Translations under genes and position numbers: made by a program
Part shown: positions 1 to 64,000 of the stretch, piece by piece
Layout: every line of letters starts with the position of its first letter
Numbering within the stretch: the stretch's first letter is position 1
Assembly (NCBI GenBank): GCA_024405015.1
Contig: JAKSPE010000001.1
Location: 124,001-188,000 of the forward strand
Source: Sphaerochaetaceae bacterium
GTDB taxonomy: Bacteria; Spirochaetota; Spirochaetia; Sphaerochaetales; Sphaerochaetaceae
Reading direction: 5' to 3'
DNA length: 64,000 bases
The notes under the pieces: model-generated
Databases searched by the model: none
What the model was told of the DNA's origin: nothing
Seen by the model: only the letters and a program-made list of their open reading frames with translations

Positions 1-1542
1 GGTTTCCAAAACAGGCTCTACCTTGGCAGTCTTGGCACCATTGGCCTTCTTTGGAGCAGGCTTCTGAGACTGTGGTTTCTTGGCATCCGTTGGCTTTGCT
101 GCGCCCTTTGGCTCAAAGCCATACTTTTTGCGATAGTAAGCCAAGCGCTCCTCTTCGGTCATTGCACCAAGGCTTTTGGTGTTGGTCCTATCAGAAGAGT
201 ACTTGTTCTTCGGATTCTTGTGCTCATAGTCATTGGAACCCTTCTCAGGCCTGTTAGAAGAAGCCTTGTTGCCAGATGGTCTGTTCTGGGACTTCTGGCC
301 CTGAGGCTTCTGACTCTGAGACTTGCTGTGGCCCTGGCCACTACGGCTCTGGCTTTGTGGGCGCTCTGGGCGGACTCTCCAGCTCTTTCCGATAGACTTA
401 TCCTCTACCTCAGGAAGGTTCTCCGGCCAGACTACAGGGATCTTCATCTTGATGTACTTCTCTATGGCCTCAAGACCATAGACGAACTCTTCATCGGCAA
501 GGGTGATTGCCTTACCACTCTTTCCGGCACGGGCTGTTCTTCCGATACGATGGACATAGTTCTCATAGTCCTCAGGAATGTCGTAGTTCACGACCAGCGG
601 AAGATCATTGACCTGAAGGCCTCGGGCAGCGACATCGGTGGCAACGAGGAAGGCAGTCTTCCCTTCCTTGAGCTTGTCCAGTGCCTTCTGGCGCTGGGCC
701 TGAGGAAGGTCTCCTGTCAGATAATCTGCATTGTAGCCGTTCAGACGCAGTCTTGCGCAGATTTCCTCTGCCATGTGTCTGCTGTTGGTGAACACCAAAG
801 CGAACTCAGGCTTTTCGGAAGCAAGCAGTTGCAAAAACAGTCCGAACTTCTCAGACTTGGCGACGTGATAGATCTCCTGGGTAATGGTCTCAACAGTGAT
901 GTGGTCCGGTTCAAGGTCAATCTCTGCTGGGTCGTTCATGAACTCCCAAGCCAAATCGCGCACACGCATCTCAAGGGTTGCGGAGAACAGAAGAGTCTGT
1001 CGAACAGACTTGTCGGCCAAAAAGCGGAACATGCGTTTGACATCCGGATAGAATCCCATGTCAAACATTCGGTCAGCCTCATCAATGATGAAGGTGTCGA
1101 TTCTCTTTCCGTCAAGCTCATGGTGCTCCATGAACTCAAGCAGTCTTCCTGGGGTTCCGATATACATGTCACAACCCATCTGAAGCTGCTTTCTCTGGTG
1201 CTCGTAACCGACTCCACCATAGAAGCATCCAATGTGGAAACCCTCCACCTTGGAGCACAGAATCATGGCATCGTCTGCAATCTGCTGTGCAAGCTCACGG
1301 GTCGGAGCAATAATCAGACAGGCAGAGCTTTTGCCCTGATCTCTCATGCGAAGATACTTCTCGAGGAAGGTAATGACATAGACAGCGGTCTTTCCGCTTC
1401 CTGTCTTGGACTGGACCATGACGTCCGAGCCTTCAATGGATACTGGAAGGACTTTTTCCTGCACAGGCATGCAGGCTTCAAAATGAGCAGCCTTGGTGCC
1501 TTCCAGAACCTGCTCATGCAATGGCAATTCACTAAATAACAT
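1..1542 (-). CDS. DEAD-box ATP-dependent RNA helicase (3' end beyond window)
   Basis: Superfamily 2 RNA helicase that remodels RNA or RNP with ATP. 514 codons are visible and the stop lies beyond the left edge. Seen: ATP-binding TGSGKT at residues 47-52, PTREL at 80-84, DEAD at 154-157, SAT at 187-189 and motif VI HRIGRTARAG at 331-340. After about residue 385 comes a low-complexity tail rich in Q, S, K and N, typical of RNA-binding tails in RhlE/CsdA-like helicases. The ATG at 1542 has an AGGTG Shine-Dalgarno and sits 21 bp after the ftsK stop, so it is probably co-transcribed with ftsK. The subfamily (RhlE, RhlB, DeaD) is not resolved. Confidence 0.93.
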   Translation of the reverse strand, partial: MLFSELPLHEQVLEGTKAAHFEACMPVQEKVLPVSIEGSDVMVQSKTGSGKTAVYVITFLEKYLRMRDQGKSSACLIIAPTRELAQQIADDAMILCSKVEGFHIGCFYGGVGYEHQRKQLQMGCDMYIGTPGRLLEFMEHHELDGKRIDTFIIDEADRMFDMGFYPDVKRMFRFLADKSVRQTLLFSATLEMRVRDLAWEFMNDPAEIDLEPDHITVETITQEIYHVAKSEKFGLFLQLLASEKPEFALVFTNSRHMAEEICARLRLNGYNADYLTGDLPQAQRQKALDKLKEGKTAFLVATDVAARGLQVNDLPLVVNYDIPEDYENYVHRIGRTARAGKSGKAITLADEEFVYGLEAIEKYIKMKIPVVWPENLPEVEDKSIGKSWRVRPERPQSQSRSGQGHSKSQSQKPQGQKSQNRPSGNKASSNRPEKGSNDYEHKNPKNKYSSDRTNTKSLGAMTEEERLAYYRKKYGFEPKGAAKPTDAKKPQSQKPAPKKANGAKTAKVEPVLET

Positions 1543-1563
1543 AAAAATTCACCTGTAAAAAAA

Positions 1564-4500
1564 TTAGTCGGAACCGTACAGTTTGAGAATTTCTCTTGGC
1601 TTTGAGCCTCTTGGAGGTCCGATGTATCCGGCATCCTCCATCTGCTCAATCAGGTTTGCAGCCCTGTTGTAGCCGATTCCCAGACGACGTTGCAGATAGG
1701 ATGCAGAAGCCTCACCACGGTCAGAGACGATCTTCCATGCTCTGCTGAACATGTCCTCACCAGAACTGGCCTGCTCCTCTTCCGGATCCTGCTCTTCATC
1801 GTCGTCATCGTCCTCGAAGTACGATTCATCTATGTAGTCAGGTTCTCCCTGAGTCTTTACGAAACTGACAATCTCCTCGATTTCCGAGTCGATGTAAGCA
1901 CCCTGGATTCTGGACGGTGTCCTGGATTCCGGGTTGTTGTACAGCATGTCTCCACGGCCAAGCAGCTTTTCAGCACCAGTGCTGTCGATGATGATTCGGC
2001 TGTTGAGCGAGTTGGAGACGGCAAATGCGATCTGTGTCGGGATGTTACTCTTGATGACACCGGTGATGACATCCGAGGAAGGTCGCTGTGTGGCAAGAAC
2101 AAGGTGGATTCCACAGAATCTTGCAACAGCAGTGATTCGCTTGATGCTGGTCTCAAGCTCCTTTCCGATCGCGAGCATCAGATCCGCAAACTCATCGATG
2201 ATGACCATGATGTATGGAAGCTTGACGCGAAGAAGCTTTCGTTCTTCGATCTTCTCATTGTACTCCTCAATCTTCTTGGCTCCGATGGAGGAGAACAGAG
2301 CCATACGGCGCTCCATTTCCTCAACCACGAAGTTCATGGCCTTGAGGGCCTTTTTGGCATCGGTGATGACCGGCGTCAGAAGATGTGGAATTCCGTTGTA
2401 CAGGGAAAGCTCAACCATCTTCGGGTCAACCAGAATCATGCGGACTTCCTTCGGAGTCTTTGTGAACAAAACAGAGCAGATGAGACCGTTGATACAGACG
2501 GACTTTCCGCTACCGGTGGTACCTGCGACAAGAAGGTGTGGGGTCTTGGCAAGGTCGATGACGATGGAATCGCCGGTAATGGTCTTACCAAGGACCATAG
2601 GGATCTTTCGGTATTTTCCAGTCAGCTCCGGCATCATGATGTCAAAACCGATGGTGTCACGCTTCTTGTTCGGAACCTCAATTCCAATGGCTGGCTTTCC
2701 AGGAATCGGTGCAAGAATTCGCACATCCTCAACGGAAAGCTCCATGGCGATGTTCTCGGCATAGCTCAGAACGGATGTGACCTTGATACCCTTCTGCAGC
2801 GAAAGCTCATAAAGAGTGAATGTCGGTCCATGCTGGATGCCAATCAGGCTCGTCTCGATTTTGAACTGTTTGAGAGTACTGACGATGATCTGTCCATCCG
2901 GGTCGTTTTCAAGATCATCATAGATCTTTGCACTGACCGGATAGTGTCTGAGAATCGTCTCTGGTGGGAACTTGTAGTCAAACTTCTGCTTGTCGATAAG
3001 GTAGGAGTTTCCAGCCGATGCATTCTTGGTTCCGGCGACACCGGATATGAAATCGATATCCGGACCCTTTCGAGGCTCTTCCTTGGCAGGAGGAAGTTCC
3101 TCTTCCTCCTCTTCAGCCTCACGTGCCTTCTGCTCAGCCTCCGCCTTCGCAGCAGCTTCGGCTGCCATTTTGGCCTGCTCTTCGGCAACTCGTCTGGCCT
3201 CTGCCTCGACTCTTTCCCTTTCACGCTGCTCTTCCTGCTCACGCATCAGAGCAAGCTTGCGCTCGTTTTCATCCTTGGCTGCCTGAACGAGTCTTGCATT
3301 CTCCTCCTGTGCTGCCTGTGCTGCCTTTGCCTCTTCCAGCTGTCTGGCAAGCTCAGCCTTGGCCTGTGCAAGCTCTTCTTCTGCACGTGCTGCAGCTGCT
3401 TCTGCCTCACGACGTCTTCTTTCCAGTTCCTGCATCTCTTCCAGGTGCTTCTTCTCAAGTTCAGCCTGACGCTTTCTCATGATAAGCTGCTCTTCCATCT
3501 CAGCCTGTGCGGCAGCTTCACGGAAGACGGCGGAGGTCGGTGCAGCCGTTGGAATGTCGTCATACTCGACATTTTCAACGGTGAGATTCTGGGCAGAGGT
3601 GTTGATAGGCTGTGTCACGGTTTCAACAGGCTGTGACTGCATGGAGTTTCGGTAAACGAACGGATTTTGCATCTGAGCTGGCGGAATCTGCTGTGCGACA
3701 GGAATCTCCACCTTCACGGACTGCTGGTTTGCCTGGACAAACTGCACTGGAGGTTGCTCTACAGCAGGCTTTTCCACAATCTCAGGAGCCTGGAACTGTA
3801 AAGCAGCGGATTCCTTCTGCTTTTCCTGCTCGATCTTCTGGTTCACGGTTTCGGAAATTCCGAAATCGATGTTGGAGATGTTGTTTGTGAAAGACGGGAA
3901 ACTCTTTTCCGCCTGAGCATCCTCACTGAGTCTTCTCATGAGGGTTCTCGGTTTGAACATGTTCTCAAGGCGCTTTCGGTTCTCCTCTGCTTCCTTTCGT
4001 GCACGCTCCTCTTCCAGGGCCTTCTGTCTGGCACGTTCCTCCTCCAGAAGTCGCTGTCGTTCAAGTTCAGCCTGTCGTTTCTCCTGCTCTTCGCGTCGGA
4101 TCTGGGCCTCGCGCTCGGCAGCATCATAGACACTGCGGTCTACCGACGAGACCGTAGAGACACTGCTGTAGTTCTGGAAACTGGAGAACTGTGGAATCTC
4201 CACATCGGTCAGACTGGAAAGGGCTCTTCTGGAAAGCAGTGGATCTTTTTCGTATTTCGGCTTTTCGGCTTCAGGTTCCTCTGCGCTCTGGAAATCGGCA
4301 TTCAAGAGATTTTCCTCTTGTGTATCTACCTTGGCCTGCTCCGAGACATCCTCCTTGGCGACTTCGGACTTGGAAGGTTTGACCTTTTTCACCTTCTTCT
4401 CTTTTTTGGCTTTCTGTTCTTTTGCAGCTTTTGGATTTCCCTTAGCCTTGACCTTTGCGATGACAAAAAGGAAAAGACCTGAAACAAGTGCAATACCAAG

Positions 4501-4884
4501 ACCTATGAAGTGATAGTACTCAGGAAGACGCTCGAGGATGAGAAAGACAAAAGCACCATCCTGCACATAGATGCCGATGAGATAAAGGCCGTAGAACAGG
4601 ATGCAACGGAAAAGACATGCCAAAATGCCGGAGCCGAATAGGACAAGAACAAAGTTCAAGACCGCCAAGGTGCCGACTGGAATCAGGCCATAGGCCCTAA
4701 GCGATGGCGATGCGAAAACGTTCAGATACGAATCAAAGAACGTATGCAAAGGACTTAGGATTGCATAAAGTAAGGATCCCTCCGTAAGTGGAAGGAGCGG
4801 GAACAGACACACAACGATGACGCATGCAGCGACTAAAGCGGTGAGAACAGACAATATCACATTCGGTTTACGATATTTTCCCAT
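1564..4884 (-). CDS. ftsK: DNA translocase FtsK/SpoIIIE
   Basis: Septal ATP-driven double-stranded DNA pump that clears and aligns chromosome termini at division. 1106 aa. Seen: about four hydrophobic N-terminal segments (residues ~8-150), then a Lys-rich stretch and a very long charged, Glu/Gln/Ala-rich linker (~150-630) that looks coiled-coil. The motor domain follows, with Walker A GTTGSGKS at about 788-795 and Walker B MVIIDEF at about 893-899. After an acidic D/E run comes a winged-helix gamma domain (~1044-1100), which in characterised FtsK reads KOPS sites. All motor elements look intact. It follows rsmG on the same strand but has its own promoter in the 45-bp gap, with the -10 placed for a leaderless mRNA. 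Confidence 0.96.
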   Translation of the reverse strand: MGKYRKPNVILSVLTALVAACVIVVCLFPLLPLTEGSLLYAILSPLHTFFDSYLNVFASPSLRAYGLIPVGTLAVLNFVLVLFGSGILACLFRCILFYGLYLIGIYVQDGAFVFLILERLPEYYHFIGLGIALVSGLFLFVIAKVKAKGNPKAAKEQKAKKEKKVKKVKPSKSEVAKEDVSEQAKVDTQEENLLNADFQSAEEPEAEKPKYEKDPLLSRRALSSLTDVEIPQFSSFQNYSSVSTVSSVDRSVYDAAEREAQIRREEQEKRQAELERQRLLEEERARQKALEEERARKEAEENRKRLENMFKPRTLMRRLSEDAQAEKSFPSFTNNISNIDFGISETVNQKIEQEKQKESAALQFQAPEIVEKPAVEQPPVQFVQANQQSVKVEIPVAQQIPPAQMQNPFVYRNSMQSQPVETVTQPINTSAQNLTVENVEYDDIPTAAPTSAVFREAAAQAEMEEQLIMRKRQAELEKKHLEEMQELERRRREAEAAAARAEEELAQAKAELARQLEEAKAAQAAQEENARLVQAAKDENERKLALMREQEEQRERERVEAEARRVAEEQAKMAAEAAAKAEAEQKAREAEEEEEELPPAKEEPRKGPDIDFISGVAGTKNASAGNSYLIDKQKFDYKFPPETILRHYPVSAKIYDDLENDPDGQIIVSTLKQFKIETSLIGIQHGPTFTLYELSLQKGIKVTSVLSYAENIAMELSVEDVRILAPIPGKPAIGIEVPNKKRDTIGFDIMMPELTGKYRKIPMVLGKTITGDSIVIDLAKTPHLLVAGTTGSGKSVCINGLICSVLFTKTPKEVRMILVDPKMVELSLYNGIPHLLTPVITDAKKALKAMNFVVEEMERRMALFSSIGAKKIEEYNEKIEERKLLRVKLPYIMVIIDEFADLMLAIGKELETSIKRITAVARFCGIHLVLATQRPSSDVITGVIKSNIPTQIAFAVSNSLNSRIIIDSTGAEKLLGRGDMLYNNPESRTPSRIQGAYIDSEIEEIVSFVKTQGEPDYIDESYFEDDDDDEEQDPEEEQASSGEDMFSRAWKIVSDRGEASASYLQRRLGIGYNRAANLIEQMEDAGYIGPPRGSKPREILKLYGSD

Positions 4885-4891
4885 AGGAATT

Positions 4892-4920
4892 ATAATATCA
4901 TTTTAGTGAAGTAATGTCAT
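4892..4920 (-). promoter_or_regulatory. ftsK promoter, leaderless type
   Basis: On the minus strand, -35 ATGACA (4920-4915), a 17-nt spacer and -10 TATTAT (4897-4892) are followed by exactly 7 nt and then the ftsK ATG at 4884. Transcription would start on or next to the A of the start codon. No Shine-Dalgarno is present in the gap. The promoter call rests on consensus match and spacing; leaderless translation is inferred. Confidence 0.6.
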
Positions 4921-4929
4921 CTATAGCAC

Positions 4930-5589
4930 TCACGGTTTTTCAACGACAAGCATCCTTCTCTTGGCATCGAGCATTGGAACTTCATAGTCTATGGTGCCGC
5001 ACTTGAAAACACACGGTCTGTAGGCGTTTGCCACGTCAATCTCCTCGCGGATATTCTCCTCGCTGCTCTTGTAGGCAAAGATTCTTCCGCCAGGGACAAG
5101 GATGCGATCGAGATCTGAAATGATATCCTTAAACTGCCTGAAAGCCCTAAAAGTCACAACATCAAAGGAATCTTGTACCTCTGAAAGATCTTTCTGAACA
5201 ATGTGAACTCGCGCATTCATTCCCATCATGGCGACGGTGTTTCTCAAAAATCCAGCCCTTCTTCCCATGCGCTCGACAAGGGTGATATCCCACTGTGGAA
5301 ATGCGCTTGCAAGCACAAGACCAGGCAGTCCAGAGCCAGAGCCAAGGTCCGCCATTCTGAGTTTTCCGTCTGCAAGGTTTGCTTTCATCAGCGGAGCCGG
5401 TGCAAGGCAGTCCAGGATGTGTCTGACGACTAGGTCATAGCCCTGGGCATTCACAAGACCGTACTGCGGATTGAACAAGGTAATCTCGTCATACAGATGA
5501 ACAAGTGCCTTCACAAGGCTGTCGGTCAACAAAGTCGGGTCGATTGCAGAGATTCCCTGCTCCAAGGTCTTTCGAAGATTCTCTTCCAT
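4930..5589 (-). CDS. rsmG: 16S rRNA (guanine-N7)-methyltransferase RsmG
   Basis: SAM-dependent methyltransferase that modifies G527 of 16S rRNA (E. coli numbering). 219 aa, a normal length. Seen: SAM-binding motif I as ADLGSGSGLPGLVLA near residue 75, and a Rossmann-type core with the later VTFRAF segment. The start ATG at 5589 has AGGAAATGAC in front of it, overlapping the end of mnmG, and the mnmG stop is 1 bp upstream. The mnmE-mnmG-rsmG order is the classic trmE-gidA-gidB cluster, so the assignment is firm. Confidence 0.95.
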   Translation of the reverse strand: MEENLRKTLEQGISAIDPTLLTDSLVKALVHLYDEITLFNPQYGLVNAQGYDLVVRHILDCLAPAPLMKANLADGKLRMADLGSGSGLPGLVLASAFPQWDITLVERMGRRAGFLRNTVAMMGMNARVHIVQKDLSEVQDSFDVVTFRAFRQFKDIISDLDRILVPGGRIFAYKSSEENIREEIDVANAYRPCVFKCGTIDYEVPMLDAKRRMLVVEKP

Positions 5590-5590
5590 G

Positions 5591-7387
5591 TCATTTCCTC
5601 AGGTAAATCAGAAGCACAGTGATGTCACTGACTCTGACGCCGTTTATTCTTGATGCCTGACCGATTGACTCAGGGCGGATCATCTTGAGTTTCTCACGGG
5701 ACTCTGAGCTGATTCCCTCTACGGCATCGTAGTTGAAATCCTCAGGAATTTTGATGCCTTCCAGTTTGGTGAAGCGGTCGACCTCGCGGTCCTGGCGTTT
5801 GATGTAGCCGTCGTACTTGACCCGAAGCTCAAGCTGAAGCCTTGTGGACATCGGAAACGTGTTGATCTCAGGGATGCTCTGGGAAAGTTCATCCATGGTA
5901 ATTTCAGGATTCTTCAGAGCCTCCAGCGCATTCTTTCCACCAAAACCTCTGTGTCGGATGATATCCTGCAGACTTTCGATGCTCTCGATCTTACGACTCA
6001 GAGCCTCCATTCTGTCATCCTTGGCTAGACCCACCTCATAACCCTTTCTGGTGAGCCTTTCATCGGCAGTATCATGTCTGAGATTCAGGCGGTACTCTGC
6101 ACGGCTTGTGAACATGCGGTACGGCTCCTTGGTTCCCATGGTCACAAGGTCGTCGATGAGAACACCAATGTATGCTTCGGTTCTAGAAAGGACCAAAGGA
6201 TTTTCACCCTTGATCTTCTGGCATGCGTTGATTCCAGCCATCAGGCCCTGACAGGCAGCCTCTTCATAGCCGCTGGTACCGTTGGTCTGTCCGGCAACAA
6301 ACAGATTCTCAAGACGCTTGGTCTCAAGGGACGGTTTGAGCTGTATCGGATTCAGATAGTCATACTCAACCGCATAGGCAGGACGCATGATTGCAGCATG
6401 CTCAAGGCCTTCGATGGAGTGAATAATGTCATGCTGGACATCCTCTGGGAGTGAGGTGGAAAGTCCATTGAGATACATCTCCTGCGTTCCGATTCCCTCC
6501 GGCTCGACGAAGATCTGATGTCTTGGTCGGTCCGGGAAGCGAACCACCTTATCCTCGATGGATGGACAGTATCTTGGACCTTTTCCCACAATCTTTCCGC
6601 CATAGAGCGGAGACCTGTGCATGTTGTCTCGAATGACCTGATGTGTCTTCTCATTGGTATAGGTGATGTAGCAAGGAACCATCGGACGCTCAATCTTCTC
6701 GTGCATGAAACTGAACGGAACAATCTCGCTGTCGCCTTCCTGCTTTTCCATCTTGTCCAAGTCCAGACTGGAAAAACGAACTCTAGCAGGAGTACCCGTC
6801 TTGAGTCTTCCCACGTCAAAGCCCTTCTCTCGCAGGGCATCGCCAAGACCAATGGCAGCCTCTTCGCCAAGGCGTCCTGCACTGTGGTCATATTCACCAA
6901 TGAAGATCCTTCCGTTCATGAAGGTTCCGGTGGTCAGGACCACAGCCTTACTGGTGAATGTGATGTTTCGCTGGGTTCGCACGCCGCAGGCTTTTCTGCC
7001 GGCGCTGTCGGTCAGAATGTCTACAACTGTGTCCATGAAAAGCTCTAGGTTGTCCTGGGCCTCAAGCGTCTCCTTAGCAAGTCTGGAATAGGAGAACTTG
7101 TCAGCCTGGGCACGTGGTGCCTGAACGGCAGGACCGCGGCGTCTGTTGAGGATGCGGAACTGGATCATGCTCTGGTCAATCAGAAGTCCCATCTGGCCGC
7201 CGAGGGCATCCGTCTCACGGACGAGATTGCCTTTTGCAAGGCCTCCAACAGCAGGATTACAGGAAAGTCTTCCAATGGCATCAATGCTCTGAGTAACGAG
7301 CAATGTGCGAAAACCTATTCTTGCAGAGGCGAGACAGGCCTCTATTCCAGCATGTCCACCACCGATAACAATCACATCATAATCCAT
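5591..7387 (-). CDS. mnmG: tRNA uridine-5-carboxymethylaminomethyl modification enzyme MnmG
   Basis: FAD-dependent partner of MnmE; the complex installs the (carboxymethyl)aminomethyl group at C5 of wobble U34 in tRNA. 598 aa, slightly shorter than the usual ~620-630. Seen: N-terminal dinucleotide-binding GGGHAGIEACLA, the conserved CNPAVGGLAKG segment and the EEAACQGLMAGINA motif with its conserved Cys. The start ATG at 7387 is 1 bp after the mnmE stop, with AGGAAAATGAT as ribosome-binding site inside the mnmE end. It is translationally tied to mnmE and rsmG. Confidence 0.96.
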   Translation of the reverse strand: MDYDVIVIGGGHAGIEACLASARIGFRTLLVTQSIDAIGRLSCNPAVGGLAKGNLVRETDALGGQMGLLIDQSMIQFRILNRRRGPAVQAPRAQADKFSYSRLAKETLEAQDNLELFMDTVVDILTDSAGRKACGVRTQRNITFTSKAVVLTTGTFMNGRIFIGEYDHSAGRLGEEAAIGLGDALREKGFDVGRLKTGTPARVRFSSLDLDKMEKQEGDSEIVPFSFMHEKIERPMVPCYITYTNEKTHQVIRDNMHRSPLYGGKIVGKGPRYCPSIEDKVVRFPDRPRHQIFVEPEGIGTQEMYLNGLSTSLPEDVQHDIIHSIEGLEHAAIMRPAYAVEYDYLNPIQLKPSLETKRLENLFVAGQTNGTSGYEEAACQGLMAGINACQKIKGENPLVLSRTEAYIGVLIDDLVTMGTKEPYRMFTSRAEYRLNLRHDTADERLTRKGYEVGLAKDDRMEALSRKIESIESLQDIIRHRGFGGKNALEALKNPEITMDELSQSIPEINTFPMSTRLQLELRVKYDGYIKRQDREVDRFTKLEGIKIPEDFNYDAVEGISSESREKLKMIRPESIGQASRINGVRVSDITVLLIYLRK

Positions 7388-7388
7388 A

Positions 7389-8738
7389 TCATTTTCCTAC
7401 GCAGAAGGATCCGAAGATTCGATCCAGTATATCGTCTGTCGTCACTTCTCCCGTCATTTCCCCAAGAGCCTCAAGAGCTTCCTGGATATCCATCGAGACA
7501 AGGTCAAGCGGCATGTCAGCCTCAACAGCAAGCTTGGCTGCCACCAGGGCGTCCATGGCTCTGCCAAGGTTCTCGCGCTGTCTGTCATTCTCAATCACAA
7601 GACTTGCATCATCATAGTTTGCGTTGTTGCCCTTAAGGCGCTGTGCAATGTTTGAACAAAGCACGTCAAAGCCATAACCGGTTGCAACCGACAGCTTCAC
7701 AAAACCGTCATCATCCCGATCGCAAAGGTCGCACTTGTTCAGAACCTTGATGCACCTCGGATCGGCTGTCATCTGACTGTCCGGGTCTCCCATGTCGGAG
7801 GCATCCACCATGTAGATGATGATATCAGCCGAGTCCACAAGGCCCTTTGACCTACGGATTCCCTCAAGCTCGATCTCATTGTCAGATGCGTCACGGAAAC
7901 CTGCGGTGTCATACAGTCGCACAGGAATGCCGTCGATGGTGCACATGGCCTCGATGAAGTCTCGGGTGGTTCCCTTCTGTGCACTGACGATGGAGCGCTC
8001 CTCTTTCAGAAAGTAGTTGAACAGAGAGCTCTTTCCTGCATTGGAAGGACCTGCAAGAACAATCTTGGCACCCTGCGAATAGAGTCTTCCGGTATTATAG
8101 GAATCATGGATCTGACTCAGGTCCGAAATTGCCTTCTGAAGCTTTGCCATCGGGAATGTCAGGTCCTCACCCACCTCGTCCTCGGCATAGTCAAGCTGCA
8201 CCTCGACGGTACTCATGATATCCACAATGGTTGACTTGATTTGGGAGATACGTTTGTAGAGAGCTCCGTTCAGACGGTTCAATGCCATAAGCTGTCCGGT
8301 TCTACCTTGCGCATTCACAAGCTCATCGACCGCCTCGGCTCGGGTCAGGTCCATCTTGCCATGAAGAAATGCTCTTAAGGTGAACTCTCCAGGAAGTGCC
8401 TGACGAAATCCCAAATCCGCCATTGCACCCAAAACCGCCTTCACAACCTGAAGACCTCCGTGGCAGGAGATCTCAAAAGCCTCCTCTCCCGTGTAGCCGT
8501 GACCATCACGGTAGAGCGTCAGAACAATGTCATCAATGAGTTTGCCGTCACTTGGACTTACCAGGTGGCAATACAGAGCATAGTTGCTTTGTAGGCTGCA
8601 GATGTCCTTCTTGGACCGGATAGCCTTGGACAGTGTGCGGATACAGTCGTTTCCGCTGACGCGGACAACCGCGATGGCGCTTTTGGCCCATGCTGTGGCC
8701 AGAGCAAAGATGGCATCTTCTGTACTGTATGAATTCAT
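7389..8738 (-). CDS. mnmE: tRNA modification GTPase MnmE
   Basis: GTPase partner of MnmG in wobble-uridine modification. 449 aa, typical. Seen: N-terminal folate-binding domain; a central G domain with the P-loop GPSNAGKSSLFN, DTAGFRD and NKCD; and the C-terminal FCVGK, matching the family's C(I/V)GK ending with its functional Cys. First gene of the mnmE-mnmG-rsmG operon, divergent from epmA. The -10 box lies 7 nt before the ATG with no Shine-Dalgarno, so the transcript is probably leaderless. Confidence 0.96.
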   Translation of the reverse strand: MNSYSTEDAIFALATAWAKSAIAVVRVSGNDCIRTLSKAIRSKKDICSLQSNYALYCHLVSPSDGKLIDDIVLTLYRDGHGYTGEEAFEISCHGGLQVVKAVLGAMADLGFRQALPGEFTLRAFLHGKMDLTRAEAVDELVNAQGRTGQLMALNRLNGALYKRISQIKSTIVDIMSTVEVQLDYAEDEVGEDLTFPMAKLQKAISDLSQIHDSYNTGRLYSQGAKIVLAGPSNAGKSSLFNYFLKEERSIVSAQKGTTRDFIEAMCTIDGIPVRLYDTAGFRDASDNEIELEGIRRSKGLVDSADIIIYMVDASDMGDPDSQMTADPRCIKVLNKCDLCDRDDDGFVKLSVATGYGFDVLCSNIAQRLKGNNANYDDASLVIENDRQRENLGRAMDALVAAKLAVEADMPLDLVSMDIQEALEALGEMTGEVTTDDILDRIFGSFCVGK

Positions 8739-8745
8739 GCCTGCA

Positions 8746-8774
8746 ATTATATCTAAATATAAGTTTATTGCCTA
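8746..8774 (-). promoter_or_regulatory. mnmE promoter, leaderless type
   Basis: Minus strand: a perfect -10 TATAAT (8751-8746) stands 7 nt before the mnmE ATG at 8738. A weak -35 TAGGCA (8774-8769) lies at 17-nt spacing. The geometry equals that of ftsK and birA. Confidence 0.6.
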
Positions 8775-8788
8775 CTTCATGCGCGCAC

Positions 8789-8817
8789 TTTTCAAGTGCT
8801 GTCCAAATGGCTAATAT
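8789..8817 (+). promoter_or_regulatory. epmA promoter, leaderless type
   Basis: -10 TAATAT (8812-8817) is followed by 7 nt and then the ATG at 8825. A weak -35 (TTTTCA, 8789-8794) lies at 17-nt spacing. No Shine-Dalgarno precedes either candidate start. The -10-to-ATG stretch closely resembles that of birA. The -35 is poor, so confidence is moderate. Confidence 0.5.
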
Positions 8818-8824
8818 TAGAGCC

Positions 8825-9802
8825 ATGAACAGAAACGCAGCTCTTTCCAGAAGTAGGCTCTACGCCAACATCCGACAGTACTTTTCATCAAAGGGTTACC
8901 TTGAGGTAGAAACACCTACCCTCTCACCAGACCTCATTCCAGAGGCCACCATCGACAACTTCGCAGCCAGCTTCATCAATGAGTTCTCCGGAAGCCGTGA
9001 GATGTACATGATCCCATCTCCAGAGATCTTCATGAAAAAGCTCATCGCTGATGGCAGCGGATCCCTTTTTGAAATCTCAAAATGCTTTCGAAACTGCGAG
9101 CAGCTTGGACAGAACCACAACCCTGAGTTCACCATGCTCGAGTACTACACCATGGACTTTGACGAAAAGGACTCCATTACACTGACACAGGATTTCCTCA
9201 GATCCACTGCTCTGGATGGATGTCCAGAAAGCGTCACCCGAGACTTTGAGATCCTCAGTGTTCACGACGCTGTTGCAAAGTATGCAAACGGAACCGATCT
9301 GGACAAGCTGCAGAATCCAAAGGACCTTCGCGACGCTGCGGAAAAGCTTGGACTAATTATTCCGGGTCCGGAAAGTTGGGACGATACATTTAATAGAATC
9401 TTCATCAATTTCGTAGAAACCAGCCTTCCAACCGACCATCCAGTGTGTCTTGTGGATTATCCGAAACAGATTGAATGTCTTGCAGAGGCCAAGGGGAACT
9501 ACCGCCGAAGATGGGAGCTTTACATCAACGGAATCGAGGTTGCCAACTGCTATCTCGAGGAACGCGATCCGGAAATTGCACGCGACTACTACCGAAAGGA
9601 ATACCAGAAGCTTCTTTCTCTCAGAGCCAACAACGGCAAGCCGATTCCGGATGTCGACGACGGTTTCTGCGATATCTTCGAGAACTTCCCGAAGTGTTCA
9701 GGCGTTGCCATCGGACTAGACAGACTTCTCATGGTGGAGACAGGAGCAAAGGACATCAATGATGTTCTTCTGTTCCCATTTGCCTCCATGCTGGAGTCCT
9801 AA
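8825..9802 (+). CDS. epmA: EF-P beta-lysine ligase EpmA (GenX/PoxA)
   Basis: Class II lysyl-tRNA-synthetase paralogue lacking an anticodon-binding domain; it attaches (R)-beta-lysine to a lysine of EF-P. 325 aa from this ATG, the length of E. coli EpmA. Seen: LEVETPTLSP near the N terminus, the motif-2 region around FRNCEQLGQNHNPEFTMLEY, and motif 3 GVAIGLDRLLM followed by DINDVLLFPF. An in-frame ATG at 8807 is possible, but the -10 position and the 325-aa length favour 8825. The gene is followed by efp and epmB, a complete modification set, which rules out an ordinary lysyl-tRNA synthetase. Confidence 0.93.
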   Translation: MNRNAALSRSRLYANIRQYFSSKGYLEVETPTLSPDLIPEATIDNFAASFINEFSGSREMYMIPSPEIFMKKLIADGSGSLFEISKCFRNCEQLGQNHNPEFTMLEYYTMDFDEKDSITLTQDFLRSTALDGCPESVTRDFEILSVHDAVAKYANGTDLDKLQNPKDLRDAAEKLGLIIPGPESWDDTFNRIFINFVETSLPTDHPVCLVDYPKQIECLAEAKGNYRRRWELYINGIEVANCYLEERDPEIARDYYRKEYQKLLSLRANNGKPIPDVDDGFCDIFENFPKCSGVAIGLDRLLMVETGAKDINDVLLFPFASMLES

Positions 9803-9896
9803 AGGCTCCATATCTTGTATATATTGTGCATAAATGATAAGATAGCACTGCTTAATTTGATTTTAAGAAAACTTTTAGATACAGAGGTGTTTCATT

Positions 9897-10463
9897 ATGA
9901 TTAAAGCTGGACAGATCGACAAAGGTACAGCACTGCTCATCAAGGGTCAGCCATTCATCTGCGTTGAGCGTGAGTTCGTCAACCCAGGTAAGGGTTCTGC
10001 ATTCGTAAGACTTAAGCTCAAGAGCCCAACAACAGGCCAGACTCTCCAGGAGACAATCAAGAGCCAGGATAGCGTTGAGGACATCAACGTTGAGATGATG
10101 GATTTCCAGTACATGTACAACGACGGTGAGATGTTCAACTTCATGAACGTCAACACATATGACCAGATTGCTGTTCCAATGGCAAACTTCGACGAGAGCT
10201 ATCCTTTCCTCATGAAGGACGGCGAGACATACAGATGTACCGTTTACAACGAAGAGATCCTTGACATCCAGATTCCTTCCAAGGTCGTCTACCTTGTCGC
10301 AGAGGCTGAAGAGGCAATCAAGGGTGACACAGTCCAGGGCGCAACAAAGTTCGTCACAACTGAGACTGGTCTCAGAGTCAGAGTCCCAATCTTCATCAAG
10401 CAGGGCGAGAAGATCCGCGTCAACACAGAGACAAAGGAATATCTTGAAAGAGTCAACAACTGA
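9897..10463 (+). CDS. efp: Translation elongation factor P
   Basis: Relieves ribosome stalling at polyproline stretches. 188 aa, three beta-barrel domains by family. The domain-I loop reads NPGKGSAF, with the modifiable lysine at residue 32 (Lys34 in E. coli), the residue EpmA/EpmB would beta-lysylate. AGAGGTG lies in front of the ATG at 9897. An intrinsic terminator follows 20 bp after the stop. Flanking epmA and epmB support the lysylated rather than the rhamnosylated or unmodified class. Confidence 0.97.
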   Translation: MIKAGQIDKGTALLIKGQPFICVEREFVNPGKGSAFVRLKLKSPTTGQTLQETIKSQDSVEDINVEMMDFQYMYNDGEMFNFMNVNTYDQIAVPMANFDESYPFLMKDGETYRCTVYNEEILDIQIPSKVVYLVAEAEEAIKGDTVQGATKFVTTETGLRVRVPIFIKQGEKIRVNTETKEYLERVNN

Positions 10464-10482
10464 CTTTGATGAAAAGAATGAC

Positions 10483-10515
10483 AAGGCTGTTGCTTAGGCG
10501 GCAGCCTTAATTTTT
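10483..10515 (+). terminator. Intrinsic terminator after efp
   Basis: An 11-bp stem (10483-10493 with 10498-10508, two G-U pairs, loop TTAG) is followed by AATTTTTG. It lies between efp and epmB, so epmB must depend on read-through or its own promoter. Confidence 0.8.
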
Positions 10516-10539
10516 GTTCGGACAGGGGAACGACACGAC

Positions 10540-11592
10540 ATGTCAAGCATCACAACCATCTCGCAGTTAAGCAAAGTACTCAACCTTACACCGGATGAGC
10601 TTGCCTGGAAGGAGACACCCATCAGTGTTCCCCTTTCCATAACCGAGCATTTTATGTCCCTGATCGACCCAAACGACCCCAATGATCCGCTGAGACGACA
10701 AGTCGTTCCAACCTGCAAGGAAAACCATGTGAACCGTGGAGAATCAGAAGACCCTCTTGAGGAAGTCTCACACAGCCATGGTAGCCGTCTGATTCACCGC
10801 TATCCAAGCAGAGTCAACTTCCTTACCACAGACGTCTGTCCGATGTACTGCCGCCACTGCTTCCGAAGACGCTTCACAGGAAACCTCGCAGGCCCTGCAA
10901 CAGAGCAGGACATCCAGAGCGCCGCAGCCTACCTTGCCCAGCATCCCGAGGTCAAGGAGATGCTCATGTCAGGTGGAGACCCTCTGACACTGTCCGATTC
11001 CATGCTCGATCACATGATCGGCGAATTCCGCAACGCAAGCCCTCATCTCATCATCAGAATCTGCACACGCTTTCCGGCTTCCATGCCGTCCCGCATCACG
11101 GAGGACCTGGTTGCCATGTTCAAGAAACACAGCAGTGCACCATTTTATCTGATGACCCAGTTCAATCATCCACGAGAGCTCACACAAGAGAGCATCAAGG
11201 CCGTTTCTCTGTTTGTTGATGCTGGAATACCGGCAATGAACCAAAGCGTTCTACTGCGCGGTGTGAACGACGATGTGGACGTTCTGGAGGAGCTTTGCAA
11301 CAAGCTTCTCTTCAACCGCATCAAGCCATACTACCTGTTCCAGGGAGATATGGTGACAGGAACATCGGACTTCAGAGTCCATCTCGAGAAAGGCATGGAG
11401 ATTGAAAGGGAACTTCGCAGAAGGCTTTCAGGTCTTGCCATGCCGAACTACACCGCAGACCTCCCGGACGGAGGTGGAAAGGTTCCACTTTGCGGCTCCT
11501 ACATCATTTCCCAGGACAAAGAAAAAGGGTCCTGGAACTTCAGGACCCCTGAAGGCGAGACTCGCGTTCTCACCGACCCACTTTACATTTGA
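10540..11592 (+). CDS. epmB: EF-P-(R)-beta-lysine forming aminomutase EpmB (radical SAM)
   Basis: Lysine 2,3-aminomutase family radical SAM enzyme converting (S)-alpha-lysine to (R)-beta-lysine for EF-P. 350 aa, close to E. coli EpmB (342) and shorter than catabolic KamA (~416). Seen: the radical-SAM cluster CPMYCRHC (CxxxCxxC), the FRRRF segment after it, a SGGDPL motif, and DGGGKVPL near the C terminus whose Lys matches the PLP-binding lysine. AGGGGA precedes the ATG at 10540. It lies directly after epmA-efp and is convergent with the next gene, with 2 bp between stops. Confidence 0.92.
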   Translation: MSSITTISQLSKVLNLTPDELAWKETPISVPLSITEHFMSLIDPNDPNDPLRRQVVPTCKENHVNRGESEDPLEEVSHSHGSRLIHRYPSRVNFLTTDVCPMYCRHCFRRRFTGNLAGPATEQDIQSAAAYLAQHPEVKEMLMSGGDPLTLSDSMLDHMIGEFRNASPHLIIRICTRFPASMPSRITEDLVAMFKKHSSAPFYLMTQFNHPRELTQESIKAVSLFVDAGIPAMNQSVLLRGVNDDVDVLEELCNKLLFNRIKPYYLFQGDMVTGTSDFRVHLEKGMEIERELRRRLSGLAMPNYTADLPDGGGKVPLCGSYIISQDKEKGSWNFRTPEGETRVLTDPLYI

Positions 11593-11594
11593 AC

Positions 11595-12287
11595 TCAGTC
11601 TTGGAGCTGGCTGAGAAGACCGTTGATTTCGGCATCTCTCACAGCCTGTCTGGCCTCTTCATACTCCTGCTGTGACATTGGAACAGGTTCTTCTTCAACC
11701 ATCTGGGCTTCAAACATTTCAGAAACCTTCTCATAGACGATATCAACCAGAGTCTGGCCATACTTTTCATACAGCATATCAGCAAGTTCACCCTCGTGGG
11801 TAAGGACCTCAGGAATGACAGCATCCAGAATCTGTGGGATGTAGTAGTCGATTCCAGCTTCAATGTTCTTTGTGACCTGATCGACGATACCAGGAATTGC
11901 AGCTTCCACTTCTTCAGAGATATCAGCGGCATTGGCATAAGCCTCTGCAACGGCGTCGGAAATCATCTGCTGAAGACCAGTCTCATAGGTCTGCATAGCA
12001 GTTCGAATAGCCTGATCGGTCTGCTTCTCTGCTGCTGCGACAGCCTGCTTTTCGGCCATATCAGCCTTCTGTGCTGAAACGGTAAGGATTTCTGCTGAAA
12101 TTGCTTCACGATCTGCCTTGGCCTGAGCCTCACGCTGCTCAGAAGTCGGTACTGTGACAACATTATCAACATCCCCAAAGATTGCACTGAATGCAAAGGA
12201 TTCCGGCTTTGTCACAAAAATGACTGCACCGCAATAGATAAGCATCATCAATACTACTGTCAACAAAACAAGTTTCGTTTTCTTCAC
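11595..12287 (-). CDS. Membrane-anchored coiled-coil protein of unknown function
   Basis: 230 aa; not recognised. Seen: one N-terminal hydrophobic segment (about residues 5-25), then a mostly charged Ala/Glu/Gln-rich body (~55-110) likely to be coiled coil, and an acidic Gln/Glu-rich C terminus. Topology suggests a single-pass protein with an extracytoplasmic body. The GTG at 12287 is preferred because AGGGG lies 7 nt upstream; a TTG at 12308 overlaps coaE and has no site. It is the last gene of the polA-coaE group, 17 bp after the coaE stop. Confidence 0.7.
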   Translation of the reverse strand: MKKTKLVLLTVVLMMLIYCGAVIFVTKPESFAFSAIFGDVDNVVTVPTSEQREAQAKADREAISAEILTVSAQKADMAEKQAVAAAEKQTDQAIRTAMQTYETGLQQMISDAVAEAYANAADISEEVEAAIPGIVDQVTKNIEAGIDYYIPQILDAVIPEVLTHEGELADMLYEKYGQTLVDIVYEKVSEMFEAQMVEEEPVPMSQQEYEEARQAVRDAEINGLLSQLQD

Positions 12288-12304
12288 GTTGTAACCCCTA
12301 TGAA

Positions 12305-12907
12305 TCAATACCTTATAATACCAAGTTTATCACAGATGGAAAACACTTGTCGATTAAGTTCATCCAAATTGCACCCATTATTTGTTACTAAATAAAGAGG
12401 TGCTCGATAATTAACTGCCCGATAGTCCACATCGGTCTGGGAGGCTTCACGTCTGTCAAAGGCCTCTTGGGAAATGCTGTCACGACAAAGCACTCTCTGA
12501 AGTCTAACTTCATATGATGCATCAACATAGATCACAGCATCGCACAAAGCATCAAAGCCTGAACGGTAAAGCAAGGCCCCATTGATGACAAGAACACCAT
12601 CCGGATTCTGGGCTTTCCAGGTCAGGACCTTATCCTTCAACCATGGATACAGAATGCCTTCCAGTTCGGTTCTCTTGGAAGGGTCGCGGAAAACCACCTT
12701 TCCGATTTCTGGTCTTGATACGACAACTTTGCCATCGACCTCGGACACCACCTGCGGGCCAAATGCCGATACAACGGCATCCAGGTTCTCGTAAAGGCCA
12801 TCATGGCACATCACATCCATGTCCCATACCAGAAGTCCCATGGCCTCGAGAAGTTTACCAACATAGTTCTTTCCGCTGCAGCTCTTACCTGCAAGACCGA
12901 TGATCAT
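12305..12907 (-). CDS. coaE: Dephospho-CoA kinase
   Basis: Last step of coenzyme A synthesis: ATP-dependent 3' phosphorylation of dephospho-CoA. 200 aa, normal length. Seen: the P-loop GLAGKSCSGKN at residues ~4-14, a little altered from the usual GxTGSGKS, then the WDMDVMCH segment matching the D-AD switch. The ATG at 12907 shares one base with the polA TGA, so the two are translationally coupled, an arrangement (polA-coaE) seen in other bacteria. Confidence 0.92.
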   Translation of the reverse strand: MIIGLAGKSCSGKNYVGKLLEAMGLLVWDMDVMCHDGLYENLDAVVSAFGPQVVSEVDGKVVVSRPEIGKVVFRDPSKRTELEGILYPWLKDKVLTWKAQNPDGVLVINGALLYRSGFDALCDAVIYVDASYEVRLQRVLCRDSISQEAFDRREASQTDVDYRAVNYRAPLYLVTNNGCNLDELNRQVFSICDKLGIIRY

Positions 12908-15507
12908 CAGTGCATCTCTCCCCAGCTAGCGCCGACTTCCAGGCCCACGCGCAAAGGAACGCTCAGTGTGTAGGCATTCTCCATACAGTTTTTCACAAGA
13001 CTCTGCATGGTCTCGACCTCATTTTCCGGAACCTCAAAGATCACTTCGTCATGCACCTGGAGCAGCATACGAGACTTCAGTCCGGCTTCCTTGATTGCCT
13101 TATCCAATCTGATCATTGCCTTCTTCATGATCTCCGCAGCCGTTCCCTGGATGACAGTGTTCACCGCCACTCGCTCGGCAGCAGCCAAAACGGACTTGTT
13201 GGAGCTCTTCATCTCAGGAATGTAGCGTACATGGCCCATCTCGGTTCGGACAAAGCCGTCCTCCCTTGCCTGGACCTTGGTCTTTTCAATGAAATCACGC
13301 ACACCGCTGTACTGCTCAAAATAGGTTTCGATGAACTTCTGGGCATCCTTTCTTGGAATCTTGAGATCGTTGGAAAGGCGGAAAGCTGACATGCCATACA
13401 TGATACCGAAATTGATGGTCTTGGCAGCGCGTCTCTGGGCAGGTGTCACCATCTCAGGGAAAACGCCGAAAATCAAGGCAGCCGTCTCTCTGTGGACATC
13501 GCCTCCGCTGAGAAAAGCATTTCGAAGATTCACATCCCCTGTGATGTGGGAAAGCACCACAAGCTCAATCTGCGAATAGTCTGCAGACATGAGCTTACAG
13601 CCTTCTCTTGGGATGAACGCATCGCGGATACGTCTTCCTTCATCGGTTCGGATCGGAATGTTCTGGAGGTTCGGATTCTTGGAGGAAAGTCTTCCTGTAG
13701 CAGTTCCAGTCTGAAGGAATGTGGTGTGGATTCTTCCGGTCTTCCCATTGATCAGATCCGGCAAGGCCTGCACATAGGTGCTCAGAAGCTTGCTGAGCAT
13801 TCTGTAGCGCAAAAGCAAAGCAGGTACCGGGTCATCGGTCGTGTAGGATAGTTCTTCCAGAACATCAGAATCGGTTGAGAATCCGGACTTCGTCTTTTTG
13901 CCGGTCGGAAGATGGCGCTCATCAAAGAGAACTTCCTGTAGCTGTTTTGGGGAATTGAGATTGAACTCCTTTCCACAAAGGGTATAGATATCATGCTGGA
14001 CGGAAGACACCTCTTTCGCAAGGTCAGCCTCAAAGGCAGAAATCCGCTCTGTATCCATGATGATTCCACTGCTTTCCATAGATGCCAGGATGGCGGAAAG
14101 CGGCATTTCCATATCGTAGAAAAGGTCCAAAAGCCCCTGCGCTCTGAGTTTCTGCTCATAATCCGCAAAGTTTACAAGGCTCTGTGCACAGGACTCCTGG
14201 TCGAACTTGGTCAACGAGGTGTTCAAAAGCCAAGCCATGAGCGTGGTATCTGCATAAGAGCCAAAATGCGTCACTCCATAGCGACCAAGGACCTTGGAGA
14301 CGGACTTGAGATTCTGTCCGACAATCTTAAAACGTCCGAGGTTGGCATCAAGGATACAAAAGAGCTGGTCACAAATGTCCTTTGTGCAAAGAATCTGACC
14401 AGGCTCTGCACAAAGACAGACGCTTGAGACAGAGCACTTCATGTCATCCTCATCCGTGACCTCGAGGGAAAAACCGACCAAAGAGCCGTCTGCAATGCCT
14501 GCCAAAGCAGTCTCAAACTCACCAGCAGACAGGGTCTTCACACTTGCTTCGACTGCAGGCTTCACATCAGCCACAGGCTCTGCGGCATCCTCGGCCTCAA
14601 GCGAGAACTGAGAAGCTGGAACCATTCTCTGAGCGGCCTTTGCAAGGTTCTCCGAGCCCATTTGTCGGAACAATTTCACACCTTCCTTCCAGTCAATCTG
14701 AGAAGTCTCAAAGGTGGAAAAATCAATCTCGGCATCTTCAAAGACATCGTCCTTGAGTGTGACAAGGTCATGGGAAAGTCCCACATGGTCGCGTGCAGCC
14801 TCAAGCTTGGCGGCAACGGACTTGGTGAGCTTATCCATGTTGGCATAGGCATTGTCCAGAGTCCCATACTCTGTTAGGAGCTTGACGGCACCTTTTTCAC
14901 CGATGCCATCGATACCAGGAACATTATCGGAGGAGTCTCCCAAAATCGTCAGGTAGTCCACAATCTGATCCGGTCGAACACCGAAGATCTCCTGAACATC
15001 AGAGGCATTGCAAAGGCGATATTCCTTTTCGCCCTTACGTGGAGGACGCAGTGCAAACACATCATCGCGAACAAGCTGCAAAAGGTCCTTGTCGCCTGTA
15101 ACCATGACAGTCTCGATATCCTCCTGTCCTGCCTTTCTGGCGATTGTGGCAATGATGTCATCGGCCTCCATACCGACTCGGTTGAAGTGTGGGATGTGCA
15201 TGGCATCCAGGAAATCCGAGATGACAGGAATCTGGGCATGAAGGTCCTCTGGAGTCTTGTCTCTGTTTGCCTTGTACTGGTCATACATCTCATGGCGGAA
15301 CGTCTTTCCGCGAGAATCCATGGCAACGACGAGATATTGAGGATTGTACTGTCGAAGAAGGCTCATGACCGTATTGAAAAACCCAAAAACTGCTGAGACG
15401 TTGTTACCGTCCTTGTCCTTGAGAGGATTGGTCATGAATGCGAAATAGGAGCGATAGATCTGCCCGTAACCGTCAACTATGAATACTCTTTTCTTTGCTT
15501 CACTCAT
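12907..15507 (-). CDS. polA: DNA polymerase I, proofreading domain degenerate
   Basis: Repair and Okazaki-fragment polymerase. 866 aa. Seen: N-terminal 5'-3' nuclease domain (about 1-290) with DGYGQIYRSYFAF, MEADDIIAT and the VTGDKDLLQLV motif; a middle domain; and the polymerase with motif A DYSQIELVVL, motif B RRAAKTINFGIMYGMS and motif C LLQVHDEV. The middle domain has lost the 3'-5' exonuclease acids: the DTE position reads SLE, and the NLK..D position reads NLKSVSK. It should therefore lack proofreading, as in Bacillus-type and Taq Pol I. The ATG at 15507 overlaps the upstream small gene's stop by 4 nt. Confidence 0.96.
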   Translation of the reverse strand: MSEAKKRVFIVDGYGQIYRSYFAFMTNPLKDKDGNNVSAVFGFFNTVMSLLRQYNPQYLVVAMDSRGKTFRHEMYDQYKANRDKTPEDLHAQIPVISDFLDAMHIPHFNRVGMEADDIIATIARKAGQEDIETVMVTGDKDLLQLVRDDVFALRPPRKGEKEYRLCNASDVQEIFGVRPDQIVDYLTILGDSSDNVPGIDGIGEKGAVKLLTEYGTLDNAYANMDKLTKSVAAKLEAARDHVGLSHDLVTLKDDVFEDAEIDFSTFETSQIDWKEGVKLFRQMGSENLAKAAQRMVPASQFSLEAEDAAEPVADVKPAVEASVKTLSAGEFETALAGIADGSLVGFSLEVTDEDDMKCSVSSVCLCAEPGQILCTKDICDQLFCILDANLGRFKIVGQNLKSVSKVLGRYGVTHFGSYADTTLMAWLLNTSLTKFDQESCAQSLVNFADYEQKLRAQGLLDLFYDMEMPLSAILASMESSGIIMDTERISAFEADLAKEVSSVQHDIYTLCGKEFNLNSPKQLQEVLFDERHLPTGKKTKSGFSTDSDVLEELSYTTDDPVPALLLRYRMLSKLLSTYVQALPDLINGKTGRIHTTFLQTGTATGRLSSKNPNLQNIPIRTDEGRRIRDAFIPREGCKLMSADYSQIELVVLSHITGDVNLRNAFLSGGDVHRETAALIFGVFPEMVTPAQRRAAKTINFGIMYGMSAFRLSNDLKIPRKDAQKFIETYFEQYSGVRDFIEKTKVQAREDGFVRTEMGHVRYIPEMKSSNKSVLAAAERVAVNTVIQGTAAEIMKKAMIRLDKAIKEAGLKSRMLLQVHDEVIFEVPENEVETMQSLVKNCMENAYTLSVPLRVGLEVGASWGEMH

Positions 15508-15743
15508 TTCAGTTTGTTGGTGATATTATCAACGATTGCATCTGTAACTTTGTCGGTCACAGTCTGTGTGGTACTTTCCACTGCATCTTTCACAGTCTCT
15601 CCAATTTTTGCCGGTTCCTTGAGGCTGACACCGAAGAACTTGTTTGAGACATCTGGAAAGAAGATGAATATGATGAAGAAACTGATGATTGCAAGCAGCA
15701 TAGCCCAAAGGAAACCTGAAATCTTTCTGCCGGTTTTTGCCAT
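15504..15743 (-). CDS. Small single-pass membrane protein
   Basis: 79 aa; not recognised. Seen: a basic N terminus, one strong hydrophobic helix (about residues 10-30), then a hydrophilic tail rich in Thr, Val, Asp and Lys with a repeating VTDxV pattern that may be amphipathic or coiled. A strong GGAGGG site precedes the ATG at 15743. It overlaps polA by 4 nt (ATGA), so it is co-translated with polA. It may have an envelope role, but nothing in the sequence fixes one. Confidence 0.7.
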   Translation of the reverse strand: MAKTGRKISGFLWAMLLAIISFFIIFIFFPDVSNKFFGVSLKEPAKIGETVKDAVESTTQTVTDKVTDAIVDNITNKLK

Positions 15744-15753
15744 TTCACCCTCC

Positions 15754-16356
15754 TTAGAACAGTTTCATCTGCATGCACAGAGAAACCTGGCCTTCCTTGA
15801 AATCCTCACGTCTTGGCAGGATGTCAGAATAGTTGCCATCCTTGATGGTGAAGATCGTAGGAATCGTATAGGCAAGACCCATGGTTATGACAGGGCCTGC
15901 GAGAAAATCCACCATGAAGCGGTAGTAGAACGTTCCGCTTTCCAGGGCATTGATGAAGCTTTTGGCATTCACAAGATTACCCTCATCATCAACGGATTTG
16001 ACATCGCCCTTATAGACGTAGTTCACCTTTGGACCCAACGTGGCACTGACCTTCAGATACTTGAACATGTCAACGCAGAAGCCCACACCGAAGATTCCAG
16101 AAAACAAAAGGCTCTCTGTATCCAGGATGGTAAGGTCTCCATTGACGGCAATCTGGAAATTGCTGATGTTGGTTCGAAGCTCAAGACCAAGAGCAACCTT
16201 CTCCATGTTGAACAGTCCAGAATAGGCGCTTTCATCTACGATATCATCACCTGTGTTGTAACTCAGGTTGATGCCGACGTCCAAAGAGGAGCCGATGGCG
16301 AACATCGGGAAAACGACTATTGTAAGAATGGCAAAAAGGATAAGAAATCTCTTCAT
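15754..16356 (-). CDS. Secreted beta-rich protein, probable small outer-membrane barrel
   Basis: 200 aa; no named family recognised. Seen: a clear signal peptide (MKRFLILFAILTIVVFPMFA), then alternating hydrophobic/polar stretches typical of beta strands, ending in KLF, a C-terminal aromatic as in BAM-assembled barrels. It resembles the product of 16445-17050 in size and style, and the two may be paralogues. AAGG precedes the ATG. It is separated from that upstream gene by a strong terminator, so expression may be lower or separately driven. Surface location is inferred. Confidence 0.65.
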   Translation of the reverse strand: MKRFLILFAILTIVVFPMFAIGSSLDVGINLSYNTGDDIVDESAYSGLFNMEKVALGLELRTNISNFQIAVNGDLTILDTESLLFSGIFGVGFCVDMFKYLKVSATLGPKVNYVYKGDVKSVDDEGNLVNAKSFINALESGTFYYRFMVDFLAGPVITMGLAYTIPTIFTIKDGNYSDILPRREDFKEGQVSLCMQMKLF

Positions 16357-16385
16357 CTGGCAACCTTAAATCCTATTCTATCAAG

Positions 16386-16414
16386 AAAAACGCTGCACGA
16401 AAACCGTGCAGCGT
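16386..16414 (-). terminator. Intrinsic terminator after the 16445-17050 gene
   Basis: A perfect 10-bp stem (16390-16399 with 16405-16414, arms ACGCTGCACG/CGTGCAGCGT) with a 5-nt loop is followed on the minus strand by a short T run. Confidence 0.85.
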
Positions 16415-16444
16415 CAATACTTCAAACAAATCAGTTATTACAAC

Positions 16445-17050
16445 TTACAGAAGTGCGATACCAACTGTCATACCAACCTTAGCATCCTTCCAGTTCTCTG
16501 TAGCGCTGCTGAAGAGCTCGCCCCACTTCTGGTTCTCAATTGTTGTTGCGGAAGGGAGGGATGCGAAAGCACCGATTGTGAGGTTTCCGAGAAGAACATC
16601 AACACCAACGTTGACATCAAAGGCAGCCTTCTTGTAGTCCTCGAATGTTGTGACGGAACTTACGCTGTTACCATATGCCATAGCCTTTGTCTCGAGGTTG
16701 TATGCATAGTTATAGGAAACACCAGCCTTGGCTCTGACGAAAAGGATGTCGAGAGCGAGGTCTGCAGATACGGAACCGTAGAGAGTCTTGAAGTTGTCTG
16801 TTGCCATAATCTTTGCATCAACAGCAAGGAAAGCAACCTTAGCCTCAACGTCAGCACCAAATGCGAACTTGTCAACACCGAGATCGAGGCTCTCGAAAGA
16901 GTTTGTTCCGTTAGCGACATCTACGATATCACCGATTGTATAGGAAGAAGAAGCAACAGCACCGACTGTAACGTCAAGAAGGCCTCTGCTTGCGAAAATT
17001 GCTGATGGAATGATCATAGCGATAAGAAGTGCGATAATGATTTTCTTCAT
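16445..17050 (-). CDS. Secreted beta-rich protein, probable small outer-membrane barrel
   Basis: 201 aa; family not recognised. Seen: a signal peptide (MKKIIIALLIAMIIPSAIFA) and a body of alternating Val/Ala/Asp/Gly strands with little predicted helix, as in small spirochaete outer-membrane barrels. The ATG at 17050 is chosen over an upstream in-frame start because AAGGAG sits 8 nt before it and the signal peptide begins there. It has its own strong terminator and a leader of over 50 nt free of other genes, so it is probably a well-expressed single-gene unit. Confidence 0.68.
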   Translation of the reverse strand: MKKIIIALLIAMIIPSAIFASRGLLDVTVGAVASSSYTIGDIVDVANGTNSFESLDLGVDKFAFGADVEAKVAFLAVDAKIMATDNFKTLYGSVSADLALDILFVRAKAGVSYNYAYNLETKAMAYGNSVSSVTTFEDYKKAAFDVNVGVDVLLGNLTIGAFASLPSATTIENQKWGELFSSATENWKDAKVGMTVGIALL

Positions 17051-17182
17051 GGTAAATTTCTCCTTGTTACCAATTTTTTCTCTTTTTTTCTCTCTGTTCC
17101 CGAGTGAGAACACCCTTGAAACAAAGATACCGATTCAAAAGTTACATAGAATTTGAGACTTTGCAATAAAAACTTGCAGAAA

Positions 17183-19081
17183 TCACTCCAAAGAGGACTC
17201 CAGTTCGTTCTGCCAAACCCTTACGCAGGCATCCGATGGCATTCTCCAGTCTCCTCGTGGGGAAAGGGCAACCGAACCGACCTTTGGTCCATCTGGTAGA
17301 CAGGATCTCTTGAACTGCTGTGCGAAGAAACGTCTGTAGAAGGTTCTGAGCCATTTCAGGATTGTCGCATCGTCATAGGAGCCCTGGAAGGCATAGCGTG
17401 CAAGGCGGTAGACCTTGGAAGGACTGCTACCCCATCGAAGCACATGGTAGATGAAAAAGTCGTGAAGCTCATAAGGGCCAACCAGGTCCTCGGTCTCCTG
17501 CTTTCCTGGAATCAGCTCAGGGCTGATTGGGGTATCGATGACAGAATCCAGCGTGGCGGCAAGCTCAGTATCGGAGATATGACGTGCATAGTAGCCGACA
17601 AGATGCTTGACCAGAGTCTTTGGAACACCAGCGTTTACACCATACATGGACATGTGGTCACCATTGTAGGTAGCCCAACCAAGAGCAAGCTCAGAAAGGT
17701 CTCCGGTTCCAACGACCATGCCATTGCACTTGTTTGCGATATCCATGAGAATCTGTGTTCGCTCTCGAGCCTGGGAATTCTCATAGGTCACATCATAGGT
17801 GTCAGGGTCCTGACCGATGTCCGCGAAATGCTGCATGACAGACTGCTTGATGTCCACAACCTTCAAAGTGCAGCCCAGGCGCTCAATCATGTCCATGGCA
17901 TTTGTCTTGGTTCGGACGGTTGTTCCGAAGCATGGCATGGTGACGGCGATGATTCCCTTTCTGTCCAGACCAAGCATGTCAAAGGTTCTGACGGTCACAA
18001 TAAGGGCCAGTGTGGAATCAAGACCGCCGGAGATGCCGACGACAGCAGTCTTGCAATTGGTATGGCGAAGTCTCTGCTTCAGTCCAAGGCACTGCAGTGT
18101 GATGATCTCATCCGATCTCTTGTCTCTTGCATCGTTGTCGCTTGGAACAAACGGCATTCTATCGACTCTGCGAGTCAGTGAAGTCTCACCAACCTCAATA
18201 TCAAAACCGATGTATCGGTAATCCTTGTCATTGGTGGTGACGAAGGTGTTTCTGAGTCTTCTCTCATGTTCCAAATGCTCAAGGTCAATCTCGGAAACAA
18301 GAAGCTCATCGGTCTTCATGCTGCTGTAGCCTAGTGTGATTCCATTTTCGCTGATCTGGTTGTTACCGGTAAAGACAAGGTCTGTTGAGCTTTCACCCTC
18401 ACCTGCGTTGGCATACAGGTATGCACAGATCAGTCTTGCACTCTGACCTTCGACCAGATTCATGCGGTAGGTTGCCTTTCCTGTGAACTCGTCACTGGCA
18501 CTGATGTTGGCAATGACCGTTGCACCATTGATTGCATGGTTGACACTTGGAGGGTTTGGAACCCAAAGGTCCTCACAGACCTCACAGGCCAAGCGGAAGT
18601 ATGGAAGCTGGTTACAGGTGAAAATCAGCTTTCCACCCATGTAGACCTTCTGGTCACCGAACTCGACAAGCTCCTCATTTGGGAGAGCCGGAGTGAACCA
18701 GCGCTGCTCATAGAACTCCAAATAATTTGGGATGTTAATCTTCGGAACGATGCCGAGAATCTTTCCAGCCGATGCAACGATAGCACAGTTATGGAGCTTT
18801 CCACGATGCTCAACCGGAGCGCCAAAGACGACAACCATGTTGCGAGGAACCTTGGAGGCTACACGAATCGCATTCTCCTGAGCGCTCTCCAAAAGTGTCT
18901 GCTGCAAAAACAGGTCCTGACAGGTGTAACCTGTGATGCAAAGCTCTGGAAGAACAAGAAGATGAATGCCCTCTTCATGGGCTCTTCTCACCAAAGTGAG
19001 AATCTGATCGGCATTGTACTTGCAGTCAGCAACCCGAATGGACGGCGTTGCGGTTGCAGTCTTGATGAATCCGTGTCTCAT
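17183..19081 (-). CDS. nadE: Glutamine-dependent NAD+ synthetase
   Basis: Final step of NAD synthesis: amidation of deamido-NAD using glutamine and ATP. 632 aa, the long two-domain form. Seen: an N-terminal nitrilase-type glutaminase with LPELCITGY (catalytic Glu) and the nucleophile in CEVCEDLW, and a C-terminal synthetase with the PP-loop GISGGLDSTLAL. The ATG at 19081 is preferred: GGAG lies 6 nt upstream; ATG 19087 and TTG 19093 are in-frame alternatives. It lies downstream of an ABC-transporter operon, separated by a terminator. Confidence 0.95.
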   Translation of the reverse strand: MRHGFIKTATATPSIRVADCKYNADQILTLVRRAHEEGIHLLVLPELCITGYTCQDLFLQQTLLESAQENAIRVASKVPRNMVVVFGAPVEHRGKLHNCAIVASAGKILGIVPKINIPNYLEFYEQRWFTPALPNEELVEFGDQKVYMGGKLIFTCNQLPYFRLACEVCEDLWVPNPPSVNHAINGATVIANISASDEFTGKATYRMNLVEGQSARLICAYLYANAGEGESSTDLVFTGNNQISENGITLGYSSMKTDELLVSEIDLEHLEHERRLRNTFVTTNDKDYRYIGFDIEVGETSLTRRVDRMPFVPSDNDARDKRSDEIITLQCLGLKQRLRHTNCKTAVVGISGGLDSTLALIVTVRTFDMLGLDRKGIIAVTMPCFGTTVRTKTNAMDMIERLGCTLKVVDIKQSVMQHFADIGQDPDTYDVTYENSQARERTQILMDIANKCNGMVVGTGDLSELALGWATYNGDHMSMYGVNAGVPKTLVKHLVGYYARHISDTELAATLDSVIDTPISPELIPGKQETEDLVGPYELHDFFIYHVLRWGSSPSKVYRLARYAFQGSYDDATILKWLRTFYRRFFAQQFKRSCLPDGPKVGSVALSPRGDWRMPSDACVRVWQNELESSLE

Positions 19082-19164
19082 AGGCATCTCCAAACCTGCA
19101 GTGTGCAGGCCCTACAAGTATATGACAAAAGAAGTGCACTGAAAAGAAGCACATCACACTTGAA

Positions 19165-19194
19165 AAACAAAACCGCCCTCTCAGGCGGCTTTTG
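19165..19194 (-). terminator. Intrinsic terminator of the ABC transporter operon
   Basis: Minus strand: a GC-rich stem (GCCGCC paired with GGCGG, loop TGAGAG) is followed by TTTTGTTTTTC, just before nadE. Confidence 0.75.
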
Positions 19195-19213
19195 CAGTTG
19201 TTTGAAAGACCAA

Positions 19214-19990
19214 TTACAGGACCTTATTGAGGAAGTCCTTGAGTCTTGGGCTCTGTGGGTTCTGGAAGATGTCGACTGGAGTTCCCTCCTCAACGATCTT
19301 TCCATCAGCCATGAAGATGATTCTCTGACCGACTTCACGAGCAAATCCCATCTCGTGTGTAACGACAACCATTGTCATACCGGACTGGGCAAGTTCCTTC
19401 ATGACTTCAAGAACCTCTCCGACCATCTCTGGATCAAGAGCACTGGTAGGCTCATCAAAGAGCATGACCTCTGGCTCCATCATCAGGGCTCGGACAATTG
19501 CGACACGCTGCTTCTGTCCACCAGAGAGCTGGATTGGATAGGCATCGGCTCTGTCGGCAAGACCAACACGCTCCAGAAGTGCCATAGCCTTCTTCTCGGC
19601 CTCTTCCTTGTCCATATGCTTGACCTTGATTGGTGCAAGTGTCATGTTCTTGAGAATGGTCATGTGCGGAAACAGATTGAAGTGCTGGAAAACCATTCCC
19701 ATCTTCTGTCTGTGCTCATCAATGCTCAGCTTGACCATCTTACCTTCAGCATTCATGTACTTCTTCTTGGTGATATCAACACCATCAAAGATGATCTCGC
19801 CGGAAGTCGGCTCCTCAAGAAGGTTCAGAGATCTGAGGAATGTGGACTTACCGCTACCGGATGGTCCGATGACAACCATGACCTCACCTTTGTTGACATC
19901 AATGGTCACACCATCGAGAGCCTTGATAACGCCCTTGTTGTAATGTTTCTTAAGGTCTTTGACCTGAATAAGCTTATCTGACATCTCCAC
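19214..19990 (-). CDS. Polar amino-acid ABC transporter, ATP-binding protein (GlnQ/ArtP type)
   Basis: Energises amino-acid import. 258 aa. Seen: Walker [17 protein letters not shown]-loop [15 protein letters not shown], signature [15 protein letters not shown], Walker [15 protein letters not shown] and switch H in [10 protein letters not shown], all standard for the PAAT family. The GTG at 19990 has GGAGG 7 nt upstream; an ATG at 19984 is the alternative. Either start overlaps the permease end, so permease and ATPase are translationally coupled. The specific amino acid cannot be told from the sequence. Confidence 0.94.
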
Positions 19991-20672
19991 GACTCATCCT
20001 CCTTTCGAAATATGCGATGATCTTACTGGTTGGGAAAGTAAGACAGAAATATACGAGTGTTGCAATGACAAGAGGCTCTGCGATGCGGTAGGTAGCACCC
20101 TTTGTGGAGGATACAGCATACATGATCTCCTGAACACCAATTGTGTAACAGATGGAAGACTCCTTGATGATTGTAACGAACTCATTGGCGATTGCCGGAA
20201 GAATGTTCTTGATTGCCTGTGGAAGGACAATCTCCTTGAAGGACTGGAACTTTGTCATACCAAGAGATCTGGCGGCCTCAGTCTGACCGTAGTCGATGGA
20301 CTGGATACCAGAGCGGATGATCTCAGCAAGGTATGCACCGCTGTTCATAGCCAATGCGACAACACCTGGCAGGAAACGCTCAAAACGGATGAATCCGAAC
20401 AGCTTGAAAGCAGGAACGTTGACCTTGGCGAAAACGATATAGTAGATGACGAAGATCTGGACCAACATTGGTGTTGCTCGGAAGATCTCGATATATGCAG
20501 TAGCAAGATAATCAAACGGATGGACTTTACTCTTCTTGAGCAGTGCCAAAACAAGAGCAATGAAGAATCCGAAGATAACGGTCAAAAATGAAAGAGAGAT
20601 CGTTGTTATGACACCCTGCTTGAAAAGGTCGATGTATTGCCATGTCTTGGCAAAGCCAGCAGCAGAAAACAC
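19974..20672 (-). CDS. Polar amino-acid ABC transporter, permease
   Basis: Inner-membrane channel subunit, His/Glu/Gln/Arg/opine type. 232 aa. Seen: about five membrane segments and the EAA loop [22 protein letters not shown] that docks the ATPase. Start is GTG at 20672 with GGAG 8 nt upstream; no in-frame ATG fits. It lies about 200 nt after the solute-binding gene, beyond a terminator, so it may be made in smaller amounts than the binding protein. Confidence 0.92.
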
Positions 20673-20818
20673 TATTACAACTCCAAATAACGATATTCAT
20701 CATCGACCGTACAAGGGTCGACAACATTTCAACTTTTATCACATTTATTACATATTCTCAAGAAGAAATGCATGAAATACAAAAAAATGCACCCTAATTT
20801 ATGCATAAAATTTCATTT

Positions 20819-20851
20819 ACAAAAAAAATCAGCCCCCTGTTTCCAGGAGGC
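20819..20851 (-). terminator. Intrinsic terminator between binding protein and permease
   Basis: Minus strand: GCCTCCTG, loop GAAA, CAGGGGGC (one mismatch, 20851-20832), then TGATTTTTTTT. It probably lets the binding protein be expressed above the permease and ATPase. Confidence 0.8.
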
Positions 20852-20872
20852 CGTACATTCTTTATTTTCGGA

Positions 20873-21736
20873 TTAGTCGAGAAGACCTTCGTAAATCTCA
20901 CCACTTGAAAGCTCGTTAGCTGTTGCAACGAAAGCATCCATGGAACCGTCTGCAAGAGCCTGTGCAATTGCCATGTTGACACCAGCTACGAGAGCTGCAT
21001 TGCCCTTGGAGATAGCAGCTGCGGAACCTTCCTCTTCGTATGGAACTTCAACAGCAAGGAAGAGCTCTGGGTAGTTGACTGCGTATGCTGCAGCAACTGC
21101 TGTCTCAATGTAAGCACCATCAAGTGTACCTGCAAGGACTTCAGCGATGATGTCTGTAACCTTTGTCAGAAGAACGATGTCTGTGTCAGCGGAGAACTCT
21201 TCAGCAAGACCGACCTGGATGGAACCTGTCTGAGCACCGACCTTGAGAGTCTTGGAAGCGTTCAGGCTCTCGAGAGTCTTGAAGTTGTCAGCATTCTTCT
21301 TGAGGCAGACGAAAGACTGGCCGCCCTGATAGTAGATATCTGAGAAATCAACAGCTTCCTTACGTGTTGGGTCTGGTGAGAAACCTGCAAGACCAAGGTC
21401 ACAGGACTTTGTCTGGAGCTCAAGAATGATTCCGTCGAAATCCATTGGGATAACCTCAAGCTCAAGGCCAAGGAAGTTTGCGATGTACTTTGCAAGATCC
21501 ATGTCGAAACCAGCGAGGTTTGGCTTGCCATTTGCGTCGATTGCGTAGAACTCGTATGGAGCGAAGTCAGGAGATGTAGCAACTGTGAGCTTGCCGGCTG
21601 TGACAGTCTTAAGGTCTGCCTTGACCTCAGCGAGTGTTGCGTATGTCTTTGCTGGAGCTGTCTCTGCAGCTGCCTGAGCGAAAGCCATTGTGAAAACTGT
21701 AAGCATGATAATAAGGATGGCTGTAAACTTCTTCAT
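20873..21736 (-). CDS. Polar amino-acid ABC transporter, periplasmic solute-binding protein
   Basis: Captures the substrate for the adjacent permease. 287 aa. Seen: signal peptide MKKFTAILIIMLTVFTMAFA, then the family-3 binding-protein pattern: LTVATSPDFAPYEFYAIDANGKPNLAGFDMDLAKYIA split over two lobes, and DLGLAGFSPDPTRKEAVDFS. No lipobox Cys is seen, so a soluble periplasmic form is likely. The ATG at 21736 with AGAGG upstream begins the signal peptide; longer frames have no support. First gene of the transporter unit. Confidence 0.93.
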   Translation of the reverse strand: MKKFTAILIIMLTVFTMAFAQAAAETAPAKTYATLAEVKADLKTVTAGKLTVATSPDFAPYEFYAIDANGKPNLAGFDMDLAKYIANFLGLELEVIPMDFDGIILELQTKSCDLGLAGFSPDPTRKEAVDFSDIYYQGGQSFVCLKKNADNFKTLESLNASKTLKVGAQTGSIQVGLAEEFSADTDIVLLTKVTDIIAEVLAGTLDGAYIETAVAAAYAVNYPELFLAVEVPYEEEGSAAAISKGNAALVAGVNMAIAQALADGSMDAFVATANELSSGEIYEGLLD

Positions 21737-21799
21737 TTGTTTGCCTCTTTTAGTGTGATATTCACCTGTATTCATCAGGTATGCCTGAGTAATACTGCT

Positions 21800-21833
21800 T
21801 TTATGCAAATTAGTCCATACTATTTTGCATAAA
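21800..21833. promoter_or_regulatory. Inverted repeat upstream of the solute-binding protein gene
   Basis: Arms TTTATGCAAA (21800-21809) and TTTGCATAAA (21824-21833) are a perfect 10-bp inverted repeat with 14 nt between, 64-97 nt upstream of the ATG. A related TTATGCATAAA stands at about 20800, upstream of the permease. Candidate operator; the regulator is unknown. Confidence 0.45.
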
Positions 21834-21905
21834 TTTTTATTTTTTTTATTTTTTCTCGATTTTTATTCATGAGATTACATAAAGACTGCATACAAAAATG
21901 CAAAT

Positions 21906-22613
21906 TTAAACTGTTTTTTTATCCGAATTTCCCTTGGCCACTATTCTATTATAACAATAGATGCCGATTCCCCCGACCACAAAGGTGGCAACAAGGACGA
22001 TGATGGCAAGTGTGTAGCGCTTCTGGCCAAAGGCGTCACCGCAAACGGTGGAGATGATCACAGACGGAACCCTTCCGACAGAACAGACGAACATCCAGAC
22101 CCAGAAGTTCATGTCTGTAAGACCTGCGAAGTAGTTCAGAAGGTCCTTCGGTGTTCCTGGTATGATATTCAAGATAAATAGAATGGAGTCCCTTTTGGCG
22201 GATGATTTGAGAAAGCGAAGCGAATCCAGCTTCTCCTGTGTGAAGAATACACGGACAATGGATAATCCAAAGGTTCTTACCAGAAGGAAGGTGATCATGC
22301 TTCCCAAAGTCGTTCCGATGATGCAGAGAAACATGCCTTCCCAGATACCAAAGGTGTAACCCGCTGCAAGTTCAAGCGGCTCTCCCGGGATAATGGCAAT
22401 CACAACCTTGAGGGTCTTCATTCCCACAAAGGCAATTCGTCCCCAGATTCCGCTGACATCGACCCAATCGCGGAACTGGTCTGGAACGCTGATGAAACGA
22501 ACCATCGGGATTCCGACAAACACGACAACCAGAATGAATACTGCAATTGCAATACTCAAAGAGATTCCTGCAATCACCTTCTGCTGTTTCTGTGTCAGTT
22601 CCTTCGTTGCCAT
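21906..22613 (-). CDS. TVP38/TMEM64 (DedA-like) inner-membrane protein
   Basis: 235 aa. Family members are VTT/SNARE-associated proteins linked to lipid scrambling or carrier recycling. Seen: an N-terminal membrane helix, the conserved core with IIPGEPLELAAGYTFG and a G(T)TLGSMITFLLVR segment, NIIPGTPKDLLNYFAG and two C-terminal helices. The ATG at 22613 has AGGGG 9 nt upstream and is preferred to the GTG at 22631. A TTGACA-containing stretch near 22673 may be its -35. It is divergent from birA. Confidence 0.87.
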   Translation of the reverse strand: MATKELTQKQQKVIAGISLSIAIAVFILVVVFVGIPMVRFISVPDQFRDWVDVSGIWGRIAFVGMKTLKVVIAIIPGEPLELAAGYTFGIWEGMFLCIIGTTLGSMITFLLVRTFGLSIVRVFFTQEKLDSLRFLKSSAKRDSILFILNIIPGTPKDLLNYFAGLTDMNFWVWMFVCSVGRVPSVIISTVCGDAFGQKRYTLAIIVLVATFVVGGIGIYCYNRIVAKGNSDKKTV

Positions 22614-22678
22614 CGACCTATTCCCCTGCACCGCTTATGTGCAACTGTTATCAAATTCATTTCTGTCTCACATGTCAA

Positions 22679-22707
22679 GAGACACAATCCCGTTTAATTG
22701 CTATACT
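22679..22707 (+). promoter_or_regulatory. birA promoter, leaderless type
   Basis: -35 GAGACA (22679-22684), a 17-nt spacer, -10 TATACT (22702-22707), then exactly 7 nt to the birA ATG at 22714. No Shine-Dalgarno is present. Confidence 0.6.
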
Positions 22708-22713
22708 ATAGCC

Positions 22714-23766
22714 ATGTCCACCAAAGATAAGGTTCTACAGATATTGAGAGATAATCCGCATAGTGCCATCTCTGGCGAAAAGCTCGCTGCCCAGTGCACA
22801 GTAAGCCGTGCAGCCATCTGGAAAGCGGTAAATGCCCTTCGTGAACAAGGCTATCAGATCGAAGGAACCACAAATGGTGGCTATCAGCTTAGCAGCGAAG
22901 CCGACATCGTCTGTGTCCAGAACATCGCTGGTTTCATCCAGGCAGACTTTCCACAGCTGAAAACAAACCACATCGAAGCATTTGAGACAATCGACTCCAC
23001 CAATACCTATGCCAAAAGGCTTCTGGCAGCAGCTGGTAGCATGAGACATCCAAGTGGAGAGCTCACTGCAGCCGGAAACACATACCACAAATCCATCTTT
23101 GTGGCAGAAAGCCAGACTGCTGGGCGTGGCAGACTCGGTAGAACCTTCATCTCCCCTGCCAAAACAGGAATCTATCTCACAGTCGTCTATGCACCAGAAG
23201 GCGGAATCAAGGAACCTGCAAAACTGACGGCCTTTGCCGCGGTTGCCGTAAAGAGAGTCATTGAGCGCCTTTACCATGTGGATGCCTGTATCAAGTGGAT
23301 CAACGACATCTTCGTCAACGGAAAGAAGGTCTGTGGAATACTGACAGAAGGATTCACCAACTTCGAGACGGGAACCATTGAATCTGCCATCGTCGGAATC
23401 GGAATCAACATCGCAGACAACCGCGAGATCTTTGAGAAGTCAGGCTCTGCCATCGTTGGCTCCATCACGGGTGTCGGCAAAGACCTTAATGTCAGCCGTG
23501 CCCAGCTTGCCGCAGACATTGCAGCACAGACTCTTCTGATTTTCGAAGAAGACCCATCGGAAGTCTTTGAGCAGTACCGAGCAGCCTCATTTCTTACTGG
23601 AAAGACCGTTCAGGTCCACCCAATCATTGGAGATGAGAGTTCCTATTATGATGCAAAGGTCATCGGAATCGATGAGGATGCAGCGCTGATTGTCGAACTT
23701 GCAGACAAAAGCACAAGACACCTAAACAGCGGAGAGGTCAGCCTTCACGGCTCAGATCTGAAATAA
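22714..23766 (+). CDS. birA: Bifunctional biotin-[acetyl-CoA-carboxylase] ligase / biotin repressor
   Basis: Makes biotinyl-AMP, biotinylates carrier proteins and, in two-domain forms, represses biotin genes. 350 aa. Seen: an N-terminal winged helix (residues ~1-65, with SGEKLAAQCTVSRAAIWKAV), then the catalytic domain with AGRGRLGRTFIS (biotinyl-AMP loop) and KWINDIFVNGKKVCGILTEG, then a small SH3-like C-terminal domain. The DNA-binding domain fits the perfect BirA operator in front of bioY 2 kb away. A longer upstream frame has no support. Stops of birA and bioN are 1 bp apart. Confidence 0.95.
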   Translation: MSTKDKVLQILRDNPHSAISGEKLAAQCTVSRAAIWKAVNALREQGYQIEGTTNGGYQLSSEADIVCVQNIAGFIQADFPQLKTNHIEAFETIDSTNTYAKRLLAAAGSMRHPSGELTAAGNTYHKSIFVAESQTAGRGRLGRTFISPAKTGIYLTVVYAPEGGIKEPAKLTAFAAVAVKRVIERLYHVDACIKWINDIFVNGKKVCGILTEGFTNFETGTIESAIVGIGINIADNREIFEKSGSAIVGSITGVGKDLNVSRAQLAADIAAQTLLIFEEDPSEVFEQYRAASFLTGKTVQVHPIIGDESSYYDAKVIGIDEDAALIVELADKSTRHLNSGEVSLHGSDLK

Positions 23767-23767
23767 G

Positions 23768-24391
23768 TCATCGTCTGACGGACACTGCCCTGGCTGCGTT
23801 GTAGGCTTTCTTCATTCCAACAGAAAACAGAACAGGCAGGAGCGTCACATACATTTTCACGTTTTGTTTTCCACCTCGAGCGAACCATGCTCGCTTGGAC
23901 TGCTGCCACACAATGCCAACCATGGGAATGAAGTTCAGAAACATTGCAATCGCATTTGTGAAATCCGAGTTCTGTCCAAACAACTTTCCAATACCTTCCC
24001 GAAGTTCCAGGGATGTGGAAGTCTTGAACACAAGAGATGCACTTTGCATGATGGCAAACAGTTTCACAAGAAAAAGCACCGTGTCCTTCTCGCTTTCCCA
24101 GGAGAAATATCCAGAAGGAAAGCCTCCTGCGACAAAGCCGACCAGTTGGACGAAAGCCACAAGGATGGCATAGAAGAAAACAGGTCGGAGATCTGATAGC
24201 TGCTCACGAAGTGAAAAGCCCAGCAGAAATGCCAGAAAAATCTGCATAACCATCAGGACAACAGAGAACATCGGAGGCAGACAAAGGAACAGAATGTTCA
24301 CAATTGGAATGAACACAATCTTTGCCCAGGCAGGACAACGATGAAGAAACGAGTTTCCTCTTTTGTATGCAAAAAGGGAGTATCCGTTCAT
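23768..24391 (-). CDS. bioN: Biotin ECF transporter transmembrane protein BioN (EcfT)
   Basis: Couples the ATPase to the S component in energy-coupling-factor biotin uptake. 207 aa, in the BioN size range and shorter than shared EcfT (~260). Seen: five or six hydrophobic segments and a cytoplasmic FIPMVGIVWQQSKRAWFARGG stretch holding one Ala-Arg-Gly coupling motif. The ATG at 24391 is 4 nt after the ATPase stop; a longer in-frame start inside the ATPase gene is rejected. Part of bioY-bioM-bioN. Confidence 0.87.
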   Translation of the reverse strand: MNGYSLFAYKRGNSFLHRCPAWAKIVFIPIVNILFLCLPPMFSVVLMVMQIFLAFLLGFSLREQLSDLRPVFFYAILVAFVQLVGFVAGGFPSGYFSWESEKDTVLFLVKLFAIMQSASLVFKTSTSLELREGIGKLFGQNSDFTNAIAMFLNFIPMVGIVWQQSKRAWFARGGKQNVKMYVTLLPVLFSVGMKKAYNAARAVSVRR

Positions 24392-24395
24392 TGAA

Positions 24396-25112
24396 TCACC
24401 AAACCAGATCCGAAACCTTTTCGTATCGGACAAACGGATTTCGGATATTCCATTTCTCAAGGTCCTGGGAAATGGCCTCTTCCGGCGTTCCGTCAAAGAC
24501 CTTGTCTCCACGGAAAAGCACAAGGAAACGATCAGCAAGGCCAAGACATTTTTCAATCTCATGGCTCAGAATCATGACAATGCGACCATCGGCCTTCAAC
24601 TGTCGAATCAGAGCATTGACCTGCTTGACCCCTTCGTAATCCAGGTTTGCATATGGCTCGTCGAGAATGATGATCGGAAGCTCCATGGCAACCATACAGG
24701 CAACGGCAAGGCGTCTTTTCTCTCCGCCAGACAGAAAACGAGCTGGGAAGTCCGCCTTTTCCGAAAGTCCGGTCTTTTCAAGAGCTTTTTCCACAGCTTC
24801 TTTGATCTTGGCCTTGCTCCAGCCTAGGTTCCTTGGACCGAATGCGATATCCTCTCTTGGAGTCTCTCCCAGAATCTGCGTCTCAGATTCCTGAAATACC
24901 AGACCTGGACGCTGGCCTTGACAATCGACAGTTCCACAATCGGCACCATCAAGGCCAGAGATGATGGACATGAGCACACTCTTGCCAGACCCGTTCTCAC
25001 CTCCAATGAGAACACACTCTCCATCCTGGATGGTAAACGAGACGTTTTTCAGTGCACAGTTTGGACCTTCACTTGTCTGAAAGGTCTTACAGACTCCATC
25101 AACCTTAATCAT
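24396..25112 (-). CDS. bioM: Biotin ECF transporter ATP-binding protein BioM (EcfA)
   Basis: ATPase of the biotin ECF transporter. 238 aa. Seen: Walker A GGENGSGKSVLMS, Q-loop QESETQILGET, signature FLSGGEKRRLAVA, Walker B PIIILDEPYANLDYEG and H-loop LSHEIEKC. Only one ATPase gene is present, as in dedicated BioMNY systems, where it forms a homodimer. The ATG at 25112 is 8 nt after the bioY stop. Confidence 0.9.
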   Translation of the reverse strand: MIKVDGVCKTFQTSEGPNCALKNVSFTIQDGECVLIGGENGSGKSVLMSIISGLDGADCGTVDCQGQRPGLVFQESETQILGETPREDIAFGPRNLGWSKAKIKEAVEKALEKTGLSEKADFPARFLSGGEKRRLAVACMVAMELPIIILDEPYANLDYEGVKQVNALIRQLKADGRIVMILSHEIEKCLGLADRFLVLFRGDKVFDGTPEEAISQDLEKWNIRNPFVRYEKVSDLVW

Positions 25113-25120
25113 AGAAGATA

Positions 25121-25723
25121 TTATCCTCTTTTCTTGGCTCCGTTGTAAACATACTGGGCAAGCACAGGACGTACCTTGATTGCCACAAGAATACCGACAA
25201 CTGTCTTGAGAAGATCTCCAGGGATATAAGGGACAACACAAGCAGCCATGGTATAGGCAAAGGCTGTCTTATCAGCAGGGACTCTTCCTGCAGAAGCTGC
25301 CCAACGCGCGAAATGGATGGTTCCAGGGACATACATGATCACCATTCCGGCAAGCATGGCAATGCTGATTCTGACCACAGCCTTTACAGAGATCTTCTTT
25401 TCCTCAACAGTTGGACGTCCTGCGATGAATCCTGCAAGAATTGCACCAATGAGATAGCCAGGAAGGAAACCTCCAGTAGGACCTGCCCAAACGGCGATTC
25501 CGCTTGTTCCACCAGAATAAACTGGAAGTCCGATAAGTCCAGCCACCAGGAAAAGTGCGGTAGGAGCACCTCCGAAGATACCACCCAAAAGTACGCCAGT
25601 CAGAACACAAAGCGCATTCTGAAGAACGATTGGGACAGGTCCGATAGGTACTCTGAGAAAACATCCGATACAGATGATAGCGGCGAACATTGCGATAAAG
25701 GAAATCATTAGTGTCTTTTTCAT
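25121..25723 (-). CDS. bioY: Biotin-specific ECF S component BioY
   Basis: Membrane protein that binds biotin. 200 aa, six predicted membrane segments. Seen: the BioY hallmark region GPVPIVLQNALCVLTGVLLGG, then LPVYSGGTSGI and GPTGGFLPGYL, all diagnostic of the family. First gene of bioY-bioM-bioN. The promoter carries a consensus BirA operator; the -10 is 8 nt from the ATG and no Shine-Dalgarno is seen, so the mRNA is probably leaderless. Confidence 0.95.
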   Translation of the reverse strand: MKKTLMISFIAMFAAIICIGCFLRVPIGPVPIVLQNALCVLTGVLLGGIFGGAPTALFLVAGLIGLPVYSGGTSGIAVWAGPTGGFLPGYLIGAILAGFIAGRPTVEEKKISVKAVVRISIAMLAGMVIMYVPGTIHFARWAASAGRVPADKTAFAYTMAACVVPYIPGDLLKTVVGILVAIKVRPVLAQYVYNGAKKRG

Positions 25724-25731
25724 GGTTATGG

Positions 25732-25778
25732 ATGATACTCAATTGTAAACCTTTATTCAACCGCATTGGTTTACAATT
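25732..25778 (-). promoter_or_regulatory. BirA operator overlapping the bioY promoter
   Basis: An 11-bp perfect inverted repeat, AATTGTAAACC (25741-25751) and GGTTTACAATT (25768-25778), with a 16-nt spacer, matches the BirA box (TTGTAAACC-N16-GGTTTACAA as in E. coli bioO). The minus-strand promoter -35 TTGAAT (25760-25755), 17-nt spacer, -10 TATCAT (25737-25732) lies within it. BirA-biotinyl-AMP binding should block bioYMN transcription. Confidence 0.88.
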
Positions 25779-25855
25779 ACTTTTCAATGATTTACAAAAA
25801 TTCCTTTCGACTTTACTAGTATCTATTGATATGGTATCTTTCCACAGACAAAACC

Positions 25856-27346
25856 ATGAGCAAGAACAAAAGATTTCCAGATTTCCTACAGTCTCTCACA
25901 AACATTGAAAAGGCACAGGTCCAGGCATTTCTCAAAGATTATGAGCATCATTTGGACATGGATCGTCATGAAGAGCGCATGGTCATCGAGGATGCAAAGA
26001 ATGCCCTTGTCTATCTTGCAGGCACAGGCCTCGACCTTGAGACATGCATGGAAAGACTTGCAGGCAAGAACCTCGGAGGCTTTTATGCCCATGAGGCACT
26101 TTCCTGGTACCCACTGGATGATGCAGCAAAGATCTATCCGCTTTCCATGAAATTCGGACAGATGCCGATGTTCAGACTCAGTTGCTATTTGAGTGAAACT
26201 GTCATTCCGGAGATTCTTCAGATTGCCCTTGATTTCACGATCAAGCGCTTCCCTAGTTTTGCCACAGCCGTCAAAAAAGGAATCTTCTGGCACTATCTGG
26301 ATGCAACGAAACGCCGTTATCCGATTTTCAAGGAAGCAAAGGGTCCTTGCCGAGCCATCAAAGTCGGTGCCCTTGGAACACAGTCCTTCCGCATCCTCTA
26401 TTATGAGAACAGAATCAGCGCGGAGTTCTTCCACGTTCTGACCGATGGTCATGGTGGAATGATTTTCCTCAAGACCCTTGTCGCTGAATACCTGCACCTT
26501 TTGGGCGCACCAAAGGTATGTACCGAAGATGTGAAGGACATTGATACACCACCTCGCGCAACCGAACTTACCAATGATTTCGACAGATTCTGCCCAAAGA
26601 CAAAGAAATCCGGAGGTTTTGCAGGACCTGCCGCTCTTCAGATGAGCGGAAGACGTGCCAAGAGACCACCTTGCAAAGTCGTTCACGTCTGCTATGAGAC
26701 AAAAAGGCTTTTGGATAAGGCCCACGAGTTGGGAATCACCATTACCACTCTCATGCTGACACTCATGTTCCTTGCACATCGAAGCGCTACAGACACAACC
26801 AATGGAACCATCCAGATCCAGGTTCCTGTTGATATGCGAAAGTTCTTTGACTCAGATACCATCAGAAATTTCTCCATGTACTGCAGCATCGACATTCCAG
26901 CCGCACAGGTAGATGATTTCGAAGAGGTCTCAAAAGAAGTCGCCTCCCAGTTGAAACAGCGAGCAACCTTTGAGGAGATGTCCATCATGATGACCACGGC
27001 CCACAAGTTGGTCCGATCCTTGCGATTCATCCCACTTGCCATCAAGTCACCTGTTGCGAAGGTCATCTATGGATTTTTGGGAGACAGCCGTTTCTCCAAT
27101 ACCCTTTCCAATATCGGCAATGTCAGAATGCCAGAAGAGCTCAAACCATACATCAAAGGATTTGACTTTGTGCTGGGAACATGTGTCGTAAGCAGAGCAT
27201 CCTGCTCCATGTGCTCGTTCGAAAACACATCCGTGTTCTCAATTTCGAAGAACACAAAGGATCCGTCCTTCGAAGAGCGAATCGTCGAACTTTCAAAGCA
27301 GATGGGACTCGAGCCATCCGTATCGGAGACACAGCTTTATGAGTGA
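25856..27346 (+). CDS. Condensation/alcohol-acetyltransferase-superfamily acyltransferase
   Basis: 496 aa. CoA-dependent acyltransferase (chloramphenicol acetyltransferase/condensation) fold, of the AATase type found in gut Firmicutes and spirochaetes. Seen: active-site HxxxDG as HVLTDGHGG around residue 200, a DMRKFF segment in the place of the structural DFGWG-like region, and a Cys-rich patch near the C terminus (GTCVVSRASCSMC). Substrate unknown; lipid or alcohol esterification is possible. No Shine-Dalgarno; a -35 TTTACT/-10 TATCTT pair lies 15 nt upstream, giving a very short leader. The next gene, a membrane protein, overlaps by 8 nt. Confidence 0.7.
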   Translation: MSKNKRFPDFLQSLTNIEKAQVQAFLKDYEHHLDMDRHEERMVIEDAKNALVYLAGTGLDLETCMERLAGKNLGGFYAHEALSWYPLDDAAKIYPLSMKFGQMPMFRLSCYLSETVIPEILQIALDFTIKRFPSFATAVKKGIFWHYLDATKRRYPIFKEAKGPCRAIKVGALGTQSFRILYYENRISAEFFHVLTDGHGGMIFLKTLVAEYLHLLGAPKVCTEDVKDIDTPPRATELTNDFDRFCPKTKKSGGFAGPAALQMSGRRAKRPPCKVVHVCYETKRLLDKAHELGITITTLMLTLMFLAHRSATDTTNGTIQIQVPVDMRKFFDSDTIRNFSMYCSIDIPAAQVDDFEEVSKEVASQLKQRATFEEMSIMMTTAHKLVRSLRFIPLAIKSPVAKVIYGFLGDSRFSNTLSNIGNVRMPEELKPYIKGFDFVLGTCVVSRASCSMCSFENTSVFSISKNTKDPSFEERIVELSKQMGLEPSVSETQLYE

Positions 27347-27914
27347 TATGAAAATCAGCTACCCATACGTAAGCAGAAGAAGACTCTTCATGTTCCGATT
27401 CCGACAGGTTCTAACACTTGTGCTCATACTCGCTGCAGTCATCTGCCCTATCGTCAACTATCTGACAAAGGGTCCAATGTGGAGCCTCGTCGCAATCTGG
27501 GGAATGATCATCGTTTGGAGAACTTTCCTAGCACCTGATGTGCTGGAGTTCTCAGCCCTCTCCTTTGCATTCCGACTTTCGGCCTACATTCTCATTCTGA
27601 TAACATTGATTGGAATTCTGCTTTCTCCAGGTTGGTTAGGTTTCGTCCTTCCGATCATAGGTTTCAGTTCTCTGATCATTTCAGCTATCCTGTATATCAT
27701 CAACGTCAGCAAGCATAAGACTGATGCAATGCCACTCATTGTGGAAATCCTTGCCGCACTAATTGCATTCTTCGCAGTCTATTTTGCAACAGGCATCCTG
27801 AACTGGCCGATGATTGTTCTGGGAAGTATGGCTTCCATTTTCCTGCTGGTTGGAATCGTCGCATTCCATCGCAGCCTGTGGAACGAACTCAAGAAAAGAC
27901 TGCATACAACGTGA
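27339..27914 (+). CDS. Multi-pass membrane protein, DUF6320-like
   Basis: 191 aa. Seen: about six hydrophobic helices, a short Tyr-Pro-Tyr-containing N terminus and a basic C terminus. I recall such proteins (DUF6320) next to AATase-like acyltransferases, which matches the arrangement here, but this is memory, not a search. It overlaps the acyltransferase gene by 8 nt, so the two are translationally coupled and may act together at the membrane. No catalytic motif is visible. Confidence 0.65.
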   Translation: MSDMKISYPYVSRRRLFMFRFRQVLTLVLILAAVICPIVNYLTKGPMWSLVAIWGMIIVWRTFLAPDVLEFSALSFAFRLSAYILILITLIGILLSPGWLGFVLPIIGFSSLIISAILYIINVSKHKTDAMPLIVEILAALIAFFAVYFATGILNWPMIVLGSMASIFLLVGIVAFHRSLWNELKKRLHTT

Positions 27915-27921
27915 GGTTTTT

Positions 27922-28746
27922 ATGGATAACGGATTCAAAAGCGAAGTGAAGGTCATCTGCTGTGATATCGACGGCACACTCGTACGAACAGACAAGACTC
28001 TCAGCGAAGAGAACATCAAATGGATTCATAAAGCTGTAACAGAGAAAGGAATTCACTTCACTCTCGTTTCCGGTCGTCCATCTAACGGAATCCTTCCATT
28101 CTATGAGAAGATGAACATCACTGGCCCAATGTCCTGTTTCAACGGCGGAACTCTCCTTGATGAGAACGGCGTCATCGTTGATGACCACAGAATGCCAAAG
28201 GACCTGGCCTTGCGACTCATCGATATCAACGATGAAGTCCACACAGACATGGTGATCTTTGATGGAATGACCTGGTGTCTTGAGACCAGAGACTGCTATG
28301 CATACAGACAGAAGCTCAAGATTTACCGCTCCGACTGCCTTGTCGGAAACTTCAGAGAACTTCTCAGGGGTTTTGACACAAACAAGTGTATCTACATCTC
28401 TCCAGACAGCACACAGATTGATAAGGTTGAAAAGCTCATTCTCGAGCGCTTTGACCTTTCAACCATCACATATTTCAGAGCAGATGACTACCTTGAAGTC
28501 ATGGTCAGCGGCTACGACAAGGGAACTGCAATTGAAGCACTTTCCAAGGTCTACAACGTCCCTACCAGTCAGATCATGGCACTTGGTGATGCAGACAACG
28601 ACATTGCCATGCTCAAGGTTGCAGGCTATTCCGTTGCCATGGCAAACGCCTCAGAGGGAGCCAAGAAAGTTGCACGCTACATCACAGACACCAACAACAA
28701 TGATGGCGTTGCCAAGGCAATCCAGAAATACGTCTTTGGACTGTAA
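27922..28746 (+). CDS. Cof-type HAD-IIB family sugar/nucleotide phosphatase
   Basis: 274 aa. Haloacid-dehalogenase phosphatase. Seen: motif I CDIDGTLV with the nucleophile Asp, motif II in TLVSGRP, and motif IV GDADNDIAMLKVAGYSVAMANA with the two Mg-binding acidic residues; cap type C2B between. Cof proteins act on sugar phosphates, flavin or PLP phosphates, so the substrate is open. GAGG lies 5 nt before the ATG at 27922. It follows the membrane protein by 7 bp, completing a three-gene plus-strand operon. Confidence 0.92.
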   Translation: MDNGFKSEVKVICCDIDGTLVRTDKTLSEENIKWIHKAVTEKGIHFTLVSGRPSNGILPFYEKMNITGPMSCFNGGTLLDENGVIVDDHRMPKDLALRLIDINDEVHTDMVIFDGMTWCLETRDCYAYRQKLKIYRSDCLVGNFRELLRGFDTNKCIYISPDSTQIDKVEKLILERFDLSTITYFRADDYLEVMVSGYDKGTAIEALSKVYNVPTSQIMALGDADNDIAMLKVAGYSVAMANASEGAKKVARYITDTNNNDGVAKAIQKYVFGL

Positions 28747-28773
28747 TCCATTCAAAAACTGAGCACATCCATT

Positions 28774-28912
28774 CTCATGTGCACATACCGTGTACTGCCT
28801 GATGCATGCCACCTTTCAGGCCGCCATGCGGTATGGCTTCGCCAGGCTTAATGGCCGCTCGCCACCCGCAGGCTGGAATGACACAGGCATTACACCGCAT
28901 CCGCACAATCGA
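28774..28912 (+). repeat. R1 repeat, copy A (palindromic, 139 bp)
   Basis: Aligns without gaps to the reverse complement of 29912-30050, about 120 of 139 positions identical. The element is itself an imperfect inverted repeat (TGTGC...GTGTA at the left pairs with the same at the right). It lies between the HAD gene and the PD-(D/E)XK gene. Looks like a MITE or REP-type element. Confidence 0.88.
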
Positions 28913-28918
28913 AAGCTC

Positions 28919-29716
28919 TTATACAAGATATTCCTTTATCAACCGATCAATCCAGAAACCAGGATCAAATGGTTTCTCTGAGCTCTCCTGTGTGATAATC
29001 AAATTCCTTTTCTGCGAGTATCCGAAACGAGAATACAATTCAAGTTTCCCCAAAGCTTCCGCACAGTAGTCAGGTTTGTCCATCTTTCCAAAATGCTCCC
29101 AGATAATTTCTTCATGCGTTCTGACATTCAGAATCGTGAAATCAGGATACCTAGTTCCATATCCCTTAAATCTGTGAGGGTATTCATATCTATATGGAAT
29201 TTCTTTGACAAATAATCCATCTGCTATCATCTTCTCAGACTTGGACCTGACGACTTCCCCTTTCATTGTCGTATATGGGTGTAGAACCTCTCGAGGATTT
29301 CCTTGGTATTCAACATCTTCCCATCTTTTTGCATATTCATGGTCTATGTCTGTAGGCCCAATCAGATTCTGTTGAATTGCAGGCAAACTATCATACACGT
29401 CATCAGGGTCCTTACACTCTTTCAGTATTCTGATTGCATGATCGATACCTTGGATTTCCTCAAAGGCAGCGGCAAGCATCTTCTTATCCCGATCCTTCCT
29501 TGCCAATTCAACTGCAATATCGCGCTTATTCTTTCCCAAGTATTCCCCATTTCCAAGAATGCCAGGAAATCTTCTATAAAGGCGACAGCGGTCACGACTA
29601 TTTCGGATACATAAAGAGCCTTCATAAAAATAGCGTTGCTTCTTCAAACTCTCGATAAATTCAATCAAAAAGTTTCTTCTTTCCGATAAAGTGTTGATGA
29701 CATATTTTCGCTTCAT
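28919..29716 (-). CDS. PD-(D/E)XK-like nuclease-fold protein, probable island cargo
   Basis: 265 aa; no gene name known to me. Seen: a basic, Arg/Lys-rich N-terminal helical half (1-~150), then a C-terminal core with SKSEKMIAD (conserved Glu), IPYRYEYPHR, YPDFTILN and EIIWEHFGKMD, then LIITQESS. The spacing E...PD...E-x-(x)-K fits the PD-(D/E)XK nuclease fold. Similar proteins of unknown role occur in many gut Firmicutes. The gene is AT-richer than its neighbours and sits between two inverted R1 repeats, suggesting acquisition. AAGGG stands 1 nt before the ATG, unusually close; a TATAGA just upstream might instead be a -10. A defence or mobile role is possible but unproven. Confidence 0.65.
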   Translation of the reverse strand: MKRKYVINTLSERRNFLIEFIESLKKQRYFYEGSLCIRNSRDRCRLYRRFPGILGNGEYLGKNKRDIAVELARKDRDKKMLAAAFEEIQGIDHAIRILKECKDPDDVYDSLPAIQQNLIGPTDIDHEYAKRWEDVEYQGNPREVLHPYTTMKGEVVRSKSEKMIADGLFVKEIPYRYEYPHRFKGYGTRYPDFTILNVRTHEEIIWEHFGKMDKPDYCAEALGKLELYSRFGYSQKRNLIITQESSEKPFDPGFWIDRLIKEYLV

Positions 29717-29779
29717 ACCCTTCTATACCCAGAAAGTGCTGAAACCATTTTGTAAATAGGAGCGAAAAAATGTGGTTTC

Positions 29780-29834
29780 GATACTTTTGCCAGTTTTGAG
29801 ATGCAATCTATCCACTCAAGTCGATACAAGCACC
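29780..29834 (+). repeat. R2 repeat, copy a (55 bp)
   Basis: Gapless 45/55 match to 54070-54124, with shared cores GATACTTT, TTTTGAGATGC and TATCCACTC. It lies upstream of the nuclease gene inside the R1-bounded island. The 381-bp gene-free stretch 29717-30097 holds R2 copy a, R1 copy B and a terminator; I see no other gene there. Confidence 0.7.
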
Positions 29835-29911
29835 GTAAAATGAACCAATTTTATCCATTTTTAGATTTGAGCCCCGTTACACGCAACTTCAAGAACCGTC
29901 AAACAACCCTG

Positions 29912-30050
29912 TCGATTGTACATTTGCGGTGCGATGCCTGTGCCATTCCAGCCTGCGAATGGCGAGCGGCCCCAAAGCCTGGCGAAGCCATAGCGCATGG
30001 CGGCCTGAAAGGTGGCATGCATCAGGCCTTGCACGGCATATGTACATGAG
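29912..30050 (-). repeat. R1 repeat, copy B (palindromic, 139 bp, inverted to copy A)
   Basis: Reverse complement of copy A with 19 substitutions. At two stem positions both arms changed together: TGTGC/TGTGC in A is TGTAC/TGTAC in B, and GTGT/GTGT is GTGC/GTGC, so pairing is kept. Confidence 0.88.
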
Positions 30051-30053
30051 ACG

Positions 30054-30086
30054 AAAAAGGCTGTCACCTTTCTTGGTAACAGCCTT
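30054..30086 (-). terminator. Intrinsic terminator after the UPF0210 gene
   Basis: Minus strand: AAGGCTGTTACC, loop AAGAAA, GGTGACAGCCTT (30086-30057) and then TTT. Stem of 12 with one mismatch. Confidence 0.82.
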
Positions 30087-30097
30087 GGTACTTCGTT

Positions 30098-31462
30098 TTA
30101 GTTCTTGAAGCTATGGACAGGAGCCGGAATTCGTCCACCCCGTGAAATGAAACCCTCACAGGAGTATTCATTTACCTTCATGATAGGACCACTACCAAGA
30201 AGACCTCCGAATTCAGCAGTCTCTCCGACATCCTTTCCTTCAACAGGAATGATTCTGACAGCAGTTGTCTTCTGGTTGATCATACCGATTGCCATCTCAT
30301 CTGCAATGATGCCGGAGATGGTGGATGCGGTAGTCTTTCCAGGAATTGCAATCATATCAAGACCAACAGAACAGACACATGTCATGGCCTCAAGTTTCTC
30401 AAGAGTGAGACAACCACATCTTGCAGAGTCAATCATGCCATGGTCCTCGGAAACAGGAATGAAAGCACCGGAAAGGCCTCCAACATAGCTGGATGCCATG
30501 ATTCCACCCTTTTTGACCTGATCGTTGAGAAGAGCGAGAGCAGCTGTGGTACCCGGACATCCGACCTTCTCAAGGCCCATGGACTCCAGAATCTCAGCAA
30601 TGGAATCTCCAACTGCTGGAGTTGGTGCAAGTGAAAGGTCAACGATTCCGTATGGAACACCAAGTCTTCTAGAAGCTTCCTGAGCGACGAGCTGACCAAG
30701 TCTTGTGACCTTGAATGCTGTCTTTTTGATGGTGTCACAAAGTTCGCCAAAAGGCTTACCCTTGACGCCCTGGATTGCATGATTGATGACACCAGGACCA
30801 GAGACACCAACGTTGATGACGTTGTCAGCCTCTGTCACACCAAGGAATGCACCTGCCATGAACGGGTTGTCATCTGGAGCGTTGCACAGAACAACAAGTT
30901 TTGCACAACCAAGAGAATCACGGTCTGCTGTAAGCTTTGCTGTCTCCTTGATGATTTCTCCCATGAGTTTTACGGCATCCATGTTGATACCGGTCTTTGT
31001 GGAACCGAGATTGACGGAAGAGCAGACGTTCTCTGTACAGGCAAGAGCCTCTGGAATGGAACGGATGAGAAGCTCTTCAGACTTTGTCATTCCCTTTGCA
31101 GGAATTGCAGAGAAACCGCCAAGGAAGTTGACGCCAACTTCATGTGCAGCCTCATCAAGGGTCTTTGCGATTCTCACATAATCAGCGGTTGTCTTACAGG
31201 CGGAAGCACCAATAAGACCAATTGGAGTGACGGAGATTCTCTTGTTCACAATTGGAACAGCGTACTCACGCTCAATCTCCTTACCAACCTTGACAAGGTC
31301 CTTTGCTGTTGTTGTGATGCGTCTGTAGATGTTGGCACACAAAGTGTCCATATCATCACTGATGCAATCCAAAAGGGAGATTCCCAATGTGATGGTTCTC
31401 ACATCGAGCTTCTCCTTCTCAATCATATTATTGGTTTCAATGACTTCGTTGATATTGATCAT
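30098..31462 (-). CDS. PFL-like family protein, UPF0210 (DUF711)
   Basis: 454 aa, typical for the family, which has a pyruvate-formate-lyase-like barrel but no proven reaction. Seen: conserved stretches [55 protein letters not shown] and [17 protein letters not shown]. It overlaps the upstream ACT-domain gene by 4 nt (ATGA). The UPF0237/UPF0210 pair is widely conserved, so a joint amino-acid-sensing or metabolic role is likely but not known. Confidence 0.93.
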
Positions 31463-31737
31463 ATTCTCTGCATGCTCTTGAAGATGTCTTCTCTCTGGAG
31501 TTTGATCTGGACACCGATTTCCTTGCCCAGTTCCTCAAGTTCCTGTGAGATTGCAAGGAACTCCTTCTTTGCTGCGGATGTATCAACAATCATCATCATG
31601 TTGAAATAGCCACTTACGATTGTCTGTGAGATATCTTCGATGTTTACATTCATCTGATAGAGGTATGTGCACACTCTTCCGATGATTCCAACCTGGTCTT
31701 TTCCTACGACGGTGATAATTGACTTACTCTTTTCCAT
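31459..31737 (-). CDS. ACT domain protein, UPF0237
   Basis: 92 aa, a single ACT domain. Seen: [21 protein letters not shown] at the N terminus, the typical ligand-binding loop, then [24 protein letters not shown] domains bind amino acids and regulate partners; the obvious partner is the UPF0210 protein encoded next, overlapping by 4 nt. The ATG at 31737 has GAGGTG upstream; an upstream in-frame start has no support. Confidence 0.93.
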
Positions 31738-31805
31738 AGAAACACCTCGATTGCGATAATACAGAATTGTGATAGGTAAAATCAACCCAATTGAGAAATT
31801 ACACC

Positions 31806-33209
31806 TCAGGAAAGCTCATCCAAAAGCGTGTAATAGCGGATTTTGTCCTCATTAGGCTCCACACCAAGAAGCTCGAAGAATTTCGCGCGATCAAACGGTC
31901 TTTCACAAGGAACGCCACCGTAGAGACCTGCCATGTTACGCTCAAGGCTTCTTATGCAGATTGCGATATCACGATAGCGGTCTGCAACCTGACAAGAGCC
32001 AAGGTCAATCAGACCCGTGATGCCATCACAGTTTGCAAGGATGTTCGGAAGACACAAGTCGCCATGGGAAAGCACAAGATCCTCCTCTGGTCGATTCTCT
32101 TCCAGCCACGTAAGCAGATCCGTCGGAGATGCAAAGCCATTCGGACCGAAAACAGAGGATGAGGTATCCACAAGGCCTTTTTCGACATTTAGCCTTGCCT
32201 TCTTCAAAAGAGAATCAAGCCCACCAGAAAAAGGACACTTGCTCTTATCTACAGCCCACAACATACGAAGAGCGGCAATTGCAGACTTATAGAGTCGGTT
32301 CTCATTTTTCAGGATGGCTTCATCACACAGCATCTTGCCTTTGACCTTTGACAAGAGAAGGTATGCCTTACTGCCATTTCGGACATAACCCAGGACCTCT
32401 GGAACCGGAAGCTTGCCATTAAGCCAAAGAAGACTTTCATATTCGCGTCTCTCCTCGTCCCCAATGTCACTGATCTTCATGACCATGTCATCAAACATAA
32501 GGACTCGAGAACTGGACATGCCGACTGTCACACAATCAAAGCTTTTTCGTTCAAGAAGGTCTGGCCGATGCTTTGCCGTCTCAAGCAGAGACTGGGCGAA
32601 ACGCCACCTTTCAATTTTCTTGCGATCACCGCTAAGAAGAACCTCTGGAACGCTTTTTCCCTCATAGGAAATCGGATGTGTGTACTGCGGATATTCCAAA
32701 AGGTCCGTCTCAAAGCTCTCATCTACGGTGGAGCTATCGCGAAGACTGCCCTTGAGAAGTCGAATGACACTATCGCAAACGACCATTGTGGCGAACTCAC
32801 CGCCGGTAAGGATGTAATCACCAATGGAGATCTGCTCATCAATCTGGTCTTCGATTCTGGCATCTACACCTTCGTAATGGCCGCAGATCATCACCAGATG
32901 ATCCAGTTTTGAAAGTTCATGAGCCTTTGCCTGGTTAAAGGTCTTTCCCTTTGGAGAAAGCAACACAACATGAGAGTCCGGCGTTCTGACGCTGGCAAGT
33001 GCCTTGGAAAGTGTATCGATGCGGATAATCATGCCCGGTCCACCGCCACATGGCGAGTCATCGATCTTTCGGAATGAGCCCTCTGCAAAGTCCTTGATAT
33101 CCACCGTCTCAAAATAGACAGAACCTTTTGCAATGGCACGTCTGACCACAGGTGTGGCCTTGAAACTGTCAAAGGTTTCCGGAAAGACGGACAGGACTGA
33201 GATTCTCAC
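31806..33209 (-). CDS. trmD: TrmD tRNA m1G37 methyltransferase fused to an aminoglycoside-phosphotransferase-like kinase
   Basis: 467 aa in one uninterrupted frame. Residues 1-~222 are a complete TrmD, the knotted methyltransferase for G37 of tRNA: ISVLSVFPETF, SPCGGGPGM (53-60), ICGHYEGVDAR (108-118), the knot GDYILTGGE (130-138) and the C-terminal RFAQSLLETAKHRPDLLER. Residues ~224-467 are a complete APH(3')-like kinase: Lys in VMKIS (245), catalytic loop HGDLCLPN (382-389), metal-binding IDLGS (401-405), VADRYRDIA. TrmD is normally ~230-250 aa, and I know of no standard fusion of this kind. GTG start with GAGG 7 nt upstream. It is not in an rpsP-rimM-trmD-rplS context. The kinase substrate could be an aminoglycoside, another small molecule or RNA; unknown. 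Confidence 0.9.
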   Translation of the reverse strand: MRISVLSVFPETFDSFKATPVVRRAIAKGSVYFETVDIKDFAEGSFRKIDDSPCGGGPGMIIRIDTLSKALASVRTPDSHVVLLSPKGKTFNQAKAHELSKLDHLVMICGHYEGVDARIEDQIDEQISIGDYILTGGEFATMVVCDSVIRLLKGSLRDSSTVDESFETDLLEYPQYTHPISYEGKSVPEVLLSGDRKKIERWRFAQSLLETAKHRPDLLERKSFDCVTVGMSSSRVLMFDDMVMKISDIGDEERREYESLLWLNGKLPVPEVLGYVRNGSKAYLLLSKVKGKMLCDEAILKNENRLYKSAIAALRMLWAVDKSKCPFSGGLDSLLKKARLNVEKGLVDTSSSVFGPNGFASPTDLLTWLEENRPEEDLVLSHGDLCLPNILANCDGITGLIDLGSCQVADRYRDIAICIRSLERNMAGLYGGVPCERPFDRAKFFELLGVEPNEDKIRYYTLLDELS

Positions 33210-33316
33210 AAACGTTCCTCCAATGGTCTTTGAAGTATATCAGCATTGCAAGAAGGGAGCAATCTTGTACACCTCCTCAGTTTTCTCGTACACTGGGATG
33301 GAGAGTTGAGGAAGCG

Positions 33317-34546
33317 ATGAAACTGATTTCACAATACAAGGGGCTTAGAAAAGAGATCTACGTGCTCTTCTTCGGAAGAATCGTCACCAGCCTGGGATCC
33401 ATGATCTGGCCGGTTCTGACGCTGATTCTCACCAGAAAGCTTGGCCTCAATGCCACGCAGGCAGCCCTTGTGACAGTCGGATCGGGAATCTTCTTCCTCC
33501 CTGCAAACATCATCGGCGGAAAGCTTGCTGATAAGTACAACAAGAAGATGATTATCGTCTATTGCGACATGATATCGATTGTGTTCTACCTCATCTCGGC
33601 ATTCATACCGCTTTCGCTGTTCACCATTGCGATTCTCATGTTCGCAGCAGCATGCCAAAGCATTGAGTATCCGGCATACAACACCTTGATTGCAGATCTG
33701 ACACTCACAAAGGATCGTGAGCGAGCATACTCCCTTACCTACCTTGGCATGAACATGGGCCTGGTTGCCGCACCGACGATTGCAGGAATCCTGTTCGAGA
33801 ACCATCTGAACCTTTCGTTTCTCATCAGCGGACTTTCCATCGCCATGTCCACCATCCTCATCTTCCTGAACATCAAGGACATCACACCGATTCAGGAGGA
33901 AGGAGCACAAGGTGAGTATCAGGCAAGCAAAAGTGGCGAGAGCCTTTTTGCGATACTCAAGCAGAACAAGCTGATTGCCCTCTATGCACTGATTATGACA
34001 CTTTACTGGGGAGCCTACGGCCAGTATGGATACCTCATGCCACTGGACATGGGACAGATCCATGGAGATCGAGGCGCCCTGATTTATGGCAGCATCTCAA
34101 GTCTGAACAGCATCACGGTAGTCCTTTTCACCCCGATTCTCACCAGAGTCTTCCGCAACATGGTGTCGACCAAGAAGTGCATCACAGGCCAGAGTCTTCT
34201 CATGGTCGGTTTCATCTGTTTTCTGAGTTTTCGAGGAATTGTCCCAGCCTACTACATTGCCATGTTCCTGTTCACTTTGGGCGAAATCATGTCCACTTTC
34301 GTCGAAGGACCATACCTGACACAGAGAATCCCAGCAAGCCACAGAGGACGCATCAATGGCGTCATGTCCATCGCTCAAAGCGTACTTCAGGGAATCATGA
34401 CTCTTGTGGTCGGTGGACTCTACGACAAGGCAAGTCCTGCCATCGCATGGTCCTTTGTTCTTGTGATTCTAGCAGTTGCCATCTGTCTGACGCTGGTCCT
34501 CATCCCAACAGACAAAAGACGCTACCCAGCTCTTTACACCAAGTAG
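33317..34546 (+). CDS. Major facilitator superfamily transporter, drug-efflux type
   Basis: 409 aa, twelve hydrophobic segments. Seen: the loop 2-3 motif GGKLADKYNKKMII (MFS motif A), and a second related loop, SHRGRINGVMS, in the C-terminal half. This is the 12-TMS multidrug/macrolide exporter type by general look; the substrate is unknown. GAGG lies 5 nt before the ATG at 33317, which is chosen over an upstream in-frame start. It is divergent from the trmD-kinase fusion. Confidence 0.85.
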   Translation: MKLISQYKGLRKEIYVLFFGRIVTSLGSMIWPVLTLILTRKLGLNATQAALVTVGSGIFFLPANIIGGKLADKYNKKMIIVYCDMISIVFYLISAFIPLSLFTIAILMFAAACQSIEYPAYNTLIADLTLTKDRERAYSLTYLGMNMGLVAAPTIAGILFENHLNLSFLISGLSIAMSTILIFLNIKDITPIQEEGAQGEYQASKSGESLFAILKQNKLIALYALIMTLYWGAYGQYGYLMPLDMGQIHGDRGALIYGSISSLNSITVVLFTPILTRVFRNMVSTKKCITGQSLLMVGFICFLSFRGIVPAYYIAMFLFTLGEIMSTFVEGPYLTQRIPASHRGRINGVMSIAQSVLQGIMTLVVGGLYDKASPAIAWSFVLVILAVAICLTLVLIPTDKRRYPALYTK

Positions 34547-34550
34547 CGTC
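34514..34550 (-). terminator. Hairpin shared by convergent MFS and acetyltransferase genes
   Basis: GACGCTAC (34518-34525) and GTAGCGTC (34543-34550) form a perfect 8-bp stem with a 17-nt loop. On the minus strand it is followed by TTTTGT, so it probably ends the acetyltransferase operon. It spans the MFS stop codon. Confidence 0.55.
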
Positions 34551-34560
34551 AATTTCAAAA

Positions 34561-35067
34561 TCAGTACTGAAGTCTCTTTTCTCTCAGAGTTCCCTGGTAG
34601 GCACCATCGATGCAACTTCCGCAGATGTGGTAGCCAAGGCCCTGATAGTAGGCGTTCAGAAATGCGTTGTCCACAGCACAGTCCAATCGGATGAAGGCCT
34701 TTTTGTTTGCCATTCCAAGCGCTTCGCACTGGGCGATCATCTCTTTTCCAATGCCCTTCACCGAAAGGTCTGTGGCAAGATGATGCAGGTAATAGGCAGA
34801 GACCTCAAAGCCGTCTGGCCAGCGTGGATCGTTACGAAGCAAGGCCACAACACCGACGACCTTTGCATCGCTCATGCGCTTCATCACATAAAGGATTCCC
34901 TCCTCCATGTATTGGATGTAGTGCTCTTTTGGATAGACGCCCCAGTAGTCTGTCTTGTTCCACTGCTCGATTCCTTTGTCATCCATCCAATGGATTCTGT
35001 CATCGATGATGCGGTAGACATCCTCAAGATCCCGGGTCTGCGCTGCGACCAACTCGTACTTCATCAT
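34561..35067 (-). CDS. GNAT family N-acetyltransferase
   Basis: 168 aa. Seen: an N-terminal AQTRDLEDVYRIIDDRIHWMDDKGIEQW stretch, a YVMKR...VVGVVALL strand pair, the acetyl-CoA loop region HHLATDLSVKGIGKEMI (variant of Q/RxxGxG/A) and a C-terminal ALGYHICG-like end. Substrate unknown. Two ATGs stand at 35067 and 35064; the first overlaps the preceding acetyltransferase gene's TGA, so both are co-translated. Confidence 0.85.
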   Translation of the reverse strand: MMKYELVAAQTRDLEDVYRIIDDRIHWMDDKGIEQWNKTDYWGVYPKEHYIQYMEEGILYVMKRMSDAKVVGVVALLRNDPRWPDGFEVSAYYLHHLATDLSVKGIGKEMIAQCEALGMANKKAFIRLDCAVDNAFLNAYYQGLGYHICGSCIDGAYQGTLREKRLQY

Positions 35068-35708
35068 TCAGTCCTCAACTGACCTGTTGTGACAAGCTTC
35101 TCCTTGTATGGAAATGTGCTGTCATATGCGGCAAAACCTTCAGGGTCTTCCCAGCCGATGAAATACGGCTTTGGATCCTTGTAGGTTCCTTTGATGCCAT
35201 CCAGAAAACCTTTTTTGAGTTCGCGAATCAAAAAGTATGGGACAATTGGGTCTGATGGGTCTGCATCCTCATAACGCACGCCCTTCTCACTTGCAAGGCC
35301 AAAGCCGCACTTTCCGTAAAAGTCTATGTTTCCGCACATCGCTATTGCGCCGGCTCCCATCTGGGCAGCCTTGGAAAGAGAATAGTCTAGAAGGTATTTC
35401 CCATAACCTTGTCTTTTGAACGGTGGTGCAATGCTGATCGGTCCGAATGTCATAATCGGAAGCTCTGACCCATCTTCAAGATCGATGTGGCTGTGTGCAT
35501 ACATCACATGCCCTATCATCTTGCCATCCAGTTCGAGGATAAGTGACAGTTGTGGGATGAACCCTTCCTGCTCTCTGTAGCAGTGAAGGACATAGTGCTC
35601 CAGACATCCTGGCTGATAGACGTTCCAGAATGCCTCTCTTGTTAGGTTTTCTACTTCTCTGTAATCCTGTGGCTGTTCCACACGGATCACACAATTTTCT
35701 TTATTCAT
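35064..35708 (-). CDS. GNAT family N-acetyltransferase
   Basis: 214 aa. Seen: REVENLTREAFWNVYQPGC at the N terminus, GHVMYAHS, and the acetyl-CoA-binding loop GPISIAPPFKRQGYGKYLLDYSL, close to the consensus; GNIDFYGKCGFG near the C-terminal half. It resembles the YhbS-like acetyltransferase subgroup. A strong AGGAGG lies before the ATG at 35708. First gene of a two-gene operon, with a long structured leader upstream. Confidence 0.87.
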   Translation of the reverse strand: MNKENCVIRVEQPQDYREVENLTREAFWNVYQPGCLEHYVLHCYREQEGFIPQLSLILELDGKMIGHVMYAHSHIDLEDGSELPIMTFGPISIAPPFKRQGYGKYLLDYSLSKAAQMGAGAIAMCGNIDFYGKCGFGLASEKGVRYEDADPSDPIVPYFLIRELKKGFLDGIKGTYKDPKPYFIGWEDPEGFAAYDSTFPYKEKLVTTGQLRTE

Positions 35709-35740
35709 GTTTCCTCCTGAAAATCGTCATTACTGATGAT

Positions 35741-35785
35741 CCGGGAGGTTCAGAAATCGTGTGCGAACCTCCCGGTTAGCGCACA
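35741..35785. other. Structured leader with two mutually exclusive hairpins
   Basis: CCGGGAGGTTC (35741-35751) and GAACCTCCCGG (35765-35775) form a perfect 11-bp stem. TGTGCG (35760-35765) and CGCACA (35780-35785) form a second stem that encloses the first stem's 3' arm. No T run follows on either strand, so this is not a plain terminator. Confidence 0.6.
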
Positions 35786-35860
35786 ATCTCCAGTGTTTTG
35801 CTGTTTTTCAAAAAGCGTTTCCTCTTAATGGCCCTATGTTAGCAAGCAGGACCTGTTTGT

Positions 35861-36799
35861 TCAAGCCTTGCCCTTCTTCAGATCCAGAAAATATGGAAGC
35901 GGATCGGCAAAGGACTCAGGGAAAGGCTGATCCCTTCTGAAGTCAGGAATCCAGAGAATCTCGTTCTCATCCATCTCCTGCACAAAGCCATCAATCTCAA
36001 GGCGGTCCAGAGCATCGATGAGGCTGTCATATTCATCTTGCGTCATCTTCTCAAAGCCCGGATTCTCAAGAGGTGGCACGAACTGCACCATCAGAGACAG
36101 TTGGCAGCAGTCCTTGAAGTTGTCGGCATACCACTGCAGAAAGTCCATGGTGGCAGTAAGGCAACCAGGGAATACCAAATGGCGCACCAGCACCCCGTGC
36201 GGACCCTTCGGATCTTCAAGATCGGTCACGCTGTAGCGTCTTTTGAGGAATTTCATGACAGGCACAATGTCCTTGGCATAACGCTCAAGACCACAGAATT
36301 TGCCTGCAACACAGCTGTCCAGCGTCTTTACGTCTATGAGGTACACATCAATGTATGGGTCAATCATCTTCAATGCCGGAACACTCTCGTACCCAGAGGA
36401 GTTCCAGACAATCGGAAGCCTAAGACCCATCTCTCGTGCCTTGGGAATGGCATTTGCAATGGATGGGATGTAATGGGTTCCGGTGACAAGATTGATGGAA
36501 GCGGCTCCAAAGTTCTGAAGTTCAACCATGAGAGAGGCAAGCTCATCTTCGGAAAGGCTTACGCCATCCCAGCCCTTTTGGCTGATCTGGTAGTTCTGGC
36601 AATACTGGCAATGAAGCGGACAACCACAGAAAAAGATCATTCCAGAGCCCTTTTCACCCGTAATTGGAGGCTCTTCACCCCGATGCAGACCGGACCACGC
36701 AATGCGGATTTCGGAGGTCTGCCCACAGCGTCCGATCTGGCCTTTTGTCCTGTCAACCTTACACATGTTGGGACACAGTTCACAGCAGCTGTAATCCAT
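35861..36799 (-). CDS. Radical SAM protein, PflX/PflA-like
   Basis: 312 aa, COG1313-type. Seen: an N-terminal Cys-rich stretch (CCELCPNMCKVDR...GRCG) and the radical-SAM cluster CPLHCQYCQN (CxxxCxxC) at about 60, then GAASINLVTGTHY and VWNSSGYE. Family members are annotated as pyruvate-formate-lyase-activating-like, but their substrate is not known. GGAGG lies 7 nt before the ATG at 36799. No pyruvate formate-lyase gene is next to it. It is divergent from the patatin gene. Confidence 0.87.
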   Translation of the reverse strand: MDYSCCELCPNMCKVDRTKGQIGRCGQTSEIRIAWSGLHRGEEPPITGEKGSGMIFFCGCPLHCQYCQNYQISQKGWDGVSLSEDELASLMVELQNFGAASINLVTGTHYIPSIANAIPKAREMGLRLPIVWNSSGYESVPALKMIDPYIDVYLIDVKTLDSCVAGKFCGLERYAKDIVPVMKFLKRRYSVTDLEDPKGPHGVLVRHLVFPGCLTATMDFLQWYADNFKDCCQLSLMVQFVPPLENPGFEKMTQDEYDSLIDALDRLEIDGFVQEMDENEILWIPDFRRDQPFPESFADPLPYFLDLKKGKA

Positions 36800-36870
36800 C
36801 GAAAAACCTCCTTGGAATTCTTGGTCCGATTCTCTTGACCCTTGCGCACAAATATATCATTTTTACAGTC

Positions 36871-37953
36871 ATGAGCATATTGGATTTTTTCAGGAAACTG
36901 CTAAAACGTCCTGAAGTTGAAAATGTACAATCCGTTGAACAGCCACAGCCACAAGCACAGCCAAAACGTCCAGAAGAACGTTACATTCTGTGTATCGATG
37001 GAGGTGGAATGCGAGGAATCATTCCTGTGGTTCTGCTTCAGCAACTTGAGAAATCCATTCGCGAAAATGGCGGAGACAAGGACATTGCATCCTACTTCGA
37101 CCTCATTGCAGGAACATCAACTGGAGGACTTATTGCCTTGGCACTTTCCTGTGACTCCACCCTAGAGCACAAGGCATGCGCAGACACAAAGCAGGTTTCT
37201 CTGGAAAAGCTTCTGGAAAGCTACATGACCATGGGAGAGGAGATTTTCCAGGCCAAGGCCTCGCTATTTGGTATCCGCCAGATTGCCGATAACAAATACC
37301 ACTCCAGCGGAATCCAGAACTATGCAAAGCGCCTTTTTGGGGATCTGACCATGAACCAGGCAAAAGTTCCTACATTGGTTATGGCCTATGATCTGTCCAC
37401 AGGTTCCGACCAAATGATCCGAAGTTACGGGGACGAAGGTCTGTATCCTGCATGGGTAGCCGCAAGGGCAACCAGCGCTGCTCCAACCTATTTTGAGCCA
37501 TACGAATACGAAGGAAAGCTTCTTGCCGATGGCGGTGTCATTGCCAACAACCCTGTCATCTATGCCTATTTCGAGGCAAAAAAGCTCTACCCAGAGTGTG
37601 AGAAGTTCCACATCCTTTCCATGAGCACTGGCGGAACCTACCACACCATGGTAAAGGATGACACCTATGGCCTCATCAGTTGGGGCAATCAGGTGGTTCC
37701 GATGTATGGAACAGCACAGAAGAGAACATCAGACTATGTCCTGAACAACATCAAGGATGCTGAATACCTGAGACTGGATGATCCGCTTCCTGAAACGGTC
37801 AAGATGGATGAGACCAATCAGGCTGTTCTGAGAATGGTCTGTGGACATGCCTATGAAGGTGCCATGAAGCACCAAAGTGAAATCAACGACTTTGCCGCAA
37901 GACTTGTGAGCAATATGGAGAATAAGGATGCATCCGAAACAGGAAGAGCTTGA
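36871..37953 (+). CDS. Patatin-like phospholipase
   Basis: 360 aa. Seen: oxyanion loop DGGGMRG (43-49), nucleophile elbow GTSTGG with Ser83, and catalytic Asp in DGG (Asp220), so the Ser-Asp dyad is intact. An N-terminal Gln/Pro-rich linker (20-35) follows a short amphipathic helix (SILDFFRKLLKR) that could touch membrane. Predicted acyl hydrolase on membrane lipids. The downstream 131-aa gene overlaps by 26 nt. The patatin type resembles CBASS CapV, but no cyclic-nucleotide synthase is nearby. Confidence 0.9.
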   Translation: MSILDFFRKLLKRPEVENVQSVEQPQPQAQPKRPEERYILCIDGGGMRGIIPVVLLQQLEKSIRENGGDKDIASYFDLIAGTSTGGLIALALSCDSTLEHKACADTKQVSLEKLLESYMTMGEEIFQAKASLFGIRQIADNKYHSSGIQNYAKRLFGDLTMNQAKVPTLVMAYDLSTGSDQMIRSYGDEGLYPAWVAARATSAAPTYFEPYEYEGKLLADGGVIANNPVIYAYFEAKKLYPECEKFHILSMSTGGTYHTMVKDDTYGLISWGNQVVPMYGTAQKRTSDYVLNNIKDAEYLRLDDPLPETVKMDETNQAVLRMVCGHAYEGAMKHQSEINDFAARLVSNMENKDASETGRA

Positions 37954-38323
37954 ACGCCAGATGTCTGAACTTTGTCAGGCACTGGACAACCATCTGGAAG
38001 ACATTTACGGAGGGCACTACTCCATCCATCCGAACAGACTCAAAAGAGGTATGGGATCAAACCCTAGCTTTGACGGCCTGTTCTCCACCTCATGCTCCTT
38101 CACCCTTGGCTATGGCACAAAGTCTGGCAGAGGCTATCTTGTCAATGTGGAAATCAGAACCCTGGACAGAATCCCATTTGAGGAAAAGGCCAGAATCCAG
38201 GACCATGCTTTCGACTATATAGCAGAAAACCTCAAGACCTTCATTCCTGGAAGAGATCTTGAGGTGATCCGTGAAAACAATCTCATGAAGATTGTAGGAG
38301 ATTTCTCACTCGGAGAAGTCTGA
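37928..38323 (+). CDS. Hypothetical protein coupled to patatin
   Basis: 131 aa; not recognised. Soluble, charged, no signal peptide or membrane segment. Seen: a helical N terminus, then LKRGMGSNPSFDGLFSTSCS and GYGTKSGRGYLVNVEIRTLDRIP, which suggest an alpha/beta fold. GGAG lies 7 nt before the ATG. The start is inside the patatin gene (26-nt overlap), so the two are co-translated; a partner or regulator of the lipase is the simplest guess. Confidence 0.72.
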   Translation: MHPKQEELERQMSELCQALDNHLEDIYGGHYSIHPNRLKRGMGSNPSFDGLFSTSCSFTLGYGTKSGRGYLVNVEIRTLDRIPFEEKARIQDHAFDYIAENLKTFIPGRDLEVIRENNLMKIVGDFSLGEV

Positions 38324-38433
38324 TCATAATCCATATCTACGATTTCGGGCAAAGACAAGGAGCAAACGAGAGACAGTACTCTTTGTACGGCCTGAGCGCA
38401 ACGACACCAAAATCGCCCCAAGGCATCTTCCTC

Positions 38434-39726
38434 TTACAGGGAGAGACCACCGATGGCAGAGCCGATTGTCGGACTATCCTCAATCTGCTTGATGATAGCA
38501 CGTCTACCCTGCTCGGACAGGTAGGCATCGAGGAACTCAGTTGTGTAGCTCTTGAGGAAGGCTGTCTTGTGGAAGGTGGTTCCATCGGCATTGATGAGAA
38601 CCGGATGGTCTTCGTCCTTTCCGAAATCTGTGATCATGACAGCGGAAGCGAGGTTTGCGGCGGTAAGCTTTGCAGCACGCTCAATGAAGCCTCCGAGAAT
38701 CTCGAACAGGGTGTCATAGTCATCATCGTCGCTAGCACACTTGGCAAGAGAGCAATCCATGTTCTCGTGAAGGAAATCATTCATCTCAATGGTTGTAAGA
38801 CCAGAAAGCTGTGCAAAGCTGTTTTTGAACGTCTCGGAGAAAAGGCCCTCCTGGACAGCTGTCTGGATGACCATATAAGCAAGAGGCCCCAGGTAGGCAC
38901 CGCTGATCATCTTCTCGAAGTTGTACATGCTAGGAGCGTTTGTGCTGTCGAGGAATCTTCTGTCGATGTCACCAAGAGCGATGTCAAGGCATCCGGACTC
39001 GACGTTGATGACCTGGCTGCCTTCTCTTGGAATGCTTGGGTCAAGCTTTGTGATGTTGGATGTCTTTTCAATGTATGCGGTGTTGGTACCGGTGCCAAGG
39101 ATGAAGCCGATGCATCCATCAAACTTTCCGGCAGCATTCTCAGCCTGTGCGGCAAGAAGTGTTGTGACGGTATCGTTCATGATGATGACCTTCTTCTTGG
39201 AAACATCATGGCCACGGCGTGCGAACTCGGCAAGAAGCTCCTTTCCAAGATGCTTGCCAATGACTTCTGGGGCCTTGATTTCCTTGCTGAAGAACTGTGG
39301 GATTCCATCATGATCCGGAAGGATCTCTGCGGCGTAGGAGAAGCAGAAACCGATTCTGTCGCTCTGGTCGATCAGGCGCTCGGACTCGTCTGCGATGATG
39401 GAGAAGAACTCCTTTGCACTGACTTCACGGGCGACACCTGGCATGCTGCTCTTTCGGAAGTCGCTGATCACAGGCTTGAGGTTGGCGTCAAATGTGACGA
39501 TGCAGGTTCTGAAGTTCGTACCGCCGGCATCGATGACAAGGACCTTCTCCCCTGCCTTTGGCTTGGCATCTGGTGAACAGAAGCTAGGAATCATGGCGAG
39601 AGTACTTGGTCTTCCTGCAAGGCCCTCCTTCATCTGCTGAAGGAAATGGTCGACAAGATCCTGCATGCTGATGTTCTCAGCATTGAGATTATGCTTGTTC
39701 ATGAATGATTCGACATTTGACTGCAT
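38434..39726 (-). CDS. Hexokinase, eukaryotic type
   Basis: ATP-dependent glucose/hexose phosphorylation. 430 aa, like the treponemal hexokinase. Seen: phosphate-1 motif VIDAGGTNFRTC, sugar-binding region with FCFSYAAE, the catalytic-Asp segment IIMNDTVTTLLAA, and GFILGTGTNTAYIE, all of the hexokinase_1/2 family rather than bacterial ROK/Glk. It follows a secreted hypothetical by 11 bp with AGGGG before the ATG, so the two may be co-transcribed. Confidence 0.92.
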   Translation of the reverse strand: MQSNVESFMNKHNLNAENISMQDLVDHFLQQMKEGLAGRPSTLAMIPSFCSPDAKPKAGEKVLVIDAGGTNFRTCIVTFDANLKPVISDFRKSSMPGVAREVSAKEFFSIIADESERLIDQSDRIGFCFSYAAEILPDHDGIPQFFSKEIKAPEVIGKHLGKELLAEFARRGHDVSKKKVIIMNDTVTTLLAAQAENAAGKFDGCIGFILGTGTNTAYIEKTSNITKLDPSIPREGSQVINVESGCLDIALGDIDRRFLDSTNAPSMYNFEKMISGAYLGPLAYMVIQTAVQEGLFSETFKNSFAQLSGLTTIEMNDFLHENMDCSLAKCASDDDDYDTLFEILGGFIERAAKLTAANLASAVMITDFGKDEDHPVLINADGTTFHKTAFLKSYTTEFLDAYLSEQGRRAIIKQIEDSPTIGSAIGGLSL

Positions 39727-39737
39727 TTGTTTCCCCT

Positions 39738-40403
39738 TTAGAAACGGAATTCTCCACCTATGTACCCGATTCCGTTGATTGTGTAAATATCCACTGCGTT
39801 GACGACAATATCTCCGAGATCAGAAAGTCCCATGCGGAAGTTTCCGTTGATTACCAGAGGTCTTGTCAGTTCGCTGCCATAAAGCTGCATATCAACGGCC
39901 ATCATGATGCCCTCTTTCGTGCCGTATCGGGTGGACCAGATCTCAAGCACATCGTCCAAGGTGGCGCCATCCGGATAGGTGAAGGAGATGGAGCCGGAAA
40001 GCAGATAGCCACCCTGGTGGTAGCCACGTGTGGACATTGCAAGATACACGGCAGAAACCAGTGGATCTTCAACCGTGTTGCTCAATAGTGCGAAGAATGC
40101 GGCAAAGAAACCGCTTGAATCCGATTTAGGGGTAAGGGCTGAGACGTATTCGGCAGGGTCGGCAAGAAAATATGCGATTCTGCGTGGAAGATTCGTCTCA
40201 TGGTCCATCTGGACGTTGCTGCAGGAAAGGGATATCGGGGAATCGGTACACTCGGTGACAAGTGATGCGGAGATGCAGTCCATAATGACGGTAAGTGCCT
40301 TGCCAACCTCCTCTGTGGAAGGAGCAAGCACCTCATCATCGGCATAGAGGCCTGAGACTATCAGCAATGAGACCAACCCTGCAATTACAAAACGCCTAAA
40401 CAT
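39738..40403 (-). CDS. Secreted hypothetical protein
   Basis: 221 aa; not recognised. Seen: signal peptide (MFRRFVIAGLVSLLIVSGLYA), then a mixed alpha/beta body; the second half (from about 125) is rich in alternating strands and ends GYIGGEFRF, with a C-terminal Phe as in outer-membrane proteins. The ATG at 40403 begins the signal peptide; it has no good ribosome-binding site. It precedes hexokinase on the same strand; a role in sugar uptake would be speculation. Confidence 0.65.
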   Translation of the reverse strand: MFRRFVIAGLVSLLIVSGLYADDEVLAPSTEEVGKALTVIMDCISASLVTECTDSPISLSCSNVQMDHETNLPRRIAYFLADPAEYVSALTPKSDSSGFFAAFFALLSNTVEDPLVSAVYLAMSTRGYHQGGYLLSGSISFTYPDGATLDDVLEIWSTRYGTKEGIMMAVDMQLYGSELTRPLVINGNFRMGLSDLGDIVVNAVDIYTINGIGYIGGEFRF

Positions 40404-40433
40404 CTGTAGTTCCAATATAAAGTCTACAATGCT

Positions 40434-40461
40434 TTGTTTTCAAGTTTTTTTGTGCTAAAAT
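40434..40461 (+). promoter_or_regulatory. sbcB promoter, leaderless type
   Basis: TAAAAT (40456-40461) stands 7 nt before the ATG at 40469; TTGTTT (40434-40439) is a -35 at 16-nt spacing. A TATAAT overlaps at 40461 but is only 2 nt from the ATG. No Shine-Dalgarno. Confidence 0.45.
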
Positions 40462-40468
40462 ATAATAC

Positions 40469-41881
40469 ATGCAGAGAAATGACACCTTCTTTTGGTATGA
40501 TCTTGAGACCTTTGGTCTGAACCCATCCTATGACAGAATCGCCCAGTTCGCAGGACGCAGAACCGATATGGACCTGAATCCGATTGGAGATCCGATCATC
40601 CTGTACTGCAAACTCTCTGCAGACTACATCCCGGACCCTGCAGCATGCCTTGTGACAGGCATCACCCCGCAGGAGGTCAAGATCAAGGGACTTCCGGAAA
40701 GCGAATTCATTGAAAAGATCAACGACATCTTCAGCCAAAGCGGAACCTGTGTGTGCGGTTTCAACACCCTCAAATTCGACGATGAGTTCATCCGAAACGC
40801 CCTTTACCGCAACTTCATCGACCCTTACCAGAGAGAATGGAAGAACGGAAACTCCCGTTGGGACATCATTGACCTGGTCCGTGCATGCCATGACTTCCGA
40901 CCACAGGGAATCAACTGGCCAAATCCAAGTGCCAAGGGGAACCCCGTCTTCAAGCTCACCGAAATGACCGCTGCAAACAACATCAGCCAGATCGGTGCCC
41001 ATGATGCCATGGTAGACGTTGAGGCCACAATTGCTGTGGCACGCCTGATCAAGCATGTGCAGCCAAAGCTCTTTGACTACTACCTGAGCCTTCGCAGCAA
41101 GGCAAAGGTCAGAGATCTTCTGGATACTCAGGTAACCCCGCAGCCTGTGCTTTACACCTGTGCAAACTTCACAAACCCTCGCGGATGCACATCCATGATC
41201 GTTCCGATCACCCCGCATACCAAGAACGAGAACACCATCGTCTGCTTTGACCTGTCCAAGGACCCATCCACTGTGCTCAGTGCAAGAACCGAGGACATCT
41301 ACCGTACAAATGGCGTCATCAAGATCGCCACAAACAAGATCCCATTCCTCGCAAAGCCAAACAGCCTCAAAGCTGCTGACTACGAGCGCCTTGGCATCGA
41401 CTACAAGCTCTGCATGCAGCACTATCAGGAGATCACAGAGAACCGTACACAGTACATTCTCAAGATCCGTGCAAACACAACCGATGAGTTCGAGGCCCTT
41501 GAGGACCCTGATTTCCAGATCTACTCCAAGTTCTTCAGTGACTACGACAAGCGCCTTTTCAGCGTCATCCGAGACACACCTCCAGAGCAGAGAATGAACT
41601 TGAATCTTGCCTTCGAGGACCCAAGATGTTCCCAGATGCTCTGGCGTCACATCTGCAGAAACTACCCTCTTACCTTGGATGACCAGAACATGGCACGATG
41701 GAAGTCCTTCGCCTCCGCAAGACTTCTCAGCCCACCGGGAAACCCGATCAACGACATCAACTTCGTCTCCCGCAAGATTGAAGAAAAGCTTTCAGACAAC
41801 TCCATTTCCCCAAAGGACAAACAGGTACTGTCACAGCTTCGGGATTACATGCTGTCTCTCAAGCGCTTTGTCGGACTTTGA
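40469..41881 (+). CDS. sbcB: Exodeoxyribonuclease I
   Basis: 3'-5' single-strand DNA exonuclease of recombination and mismatch repair. 470 aa, near E. coli ExoI (475). Seen: DEDD exonuclease motifs in FFWYDLETFGLNPSYDRIAQFAGRRTD (Exo I), GFNTLKFDDEFIR (Exo II) and HDAMVDVEATIAVA (Exo III), then the SH3-like and C-terminal ExoI-specific domain. Only one ATG fits the N terminus. It stands alone between divergent genes. Confidence 0.94.
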   Translation: MQRNDTFFWYDLETFGLNPSYDRIAQFAGRRTDMDLNPIGDPIILYCKLSADYIPDPAACLVTGITPQEVKIKGLPESEFIEKINDIFSQSGTCVCGFNTLKFDDEFIRNALYRNFIDPYQREWKNGNSRWDIIDLVRACHDFRPQGINWPNPSAKGNPVFKLTEMTAANNISQIGAHDAMVDVEATIAVARLIKHVQPKLFDYYLSLRSKAKVRDLLDTQVTPQPVLYTCANFTNPRGCTSMIVPITPHTKNENTIVCFDLSKDPSTVLSARTEDIYRTNGVIKIATNKIPFLAKPNSLKAADYERLGIDYKLCMQHYQEITENRTQYILKIRANTTDEFEALEDPDFQIYSKFFSDYDKRLFSVIRDTPPEQRMNLNLAFEDPRCSQMLWRHICRNYPLTLDDQNMARWKSFASARLLSPPGNPINDINFVSRKIEEKLSDNSISPKDKQVLSQLRDYMLSLKRFVGL

Positions 41882-41900
41882 CGGCACACTGATGTTGCGC

Positions 41901-41946
41901 AATGTTGCAACATTTCCTTTACACCTTAAGTCCCGTAATTTAGAAT
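41901..41946 (+). promoter_or_regulatory. Promoter and palindrome upstream of the molybdenum hydroxylase
   Basis: -35 TTTACA (41918-41923), 17-nt spacer, -10 TAGAAT (41941-41946). A perfect 14-nt palindrome AATGTTGCAACATT (41901-41914) lies 3 nt upstream of the -35, overlapped by TTGCGCAA. Good candidate for an activator or repressor site. Confidence 0.55.
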
Positions 41947-41980
41947 GTACTCTGTAATACTATGCTGAAGGAGGATGCGC

Positions 41981-44900
41981 ATGACCACTACATTTCAGGT
42001 CAATGGAACTTCATACACATTGGACAGAGACAAAAAGCTCATTCGATTCCTGAGAGACGACCTCAAGCTCACATCCGTCAAGGATGGATGCTCGGAAGGC
42101 GCCTGCGGAACATGCACAATCCTCATCGACGGGAAAACCGTCAAGGCCTGTACCCTTTTGGTCTCTGAGGTGAACGGCAAAAGCATCATCACCGTGGAAG
42201 GCCTCACCGAGCGCGAAAAGGAAATCTACACCTACGCCTTCGGACAGGCAGGTGCCGTTCAGTGCGGTTTCTGCATCCCAGGCATGGTCATGTGCGCAAA
42301 AGGCCTTCTGGACACAACGTTAGAGCCGACAGAACTGGACATCCGCCATGCCATCAGAAACAACATCTGCCGCTGCACCGGCTATGCCAAAATCGTCAAG
42401 GCAATCGAACTTGCCGCAAAGATCATGCGTGAGGATGCCAAGCTTTCCGATGACAAGAACTGGAAAATCGGCTCCCGCGTTCCAAGAGTCGATGTGAAGG
42501 ACAAGGTAACAGGCGTCGGCAAGTATCCAGATGACCTTTATTTTGACAATATGCTCTTTGCCGTTGCCGTTCGAAGCAAATACCCACGAGCAAGGGTTCT
42601 GGACATTGACAGAACACTGGCTTTGGATGTTCCAGGTGTCGTTGACATCTTTACCGCCGATGACATTCCAGGCGACAGAAAGGTCGGCCACCTCAAGCGG
42701 GACTGGGATGCCATGATCCCTGTTGGCGGCATCACCCGCTACCTTGGCGATGTCATTTGCCTTGTTGCCGCACAGAGCTATGAAGCCGCAAAGAAGGCGG
42801 CAAAGCTTGTCCATGTCAGTTATGAGAAGCTTCCGTTTGTAGGCTCCCCTTACGAGGCCATGAAAGACGATGCCCCACAGATTCATGAAGGCGGAAACCT
42901 TCTGGGACACACCCATGTGGACCGCGGAAATGTGGAAGAGGCACTCAAAAACTCCAAATATGTCCTTTCCGAAAAGTTCTCAACCCCTTGGACAGAGCAT
43001 GCTTTCCTTGAGCCGGAATGTGCTGTATCCATCCCTTATGGGGAAGATGGTGTGAAGATCTACTCCACCGACCAGGGCGTCTTTGACACAAGACGTGAGA
43101 CTGCTCCGATGCTTGGCCTTCCAGAAGAGAAGGTCCTGGTTGAGAACTGCTATGTAGGCGGTGGCTTTGGAGGAAAGGAAGACGTGACGGTCCAGCACCT
43201 GAGCGCCCTGGTAGCCTATCTGACAAAGCGTCCTTGCAAGATGAAGCTCACCCGCGAAGAAAGCATTCTGGTTCATCCAAAACGCCATCCAATGGACATG
43301 GAGTTCACACTCGGCTGCGACGAGAATGGAATCATTCAGGCTCTCAAGGCAAAGGTCATCGCCGATACCGGCGCGTATGCCTCCTTGGGCATTCCTGTAC
43401 TGCAGAGGGCATGTACCCATGCCTCCGGACCATACAATTACCAGAACTTTGCCATTGACGGCTACTCCTACTACACAAACAACCCACCTGCAGGAGCTTT
43501 CCGAGGCTTTGGTGTGACGCAGACATGCTTTGGCATTGAGACTCTTCTCAACTTCATGGCCGACAAGGTGGGAATCTCCCATTGGGAAATTCGCTATCGC
43601 AATGCCATCCGACCAGGTCAGGCACTTCCAAATGGACAGATTGTGGACAACTCCACAGGCCTTGTGGAAACCCTTTTGGCCGTCAAGGATGCTTTCTATG
43701 CAAATGAGTACACGGGAATCGCCTGCGCCATGAAGAACGCAGGTGTCGGTGTCGGACTTCCGGACTTCGGAAGAGTCCGCCTTGAGGTCAAGGACAAGAA
43801 GGTCATCATCCACTGTGGCGGCTCCTGTATCGGACAGGGCATGTGCACCGTCATGAAGCAGATTGTCTGCGATGTGGCTCAGCTTGACAGTGATCTTGTC
43901 GTGGAAGAGAAGGCAAACACCTTCAACGCTCCAGACAGCGGAACCACATCGGGTTCTCGTCATACCACCGTCACAGGAGAGGCTGCCAGAAGAGCAGCTC
44001 TTGCACTCAAGGAGGCTCTTGAAGGAAAGACTTTAAGCGATTTGGAAGGACAGGAGTTCTATGCCGAATATCTGGCAAAGACAGACCCATTTGGATCGGA
44101 CCTCCCAAATCCAAAAAGCCATGTTGCCTACGGCTATGCCACTCAGATCTGTATCCTCCGTTCCAAGACCAACAAGATCGAGAAGATCGTTGCTGCCCAC
44201 GACGTGGGAAGAGCCATCAACCCAACCAACGTCGAAGGTCAGATTGAAGGTGGTGTCGTCATGGGAATGGGTTATGCCCTTAAGGAGCAGTATCCGCTGG
44301 AAAACTGCAAGCCTCTTGCAAAATATGGCTCATTGAGGCTGTTCAGAGCCGATGAGGTTCCAACCATCGAGCCTGTAATCGTCGAGAAGGCAGGTCTTGA
44401 TGTGGCCAGCGGCGGAATCGGCATCGGTGAGATTACCTCCATTCCGACAGCCCCTGCCATCGCGGACGCCTACTACCGTTATGACGGTGAAAAGCGAACA
44501 ACGCTTCCAATCATCAACACCCCTTATGAGGACCTTGAGGAAAAGAGTCCACGAAAGAGCCGCACCCTTGTCGTGAACCGAAATGCCCGCTGTATCGGCT
44601 GTATGGAGTGTGTACATGCCTGTTCGAACTACTATTTCCGAACAAATAAGGCTTCCATGGCATTTATTCGGGTAATTGAGCGAAAAGGTATTGGAAACTT
44701 TAGTGAGATTTCGGGTACAATAACCCGTCCTGCCGTGTGTATCCAGTGCGGAAAATGTGCGAAGGCCTGCCCTATTGGCGCAATCAAGCAAAACCAGTAT
44801 GGTGCCTATGTAGTTGATATCAGAATGTGCATCAACTGCGGCAAGTGCCGCGAAGCATGTCCGTTCGGAGTGATGGTCGAAGACACAGACCTCAATGTCA

Positions 44901-45043
44901 CCAAGAAATGTCTGGCATGTGGAAAGTGTGTCGAGGCCTGTCCAATGGGAGTTTTGAGCGTCTACAAGCCTTCAGCTCCACTCGGAACCTCCTTCACGAC
45001 ATCCACGACAGTGCAAACCACCAAAGCAGAGGACAGCAAATGA
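41981..45043 (+). CDS. Xanthine-dehydrogenase-type molybdenum hydroxylase with 2Fe-2S head and four-cluster ferredoxin tail
   Basis: 1020 aa. Residues 1-~155 are the two-cluster domain: plant-type [2Fe-2S] DGCSEGACGTC, then QCGFC and CRCTGYAKIV. Residues ~165-865 are the molybdopterin domain: GGGFGGKED, PAGAFRGFG, GSCIGQGM, and catalytic Glu in GIGIGEI. Residues ~875-990 hold four CxxCxxCxxxC motifs (CIGCMECVHAC, CIQCGKCAKAC, CINCGKCREAC, CLACGKCVEAC). There is no FAD domain, so electrons probably leave to ferredoxin or another carrier. With yqeB/yqeC at 62.6-64 kb, it is best placed in the selenium-dependent hydroxylase group (XdhD-like); substrate is likely a purine. Start ATG 41981 has GGAGG 6 nt upstream; ATG 41975 is too close. 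Confidence 0.88.
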   Translation: MTTTFQVNGTSYTLDRDKKLIRFLRDDLKLTSVKDGCSEGACGTCTILIDGKTVKACTLLVSEVNGKSIITVEGLTEREKEIYTYAFGQAGAVQCGFCIPGMVMCAKGLLDTTLEPTELDIRHAIRNNICRCTGYAKIVKAIELAAKIMREDAKLSDDKNWKIGSRVPRVDVKDKVTGVGKYPDDLYFDNMLFAVAVRSKYPRARVLDIDRTLALDVPGVVDIFTADDIPGDRKVGHLKRDWDAMIPVGGITRYLGDVICLVAAQSYEAAKKAAKLVHVSYEKLPFVGSPYEAMKDDAPQIHEGGNLLGHTHVDRGNVEEALKNSKYVLSEKFSTPWTEHAFLEPECAVSIPYGEDGVKIYSTDQGVFDTRRETAPMLGLPEEKVLVENCYVGGGFGGKEDVTVQHLSALVAYLTKRPCKMKLTREESILVHPKRHPMDMEFTLGCDENGIIQALKAKVIADTGAYASLGIPVLQRACTHASGPYNYQNFAIDGYSYYTNNPPAGAFRGFGVTQTCFGIETLLNFMADKVGISHWEIRYRNAIRPGQALPNGQIVDNSTGLVETLLAVKDAFYANEYTGIACAMKNAGVGVGLPDFGRVRLEVKDKKVIIHCGGSCIGQGMCTVMKQIVCDVAQLDSDLVVEEKANTFNAPDSGTTSGSRHTTVTGEAARRAALALKEALEGKTLSDLEGQEFYAEYLAKTDPFGSDLPNPKSHVAYGYATQICILRSKTNKIEKIVAAHDVGRAINPTNVEGQIEGGVVMGMGYALKEQYPLENCKPLAKYGSLRLFRADEVPTIEPVIVEKAGLDVASGGIGIGEITSIPTAPAIADAYYRYDGEKRTTLPIINTPYEDLEEKSPRKSRTLVVNRNARCIGCMECVHACSNYYFRTNKASMAFIRVIERKGIGNFSEISGTITRPAVCIQCGKCAKACPIGAIKQNQYGAYVVDIRMCINCGKCREACPFGVMVEDTDLNVTKKCLACGKCVEACPMGVLSVYKPSAPLGTSFTTSTTVQTTKAEDSK

Positions 45044-46104
45044 TTGAGAAACTAGAGGATTTCAGGAAACTGCTTCAGGACGTCGACACCAAGCTTTCCG
45101 ATCCGGTTGTCATGAAGGACATGACGACCTACAAGAACCTGATGCTTGAGCGCAGCCACCTTGTTCCTATCGTGGATGAGCTCACAAACCTGAAGGGACT
45201 CATCGAGAACCTTCAGGACAATGAGGTCCTTGCAAAGGAAGAGGATGAAGAGATCGCCCAGATGGCAAAGGATGAGATTCCGGTTCTGAAGGAACAGATC
45301 GAGCAGTCAGAAAAACGCTGTAAGATGCTTCTGATTCCACCAGATCCTCTAGACGGCAAGAATATCATCATGGAAATCCGTGCAGGTACAGGTGGTGAAG
45401 AGGCAGGACTGTTTGCTGCCGACCTCTATCGCATGTACTGCTACTATGCCGAAAGCATGCATTGGAAGATCGAAGAGATCAGCTCCAATGCCACAGAGCT
45501 CGGCGGATACAAGGAAATGATCGTCTCCATCAGCGGAAAGGACGTCTACGGCTCCCTACGCTGGGAAAGTGGTGTACATAGAGTCCAGAGAATCCCAGTG
45601 ACCGAAAGCGGTGGAAGAATCCAGACCTCTGCCGTTACCGTCGCCGTTCTCCCGGAAGCTGAAGAGACTTCTGTCGATATCCGACAGGAAGACCTGCGCA
45701 TTGATGTCATGCGTGCAGGAGGTCCAGGTGGACAGTGCGTCAACACAACCGAAAGTGCTGTTCGCATCACCCACATCCCTACCGGTCTTGTCGTCATTTG
45801 CCAGAACCAGAAGTCCCAGATCCAGAACCGTGTCGAAGCCATGCGCGTTTTACGTTCCAGACTCTATGACCTTGAGGCAAGCAAAAAGGCCAAGGAAAGG
45901 GCCGATGAACGAAAGAGCCAGGTTGGAAGCGGTGATAGAAGTGAGCGCATCCGTACCTACAACTTCCCGCAGAACCGTCTGACAGACCATCGAATCAACC
46001 TCACCCTCTACAAGCTTGACCTTGTCATGGAAGGCCAGCTTCAGGATGTCATCGAAGCTCTGAAGGTCGCAGCCGGAGAGGAAGCTCTCAAAGACGCAAA
46101 ATGA
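45040..46104 (+). CDS. prfA: Peptide chain release factor 1
   Basis: Reads UAA/UAG stops. 354 aa. Seen: GGQ in MRAGGPGGQCVNTTESAVRITH and the stop-codon tripeptide region RIPVTESGGRIQTSAVT (PxT, so RF1 rather than the RF2 SPF). The ATG at 45040 overlaps the hydroxylase TGA (ATGA). The next gene is prmC, which methylates the GGQ Gln. Confidence 0.97.
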   Translation: MIEKLEDFRKLLQDVDTKLSDPVVMKDMTTYKNLMLERSHLVPIVDELTNLKGLIENLQDNEVLAKEEDEEIAQMAKDEIPVLKEQIEQSEKRCKMLLIPPDPLDGKNIIMEIRAGTGGEEAGLFAADLYRMYCYYAESMHWKIEEISSNATELGGYKEMIVSISGKDVYGSLRWESGVHRVQRIPVTESGGRIQTSAVTVAVLPEAEETSVDIRQEDLRIDVMRAGGPGGQCVNTTESAVRITHIPTGLVVICQNQKSQIQNRVEAMRVLRSRLYDLEASKKAKERADERKSQVGSGDRSERIRTYNFPQNRLTDHRINLTLYKLDLVMEGQLQDVIEALKVAAGEEALKDAK

Positions 46105-46988
46105 CGGTAAGAGAACTGTACAAAAGCATGTGCACAGCCTTTGAAGGCGTCACAGACACCCCGCAGATCGATGCCAGGGCTCTCATCTGTCATACCCTAG
46201 GTCTTGATTATGGGCGCTTCATGCTGTGCATGAACGATACCATCCCATCAGAAAAGCTTGACATTCTGCAAAACCATAGCGACCGAAGACAAAGCGGAGA
46301 ACCTGTTGCCTACATCTTGGGCGAGCGAGGGTTCTATGAGTGTACCTTCAAGGTCTCAAAGTCCACGCTGATTCCAAGAGCAGACACCGAGATCCTTGTT
46401 GAACATGCGATAAGCGACATCACTGCAAGAATGAACGATGCTGATGAAGTATCCATCCTTGACCTGTGCTGCGGAACCGGATGCATCGGCATCTCTGTGG
46501 CAAAGGTACTGGCACGAACCTTCCAAAAGGTGAACCTCACCCTCTCGGACCTGTCTTGCGATGCCCTGGAAATCTGCAAAGAAAACGTTCGAAATCTGAT
46601 TGTTGAAAGCAACATCAGCGTCACAGTACTGCAGGGAAACCTGCTGGAACCTATTGGAAGCGCACGATTTGACGCGATTTTGTCCAATCCACCCTACATC
46701 GCATCCGCTGTGGTCCCGACCCTTGAAAAACAGGTTCTGTTTGAGCCGATGCTGGCCCTGGATGGCGGAGAAGATGGACTTGACCTTGTCAAAGCCATTG
46801 CAAAACAGGCACCAAGCCATTTGAAGGAAGGCTCTCTTCTGATGATGGAAATCGGTTATGACCAGGGCGCAAGGACCTGCGAGATTCTGCGTGAATGCGG
46901 ATTCGAGAACGTGGGAATCCTCAAGGATTATGGTGACTGTGACAGGGTTGTAAAAGGTCACGTTTTTAAAGATAATCGAGAGGCATAA
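46101..46988 (+). CDS. prmC: Release factor glutamine methyltransferase PrmC (HemK)
   Basis: N5-methylates Gln of the GGQ motif of RF1/RF2. 295 aa. Seen: an N-terminal helical domain, SAM motif LDLCCGTGCIGIS, and the glutamine-binding NPPY in DAILSNPPYIAS. Overlaps prfA by 4 nt (ATGA), the usual prfA-prmC pairing. Confidence 0.96.
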   Translation: MTVRELYKSMCTAFEGVTDTPQIDARALICHTLGLDYGRFMLCMNDTIPSEKLDILQNHSDRRQSGEPVAYILGERGFYECTFKVSKSTLIPRADTEILVEHAISDITARMNDADEVSILDLCCGTGCIGISVAKVLARTFQKVNLTLSDLSCDALEICKENVRNLIVESNISVTVLQGNLLEPIGSARFDAILSNPPYIASAVVPTLEKQVLFEPMLALDGGEDGLDLVKAIAKQAPSHLKEGSLLMMEIGYDQGARTCEILRECGFENVGILKDYGDCDRVVKGHVFKDNREA

Positions 46989-47000
46989 GGGAATAGAGAT

Positions 47001-49049
47001 ATGAATGAAGAGCTGATTTCAAACTTCCTTGAACAGGTTAAGGGATACTCAGACGAAGACTTTGCCAAGATCAGACGTGCTGCCGAATTCGCAAACGAAA
47101 AGCACATTGATCAGAAGAGAAAAAGCGGCGAGCCTTACATCATCCATCCTCTTGCAGTCGCAACTACCCTTGCAAACCGCCTCAACATGGATGCAGACAC
47201 CGTCTGTGCAGGTCTTTTGCACGATGTCATCGAAGATACTGACACAACTGCCGAGACACTGACAGAGCTGTTTGGTGAAAACGTCAGCGAGCTTGTTGAA
47301 GGTGTCACAAAGATTGCAGCCATCAAGAGCCAGAGCCGAAGCGTCGCCGAGGCAGAGACCATCCGAAAGATGTTCATTGCCATGAGCAAGAACATGCCGG
47401 TCATCATCATCAAGCTTGCCGATAAGCTTCATAACATGAGCACTCTCCAGTACATGGACCAGACAAGGGCCAAGGAGATTGCAAATGCTTGTCTGGATAT
47501 CTACGCTCCGTTGGCAGACCGACTCGGTATCTCCTGGATGAAGGCTGAACTTGAGGACTTGAGCCTCAAATGCCTGAAACCGGATACCTACAATTACATC
47601 CAGAACTACCTGTCCTCCAAGAAGGTTGAGTTCAAGACCTACCTGGATACCGTCAAGAAGAAGATCTACGAAGCCTGTGCAGAGGCTGGAATCCAGAACA
47701 TCAAGATCAAGAGCCGCGAGAAGCACACCTACTCCATCTACATGAAGATGAAAAAGCGCCGCAAGGAGCTTGAGGAGATCTTTGATATCCTTGGCGTGCG
47801 TGTCATCTGCAACAGCGTCACAGAGTGTTACACCCTGGTGGGAATCATCCATCAGCTGTGGCCACCAATGGAAGGACGCTTCAAGGACTACATCGCCATG
47901 CCGAAGGCAAACAACTACCAGAGCCTTCATACCACAATCATGGGTATGAACGGTGTCATCCTGGAGGTCCAGATCAGAACCTATGAAATGGACAAGATTG
48001 CCGAATATGGTGTTGCATCCCACTGGGTCTACAAGGCACAGAGCGGATCGGCTGCCAGTAGCCAGAGCTGGGTGAACATGGACAGCCAGCAGCTTTCCAG
48101 AATCGCCACAAAGCTCAAGAGCTGGAACAGTGAGATTGAGCAAAGCGAATCCTTCATGGATGAAATCAAAGGTGAGATCCTCAAGGATACCATCTATGTG
48201 TTCACCCCGAAGGGACAGGCGGTTGAGCTTCCAATCGGCTCCACTGCTTTGGATTTCGCCTACTCCATCCATACAGAAGTCGGAAACCACACCGTCAGCG
48301 CAAAGGCAAACGGAACCATCATCCCTCTGGGCGAGCCTCTGAAAAACACACAGGTCATTGAGATCGTCACCCAGAAGAATGCCCGTCCGAGAATCACCTG
48401 GCTCAAGTACGCCCATACCACAAGTGCAAGACGAAAGATCAAGCAGTGGCTGAACAAGTACGACGAGAACCTTCTGATTGACAAGAACATCGTCGCCAAG
48501 AAGAAGGAAGTTGAAGCTGCCATCCAGCAGCAGGAGGAAGAGACTCCTGTTCTACCGCAGGACATCCCAAACGAGGATATCGTTCGCCAGGTCATTGGAC
48601 AGACAAAGAACTCCGTCACCGTCGGAAAGCAGAAGAACCTGATGATCCAGATTGCACAGTGCTGCAACCCAGCCCCTGGCGACCAGATTGTCGGTTATGT
48701 CTCAAGAGGTCGTGGCATCATCGTCCACAAGACAGACTGTCCGAACCTTGCCCACATGACGGAAATCGACCAGAGAAAGATCGATGTCCAGTGGGAAAGC
48801 AGTGAGGCGATCACCCGCAAGTTCACCGTCACAAGCAAGAGGACACAGGACCTGTTCAGTGAGATCGAAGCCGCCATCCGAAACCAGCACGGACATCTTG
48901 TCTCCGGAAGCCTGATGGACGATGAGATGGGAAATCTTGTCGGAACGTTCACCATGGAATGTGACCAGGAGGAATCCTTCAAGAAGGTCATCAAATCCAT
49001 CCGAAGCGTTCCAAACATCATCAAGATCGCACCAGCCCCGATGGGTTGA
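47001..49049 (+). CDS. rel: Bifunctional (p)ppGpp synthetase/hydrolase, Rel/SpoT family
   Basis: Stringent-response enzyme. 682 aa. Seen: HD hydrolase domain with LLHDVIEDTD; synthetase domain with KPNNYQSLHT-like AKANNYQSLHT and VQIRTYEMDKIAEYGVASHW; TGS domain from IYVFTPKGQAVELP; then a His/Cys region (CCNPAPGDQIVGYVSRGRGI) and a C-terminal ACT domain. HD motif intact, so hydrolysis is expected as well as synthesis. It is probably the only long Rel, but that cannot be checked here. Twelve bp after prmC. Confidence 0.95.
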   Translation: MNEELISNFLEQVKGYSDEDFAKIRRAAEFANEKHIDQKRKSGEPYIIHPLAVATTLANRLNMDADTVCAGLLHDVIEDTDTTAETLTELFGENVSELVEGVTKIAAIKSQSRSVAEAETIRKMFIAMSKNMPVIIIKLADKLHNMSTLQYMDQTRAKEIANACLDIYAPLADRLGISWMKAELEDLSLKCLKPDTYNYIQNYLSSKKVEFKTYLDTVKKKIYEACAEAGIQNIKIKSREKHTYSIYMKMKKRRKELEEIFDILGVRVICNSVTECYTLVGIIHQLWPPMEGRFKDYIAMPKANNYQSLHTTIMGMNGVILEVQIRTYEMDKIAEYGVASHWVYKAQSGSAASSQSWVNMDSQQLSRIATKLKSWNSEIEQSESFMDEIKGEILKDTIYVFTPKGQAVELPIGSTALDFAYSIHTEVGNHTVSAKANGTIIPLGEPLKNTQVIEIVTQKNARPRITWLKYAHTTSARRKIKQWLNKYDENLLIDKNIVAKKKEVEAAIQQQEEETPVLPQDIPNEDIVRQVIGQTKNSVTVGKQKNLMIQIAQCCNPAPGDQIVGYVSRGRGIIVHKTDCPNLAHMTEIDQRKIDVQWESSEAITRKFTVTSKRTQDLFSEIEAAIRNQHGHLVSGSLMDDEMGNLVGTFTMECDQEESFKKVIKSIRSVPNIIKIAPAPMG

Positions 49050-49079
49050 TGCAGCAACATACAAAAGAGGTTAGAAACT

Positions 49080-49523
49080 ATGGCAAAAGTCGTTGTGGCC
49101 AATGATCACGGAGCTGTTGAGCTCACAGCAAGAATCGTTGGATTCCTTAAGGAAAACGGATATGAGGTCAATTATCTGGGTGTCGCCGAAGAGAAAAGCG
49201 TCGACTATCCGGACATGGCAAAGCTCGCATGTGACGAGTTCAACAAGGGAGGCTACGAGTTCGGCGTCCTCTGCTGCGGTACCGGAATCGGCATCTCACT
49301 TGCTGCGAACAAGATCCATGGCATTCGCTGTGCATTGCCGCAGAACATCTTTGCCGCTACCATGGCCAAGGAGCATAACGATGCGAACTTCATCGCTTTT
49401 GGTGGCAGAATCAACTACCAGGAAGATGTTCTTGATATGGTCAAGGCCTACATCTCAACCCAGGCTTCCCAGGACGAAAGGCATGCACGACGCAGAGCCA
49501 AGATGATGGCTCTGGAAGGCTGA
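49080..49523 (+). CDS. rpiB: Ribose-5-phosphate isomerase B
   Basis: Interconverts ribulose-5-P and ribose-5-P. 147 aa. Seen: ANDHGAVELTARI at the N terminus, the catalytic-Cys stretch CCGTGIGISLAANK, and GGRINYQEDVLDMVKAYI. AGAGG precedes the ATG. Last gene of the prfA-prmC-rel-rpiB run, 30 bp after rel, followed by a bidirectional terminator. Confidence 0.95.
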   Translation: MAKVVVANDHGAVELTARIVGFLKENGYEVNYLGVAEEKSVDYPDMAKLACDEFNKGGYEFGVLCCGTGIGISLAANKIHGIRCALPQNIFAATMAKEHNDANFIAFGGRINYQEDVLDMVKAYISTQASQDERHARRRAKMMALEG

Positions 49524-49537
49524 GACCTGGACGATTG

Positions 49538-49630
49538 GTCAGTTTTCACTATTTTGTGGCATTTTTGATGGGTTCTGATTGAAAGTTTCAATTTTAGAGC
49601 CTGAAAAAGATGACTTTTAAGTGAAATGAC
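49538..49630. repeat. Nested inverted repeats, intergenic
   Basis: Outer arms GTCAGTTTTCACT (49538-49550) and AAGTGAAATGAC (49619-49630); inner perfect palindrome ATTGAAAGTTTCAAT (49578-49592). It is followed by the terminator at 49665 and fills the 172-bp gap between rpiB and the deaminase gene. Function unknown. Confidence 0.5.
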
Positions 49631-49664
49631 ACGTCAGAAAACGGATATAACCCCATTCAAACGC

Positions 49665-49695
49665 AAAAGGCTGCCAGGATTGGCAGCCTTCATTT
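49665..49695. terminator. Bidirectional intrinsic terminator
   Basis: Perfect 10-bp stem AAGGCTGCCA (49667-49676) / TGGCAGCCTT (49681-49690), loop GGAT. T-rich on the plus strand (CATTTTT) and AAAA before it serves as a T run on the minus strand. It ends rpiB and the convergent deaminase gene. Confidence 0.88.
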
Positions 49696-50463
49696 TTAGA
49701 ACTCTGTAAATGTGTATGGCATCAGTGTGCCGAAGTTGTAGTGACGAAGCACATTGGATGTTGTTGAAATCAGATAGACCTGGGCATCGGCTGGTGTGAA
49801 CTCCGACAGAAACTGTCGACAGATGGCACAAGGAGGTGCCGGGTCCTCTGCCTGGGAAGCAATGGCAATCAGGTTAAAGCGCCCTGCCCCTTCGGTTGCG
49901 ATGCTTGCCATGGCTGCACCACGCTCGGCGCAGATGGTGCCACCAAACGATGCGTTTTCAACGTTACAGCCTCTGTAGAGGTTTCCGGTATCGGTTCTGA
50001 GCACAGCGCCGACATGGAACTTGGAGTATGGGGCATAAGCGTGCTGCATCACCTCTTTTGCGCCAGAGAGCATCTGACCAATGATGGTTCTGCCATAGAA
50101 ATCACGAACCGTCTGATCCACAGCCTTGTCAAACGCAGTCACATCCGCAAAGGCAGGAAATACATCAAGGCTATCCAGAACAGCGTCTGCTCCGCTTAGA
50201 ATCTGATCCAATTCACTTTCCTTGCAACCAACGCCGAATGACACCATCTTGTTGCGTCTAGCAGCCTTGTGGCCTTCCAAGGAAGAAGAGACATAGACAC
50301 ACTCGTCGGCTGGAATGTCCATGGAAAGGGCTGCCTTTGCAACGCTTTCTGCAAGGGATAGACCAGATGGCTCTACGGTGCAGACCTTGACGCCGCACTG
50401 CTGTGCCTTTTTTGCGAATGCTTCCTTGTATGAAGATGAATCAAATACGATTGCTCTAACCAT
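49696..50463 (-). CDS. cdd: Cytidine deaminase with an N-terminal HAD-remnant domain
   Basis: 255 aa; ordinary Cdd is about 130. Residues ~120-255 are a cytidine deaminase: YAPYSKFHVGAVL, zinc/catalytic GCNVENASFGGTICAERGA and PPCAICRQFL, with all Zn Cys and the Glu present. Residues 1-~108 look like a capless HAD fragment: AIVFDSSSY (the second motif-I Asp is lost), CGVKVCTVEPSG, ECVYVSSSLEGHKAARRNKM, GADAVLDSLDVF, so probably inactive as a phosphatase. ATG at 50463 with GAGG 5 nt upstream. Last gene of glyA-hydantoinase-cdd. Deaminates cytidine/deoxycytidine; the head's role is unknown. Confidence 0.88.
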   Translation of the reverse strand: MVRAIVFDSSSYKEAFAKKAQQCGVKVCTVEPSGLSLAESVAKAALSMDIPADECVYVSSSLEGHKAARRNKMVSFGVGCKESELDQILSGADAVLDSLDVFPAFADVTAFDKAVDQTVRDFYGRTIIGQMLSGAKEVMQHAYAPYSKFHVGAVLRTDTGNLYRGCNVENASFGGTICAERGAAMASIATEGAGRFNLIAIASQAEDPAPPCAICRQFLSEFTPADAQVYLISTTSNVLRHYNFGTLMPYTFTEF

Positions 50464-50470
50464 TTTTTCC

Positions 50471-51847
50471 TCAGTGCTGTGCGACAAAGCGGCCATTACC
50501 TGGTTTTCCAAAGTACTGACCGTTTTCCAGAATCACCGCTCCTCTGAGTATGGTGGTTCGGATGCGACCATGAACCGTGAAGTTGCGATAAGGGGTGTAC
50601 AGGGAAGCAGAATGCACATTGTCATCGGCAAGTGTCCACTCCTCGGATGGATCGAAGATGGCAATATCGGCATCCGTTCCAACTTCAAGAGAACCCTTCT
50701 GCGGATAGATGCCAAAAAGCTTTGCAGGATTTGTGCTGATGAGATTCACGACATCGGACATGCTAAGATCGGCCTTGCTGTCCTTGAGGGTATTCAGAAG
50801 AAGCAGCATCTCCTCAGTTCCTGGAATGCCAGGATAGATGGTTCTGCAGTCGCTGCTGGAAAGCTTTTGCTCTCGTGTGAAGGCGCAGTGATCGGTTGCC
50901 ACAACCTGGAATTCCTTGTCGATTACCGCCTGCTGCAGAGCCTGGTTGTCACTCTTTTCCCTAAGTGGTGGAGTCATGACATAAAGGGAGGCATCTGGGC
51001 CTTCCAGACAGCTCTTGTCCAGGAAAAGATAATGAGGTGTTGTCTCAGCATAGACGGTAAGGCCCTTCTCTCTGAGACTGCGCACTGCGTTGAGGCCACA
51101 TTCGGACGAGACATGCACCACATAAAGCGGACAGTCAGCCTCCAGTGCAATGGAGCCGAAATACTCAATAGCCTTGCCTTCTGCCTCTGCTGGGCGCATC
51201 TTTGCATGGGAGGCTGGTGAGAAATCACCCTTCCAGTTATCTGAGATCTTCTCGATCATCGGGTTGAACTCGCAGTGAGCGGTCACCAGCATGCCAAGAC
51301 GCTTTGCGTTTTTGAACAGGTCCAGAAGGTCATCACGATTTTCAATCAGGTATCCGGTATTGCGATAGGTGGTGAAGATCTTGAGCGTCTTGACGCCAAG
51401 GTCCTTGAGCTGCTCCAGCTGCTTTCCAATGGTGCTGTCATAGCCGTGGCCGTAGACACCCTGATGCAATGTGTAGTCAATTGCCATGCCAGGGGCCATC
51501 TCATCCAGACGATACTTCAGGCTGTCGACAAGGTTCATGCCCTTGTTGTGGTCGGCAAAGTCGATGACGGTTGTAACACCACCGAATGCGGCAAGTCTGG
51601 AGCCCTGAGGGAAACTGTCGCATGTGACGGTTCCACGGCTGACAAGGTGGTAATGGGTATGGGCATCAATCAGACCAGGCATGACGACAAGGCCGGTTGC
51701 ATCGATGACTTTGCAACCTTCCCCTGCCTCAGAAAGGCCAATCTCAGGTGCGACCTTTGCAATAAGGCCATCCTTTACAAGGACATCAGCCTTTCTGGAT
51801 TCAGTTGCATCTGTGACAAGTCCGTTTCTGATGAGAATTGTGCCCAT
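50471..51847 (-). CDS. Dihydropyrimidinase/D-hydantoinase-type cyclic amidohydrolase
   Basis: 458 aa, typical. Seen: first metal ligands DAHTHYH, the carboxylated-Lys strand KTLKIFTTYR, HCEFN, the second His in VVHVSSECG, and the catalytic Asp in ATDHCAFTREQK. These are the full binuclear-zinc set of the family. HyuA proteins occur in the E. coli purine/selenium hydroxylase cluster, so a ring-opening step in purine or pyrimidine breakdown is likely. GGAGG precedes the ATG. 12 bp after glyA, 7 bp before cdd. Confidence 0.92.
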   Translation of the reverse strand: MGTILIRNGLVTDATESRKADVLVKDGLIAKVAPEIGLSEAGEGCKVIDATGLVVMPGLIDAHTHYHLVSRGTVTCDSFPQGSRLAAFGGVTTVIDFADHNKGMNLVDSLKYRLDEMAPGMAIDYTLHQGVYGHGYDSTIGKQLEQLKDLGVKTLKIFTTYRNTGYLIENRDDLLDLFKNAKRLGMLVTAHCEFNPMIEKISDNWKGDFSPASHAKMRPAEAEGKAIEYFGSIALEADCPLYVVHVSSECGLNAVRSLREKGLTVYAETTPHYLFLDKSCLEGPDASLYVMTPPLREKSDNQALQQAVIDKEFQVVATDHCAFTREQKLSSSDCRTIYPGIPGTEEMLLLLNTLKDSKADLSMSDVVNLISTNPAKLFGIYPQKGSLEVGTDADIAIFDPSEEWTLADDNVHSASLYTPYRNFTVHGRIRTTILRGAVILENGQYFGKPGNGRFVAQH

Positions 51848-51859
51848 TTTGACCTCCTA

Positions 51860-53380
51860 TCAGTTCTCTTCTACGCAGAAGTTCTTCTCGAGGAACTCAA
51901 GGTCAAGCTCTGGATAGAGGACGAACTTGGAAAGAAGTGCGTTGACTCTTGCAAGAGCCTGTGCCTGTGCATCCTTGTCGGTGATGGCCTTTGCCTTGCT
52001 GAGCTTTCCTGCATTCTCACCCTTTGTGATCTTTGCAGGTCTTGTGTTCTTGAGAATGAATGTGATGATGGATGCGATTTCCTTCATCTCCTCAGGACCC
52101 ATGCCAAGAGTTGTGACGGCAGGAGTTCCGATTCGAAGTCCGCTTGTGTACCAAGGTCCGTTCGGATCAAAAGGAAGTGCGTTTCTGTTCAATGTAATTC
52201 CGCAATTGATCAGTGCGGATTCTGCCTGACGACCATTGATGCCGAAGCTTGTGACATCCAAAAGCATCAGATGGTTATCGGTTCCGCTAGTCTGCAGTCG
52301 CAGTCCTTCGTCCATGAAAGCCTGTGCAAGAGCCTGGGCATTCTCGACAATCTTCTTGGAATACTGTTCAAACTCAGGCTTTCCAGCCTCTGTGAGGGCA
52401 AGAGCCTTTGCTGCCATGACGTGTGGAAGTGGTCCGCCGATGACAAGAGGACAGCCCTGGTCAACGGAATCAGCGAAGCGGTTCTTGCAAAGGATCATTC
52501 CACCACGTGGACCACGAAGTGTCTTGTGTGTGGTGGTGGTCACGACGTCAGCCCAAAGAACTGGGTTGTAGTCGCCTTCAAAGACCTTTCCGGCAACGAG
52601 ACCTGCGAAGTGAGCCATGTCACACATGAGAACAGCGCCACACTCGTCTGCGATTTCGCGCATCTTGCGGAAGTTGATCTTTCTTGGGTAAGCACTGTAG
52701 CCGGCAAGAAGAATCAGAGGCTTGACCTCAAGAGCAATCTTACGGATCTCATCATAATCCAAAAGGCCTGTCTCCTTGCTCACGGCATAGGAATAGGCAT
52801 CGAACATCTGGGCAGAAACGTTGAGTCGGTAGCCGTGTGTCAGATGTCCGCCGCTGTAGTAATCAAGACCCAAAAGTCTCTGGTTGCCGCACTTCTCGCG
52901 GATGGCATCCCACTGCTCTCTTGAGAGGTTGGATGGGTTTGTGATGCCCATTTCCTCAAGTGCTGGAACCTGAACGACGGTGTTCAGAATTGCCCAGTAG
53001 GCACAGAGGTTGGCATCGGCTCCGCTATGTGGCTGTACATAGGCATGCTCGGCACCAAAGACCTCACAAGCCATCTTGCAGGCATAATCTTCGATGGCAT
53101 CGACGTTGTCGCATCCTGCGTAATAGCGGTGATAGGCAAAGCCTTCCGCATACTTGTCAGTAAGGAGGTTACCCATGGAAAGATGAACAGCTGGGCTGCT
53201 GTAGTTCTCACTTGCGATGAGTTTCAGATGGCTTCTCTGGTTTCTGAGTTCCTTGACGATTCTTCCTGCAACAAGCGGGCTGACCTTGGAAACGGTCTCA
53301 AGCTCTGCGATGTAGGCGGTCATGACTTCACTGAAGTCTTCTCTGTGTGCATCCAAATACTGTTTAAGTACACTGCTCAT
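51860..53380 (-). CDS. glyA: Serine hydroxymethyltransferase (long form)
   Basis: Interconverts serine and glycine with tetrahydrofolate. 506 aa, longer than the usual ~415-420 and like the treponemal/chlamydial form. Seen: LIASENYSSPAV, QPHSGADANLCAYWA, DMAHFAGLVAG and the PLP-Lys in VVTTTTHKTLRGPRGG. AAGG site before the ATG. It leads the glyA-hydantoinase-cdd operon, which hints that glycine is linked to nucleobase breakdown. Confidence 0.95.
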   Translation of the reverse strand: MSSVLKQYLDAHREDFSEVMTAYIAELETVSKVSPLVAGRIVKELRNQRSHLKLIASENYSSPAVHLSMGNLLTDKYAEGFAYHRYYAGCDNVDAIEDYACKMACEVFGAEHAYVQPHSGADANLCAYWAILNTVVQVPALEEMGITNPSNLSREQWDAIREKCGNQRLLGLDYYSGGHLTHGYRLNVSAQMFDAYSYAVSKETGLLDYDEIRKIALEVKPLILLAGYSAYPRKINFRKMREIADECGAVLMCDMAHFAGLVAGKVFEGDYNPVLWADVVTTTTHKTLRGPRGGMILCKNRFADSVDQGCPLVIGGPLPHVMAAKALALTEAGKPEFEQYSKKIVENAQALAQAFMDEGLRLQTSGTDNHLMLLDVTSFGINGRQAESALINCGITLNRNALPFDPNGPWYTSGLRIGTPAVTTLGMGPEEMKEIASIITFILKNTRPAKITKGENAGKLSKAKAITDKDAQAQALARVNALLSKFVLYPELDLEFLEKNFCVEEN

Positions 53381-53415
53381 TCTATGGTTTCCTTATTCTA
53401 TTAGTGTTCTCTGTT

Positions 53416-53445
53416 TAAAAAGAAAAGCCGCAACAACGGCTTTTC
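53416..53445 (-). terminator. Intrinsic terminator after the 43-aa gene
   Basis: Perfect 9-bp stem GAAAAGCCG (53422-53430) / CGGCTTTTC (53437-53445), 6-nt loop, followed on the minus strand by TTTTTAAA. It separates the small gene from glyA. Confidence 0.82.
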
Positions 53446-53475
53446 GTGAATGGATTGGCACCTGAGATGCCAAGA

Positions 53476-53607
53476 TTATCTGTCCTTGTCCTTCTTGCGT
53501 GAAATGACTTCAGCGGCAACGTATGCTGGCTGCTGTGCAGGTCTTTCCTTCATGTTCTTGTCGGACTTTCTGCCCTTGCTTTCTTTCTTGATTTCGCCAC
53601 GTCCCAT
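53476..53607 (-). CDS. Small basic protein, 43 aa
   Basis: MGRGEIKKESKGRKSDKNMK is its first half; ends RKKDKDR. Eleven Lys and six Arg in 43 residues, Pro-Ala-Gln-rich middle. GGAGG stands 6 nt before the ATG at 53607 and an intrinsic terminator follows, so it has its own expression signals. Function unknown; the charge suggests nucleic-acid or ribosome binding. It fits no named family that I know. Confidence 0.72.
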   Translation of the reverse strand: MGRGEIKKESKGRKSDKNMKERPAQQPAYVAAEVISRKKDKDR

Positions 53608-53690
53608 ATCAGACCTCCAATCAACGAATTGATAACTTAATTTTGATGCTTCTAACTATACTACTGAGCCCTATGTAAGGTCAAACGATA

Positions 53691-53718
53691 TTGACATCTA
53701 AAAAAGATTTGATATAAC
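53691..53718 (+). promoter_or_regulatory. infA promoter
   Basis: -35 TTGACA (53691-53696), 16-nt spacer, -10 TATAAC (53713-53718), start of transcription about 30 nt before the ATG. Unlike the leaderless promoters, this leader carries a GGAGG. Confidence 0.7.
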
Positions 53719-53756
53719 GTAACATTGCTTACACATTAAAATTATTCGGAGGAATG

Positions 53757-53975
53757 ATGGGTAAAGAAGAAGCTATTGAAGTAGAGGGACTTGTTAAGGA
53801 AGCTCTGCCAAATGTCATGTTCAGAGTTGAACTCAAGAACAAGCACGTGATCCTTGCACACATGTCTGGAAGAATGCGCCAGAATCACATCAAGATCGTA
53901 CCTGGTGATACAGTCAAGATCGAGATGTCCCCATATGATCTGACCAAGGGTCGCATCATCTATCGCGAGAAGTAA
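53757..53975 (+). CDS. infA: Translation initiation factor IF-1
   Basis: 72 aa, the usual length; OB fold. Seen: [57 protein letters not shown]. Start is the second of two adjacent ATGs (53757), giving 4 nt from GGAGG; the first (53754) is too close. Single gene with its own promoter and terminator. Confidence 0.96.
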
Positions 53976-53999
53976 TCCTTTTCTGCGTATCTTTGATAG

Positions 54000-54026
54000 C
54001 TCTCCACTCGCTGGGGAGTTTTTTTT
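54000..54026 (+). terminator. Intrinsic terminator after infA
   Basis: Stem CTCTCCA (54000-54006) / TGGGGAG (54012-54018) with one G-U pair, loop CTCGC, then eight T. Confidence 0.88.
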
Positions 54027-54069
54027 GCCCTATTTTCTGTTATCGTTCGGCCCTCTTCAGGCAATTTTG

Positions 54070-54124
54070 GATACTTTCACCCCTTTTGAGATGCCATTTA
54101 TCCACTCGAGTGGATACTAGCCCC
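54070..54124 (+). repeat. R2 repeat, copy b (55 bp) with perfect 18-nt palindrome
   Basis: Matches 29780-29834 at 45 of 55 positions. It contains TATCCACTC/GAGTGGATA (54099-54116, perfect palindrome). To the right, 54138-54155 reads back GGCAAAGTATCGAAAACC, the inverse of copy a's left flank, so the element is palindromic over about 85 bp. Lies between infA and the exonuclease gene. Confidence 0.72.
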
Positions 54125-54199
54125 CTATTTTGAGGGCAAAGTATCGAAAACCAGATTTCCGGTAAGTCAATTTCACCAGTATGCGCTGCTATTCTTCCT

Positions 54200-54772
54200 T
54201 TAACTGCAGATGCTCTTGAGCTCGATGCCTCGCGTCATGAGGAATTTGCGAAGATCCGCCAGTTCAAAGAGCTTTCCGTTGCAGGCACGTACGAAAACCT
54301 TGCCACAGTTGATGGCATCGTCCAACGCGTTATGGGCGTTGTAATCCAAGCCAAACTGCTCGCTTAAGGAGGTCAGAGCATGGCTTCGGAACTGTGGCCA
54401 TACTTTGCGGGAAATCTGAAGCGAGCATAGGAACTTGATGTCAGGAACCTCGATGTCAAAGTGCTTGAGAAGGCTTGTCATGACGCCCACATCAAATCGT
54501 GCATTGTGTGCGACAATGAAGTCATCGCCGATGAAGTACTCAATCTCAGGCCAGATGTAGGCAAAGTCCGGGGCATCGTAGACATCGCGCGGGCGAATGC
54601 CGTGGATCTCGATGTTCCTGGCATAGAAGTAGTCGTAACCTTTTGGAGGCTTGATCAGAGAGTAGAATGTGTCCACAACCTTGCCGTCTTCATCGAATCG
54701 GGCAAGGCCGACGGAGCATGCGCTCTGTGGCATCTGGTTTGCGGTCTCAAAATCTATGGTCACGAATGTCAT
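54200..54772 (-). CDS. DnaQ-like 3'-5' exonuclease
   Basis: 190 aa, DEDDh family (RNase T / epsilon-like). Seen: motif I TIDFETANQ (Asp, Glu), motif II VAHNARFDVGVMTS, motif III HNALDDAINC with the His-Asp pair. Stand-alone proofreading-type exonuclease; could act on DNA or RNA ends. It follows the TolC gene by 22 bp, so may be read with the efflux operon, and has only a weak ribosome-binding site. Notable because PolA here lacks proofreading. Confidence 0.87.
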   Translation of the reverse strand: MTFVTIDFETANQMPQSACSVGLARFDEDGKVVDTFYSLIKPPKGYDYFYARNIEIHGIRPRDVYDAPDFAYIWPEIEYFIGDDFIVAHNARFDVGVMTSLLKHFDIEVPDIKFLCSLQISRKVWPQFRSHALTSLSEQFGLDYNAHNALDDAINCGKVFVRACNGKLFELADLRKFLMTRGIELKSICS

Positions 54773-54794
54773 ATGCGGCTCTGCACACCCAAGC

Positions 54795-56168
54795 TTACTG
54801 ACGGTGCGCGTCTCCTTCCAGGTACAATAGTGTGTTTAGTGCGGTTGCAAGGCTGATTCTGGTCTGCAGAATCTGGATTTCGCAGTTGTTGCGCTCGAGC
54901 TGAACCTGCAGATAGTCTGACTCAGAGCCGTAACCAGTGTCAAGAAGCTTCTTCTTGACCTCAAGCTGGGAATCCAGCTGTGCCTCGAGAGCTGTCTGGT
55001 ACTCCATCTGAGCCATGCAGACGGCCATGTTCGTCCAGTTCTCATCGACAGTTGCACGGATCTTGGCTTTTGCGCTTTGGATGTCAACCTGCGCGGAGTT
55101 GACGTCATCGGCGGTTCGGTTGACGTTTCTGACAGCCTTTCCCCCATCGTAGAGGGTTGTCTTCATGGCAACGGTAATGGTGGCGCTCCAGTCATCCTTT
55201 CCATACCAGTCGGTTTCCACCAAAGGAAGGCGGCTTCCGCTGTAGTCAGCATTCACAACCAAGGCAAAATCAGGCTTCCAGTTTACAGAAGCACCTGCAA
55301 TGCCGTTGGAGAGCTTGGCAATCTCGCTCATCTTTGACAGAAGCTGGAAGTTGGTTCTGGCATCAGACAGGCACTTGGAAACAAGTGCTGCGTAGTCACT
55401 GGCAAGAAGGCCATCAAGGTTTGCTTCAAAGGAGGACTCGTCAAACACAATGTCAGTACTCTCTAGATCCGCAAGACCTGTAAGGTTTCTGATGTTGGTC
55501 ATCATGAGAAGAACTTGCTGGTCAATCTGGGACTTGGCGACATCAAGCTGACGTGCCTGGACCTTGACGCCAAGGGCATCGGTTGCAAGCATCATGCCAT
55601 TTGCATAGGCATCGTCGGCAAGCTGCACAAGGCGCGCTGTGATCTGAAGCTGGTCCTGAAGAAGGCTCTGGATCTGAAGCAGGAAATGAAGTGCCGCAAC
55701 TCTTGTGGAAAGTTCGGTCTCGGCCTGCTCAATGACATCCTCAAGCTGTAGCACCCTAGCCTCATAGATGGCCTGGTAGATCTGCACTGCCATGGAAAGC
55801 TTACCCCATGTGAAAATCGGCTGAGTCAACTGCAGGGAGAACTGGTAGTACATGCTCTCCTGGCCGCCAAAGACAGTGATGTAGTCGTTGTTCGTACCAA
55901 GAAGGCCTGAGTTCACATAATCGCCAAGATTGATGCGAATCGGGTCAATCGGATTGGCGATGTAACTTCCGGTGACAGTGAAATCGATGGTTGGTGTGTA
56001 GCCGGCCTTGGCATCCTTGACATCCAATAGTGCCTTGGAGACCTCTGCCCTAGCCTTTTTGATGTCCGGGTTGTTGGACAGCAAGGCTTCATGGAGATCT
56101 GACTGGGTCACTGCAAAGGCAGGGAAAACCAGAAGAGTCAGCAAAAGAAAAATCAGAAATCTCTTCAT
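54795..56168 (-). CDS. TolC-family outer-membrane efflux protein
   Basis: Outer-membrane exit duct for the RND pump. 457 aa. Seen: signal peptide MKRFLIFLLLTLLVFPAFA, then paired long amphipathic helices with the duplicated OEP pattern (LHEALLSNNPDIKKARAEVSKALLDVKDAKAGYTP and a second half around LVSKCLSDARTNFQLL). The ATG at 56168 begins the signal peptide; longer frames are rejected. Four bp after the lipoprotein stop. Confidence 0.88.
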   Translation of the reverse strand: MKRFLIFLLLTLLVFPAFAVTQSDLHEALLSNNPDIKKARAEVSKALLDVKDAKAGYTPTIDFTVTGSYIANPIDPIRINLGDYVNSGLLGTNNDYITVFGGQESMYYQFSLQLTQPIFTWGKLSMAVQIYQAIYEARVLQLEDVIEQAETELSTRVAALHFLLQIQSLLQDQLQITARLVQLADDAYANGMMLATDALGVKVQARQLDVAKSQIDQQVLLMMTNIRNLTGLADLESTDIVFDESSFEANLDGLLASDYAALVSKCLSDARTNFQLLSKMSEIAKLSNGIAGASVNWKPDFALVVNADYSGSRLPLVETDWYGKDDWSATITVAMKTTLYDGGKAVRNVNRTADDVNSAQVDIQSAKAKIRATVDENWTNMAVCMAQMEYQTALEAQLDSQLEVKKKLLDTGYGSESDYLQVQLERNNCEIQILQTRISLATALNTLLYLEGDAHRQ

Positions 56169-56172
56169 TCGC

Positions 56173-57351
56173 TTACACCAAATCAATGTGTCCGAGGTTT
56201 TCACTTGTCATGCGAGACTGTGTGAACTCATAGTACTTGTCTCCGCCAGAGGTCTCAAAGACTAGGCGAAGCTTCACAGAGATCATCTTGCCGTTATCGG
56301 TGATTGCAAGGTCTGGATAGTCGTCCGTATTCACGTTGATGGTGTAGCTGTCGCTGTAGCCGACGCCGGAGAAGTGTCCATGGGTGTAATAGAGATTGTC
56401 TCCGACAGTGATGGCAGTAGAATAGGTTCTGTGGCCAGCGGTGACAGTCGGCTCAAAGGCATGATACTGGCCGTCTGTTCCATAGTACTCGACGTGGACA
56501 GGAATGTTGTCGATATCAGTCACATACACACTGGAATGGTCTGTGACGCTTCCGTCGATGTTTCCGCTGTAGGCAGGCAGGATGAACTCATAGTTCTTCA
56601 TGTAAAGGGATACGTTCAGAATTCCCTTCTGGACATCGTGTTCAACGACCTGGGAAACCAAAGTACCCTCGGAATCGGTCATCTTCCATCGGGAGCCGTC
56701 GTTTGCAAGCTTGAAAGTGACATCGACATCGGTTCCCTTCTCAAAGGAGATGACAAAACTCTGGGTTCCGGTCATGACACGGGTGTCAGACTCGGTATTG
56801 CCCTCAACTTCGCATGTCAGAGCGCTGGCTACGGTCAGGACCTTACCGGTCGAGACATCGTAGACGGTGACGTTGATGGTGGCATAGTCCTTGTTGCTCT
56901 CAAGCTCCTTGTAGACGTTGCTGGCATTGGTGCTGCCGCTGATGATGGTGGCATCGGCCTTATCCGGGTAGTAATTCTTGTTGTAGAAGATCAGATACAG
57001 CTTATCTACATCAGCAGTCTTGCCGAAGTCCGATTTCTTGGTCTCCCAAACGATCTTGTTCACGGTGAAGTCACCGTTTGCGTTTGTGGTTGTAGAGGCT
57101 ACGTAGCCTGCACCTTCGCTTGGACGTGTAATCTGACCTGCCTGGAACTTGGCAAAGTCAGCATCGCGGAGGCTTTTGCTTGTATATGCGAAGACGTTGA
57201 CGTTTCCAACGCCAACTGTTGATGTGCCGTCTGTTGTGACGACTCTTCCGCTAATTCCCGCCTCAAAAACGACGGAACAACTTGTTACCATAAGCAGAAT
57301 CAGCATAACTGCTGAAACCAGAATTCCATTTCCAAAAACCTTTCTATCCAT
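56173..57351 (-). CDS. Lipoprotein of unknown function within the RND operon
   Basis: 392 aa. Seen: a lipoprotein signal (LMLILLMVTSC-like, lipobox Cys at about 25), a carboxypeptidase-regulatory-like beta domain at the start (GISGRVVTTDGTSTVGVGNVNVFAY...NGDFTVNKI), then a beta-rich body with no known motif. Overlaps the RND gene by 8 nt and precedes TolC by 4 bp, so it is an integral part of the operon. Such operons do not normally include a protein like this; a periplasmic or surface accessory is possible. Confidence 0.75.
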   Translation of the reverse strand: MDRKVFGNGILVSAVMLILLMVTSCSVVFEAGISGRVVTTDGTSTVGVGNVNVFAYTSKSLRDADFAKFQAGQITRPSEGAGYVASTTTNANGDFTVNKIVWETKKSDFGKTADVDKLYLIFYNKNYYPDKADATIISGSTNASNVYKELESNKDYATINVTVYDVSTGKVLTVASALTCEVEGNTESDTRVMTGTQSFVISFEKGTDVDVTFKLANDGSRWKMTDSEGTLVSQVVEHDVQKGILNVSLYMKNYEFILPAYSGNIDGSVTDHSSVYVTDIDNIPVHVEYYGTDGQYHAFEPTVTAGHRTYSTAITVGDNLYYTHGHFSGVGYSDSYTINVNTDDYPDLAITDNGKMISVKLRLVFETSGGDKYYEFTQSRMTSENLGHIDLV

Positions 57352-60300
57352 TTGAACGCTCCATTCTCTTTGCTTTCTTTCTGATGGCTCTCATCTCTCC
57401 CATGTAGTAGATGACAGGGACGATGAACAGCGTGATAAGTGTTGAGGTCAGAAGACCTCCTGCGATTGCCTGACCGACTGAGGCATACAGCTCAGAACCC
57501 TCTCCGATGGCAAGTGCCATAGGAATAACACCAACAACCGTGGTCAGGGTGGTGATCAGAATCGGTCGGAGTCGTGACGATCCGCCTTTGACGATACTCA
57601 GAGCAAGAATCTTCTCCTCGGAGTAGCGATCCAGGAACTGATCGCGTCCGCTTTCCTGCGTGTAACCGCTTCCCGGCATATCAATGAGATCCTCGTCGAC
57701 AGCAAGGATTCTTGCGGCCCTCATGCGGTCGCGAAGCTGGTTGATGTAGTCGATGAGGATGATGGCATTGTTGACAACCGTTCCCGCAAGGGCCACAAGG
57801 GCAACAACGCTCATGAGAGTGATCGAGGAACCGAACACCAGAAGAACGATAATGACACCGATGAGGCAGAACGGGACACTGACCATGACAATCAGCGGCT
57901 GGCGGAACCTCTCAAACTGGATGACCATGACGGTATACAGCAGGAAGATGGCTATCACGACCGCCGCAATGACGTTTCCGATACTGTCCTCGATAAGACC
58001 GATGATTCCACTTGATTTGGTATCGATTCCCTCAGCAAGCGGATGTTCGGCAATGTAGTTTGCCATACGGGAGGCAACACCTGAGGCATCTTCGCTCACC
58101 AAAGTGGCTCCGACGGATACGGACAAGGCTCTGTCGGTGTGGCTGATGCCAGAGACGGTACTTGAGATTCCCAACTCTCCCAGTTCCTCAAAGGTGACAA
58201 CCGTACCTGCGGCTGTGGAGATTGGAATCTGGCCAAGACTTGAGACATCGATGTAGCCGTCTGTGACATCACTGCAAAGGTGGATGGTGTTACGGTCGCC
58301 ATCACCGATTGTGACGTTTCCGGTATCCACTCCATTGAAGATGATGGCAGAGACCATACCGGCTTCGTAGCTGGTAACGCCCAGGGAGTTGAGTTTGGTC
58401 TGGTCCATATCGATAGACAGCATCAGCTCATCGAAGTCGGTACTGATGCTGGTAGTTGTGACATCCGGGTCGCTGGCCAGGAAGGTTCTGAGCCTTTCAC
58501 CCTCTTCGTACAGAAGTCTCAGATCGGTTCCGACCAGTGTTAACTTGTAGCCGCCACCGCCTGAGATGTAGGAGACAAGCTTATCAAAACCGCCGTTGGT
58601 GGCTGTGACAAAGCAATCTGGAATCTGTGAAGACAGGTTGTACTGTGCCTGGTTGATCAGGGTGTGGACATCACGGCGCTCGCCTGCGGCAAGCTTTACG
58701 TAGATGTATGCATGGTTCGACTTATCTGAAGCACCCATGGCATCGCTCATTCCAACAAACACGGCGATACCTTCGGCCTCAGGAATATCTTCTTTGAGAA
58801 GCTCTGCAGCAAGCAGTGTCTTGGCTTTTGTCGCCTCAAGGTCGTAGCCTCTTGGGAACTCCAGGTTCACGTAGAACTCACCAGTATCAACCGATGGGAT
58901 GAAGCTGTAACCGAGGTTTGCGACAAGGACAAAGGACATCAGAAGCAGTGCAATCGGCAGGAAAATGACATAGCGTCTTCGCACAAGGCTCCATCGAAGC
59001 GCACTACGGTAGGCACCTTCCAGCTTCTCCACACCCTTCATGAAAAGCGTCTTGCGAGGCATCTTTGGGTTGTTTGCCATCAGAACCTTGGCAAGGAACG
59101 GAACAACGACGACCGAGACGATCAGAGATGCTGCGATACAAAGCACCAGAACCAGGGCAAAGCCGTTGAGGATCATACCGACCATACCGTTGAGGAAGAT
59201 GATCGGGATGAAAACGACCATGGTGGTCATGGCCGATGCAATGATGGAGGAACCGACCTCATCGGCACCCAGAAGAATGGCATCCTCCGGCTTGTATTTC
59301 GGGTTTCCCAAATAGCGGGAAATCTGCTCCAGCATAACGGTGGAGGCATCAACAACCATACCAAGGGCAACGACGAAGCTTGCAGTGGTCATGAGGTTGA
59401 TGGTCTGGCCTGTCAGCTTCATGGCAATGAAGGTGAACAGGAAAGACAGCGGAATCGAGGAGCCGATGACCAAGGTTGCCCGTGGATTGTTCAAGAACAG
59501 GAAAATGACAATGACAGCAATGATGATACCGGTGACACCGGAGCTCAGAACATTGGACAGGGACTCGCGGATGCTCTTGGAGTCATCGGAGAAGATCTTG
59601 TAGGTCAGAGCGCCGTCGGTATCTTCCTCAAGGCGGTCCAGAATCTCCTTGACGGAACGGTTGATTTCAACCGTGTTTGCACCTGCCCTCTTTGTGACGG
59701 AGACCATGACCAGGTTGCTACCTTCGGAAATGACATAGGTAGAGGCCTCTGGATAGGCACAGGAAATGTCCGCAACGTCCTTGAGCGTCACTATGACACC
59801 ATCACCACCCATTCCGACAGGAAGATCCTCCAGTTCCTGAAGGCTTCCGACGGTTCCGTTGTACTTGGCGTTGATGGTATGGCTCTGGTAATCGGCCTGT
59901 CCAAGAGGGATTGTGAAGTTTGAGTAATTGAGGACCTGGTAGACGGCAAGAACACTGATGCCCTTGCTGGCCACATCGTCCATGCGAAGCTTTACGCTGA
60001 TCTGAGGCTCGACATCACCAAAGAGTTCCACCTGGGCAACACCGTCGATTCGGGTAAGCTTCGGTTTCAGGGTATCGGCGATGTACTGGGTGATTCGGGA
60101 AGTGTCCTCGCCTCCCATGACAGCGAACTGCATGACAGGAAGCATGGTGGCGCCACCGACCAAGGCATATGGCTTGTTAGCGCTTTCCGGAAGTCTGGAT
60201 TCCAGCTGCTGCAGGCGGAATCGAAGTTCGGTCAGCTGCTCATAGACATCAATGCCATCGCGATAGTTGATGGTGATCCAGCTGAGGGAGTTCTGGCTCT

Positions 60301-60547
60301 GGCTGGACATGCTCTTGAAGTTCGGAAGCGTAACAAGCTCATCTTCCAGTATTTTCGTGATGTCGTTCTCAACGTCCTCTGCAGAAGCGCCTGGGTAGAT
60401 GGTAAGGACCTCGACCTCCGGCATGGAGATATCCGGAATGAACTCCATGCTAAGGCCCACAAGGCAATACACACCAAAGGCAACCAGTGCAATGAGAAGC
60501 ATTGCGATGACGACAGGATGCTTTACAGCATAGTGGGATACTCTCAT
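57344..60547 (-). CDS. RND-family efflux transporter, AcrB/MexB type
   Basis: Proton-driven inner-membrane pump. 1067 aa, twelve membrane helices and two large periplasmic loops. Seen: VSHYAVKHPVVIAMLLIAL start, NLMTTASFVVALGMVVDASTVMLEQI in TM4, and a C-terminal half with VMVSVPFCLIGVIIVLL and NAIILIDYINQ. In TM4 the usual Asp-Asp proton relay reads Asp-Ala. Overlaps the fusion-protein gene by 4 nt (ATGA). Substrates unknown. Confidence 0.93.
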   Translation of the reverse strand: MRVSHYAVKHPVVIAMLLIALVAFGVYCLVGLSMEFIPDISMPEVEVLTIYPGASAEDVENDITKILEDELVTLPNFKSMSSQSQNSLSWITINYRDGIDVYEQLTELRFRLQQLESRLPESANKPYALVGGATMLPVMQFAVMGGEDTSRITQYIADTLKPKLTRIDGVAQVELFGDVEPQISVKLRMDDVASKGISVLAVYQVLNYSNFTIPLGQADYQSHTINAKYNGTVGSLQELEDLPVGMGGDGVIVTLKDVADISCAYPEASTYVISEGSNLVMVSVTKRAGANTVEINRSVKEILDRLEEDTDGALTYKIFSDDSKSIRESLSNVLSSGVTGIIIAVIVIFLFLNNPRATLVIGSSIPLSFLFTFIAMKLTGQTINLMTTASFVVALGMVVDASTVMLEQISRYLGNPKYKPEDAILLGADEVGSSIIASAMTTMVVFIPIIFLNGMVGMILNGFALVLVLCIAASLIVSVVVVPFLAKVLMANNPKMPRKTLFMKGVEKLEGAYRSALRWSLVRRRYVIFLPIALLLMSFVLVANLGYSFIPSVDTGEFYVNLEFPRGYDLEATKAKTLLAAELLKEDIPEAEGIAVFVGMSDAMGASDKSNHAYIYVKLAAGERRDVHTLINQAQYNLSSQIPDCFVTATNGGFDKLVSYISGGGGYKLTLVGTDLRLLYEEGERLRTFLASDPDVTTTSISTDFDELMLSIDMDQTKLNSLGVTSYEAGMVSAIIFNGVDTGNVTIGDGDRNTIHLCSDVTDGYIDVSSLGQIPISTAAGTVVTFEELGELGISSTVSGISHTDRALSVSVGATLVSEDASGVASRMANYIAEHPLAEGIDTKSSGIIGLIEDSIGNVIAAVVIAIFLLYTVMVIQFERFRQPLIVMVSVPFCLIGVIIVLLVFGSSITLMSVVALVALAGTVVNNAIILIDYINQLRDRMRAARILAVDEDLIDMPGSGYTQESGRDQFLDRYSEEKILALSIVKGGSSRLRPILITTLTTVVGVIPMALAIGEGSELYASVGQAIAGGLLTSTLITLFIVPVIYYMGEMRAIRKKAKRMERSNG

Positions 60548-61590
60548 ATGGCGTTGACCCTCTGTCCGCCAAGGACGGTACCCTGGCCATCGACGATAAA
60601 GAGCGTATCAGCCCACTTCTCGTCAATGACGATTCTTGTGTTATCCGCTGCAATCACGTCGAGTTTGACGTATTCAGCACATTGGGTCTCTGGATTGTAG
60701 TAATAGGCAGAGCCATCGGTGTTACGGGTTTTCTGGTCAAGGACCAAGGCATTCTCATAGGTGTTGTAGACAAGGCTGACCTTCACGTACATGCCAGGAC
60801 GGAACAGAGACACATCACCATCTAGGCGCAGTGTCACCTGGAAAGTCTTGGACTCCGGAGATACATAAGGGGCAATGGTATCCACAACAGCGGAAGTCTG
60901 GGCGCCGTCACGGGAGACGGTTGCCTTCATGCTCTGTCCGTTTGCGACAAAGAGATTGAAATATCGCTCCGGAACGTTGAGTGTGATCTTGAGCTTTTCC
61001 AGATCGGCGATGACATACAAGAAGTCCGAAGAGGTTCCAATGGAGCCTTCTGCACTGTTTGACATCAGAACGGTTCCGGAAACAGGAGCTGTGACGGTAG
61101 CATAGCCGACCTGTACGTTGGCAAGGTCATACTGGGCCTTGTAGGCATCCAGCTGGGCCTTGGCCTCATCGTAGTTCTGCTTTGTGGCAGCGCCTGCCTC
61201 ATAGAGATTTGACACTCTCTGGAAGGTAGCCTCAGCAGCAAGATACACAGCTTCGGCCTGCTTTGCGGTAAGCTCATAAGGCTTGCTGTCAATCTGGGCA
61301 AGGACATCGCCTTCGCTTACAAAATCGCCGGCTTTTGCATAGTAGCCTGTGATGGTACCCGAGACGAATGGGACAACAGGAATCATGGCCTGTGCCTCAA
61401 TGTAGCCATTGAGCTCAAGACTCTCCTCTATGGTTGCGCGATAAGGAAGTGCAACCTTGACGGCAGAGACAGGGTTCTCATAGACCTCCTGCTCTCTGTT
61501 GAGAATGAATTTCCAAATCAGGAACATTCCGACGGCGAGAACCAACAACGTGATGATCCACCTCAGAAAACCGAAACCTTTCCTAGCCAT
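60544..61590 (-). CDS. RND efflux periplasmic adaptor (membrane fusion protein)
   Basis: 348 aa, HlyD/AcrA family. Seen: an N-terminal membrane helix without lipobox (RWIITLLVLAVGMFLIWKF), lipoyl half-motifs GTITGYYAKAGDFVSEGDVLAQID and TAPVSGTVLMSNSAEGS, a helical hairpin between them, then a beta-barrel domain. The ATG at 61590 has AAGGAG 5 nt upstream; GTG at 61596 is less likely. Nine bp after tetR. Confidence 0.91.
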   Translation of the reverse strand: MARKGFGFLRWIITLLVLAVGMFLIWKFILNREQEVYENPVSAVKVALPYRATIEESLELNGYIEAQAMIPVVPFVSGTITGYYAKAGDFVSEGDVLAQIDSKPYELTAKQAEAVYLAAEATFQRVSNLYEAGAATKQNYDEAKAQLDAYKAQYDLANVQVGYATVTAPVSGTVLMSNSAEGSIGTSSDFLYVIADLEKLKITLNVPERYFNLFVANGQSMKATVSRDGAQTSAVVDTIAPYVSPESKTFQVTLRLDGDVSLFRPGMYVKVSLVYNTYENALVLDQKTRNTDGSAYYYNPETQCAEYVKLDVIAADNTRIVIDEKWADTLFIVDGQGTVLGGQRVNAI

Positions 61591-61599
61591 GCCCACTCC

Positions 61600-62190
61600 T
61601 TAACCGTTATTTGCTGCCTGCCACTTGATGATGGCAGGACAGATGCCTTCGAAAATCAGAAAATTCAGACAGATCGCCATCTTGTCGGCAGCCAGCCTTC
61701 CCCCATCATTGACCCAGACCTGCAAGGCGGACATGACGCCACCGATGAGAAAGGCGTTTAGCATATCCATGTCATCCTTGTCGAAGGATGGAATCGCATC
61801 CTTCCAGATTCTGGAGCATTTCTCATCCACAAGGTCCTTCATGCGCTCGACAAACGCGTAATCGCCATTCGCGCTCAACAGGATGCTGCAAAGATCCATG
61901 TTGTCCGAAAGGCATTTGAGAAGAATATTGAGAAAATCCCTTGATTTATGTTCTAGCGCATCCATGGCAACCGCGAAATCGAGAAGGAACTTGTCCTCCA
62001 TCTCCTTTACCATGGAATAGACATCCTGGTAGTGGAAATAGAAAGTTCCACGATTGACATCCACCTTCTCGGTCAGTTCCTTGATGGAAACCTGGTTGAG
62101 AGGCTTTGTCTTGAGGATCTCAAGAAGACCCTCACTCAGTTTTTTCTTTGTGTTGCGGACGCTTCTGTTGTTTTCACCACTGGTGTTCAT
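61600..62190 (-). CDS. TetR-family transcriptional regulator
   Basis: 196 aa. Seen: an N-terminal helix-turn-helix (about 15-60, with VSIKELTEKVDVNRGTFYFHYQDVYSMV, the YxHF-like Y-HY end) and a ligand domain of helices. First gene of the efflux operon, with a palindromic operator over its promoter, so auto-repression is likely. GGAGG precedes the ATG. Ligand unknown, presumably a pump substrate. Confidence 0.92.
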   Translation of the reverse strand: MNTSGENNRSVRNTKKKLSEGLLEILKTKPLNQVSIKELTEKVDVNRGTFYFHYQDVYSMVKEMEDKFLLDFAVAMDALEHKSRDFLNILLKCLSDNMDLCSILLSANGDYAFVERMKDLVDEKCSRIWKDAIPSFDKDDMDMLNAFLIGGVMSALQVWVNDGGRLAADKMAICLNFLIFEGICPAIIKWQAANNG

Positions 62191-62223
62191 CAGGCCTCCT
62201 AGCTCATTACATACCGAAAGACA

Positions 62224-62265
62224 ACTATAATGAACACGATTCTAATTTTCAACACGTGTTGAAAA
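62224..62265 (-). promoter_or_regulatory. tetR-efflux operon promoter and operator
   Basis: Minus strand: -35 TTGAAA (62252-62247), 17-nt spacer, -10 TATAGT (62229-62224). A perfect 20-nt palindrome centred on AACACGTGTT (62246-62265) overlaps the -35. This is a standard TetR-type auto-repression layout; regulator-site pairing is inferred. Confidence 0.78.
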
Positions 62266-62307
62266 AATAATCAATGCATTTTTAATACAGAGATGATACG
62301 AACCCAA

Positions 62308-62555
62308 CCCTTAGTTCCTTTAGGTCGACCGGTACGAAGGTGCGTAGGTCCGTCTTTTCTTTTTCAATTGATTACAACATAAAGATTTACATATAGGTCA
62401 TTAGGTGCGTCGGCATGTAGGTCTGTCTTCTTCGGACACACCTCACAACCTACACACCTACAACACCTTTTTGCAATTACTTACACACACATATTTTACA
62501 TCGTAAAGATACACACCTACAGACCTGCAAACCGGTTGGCCTCTGAACCTAAGGG
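62308..62555. repeat. Long imperfect palindromic intergenic element
   Basis: Outer arms 62308-62350 and 62511-62555 are inverted (CCCTTAG...ACCGGT...GTAGGT on one side, the complement on the other). GTAGGT occurs at the left (62343, 62417) and ACCTAC at the right (three times). The centre, AGGTCTGTC / GGACACACCT, closes a hairpin. It fills most of the 423-bp gap between tetR and yqeB; no ORF is evident. Confidence 0.6.
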
Positions 62556-62613
62556 CTCGACAATCCTGAACCATTTCAAAAGAATGATAGCTTTTGGTAG
62601 GATTTTCAGGCAA

Positions 62614-63429
62614 TCAATGCTGGGACAGATAGTGCATCACAGCCTCGAGAACCGAGCCGGAAATGGCCCTGGCTTTGTCGGAGCATGTCAGATACTCAGC
62701 CTGCTCCCCTCTTGGGTCAATATCAGCGATCTTGAAGTGTTCTGGAACAGAAAGGCCGTCATGCAGAAGACCTCGTACCATGCCATCGATTGTTGCCAAA
62801 ACAGGGGTTTCTCCAACTTTGGCAATCACATCACCCTTTTTTACGATATCACCGATATGGCAACAGCCCGTGAACACACCTTCGCATGGAGCATGGATGA
62901 CACGCTCGACGGTGTAGCCACCGATGTTGCCAGGAATTCCGGTATTGGCCTTGGCTGGGCCTTCGTAGATGAGTTTGGCAAGTTTATGGCCACGGGAGGT
63001 CTCAATGACGACATCCACGTCATCCCCAGCACAGAATCCAGGCCCTAGTGCAACGGTCAGTGGAGCCATAGCTCTGTTTGTCCCGAGGTTTCTCTTGGCA
63101 ATGATGGCATCCACCACAACCGTCGGTTTCAGAAGTTCGATGGTCCTGCCTTCTGGGTCAACGACCACAGGGACCATGCCATCTTCCAGGGTCTTGTGGA
63201 TATCCTCGATGGCAGTGAGTTTTCCTGTGACACCTTCAATGGTGACGCTTCCGTCGAACATTGCCTGAGCAAAGGACACGGTTCTTCGGATGACGGTCGG
63301 CTGGGCAATATCAAGATTCACAACCTTGAAACCGGACTTGAACAGTCGTATGACGGTTGCTGTTGCCAGGTCCCCTGCTCCTCTTACGATGATGAGATTG
63401 TCAAAAATGCTATCACTGGATCTTGTCAT
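62614..63429 (-). CDS. yqeB: Selenium-dependent molybdenum hydroxylase system protein YqeB
   Basis: 271 aa. Family members accompany selenium-dependent molybdenum hydroxylases and are used as markers of the labile selenium-cofactor trait; reaction unknown. Seen: Rossmann-like IIVRGAGDLATATVIRLFKSGFKVV, IAQPTVIRRTVSFAQAM, and DGMVRGLLHDG. ATG at 63429 with AAGGAG upstream, overlapping the yqeC end by 17 nt, so they are one operon. Confidence 0.9.
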   Translation of the reverse strand: MTRSSDSIFDNLIIVRGAGDLATATVIRLFKSGFKVVNLDIAQPTVIRRTVSFAQAMFDGSVTIEGVTGKLTAIEDIHKTLEDGMVPVVVDPEGRTIELLKPTVVVDAIIAKRNLGTNRAMAPLTVALGPGFCAGDDVDVVIETSRGHKLAKLIYEGPAKANTGIPGNIGGYTVERVIHAPCEGVFTGCCHIGDIVKKGDVIAKVGETPVLATIDGMVRGLLHDGLSVPEHFKIADIDPRGEQAEYLTCSDKARAISGSVLEAVMHYLSQH

Positions 63430-64000
63430 ACAAAACTCCTTTGTCCAAAGCCGCAGTCAGAACCGTCACATCGGACGGATACTTAATGCCTAAAACCATA
63501 CTGGCGTCGTTTTCATCGCCGCCGTTGAACACCAGTGTTCGGTGTCCTGGGAGGCTGGCCTTCAGAAGGCCTTCGCTGTCCTGTACAAGCCAAGAAAGAT
63601 AATTCTGGTCTACAACAAGGGGCCGATCATCTCCGAAAACCACTTCGTTTACCGGTTTTCCGATTGCCCAAAGCCCCATCACAGCAATCGTATGGGTGGT
63701 ACAGGCAGGAACCACAGGATCTCGCTGGGTATGGACTTTTACCGGAAGCATACGCGAGCCGTCGGCCTCACACAGAACAACATCAAAGCGGTCTTTCAGA
63801 GCCTCCAGGTTTGTCATCGGAGGGCATGTCCATTTGGCATCCTCTTTCGAGCCGATGGCATAGAATACTATCTGGCCTCTATTTGGTTGGATATCGAGAA
63901 TGCTATCATCACAGAACACCACATCCTGACCATACGGATGCACATAAGGAGAGCGTACCTTCGTGGTTGTGGTCACAAGAACACGCTTTCCCTGAGATTT
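63413..64000 (-). CDS. yqeC: Selenium cofactor biosynthesis protein YqeC (5' part beyond window)
   Basis: 196 codons are visible; the N-terminal P-loop lies beyond the right edge. Seen: KRVLVTTTTKV, then VVLCEADGSRMLPVK and the strongly conserved HTIAVMGLWAIGKPV, and GDENDASMVLG at the C terminus, all of the YqeC family, a GTP/ATP-binding-like protein required for selenium-dependent molybdenum hydroxylase activity. Operon with yqeB, which overlaps it. Confidence 0.88.
   Translation of the reverse strand, partial: KSQGKRVLVTTTTKVRSPYVHPYGQDVVFCDDSILDIQPNRGQIVFYAIGSKEDAKWTCPPMTNLEALKDRFDVVLCEADGSRMLPVKVHTQRDPVVPACTTHTIAVMGLWAIGKPVNEVVFGDDRPLVVDQNYLSWLVQDSEGLLKASLPGHRTLVFNGGDENDASMVLGIKYPSDVTVLTAALDKGVLYDKIQ

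Follow-up and report, generated by a model that had tools for sequence, protein, structure and literature searches.

TrmD, the tRNA (guanosine(37)-N1)-methyltransferase, occurs in nearly all bacteria, is strict in its choice of substrate and serves as an antibiotic target. The enzyme needs G36 in its tRNA, and in E. coli base 37 is usually unmodified behind C36 anticodons (PMC11199890, PMC5372744); the roles of the catalytic residues Arg154 and Asp169 and of Asp50, which reads G36, have also been described (PMC5372744). The known fusion of TrmD is TrmD-Tm1570, in which the TrmD half remains a methyltransferase and the extra C-terminal domain is a second SPOUT methyltransferase (8b1n; PMC11187310). 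For the aminoglycoside phosphotransferase APH(3')-IIIa, the acidic loop residues E157/E160 and the C-terminal residues E262/F264 are the aminoglycoside-binding elements (PMC3691515). The window, which is the whole 64,000-nucleotide stretch of DNA that was analysed and comes from an 85%-complete MAG of a gut bacterium, contains a gene that brings these two families together: in one open reading frame a complete TrmD is followed by a complete APH(3')-type kinase (Table 1), as the original prediction had read it, and the frame lies on the minus strand. The new protein shares with TrmD-Tm1570 the addition of a C-terminal domain to TrmD and differs from it in that the partner has a kinase fold. No paper on a TrmD-APH fusion was found among open-access papers, which agrees with the earlier impression that the fusion was not previously known.

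The frame runs from 33209 to 31806 through 467 codons with zero internal stops. In Pfam, residues 24-216 of the protein match tRNA_m1G_MT (E 1e-51) and residues 241-423 match APH (E 4e-20), and the NCBIfam cut-offs are passed both for the two TrmD equivalogs (272.5 against 220 bits and 264.1 against 195 bits) and for the APH(3') equivalog NF033068 (216.8 against 205). An AlphaFold model built with 41 aligned sequences contains both folds at a pLDDT of 91.6, which falls to 62 in the block 221-230, and a Foldseek search with this model, of the kind proposed with the original prediction, finds structures of TrmD as well as APH(3')-IIIa (1j7l). According to the model and the alignment the junction lies between the C-terminal helix of TrmD and the nucleotide-binding loop of APH, where TrmD would have its last helix and a free APH(3') its first. 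The fusion is real, and a frameshift or assembly artefact was ruled out as its source because fused copies are present in 17 other genomes belonging to three genera (g1, g11, g16); neither an artefactual joining frame nor relatives that encode the halves as two separate proteins, the two objections foreseen at the outset, was found.

Table 1. Features of the fusion gene and its neighbours in the window
Feature	Position	Strand	Remarks	Evidence
trmD2-aph fusion ORF	31806..33209	-	467 aa, GTG start, stop 31806-31808	
Shine-Dalgarno GGAGG	33217..33221	-	7 nt upstream of the GTG of the fusion	Sequence
TrmD2 methyltransferase domain	32550..33209	-	Residues 1-220	Pfam/NCBIfam, residue table, tree
Fusion junction	32517..32549	-	Residues 221-231, low-confidence linker	AlphaFold, alignment
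APH(3')-type kinase domain	31809..32540	-	Residues 224-467	Profiles, alignment, Foldseek
Lys245	32475..32477	-	K44 of APH(3')-IIIa	Alignment
HGD 382-384	32058..32066	-	Catalytic Asp384 is D190 of APH(3')-IIIa	Alignment
Asp402	32004..32006	-	Metal-binding D208 of APH(3')-IIIa	Alignment
ACT_6-domain protein, ~92 aa	31459..31737	-	Co-directional, downstream of the fusion	
DUF711 (PFL-like) protein	30098..31462	-	Overlaps the ACT gene	
MFS transporter	33230..34546	+	Divergent from the fusion; neighbour not conserved	

The ACT_6 and DUF711 genes occupy 30098-31785 as a same-strand pair immediately 3' of the fusion. The ACT_6 gene adjoins the fusion in five genomes of the same genus, and a terminator-like hairpin follows the DUF711 gene at 30057-30086; the DUF711 gene closes the likely operon. 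On the other side, the divergent MFS exporter to which the original prediction drew attention is present as described, but its recurrence beside TrmD2 is limited to one other locus, where a related MFS transporter gene stands next to the unfused TrmD2 of another genus (L083, G017).

The methyltransferase half belongs to a second TrmD, here called TrmD2. In samples of 139 genomes from the family and 395 genomes from the class, 31 genomes carry TrmD2; they belong to five genera (g1, g8, g11, g16 and g19), and no TrmD2 was found outside those genera among the 395. It is fused in 18 of the 31, the window copy included (g1, g11, g16), and unfused in 13 (g8, g11, g16, g19), in which the kinase is absent and is not encoded as a separate neighbouring gene, so that the two halves are not always joined, as had been asked of relatives. 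Two of the fused copies are incomplete: the contig of G002 stops just beyond the junction, and the copy of G005 has its N-terminus cut off. A canonical trmD is also present in all 20 carriers that are at least 90% complete, and in the carriers without one, the window MAG among them, rplS is absent or lies at a contig end. The canonical gene adjoins rplS where this was checked and TrmD2 lies away from it, so TrmD2 is not the single housekeeping gene beside rplS; a housekeeping TrmD whose canonical counterpart had been lost was ruled out, given that the canonical gene coexists wherever the locus is assembled. The fusion is thus a supernumerary paralogue. In a tree of the 30 TrmD2 domains alignable over their length, TrmD2 forms one clade with support of 100/100, and identity within it is 55-63%. 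The sequences thus show that the gene encodes a supernumerary, family-restricted TrmD confined to five genera of one spirochaete-like family. The unfused copies are nested inside the fused ones in the tree, but at an AU p of 0.167 the tree does not separate one fusion from kinase loss in the unfused copies. Two outside origins were also considered. A recent mobile resistance gene was rejected, no full-length match being found in plasmid, phage and viral collections, and no donor outside the family was found, TrmD matches in 391 genomes of a clostridial class reaching only 46-51% identity.

TrmD2 passes for a TrmD (TIGR00088/PF01746) in fold and in its key residues. The equivalents of Asp50, Arg154, Tyr115, Glu116 and Asp/Glu169 are intact in the METHYLTRANSFERASE half, and across the 30 aligned TrmD2 sequences Arg154 is invariant as R, position 169 as E and Asp50 as D, with the GGG loop present. 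TrmD2 differs from TrmD, apart from its second-copy status and the C-terminal extension of its fused members, in the motif DRH (E. coli 44-46, near Asp50), which is replaced in 30/30 aligned sequences, by Gly-Ser/Cys-Phe in nearly all of them and by G-S-F in the window copy. These numbers follow the E. coli TrmD sequence. The change of Asp169 to Glu was ruled out as a peculiarity of TrmD2, as Glu is also standard in the canonical TrmD of the family. The intact catalytic residues together with the replaced DRH suggest that TrmD2 is probably active as a methyltransferase with an altered anticodon-loop pocket. The canonical TrmD of one g16 genome (G025, L022), which sits on a long branch, is also without DRH and has IGAYNK.

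The kinase-fold tails of the fused proteins form one clade (support 93/94) apart from the free APH(3') enzymes of Clostridia and g16, which fits a single fusion event. Homology and fold relate the tail of the window copy clearly to APH(3'), and the claim that Lys, HGD and the metal-binding Asp are intact holds for the window copy, which in the alignment to APH(3')-IIIa also retains Asn389 (N195) and the equivalents of R226, D261 and E262. Given these residues and the equivalog match, it is conceivable that an aminoglycoside is the substrate of the C-terminal half and that the fusion to TrmD places or stabilises the kinase. However, this is unlikely for four reasons: first, the acidic aminoglycoside-binding loop of the window copy is lost (E157→S, E160→G), as is the terminal Phe (F264→S), leaving only D261/E262. 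Second, Lys-Glu, HGDxxxxN and the metal Asp are found together only in the window copy (G000) and in G004, and in the latter E262 is replaced by K. Third, most relatives are trimmed or pseudokinases: G005, G006, G007 and G009 have kept HGD and are missing the loop region and the C-terminus, and among the eleven g11 and g16 proteins of form B, 11/11 have lost the Asp of HGD, 10/11 Lys and 8/11 the metal Asp, with the result that 15 of the 17 readable fused tails are without the catalytic Asp or without the aminoglycoside-binding region. Fourth, scores against the APH(3') model drop from 263 for a free clostridial enzyme to 217, 201, 127 and 107-56 along the fused series, whereas free APH(3') of the same family keep the acidic loop residues and LLDELF. 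With the kinase decayed, trimmed or absent among relatives, aminoglycoside phosphorylation is, to judge from the residues, not the conserved function of the fusion, and the suggestion that antibiotic phosphorylation is its point is not supported; the window copy may retain residual kinase activity. In practice, an APH(3') match inside a fusion, even one above the equivalog cut-off, should be kept out of counts of resistance genes. The free-standing APH(3') genes of g16 (L113-L116; G107, G081, G108, G080) are ~42% identical to the fused tail, have the acidic loop residues and the terminal LLDELF intact, and may be true resistance genes of this family.

The most likely history is a single acquisition of the APH(3') domain and its later erosion in steps: intact enzyme, enzyme deprived of the substrate-binding region, pseudokinase. 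Net charge is mostly -8 to +2 in the fused tails (-12 in G004), and the free APH(3') enzymes are more acidic at -9 to -17. In three close pairs of form-B proteins the C-terminal half has a pN/pS of 0.22-0.27 (Fisher p 1e-6 to 3e-9), close to the 0.17-0.22 of the TrmD half. Despite the loss of catalytic residues, the form-B tails are thus under purifying selection; they are being kept, probably for something other than kinase activity. The Foldseek list for a form-B model holds only TrmD-containing matches, its TrmD half and arrangement being less certain (pTM 0.57). A kinase fold that has been re-aimed at RNA, a nucleoside or a translation protein would account for the ATP-site residues of the g1 copies, which are preserved also in those from which the aminoglycoside region has been deleted, but it is very improbable, as no such phosphorylation would be expected of the eleven form-B copies and their domain is still under selection. 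The tail thus offers a graded natural series, within one fusion family, that leads from an intact resistance enzyme to a constrained pseudokinase.

The tRNA-Val(GAC) whose gene stands beside form-B TrmD2 is unusual: its anticodon loop reads TTGACGT, so that G37 follows C36. Family-wide pattern searches found G37 in all 26 TrmD2 carriers with a detectable tRNA-Val(GAC) gene and A37 in none, against 18 G37 and 63 A37 among non-carriers (Fisher p≈2e-13, kinship ignored); in g16 alone the corresponding G37/A37 counts are 8/0 for carriers and 6/24 for non-carriers (p 6e-5). Five carriers gave no tRNA-Val(GAC) match and are left out of the 26, and in the nearly complete carriers G064 and G066 no such gene was found with either pattern. 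Phylogeny-aware pairs on the canonical TrmD tree number 2-5 in the same direction and 0 in the opposite one, too few for significance. Among ~90 matches to a G37-tRNA pattern in 30 genomes, an apparent chance match in G078 being left aside, only tRNA-Val(GAC) has a base 36 other than G, and the other G37 tRNAs caught (His, Arg) all have G36. The converse association does not hold: 11 of the 18 G37 non-carriers are at least 90% complete, and G104 and G118 have the G37 tRNA and no TrmD2 at exactly the locus where their relatives carry TrmD2, so TrmD2 is not required for a G37 tRNA-Val(GAC). No TrmD2 remnants were found near the G37 tRNA of non-carriers by tblastn.

At 10 of the 11 form-B loci, TrmD2 and the tRNA-Val(GAC) gene are 60-3000 bp apart. 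These neighbourhoods are often common to relatives, and since the 10 loci reduce to about three independent sets, the linkage should be weighed as about three observations, not as ten. No linkage to the tRNA gene is seen for TrmD2 genes of form A or for those without a fusion. Canonical TrmD reads G36 and would not be expected to methylate the C36-G37 tRNA-Val(GAC) well; given that carriers have this tRNA, TrmD2 may be a helper m1G37 enzyme dedicated to it. The tail would then serve the methyltransferase mainly as a binding or structural module, making extra tRNA contacts, as a guess, or setting dimer geometry. Such a role would explain why carriers always have the G37 tRNA and why the form-B genes are linked to it, and the tRNA-related substrate raised in the original prediction fits best in this form, through methylation of an unusual tRNA and not through phosphorylation. 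It is suggested, with confidence just short of even, that TrmD2 is an active m1G37 methyltransferase which exists for the C36-G37 tRNA-Val(GAC), with a tail that is mainly a binding or structural module; the grade is kept there because the 18 G37 non-carriers and the conserved Asp50 stay unexplained.

The main rival to a dedicated enzyme is a redundant or condition-specific TrmD that acts on ordinary G36-G37 tRNAs, for example one insensitive to a natural TrmD inhibitor, with hitch-hiking and shared ancestry behind the link to the tRNA. tRNA genes are common insertion sites, and in g16 the tRNA-Val(GAC) locus of A37 non-carriers is orthologous to that of G37 carriers; TrmD2 has conserved Asp50 and every catalytic residue, and the 18 G37 genomes do without it. 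Nevertheless, this is somewhat less likely for two reasons: first, the form-A and unfused genes are not near the tRNA gene, yet their genomes have only G37. Second, several tRNA backbones carry G37 among tRNA-Val(GAC), and zero A37 carriers were found. Returning to the dedicated enzyme, a more far-reaching account can be put forward only tentatively: a second TrmD evolved for a C36-G37 valine tRNA outside the G36 rule, a former resistance kinase turned pseudokinase was recruited as its accessory module, and the genes of the enzyme and of the tRNA came to share a locus in several lineages. Among open-access papers, none was found that connects a second TrmD with a C36-G37 tRNA. If a second TrmD does track a rule-breaking tRNA, it would show a tRNA and its modification enzyme co-evolving, and the G36 requirement could be tested with natural variants.

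Further observations concern tRNA-Val(GAC) genes. At L166, a pair that by eye resembles a small PIN-domain toxin and an antitoxin lies at 4981-5632 between tRNA-Val(GAC) and a glycerate kinase gene, where the relatives G085 and G099 have TrmD2. In the g16 genome G113 (C50, C81, C41; L164, L165, L266), from which TrmD2 is absent, both the A37 and the G37 patterns match, which may reflect a transition state or else contamination. Finally, G159 (L168), from a genus without TrmD2, has two G37 tRNA-Val(GAC) genes 2.4 kb apart.
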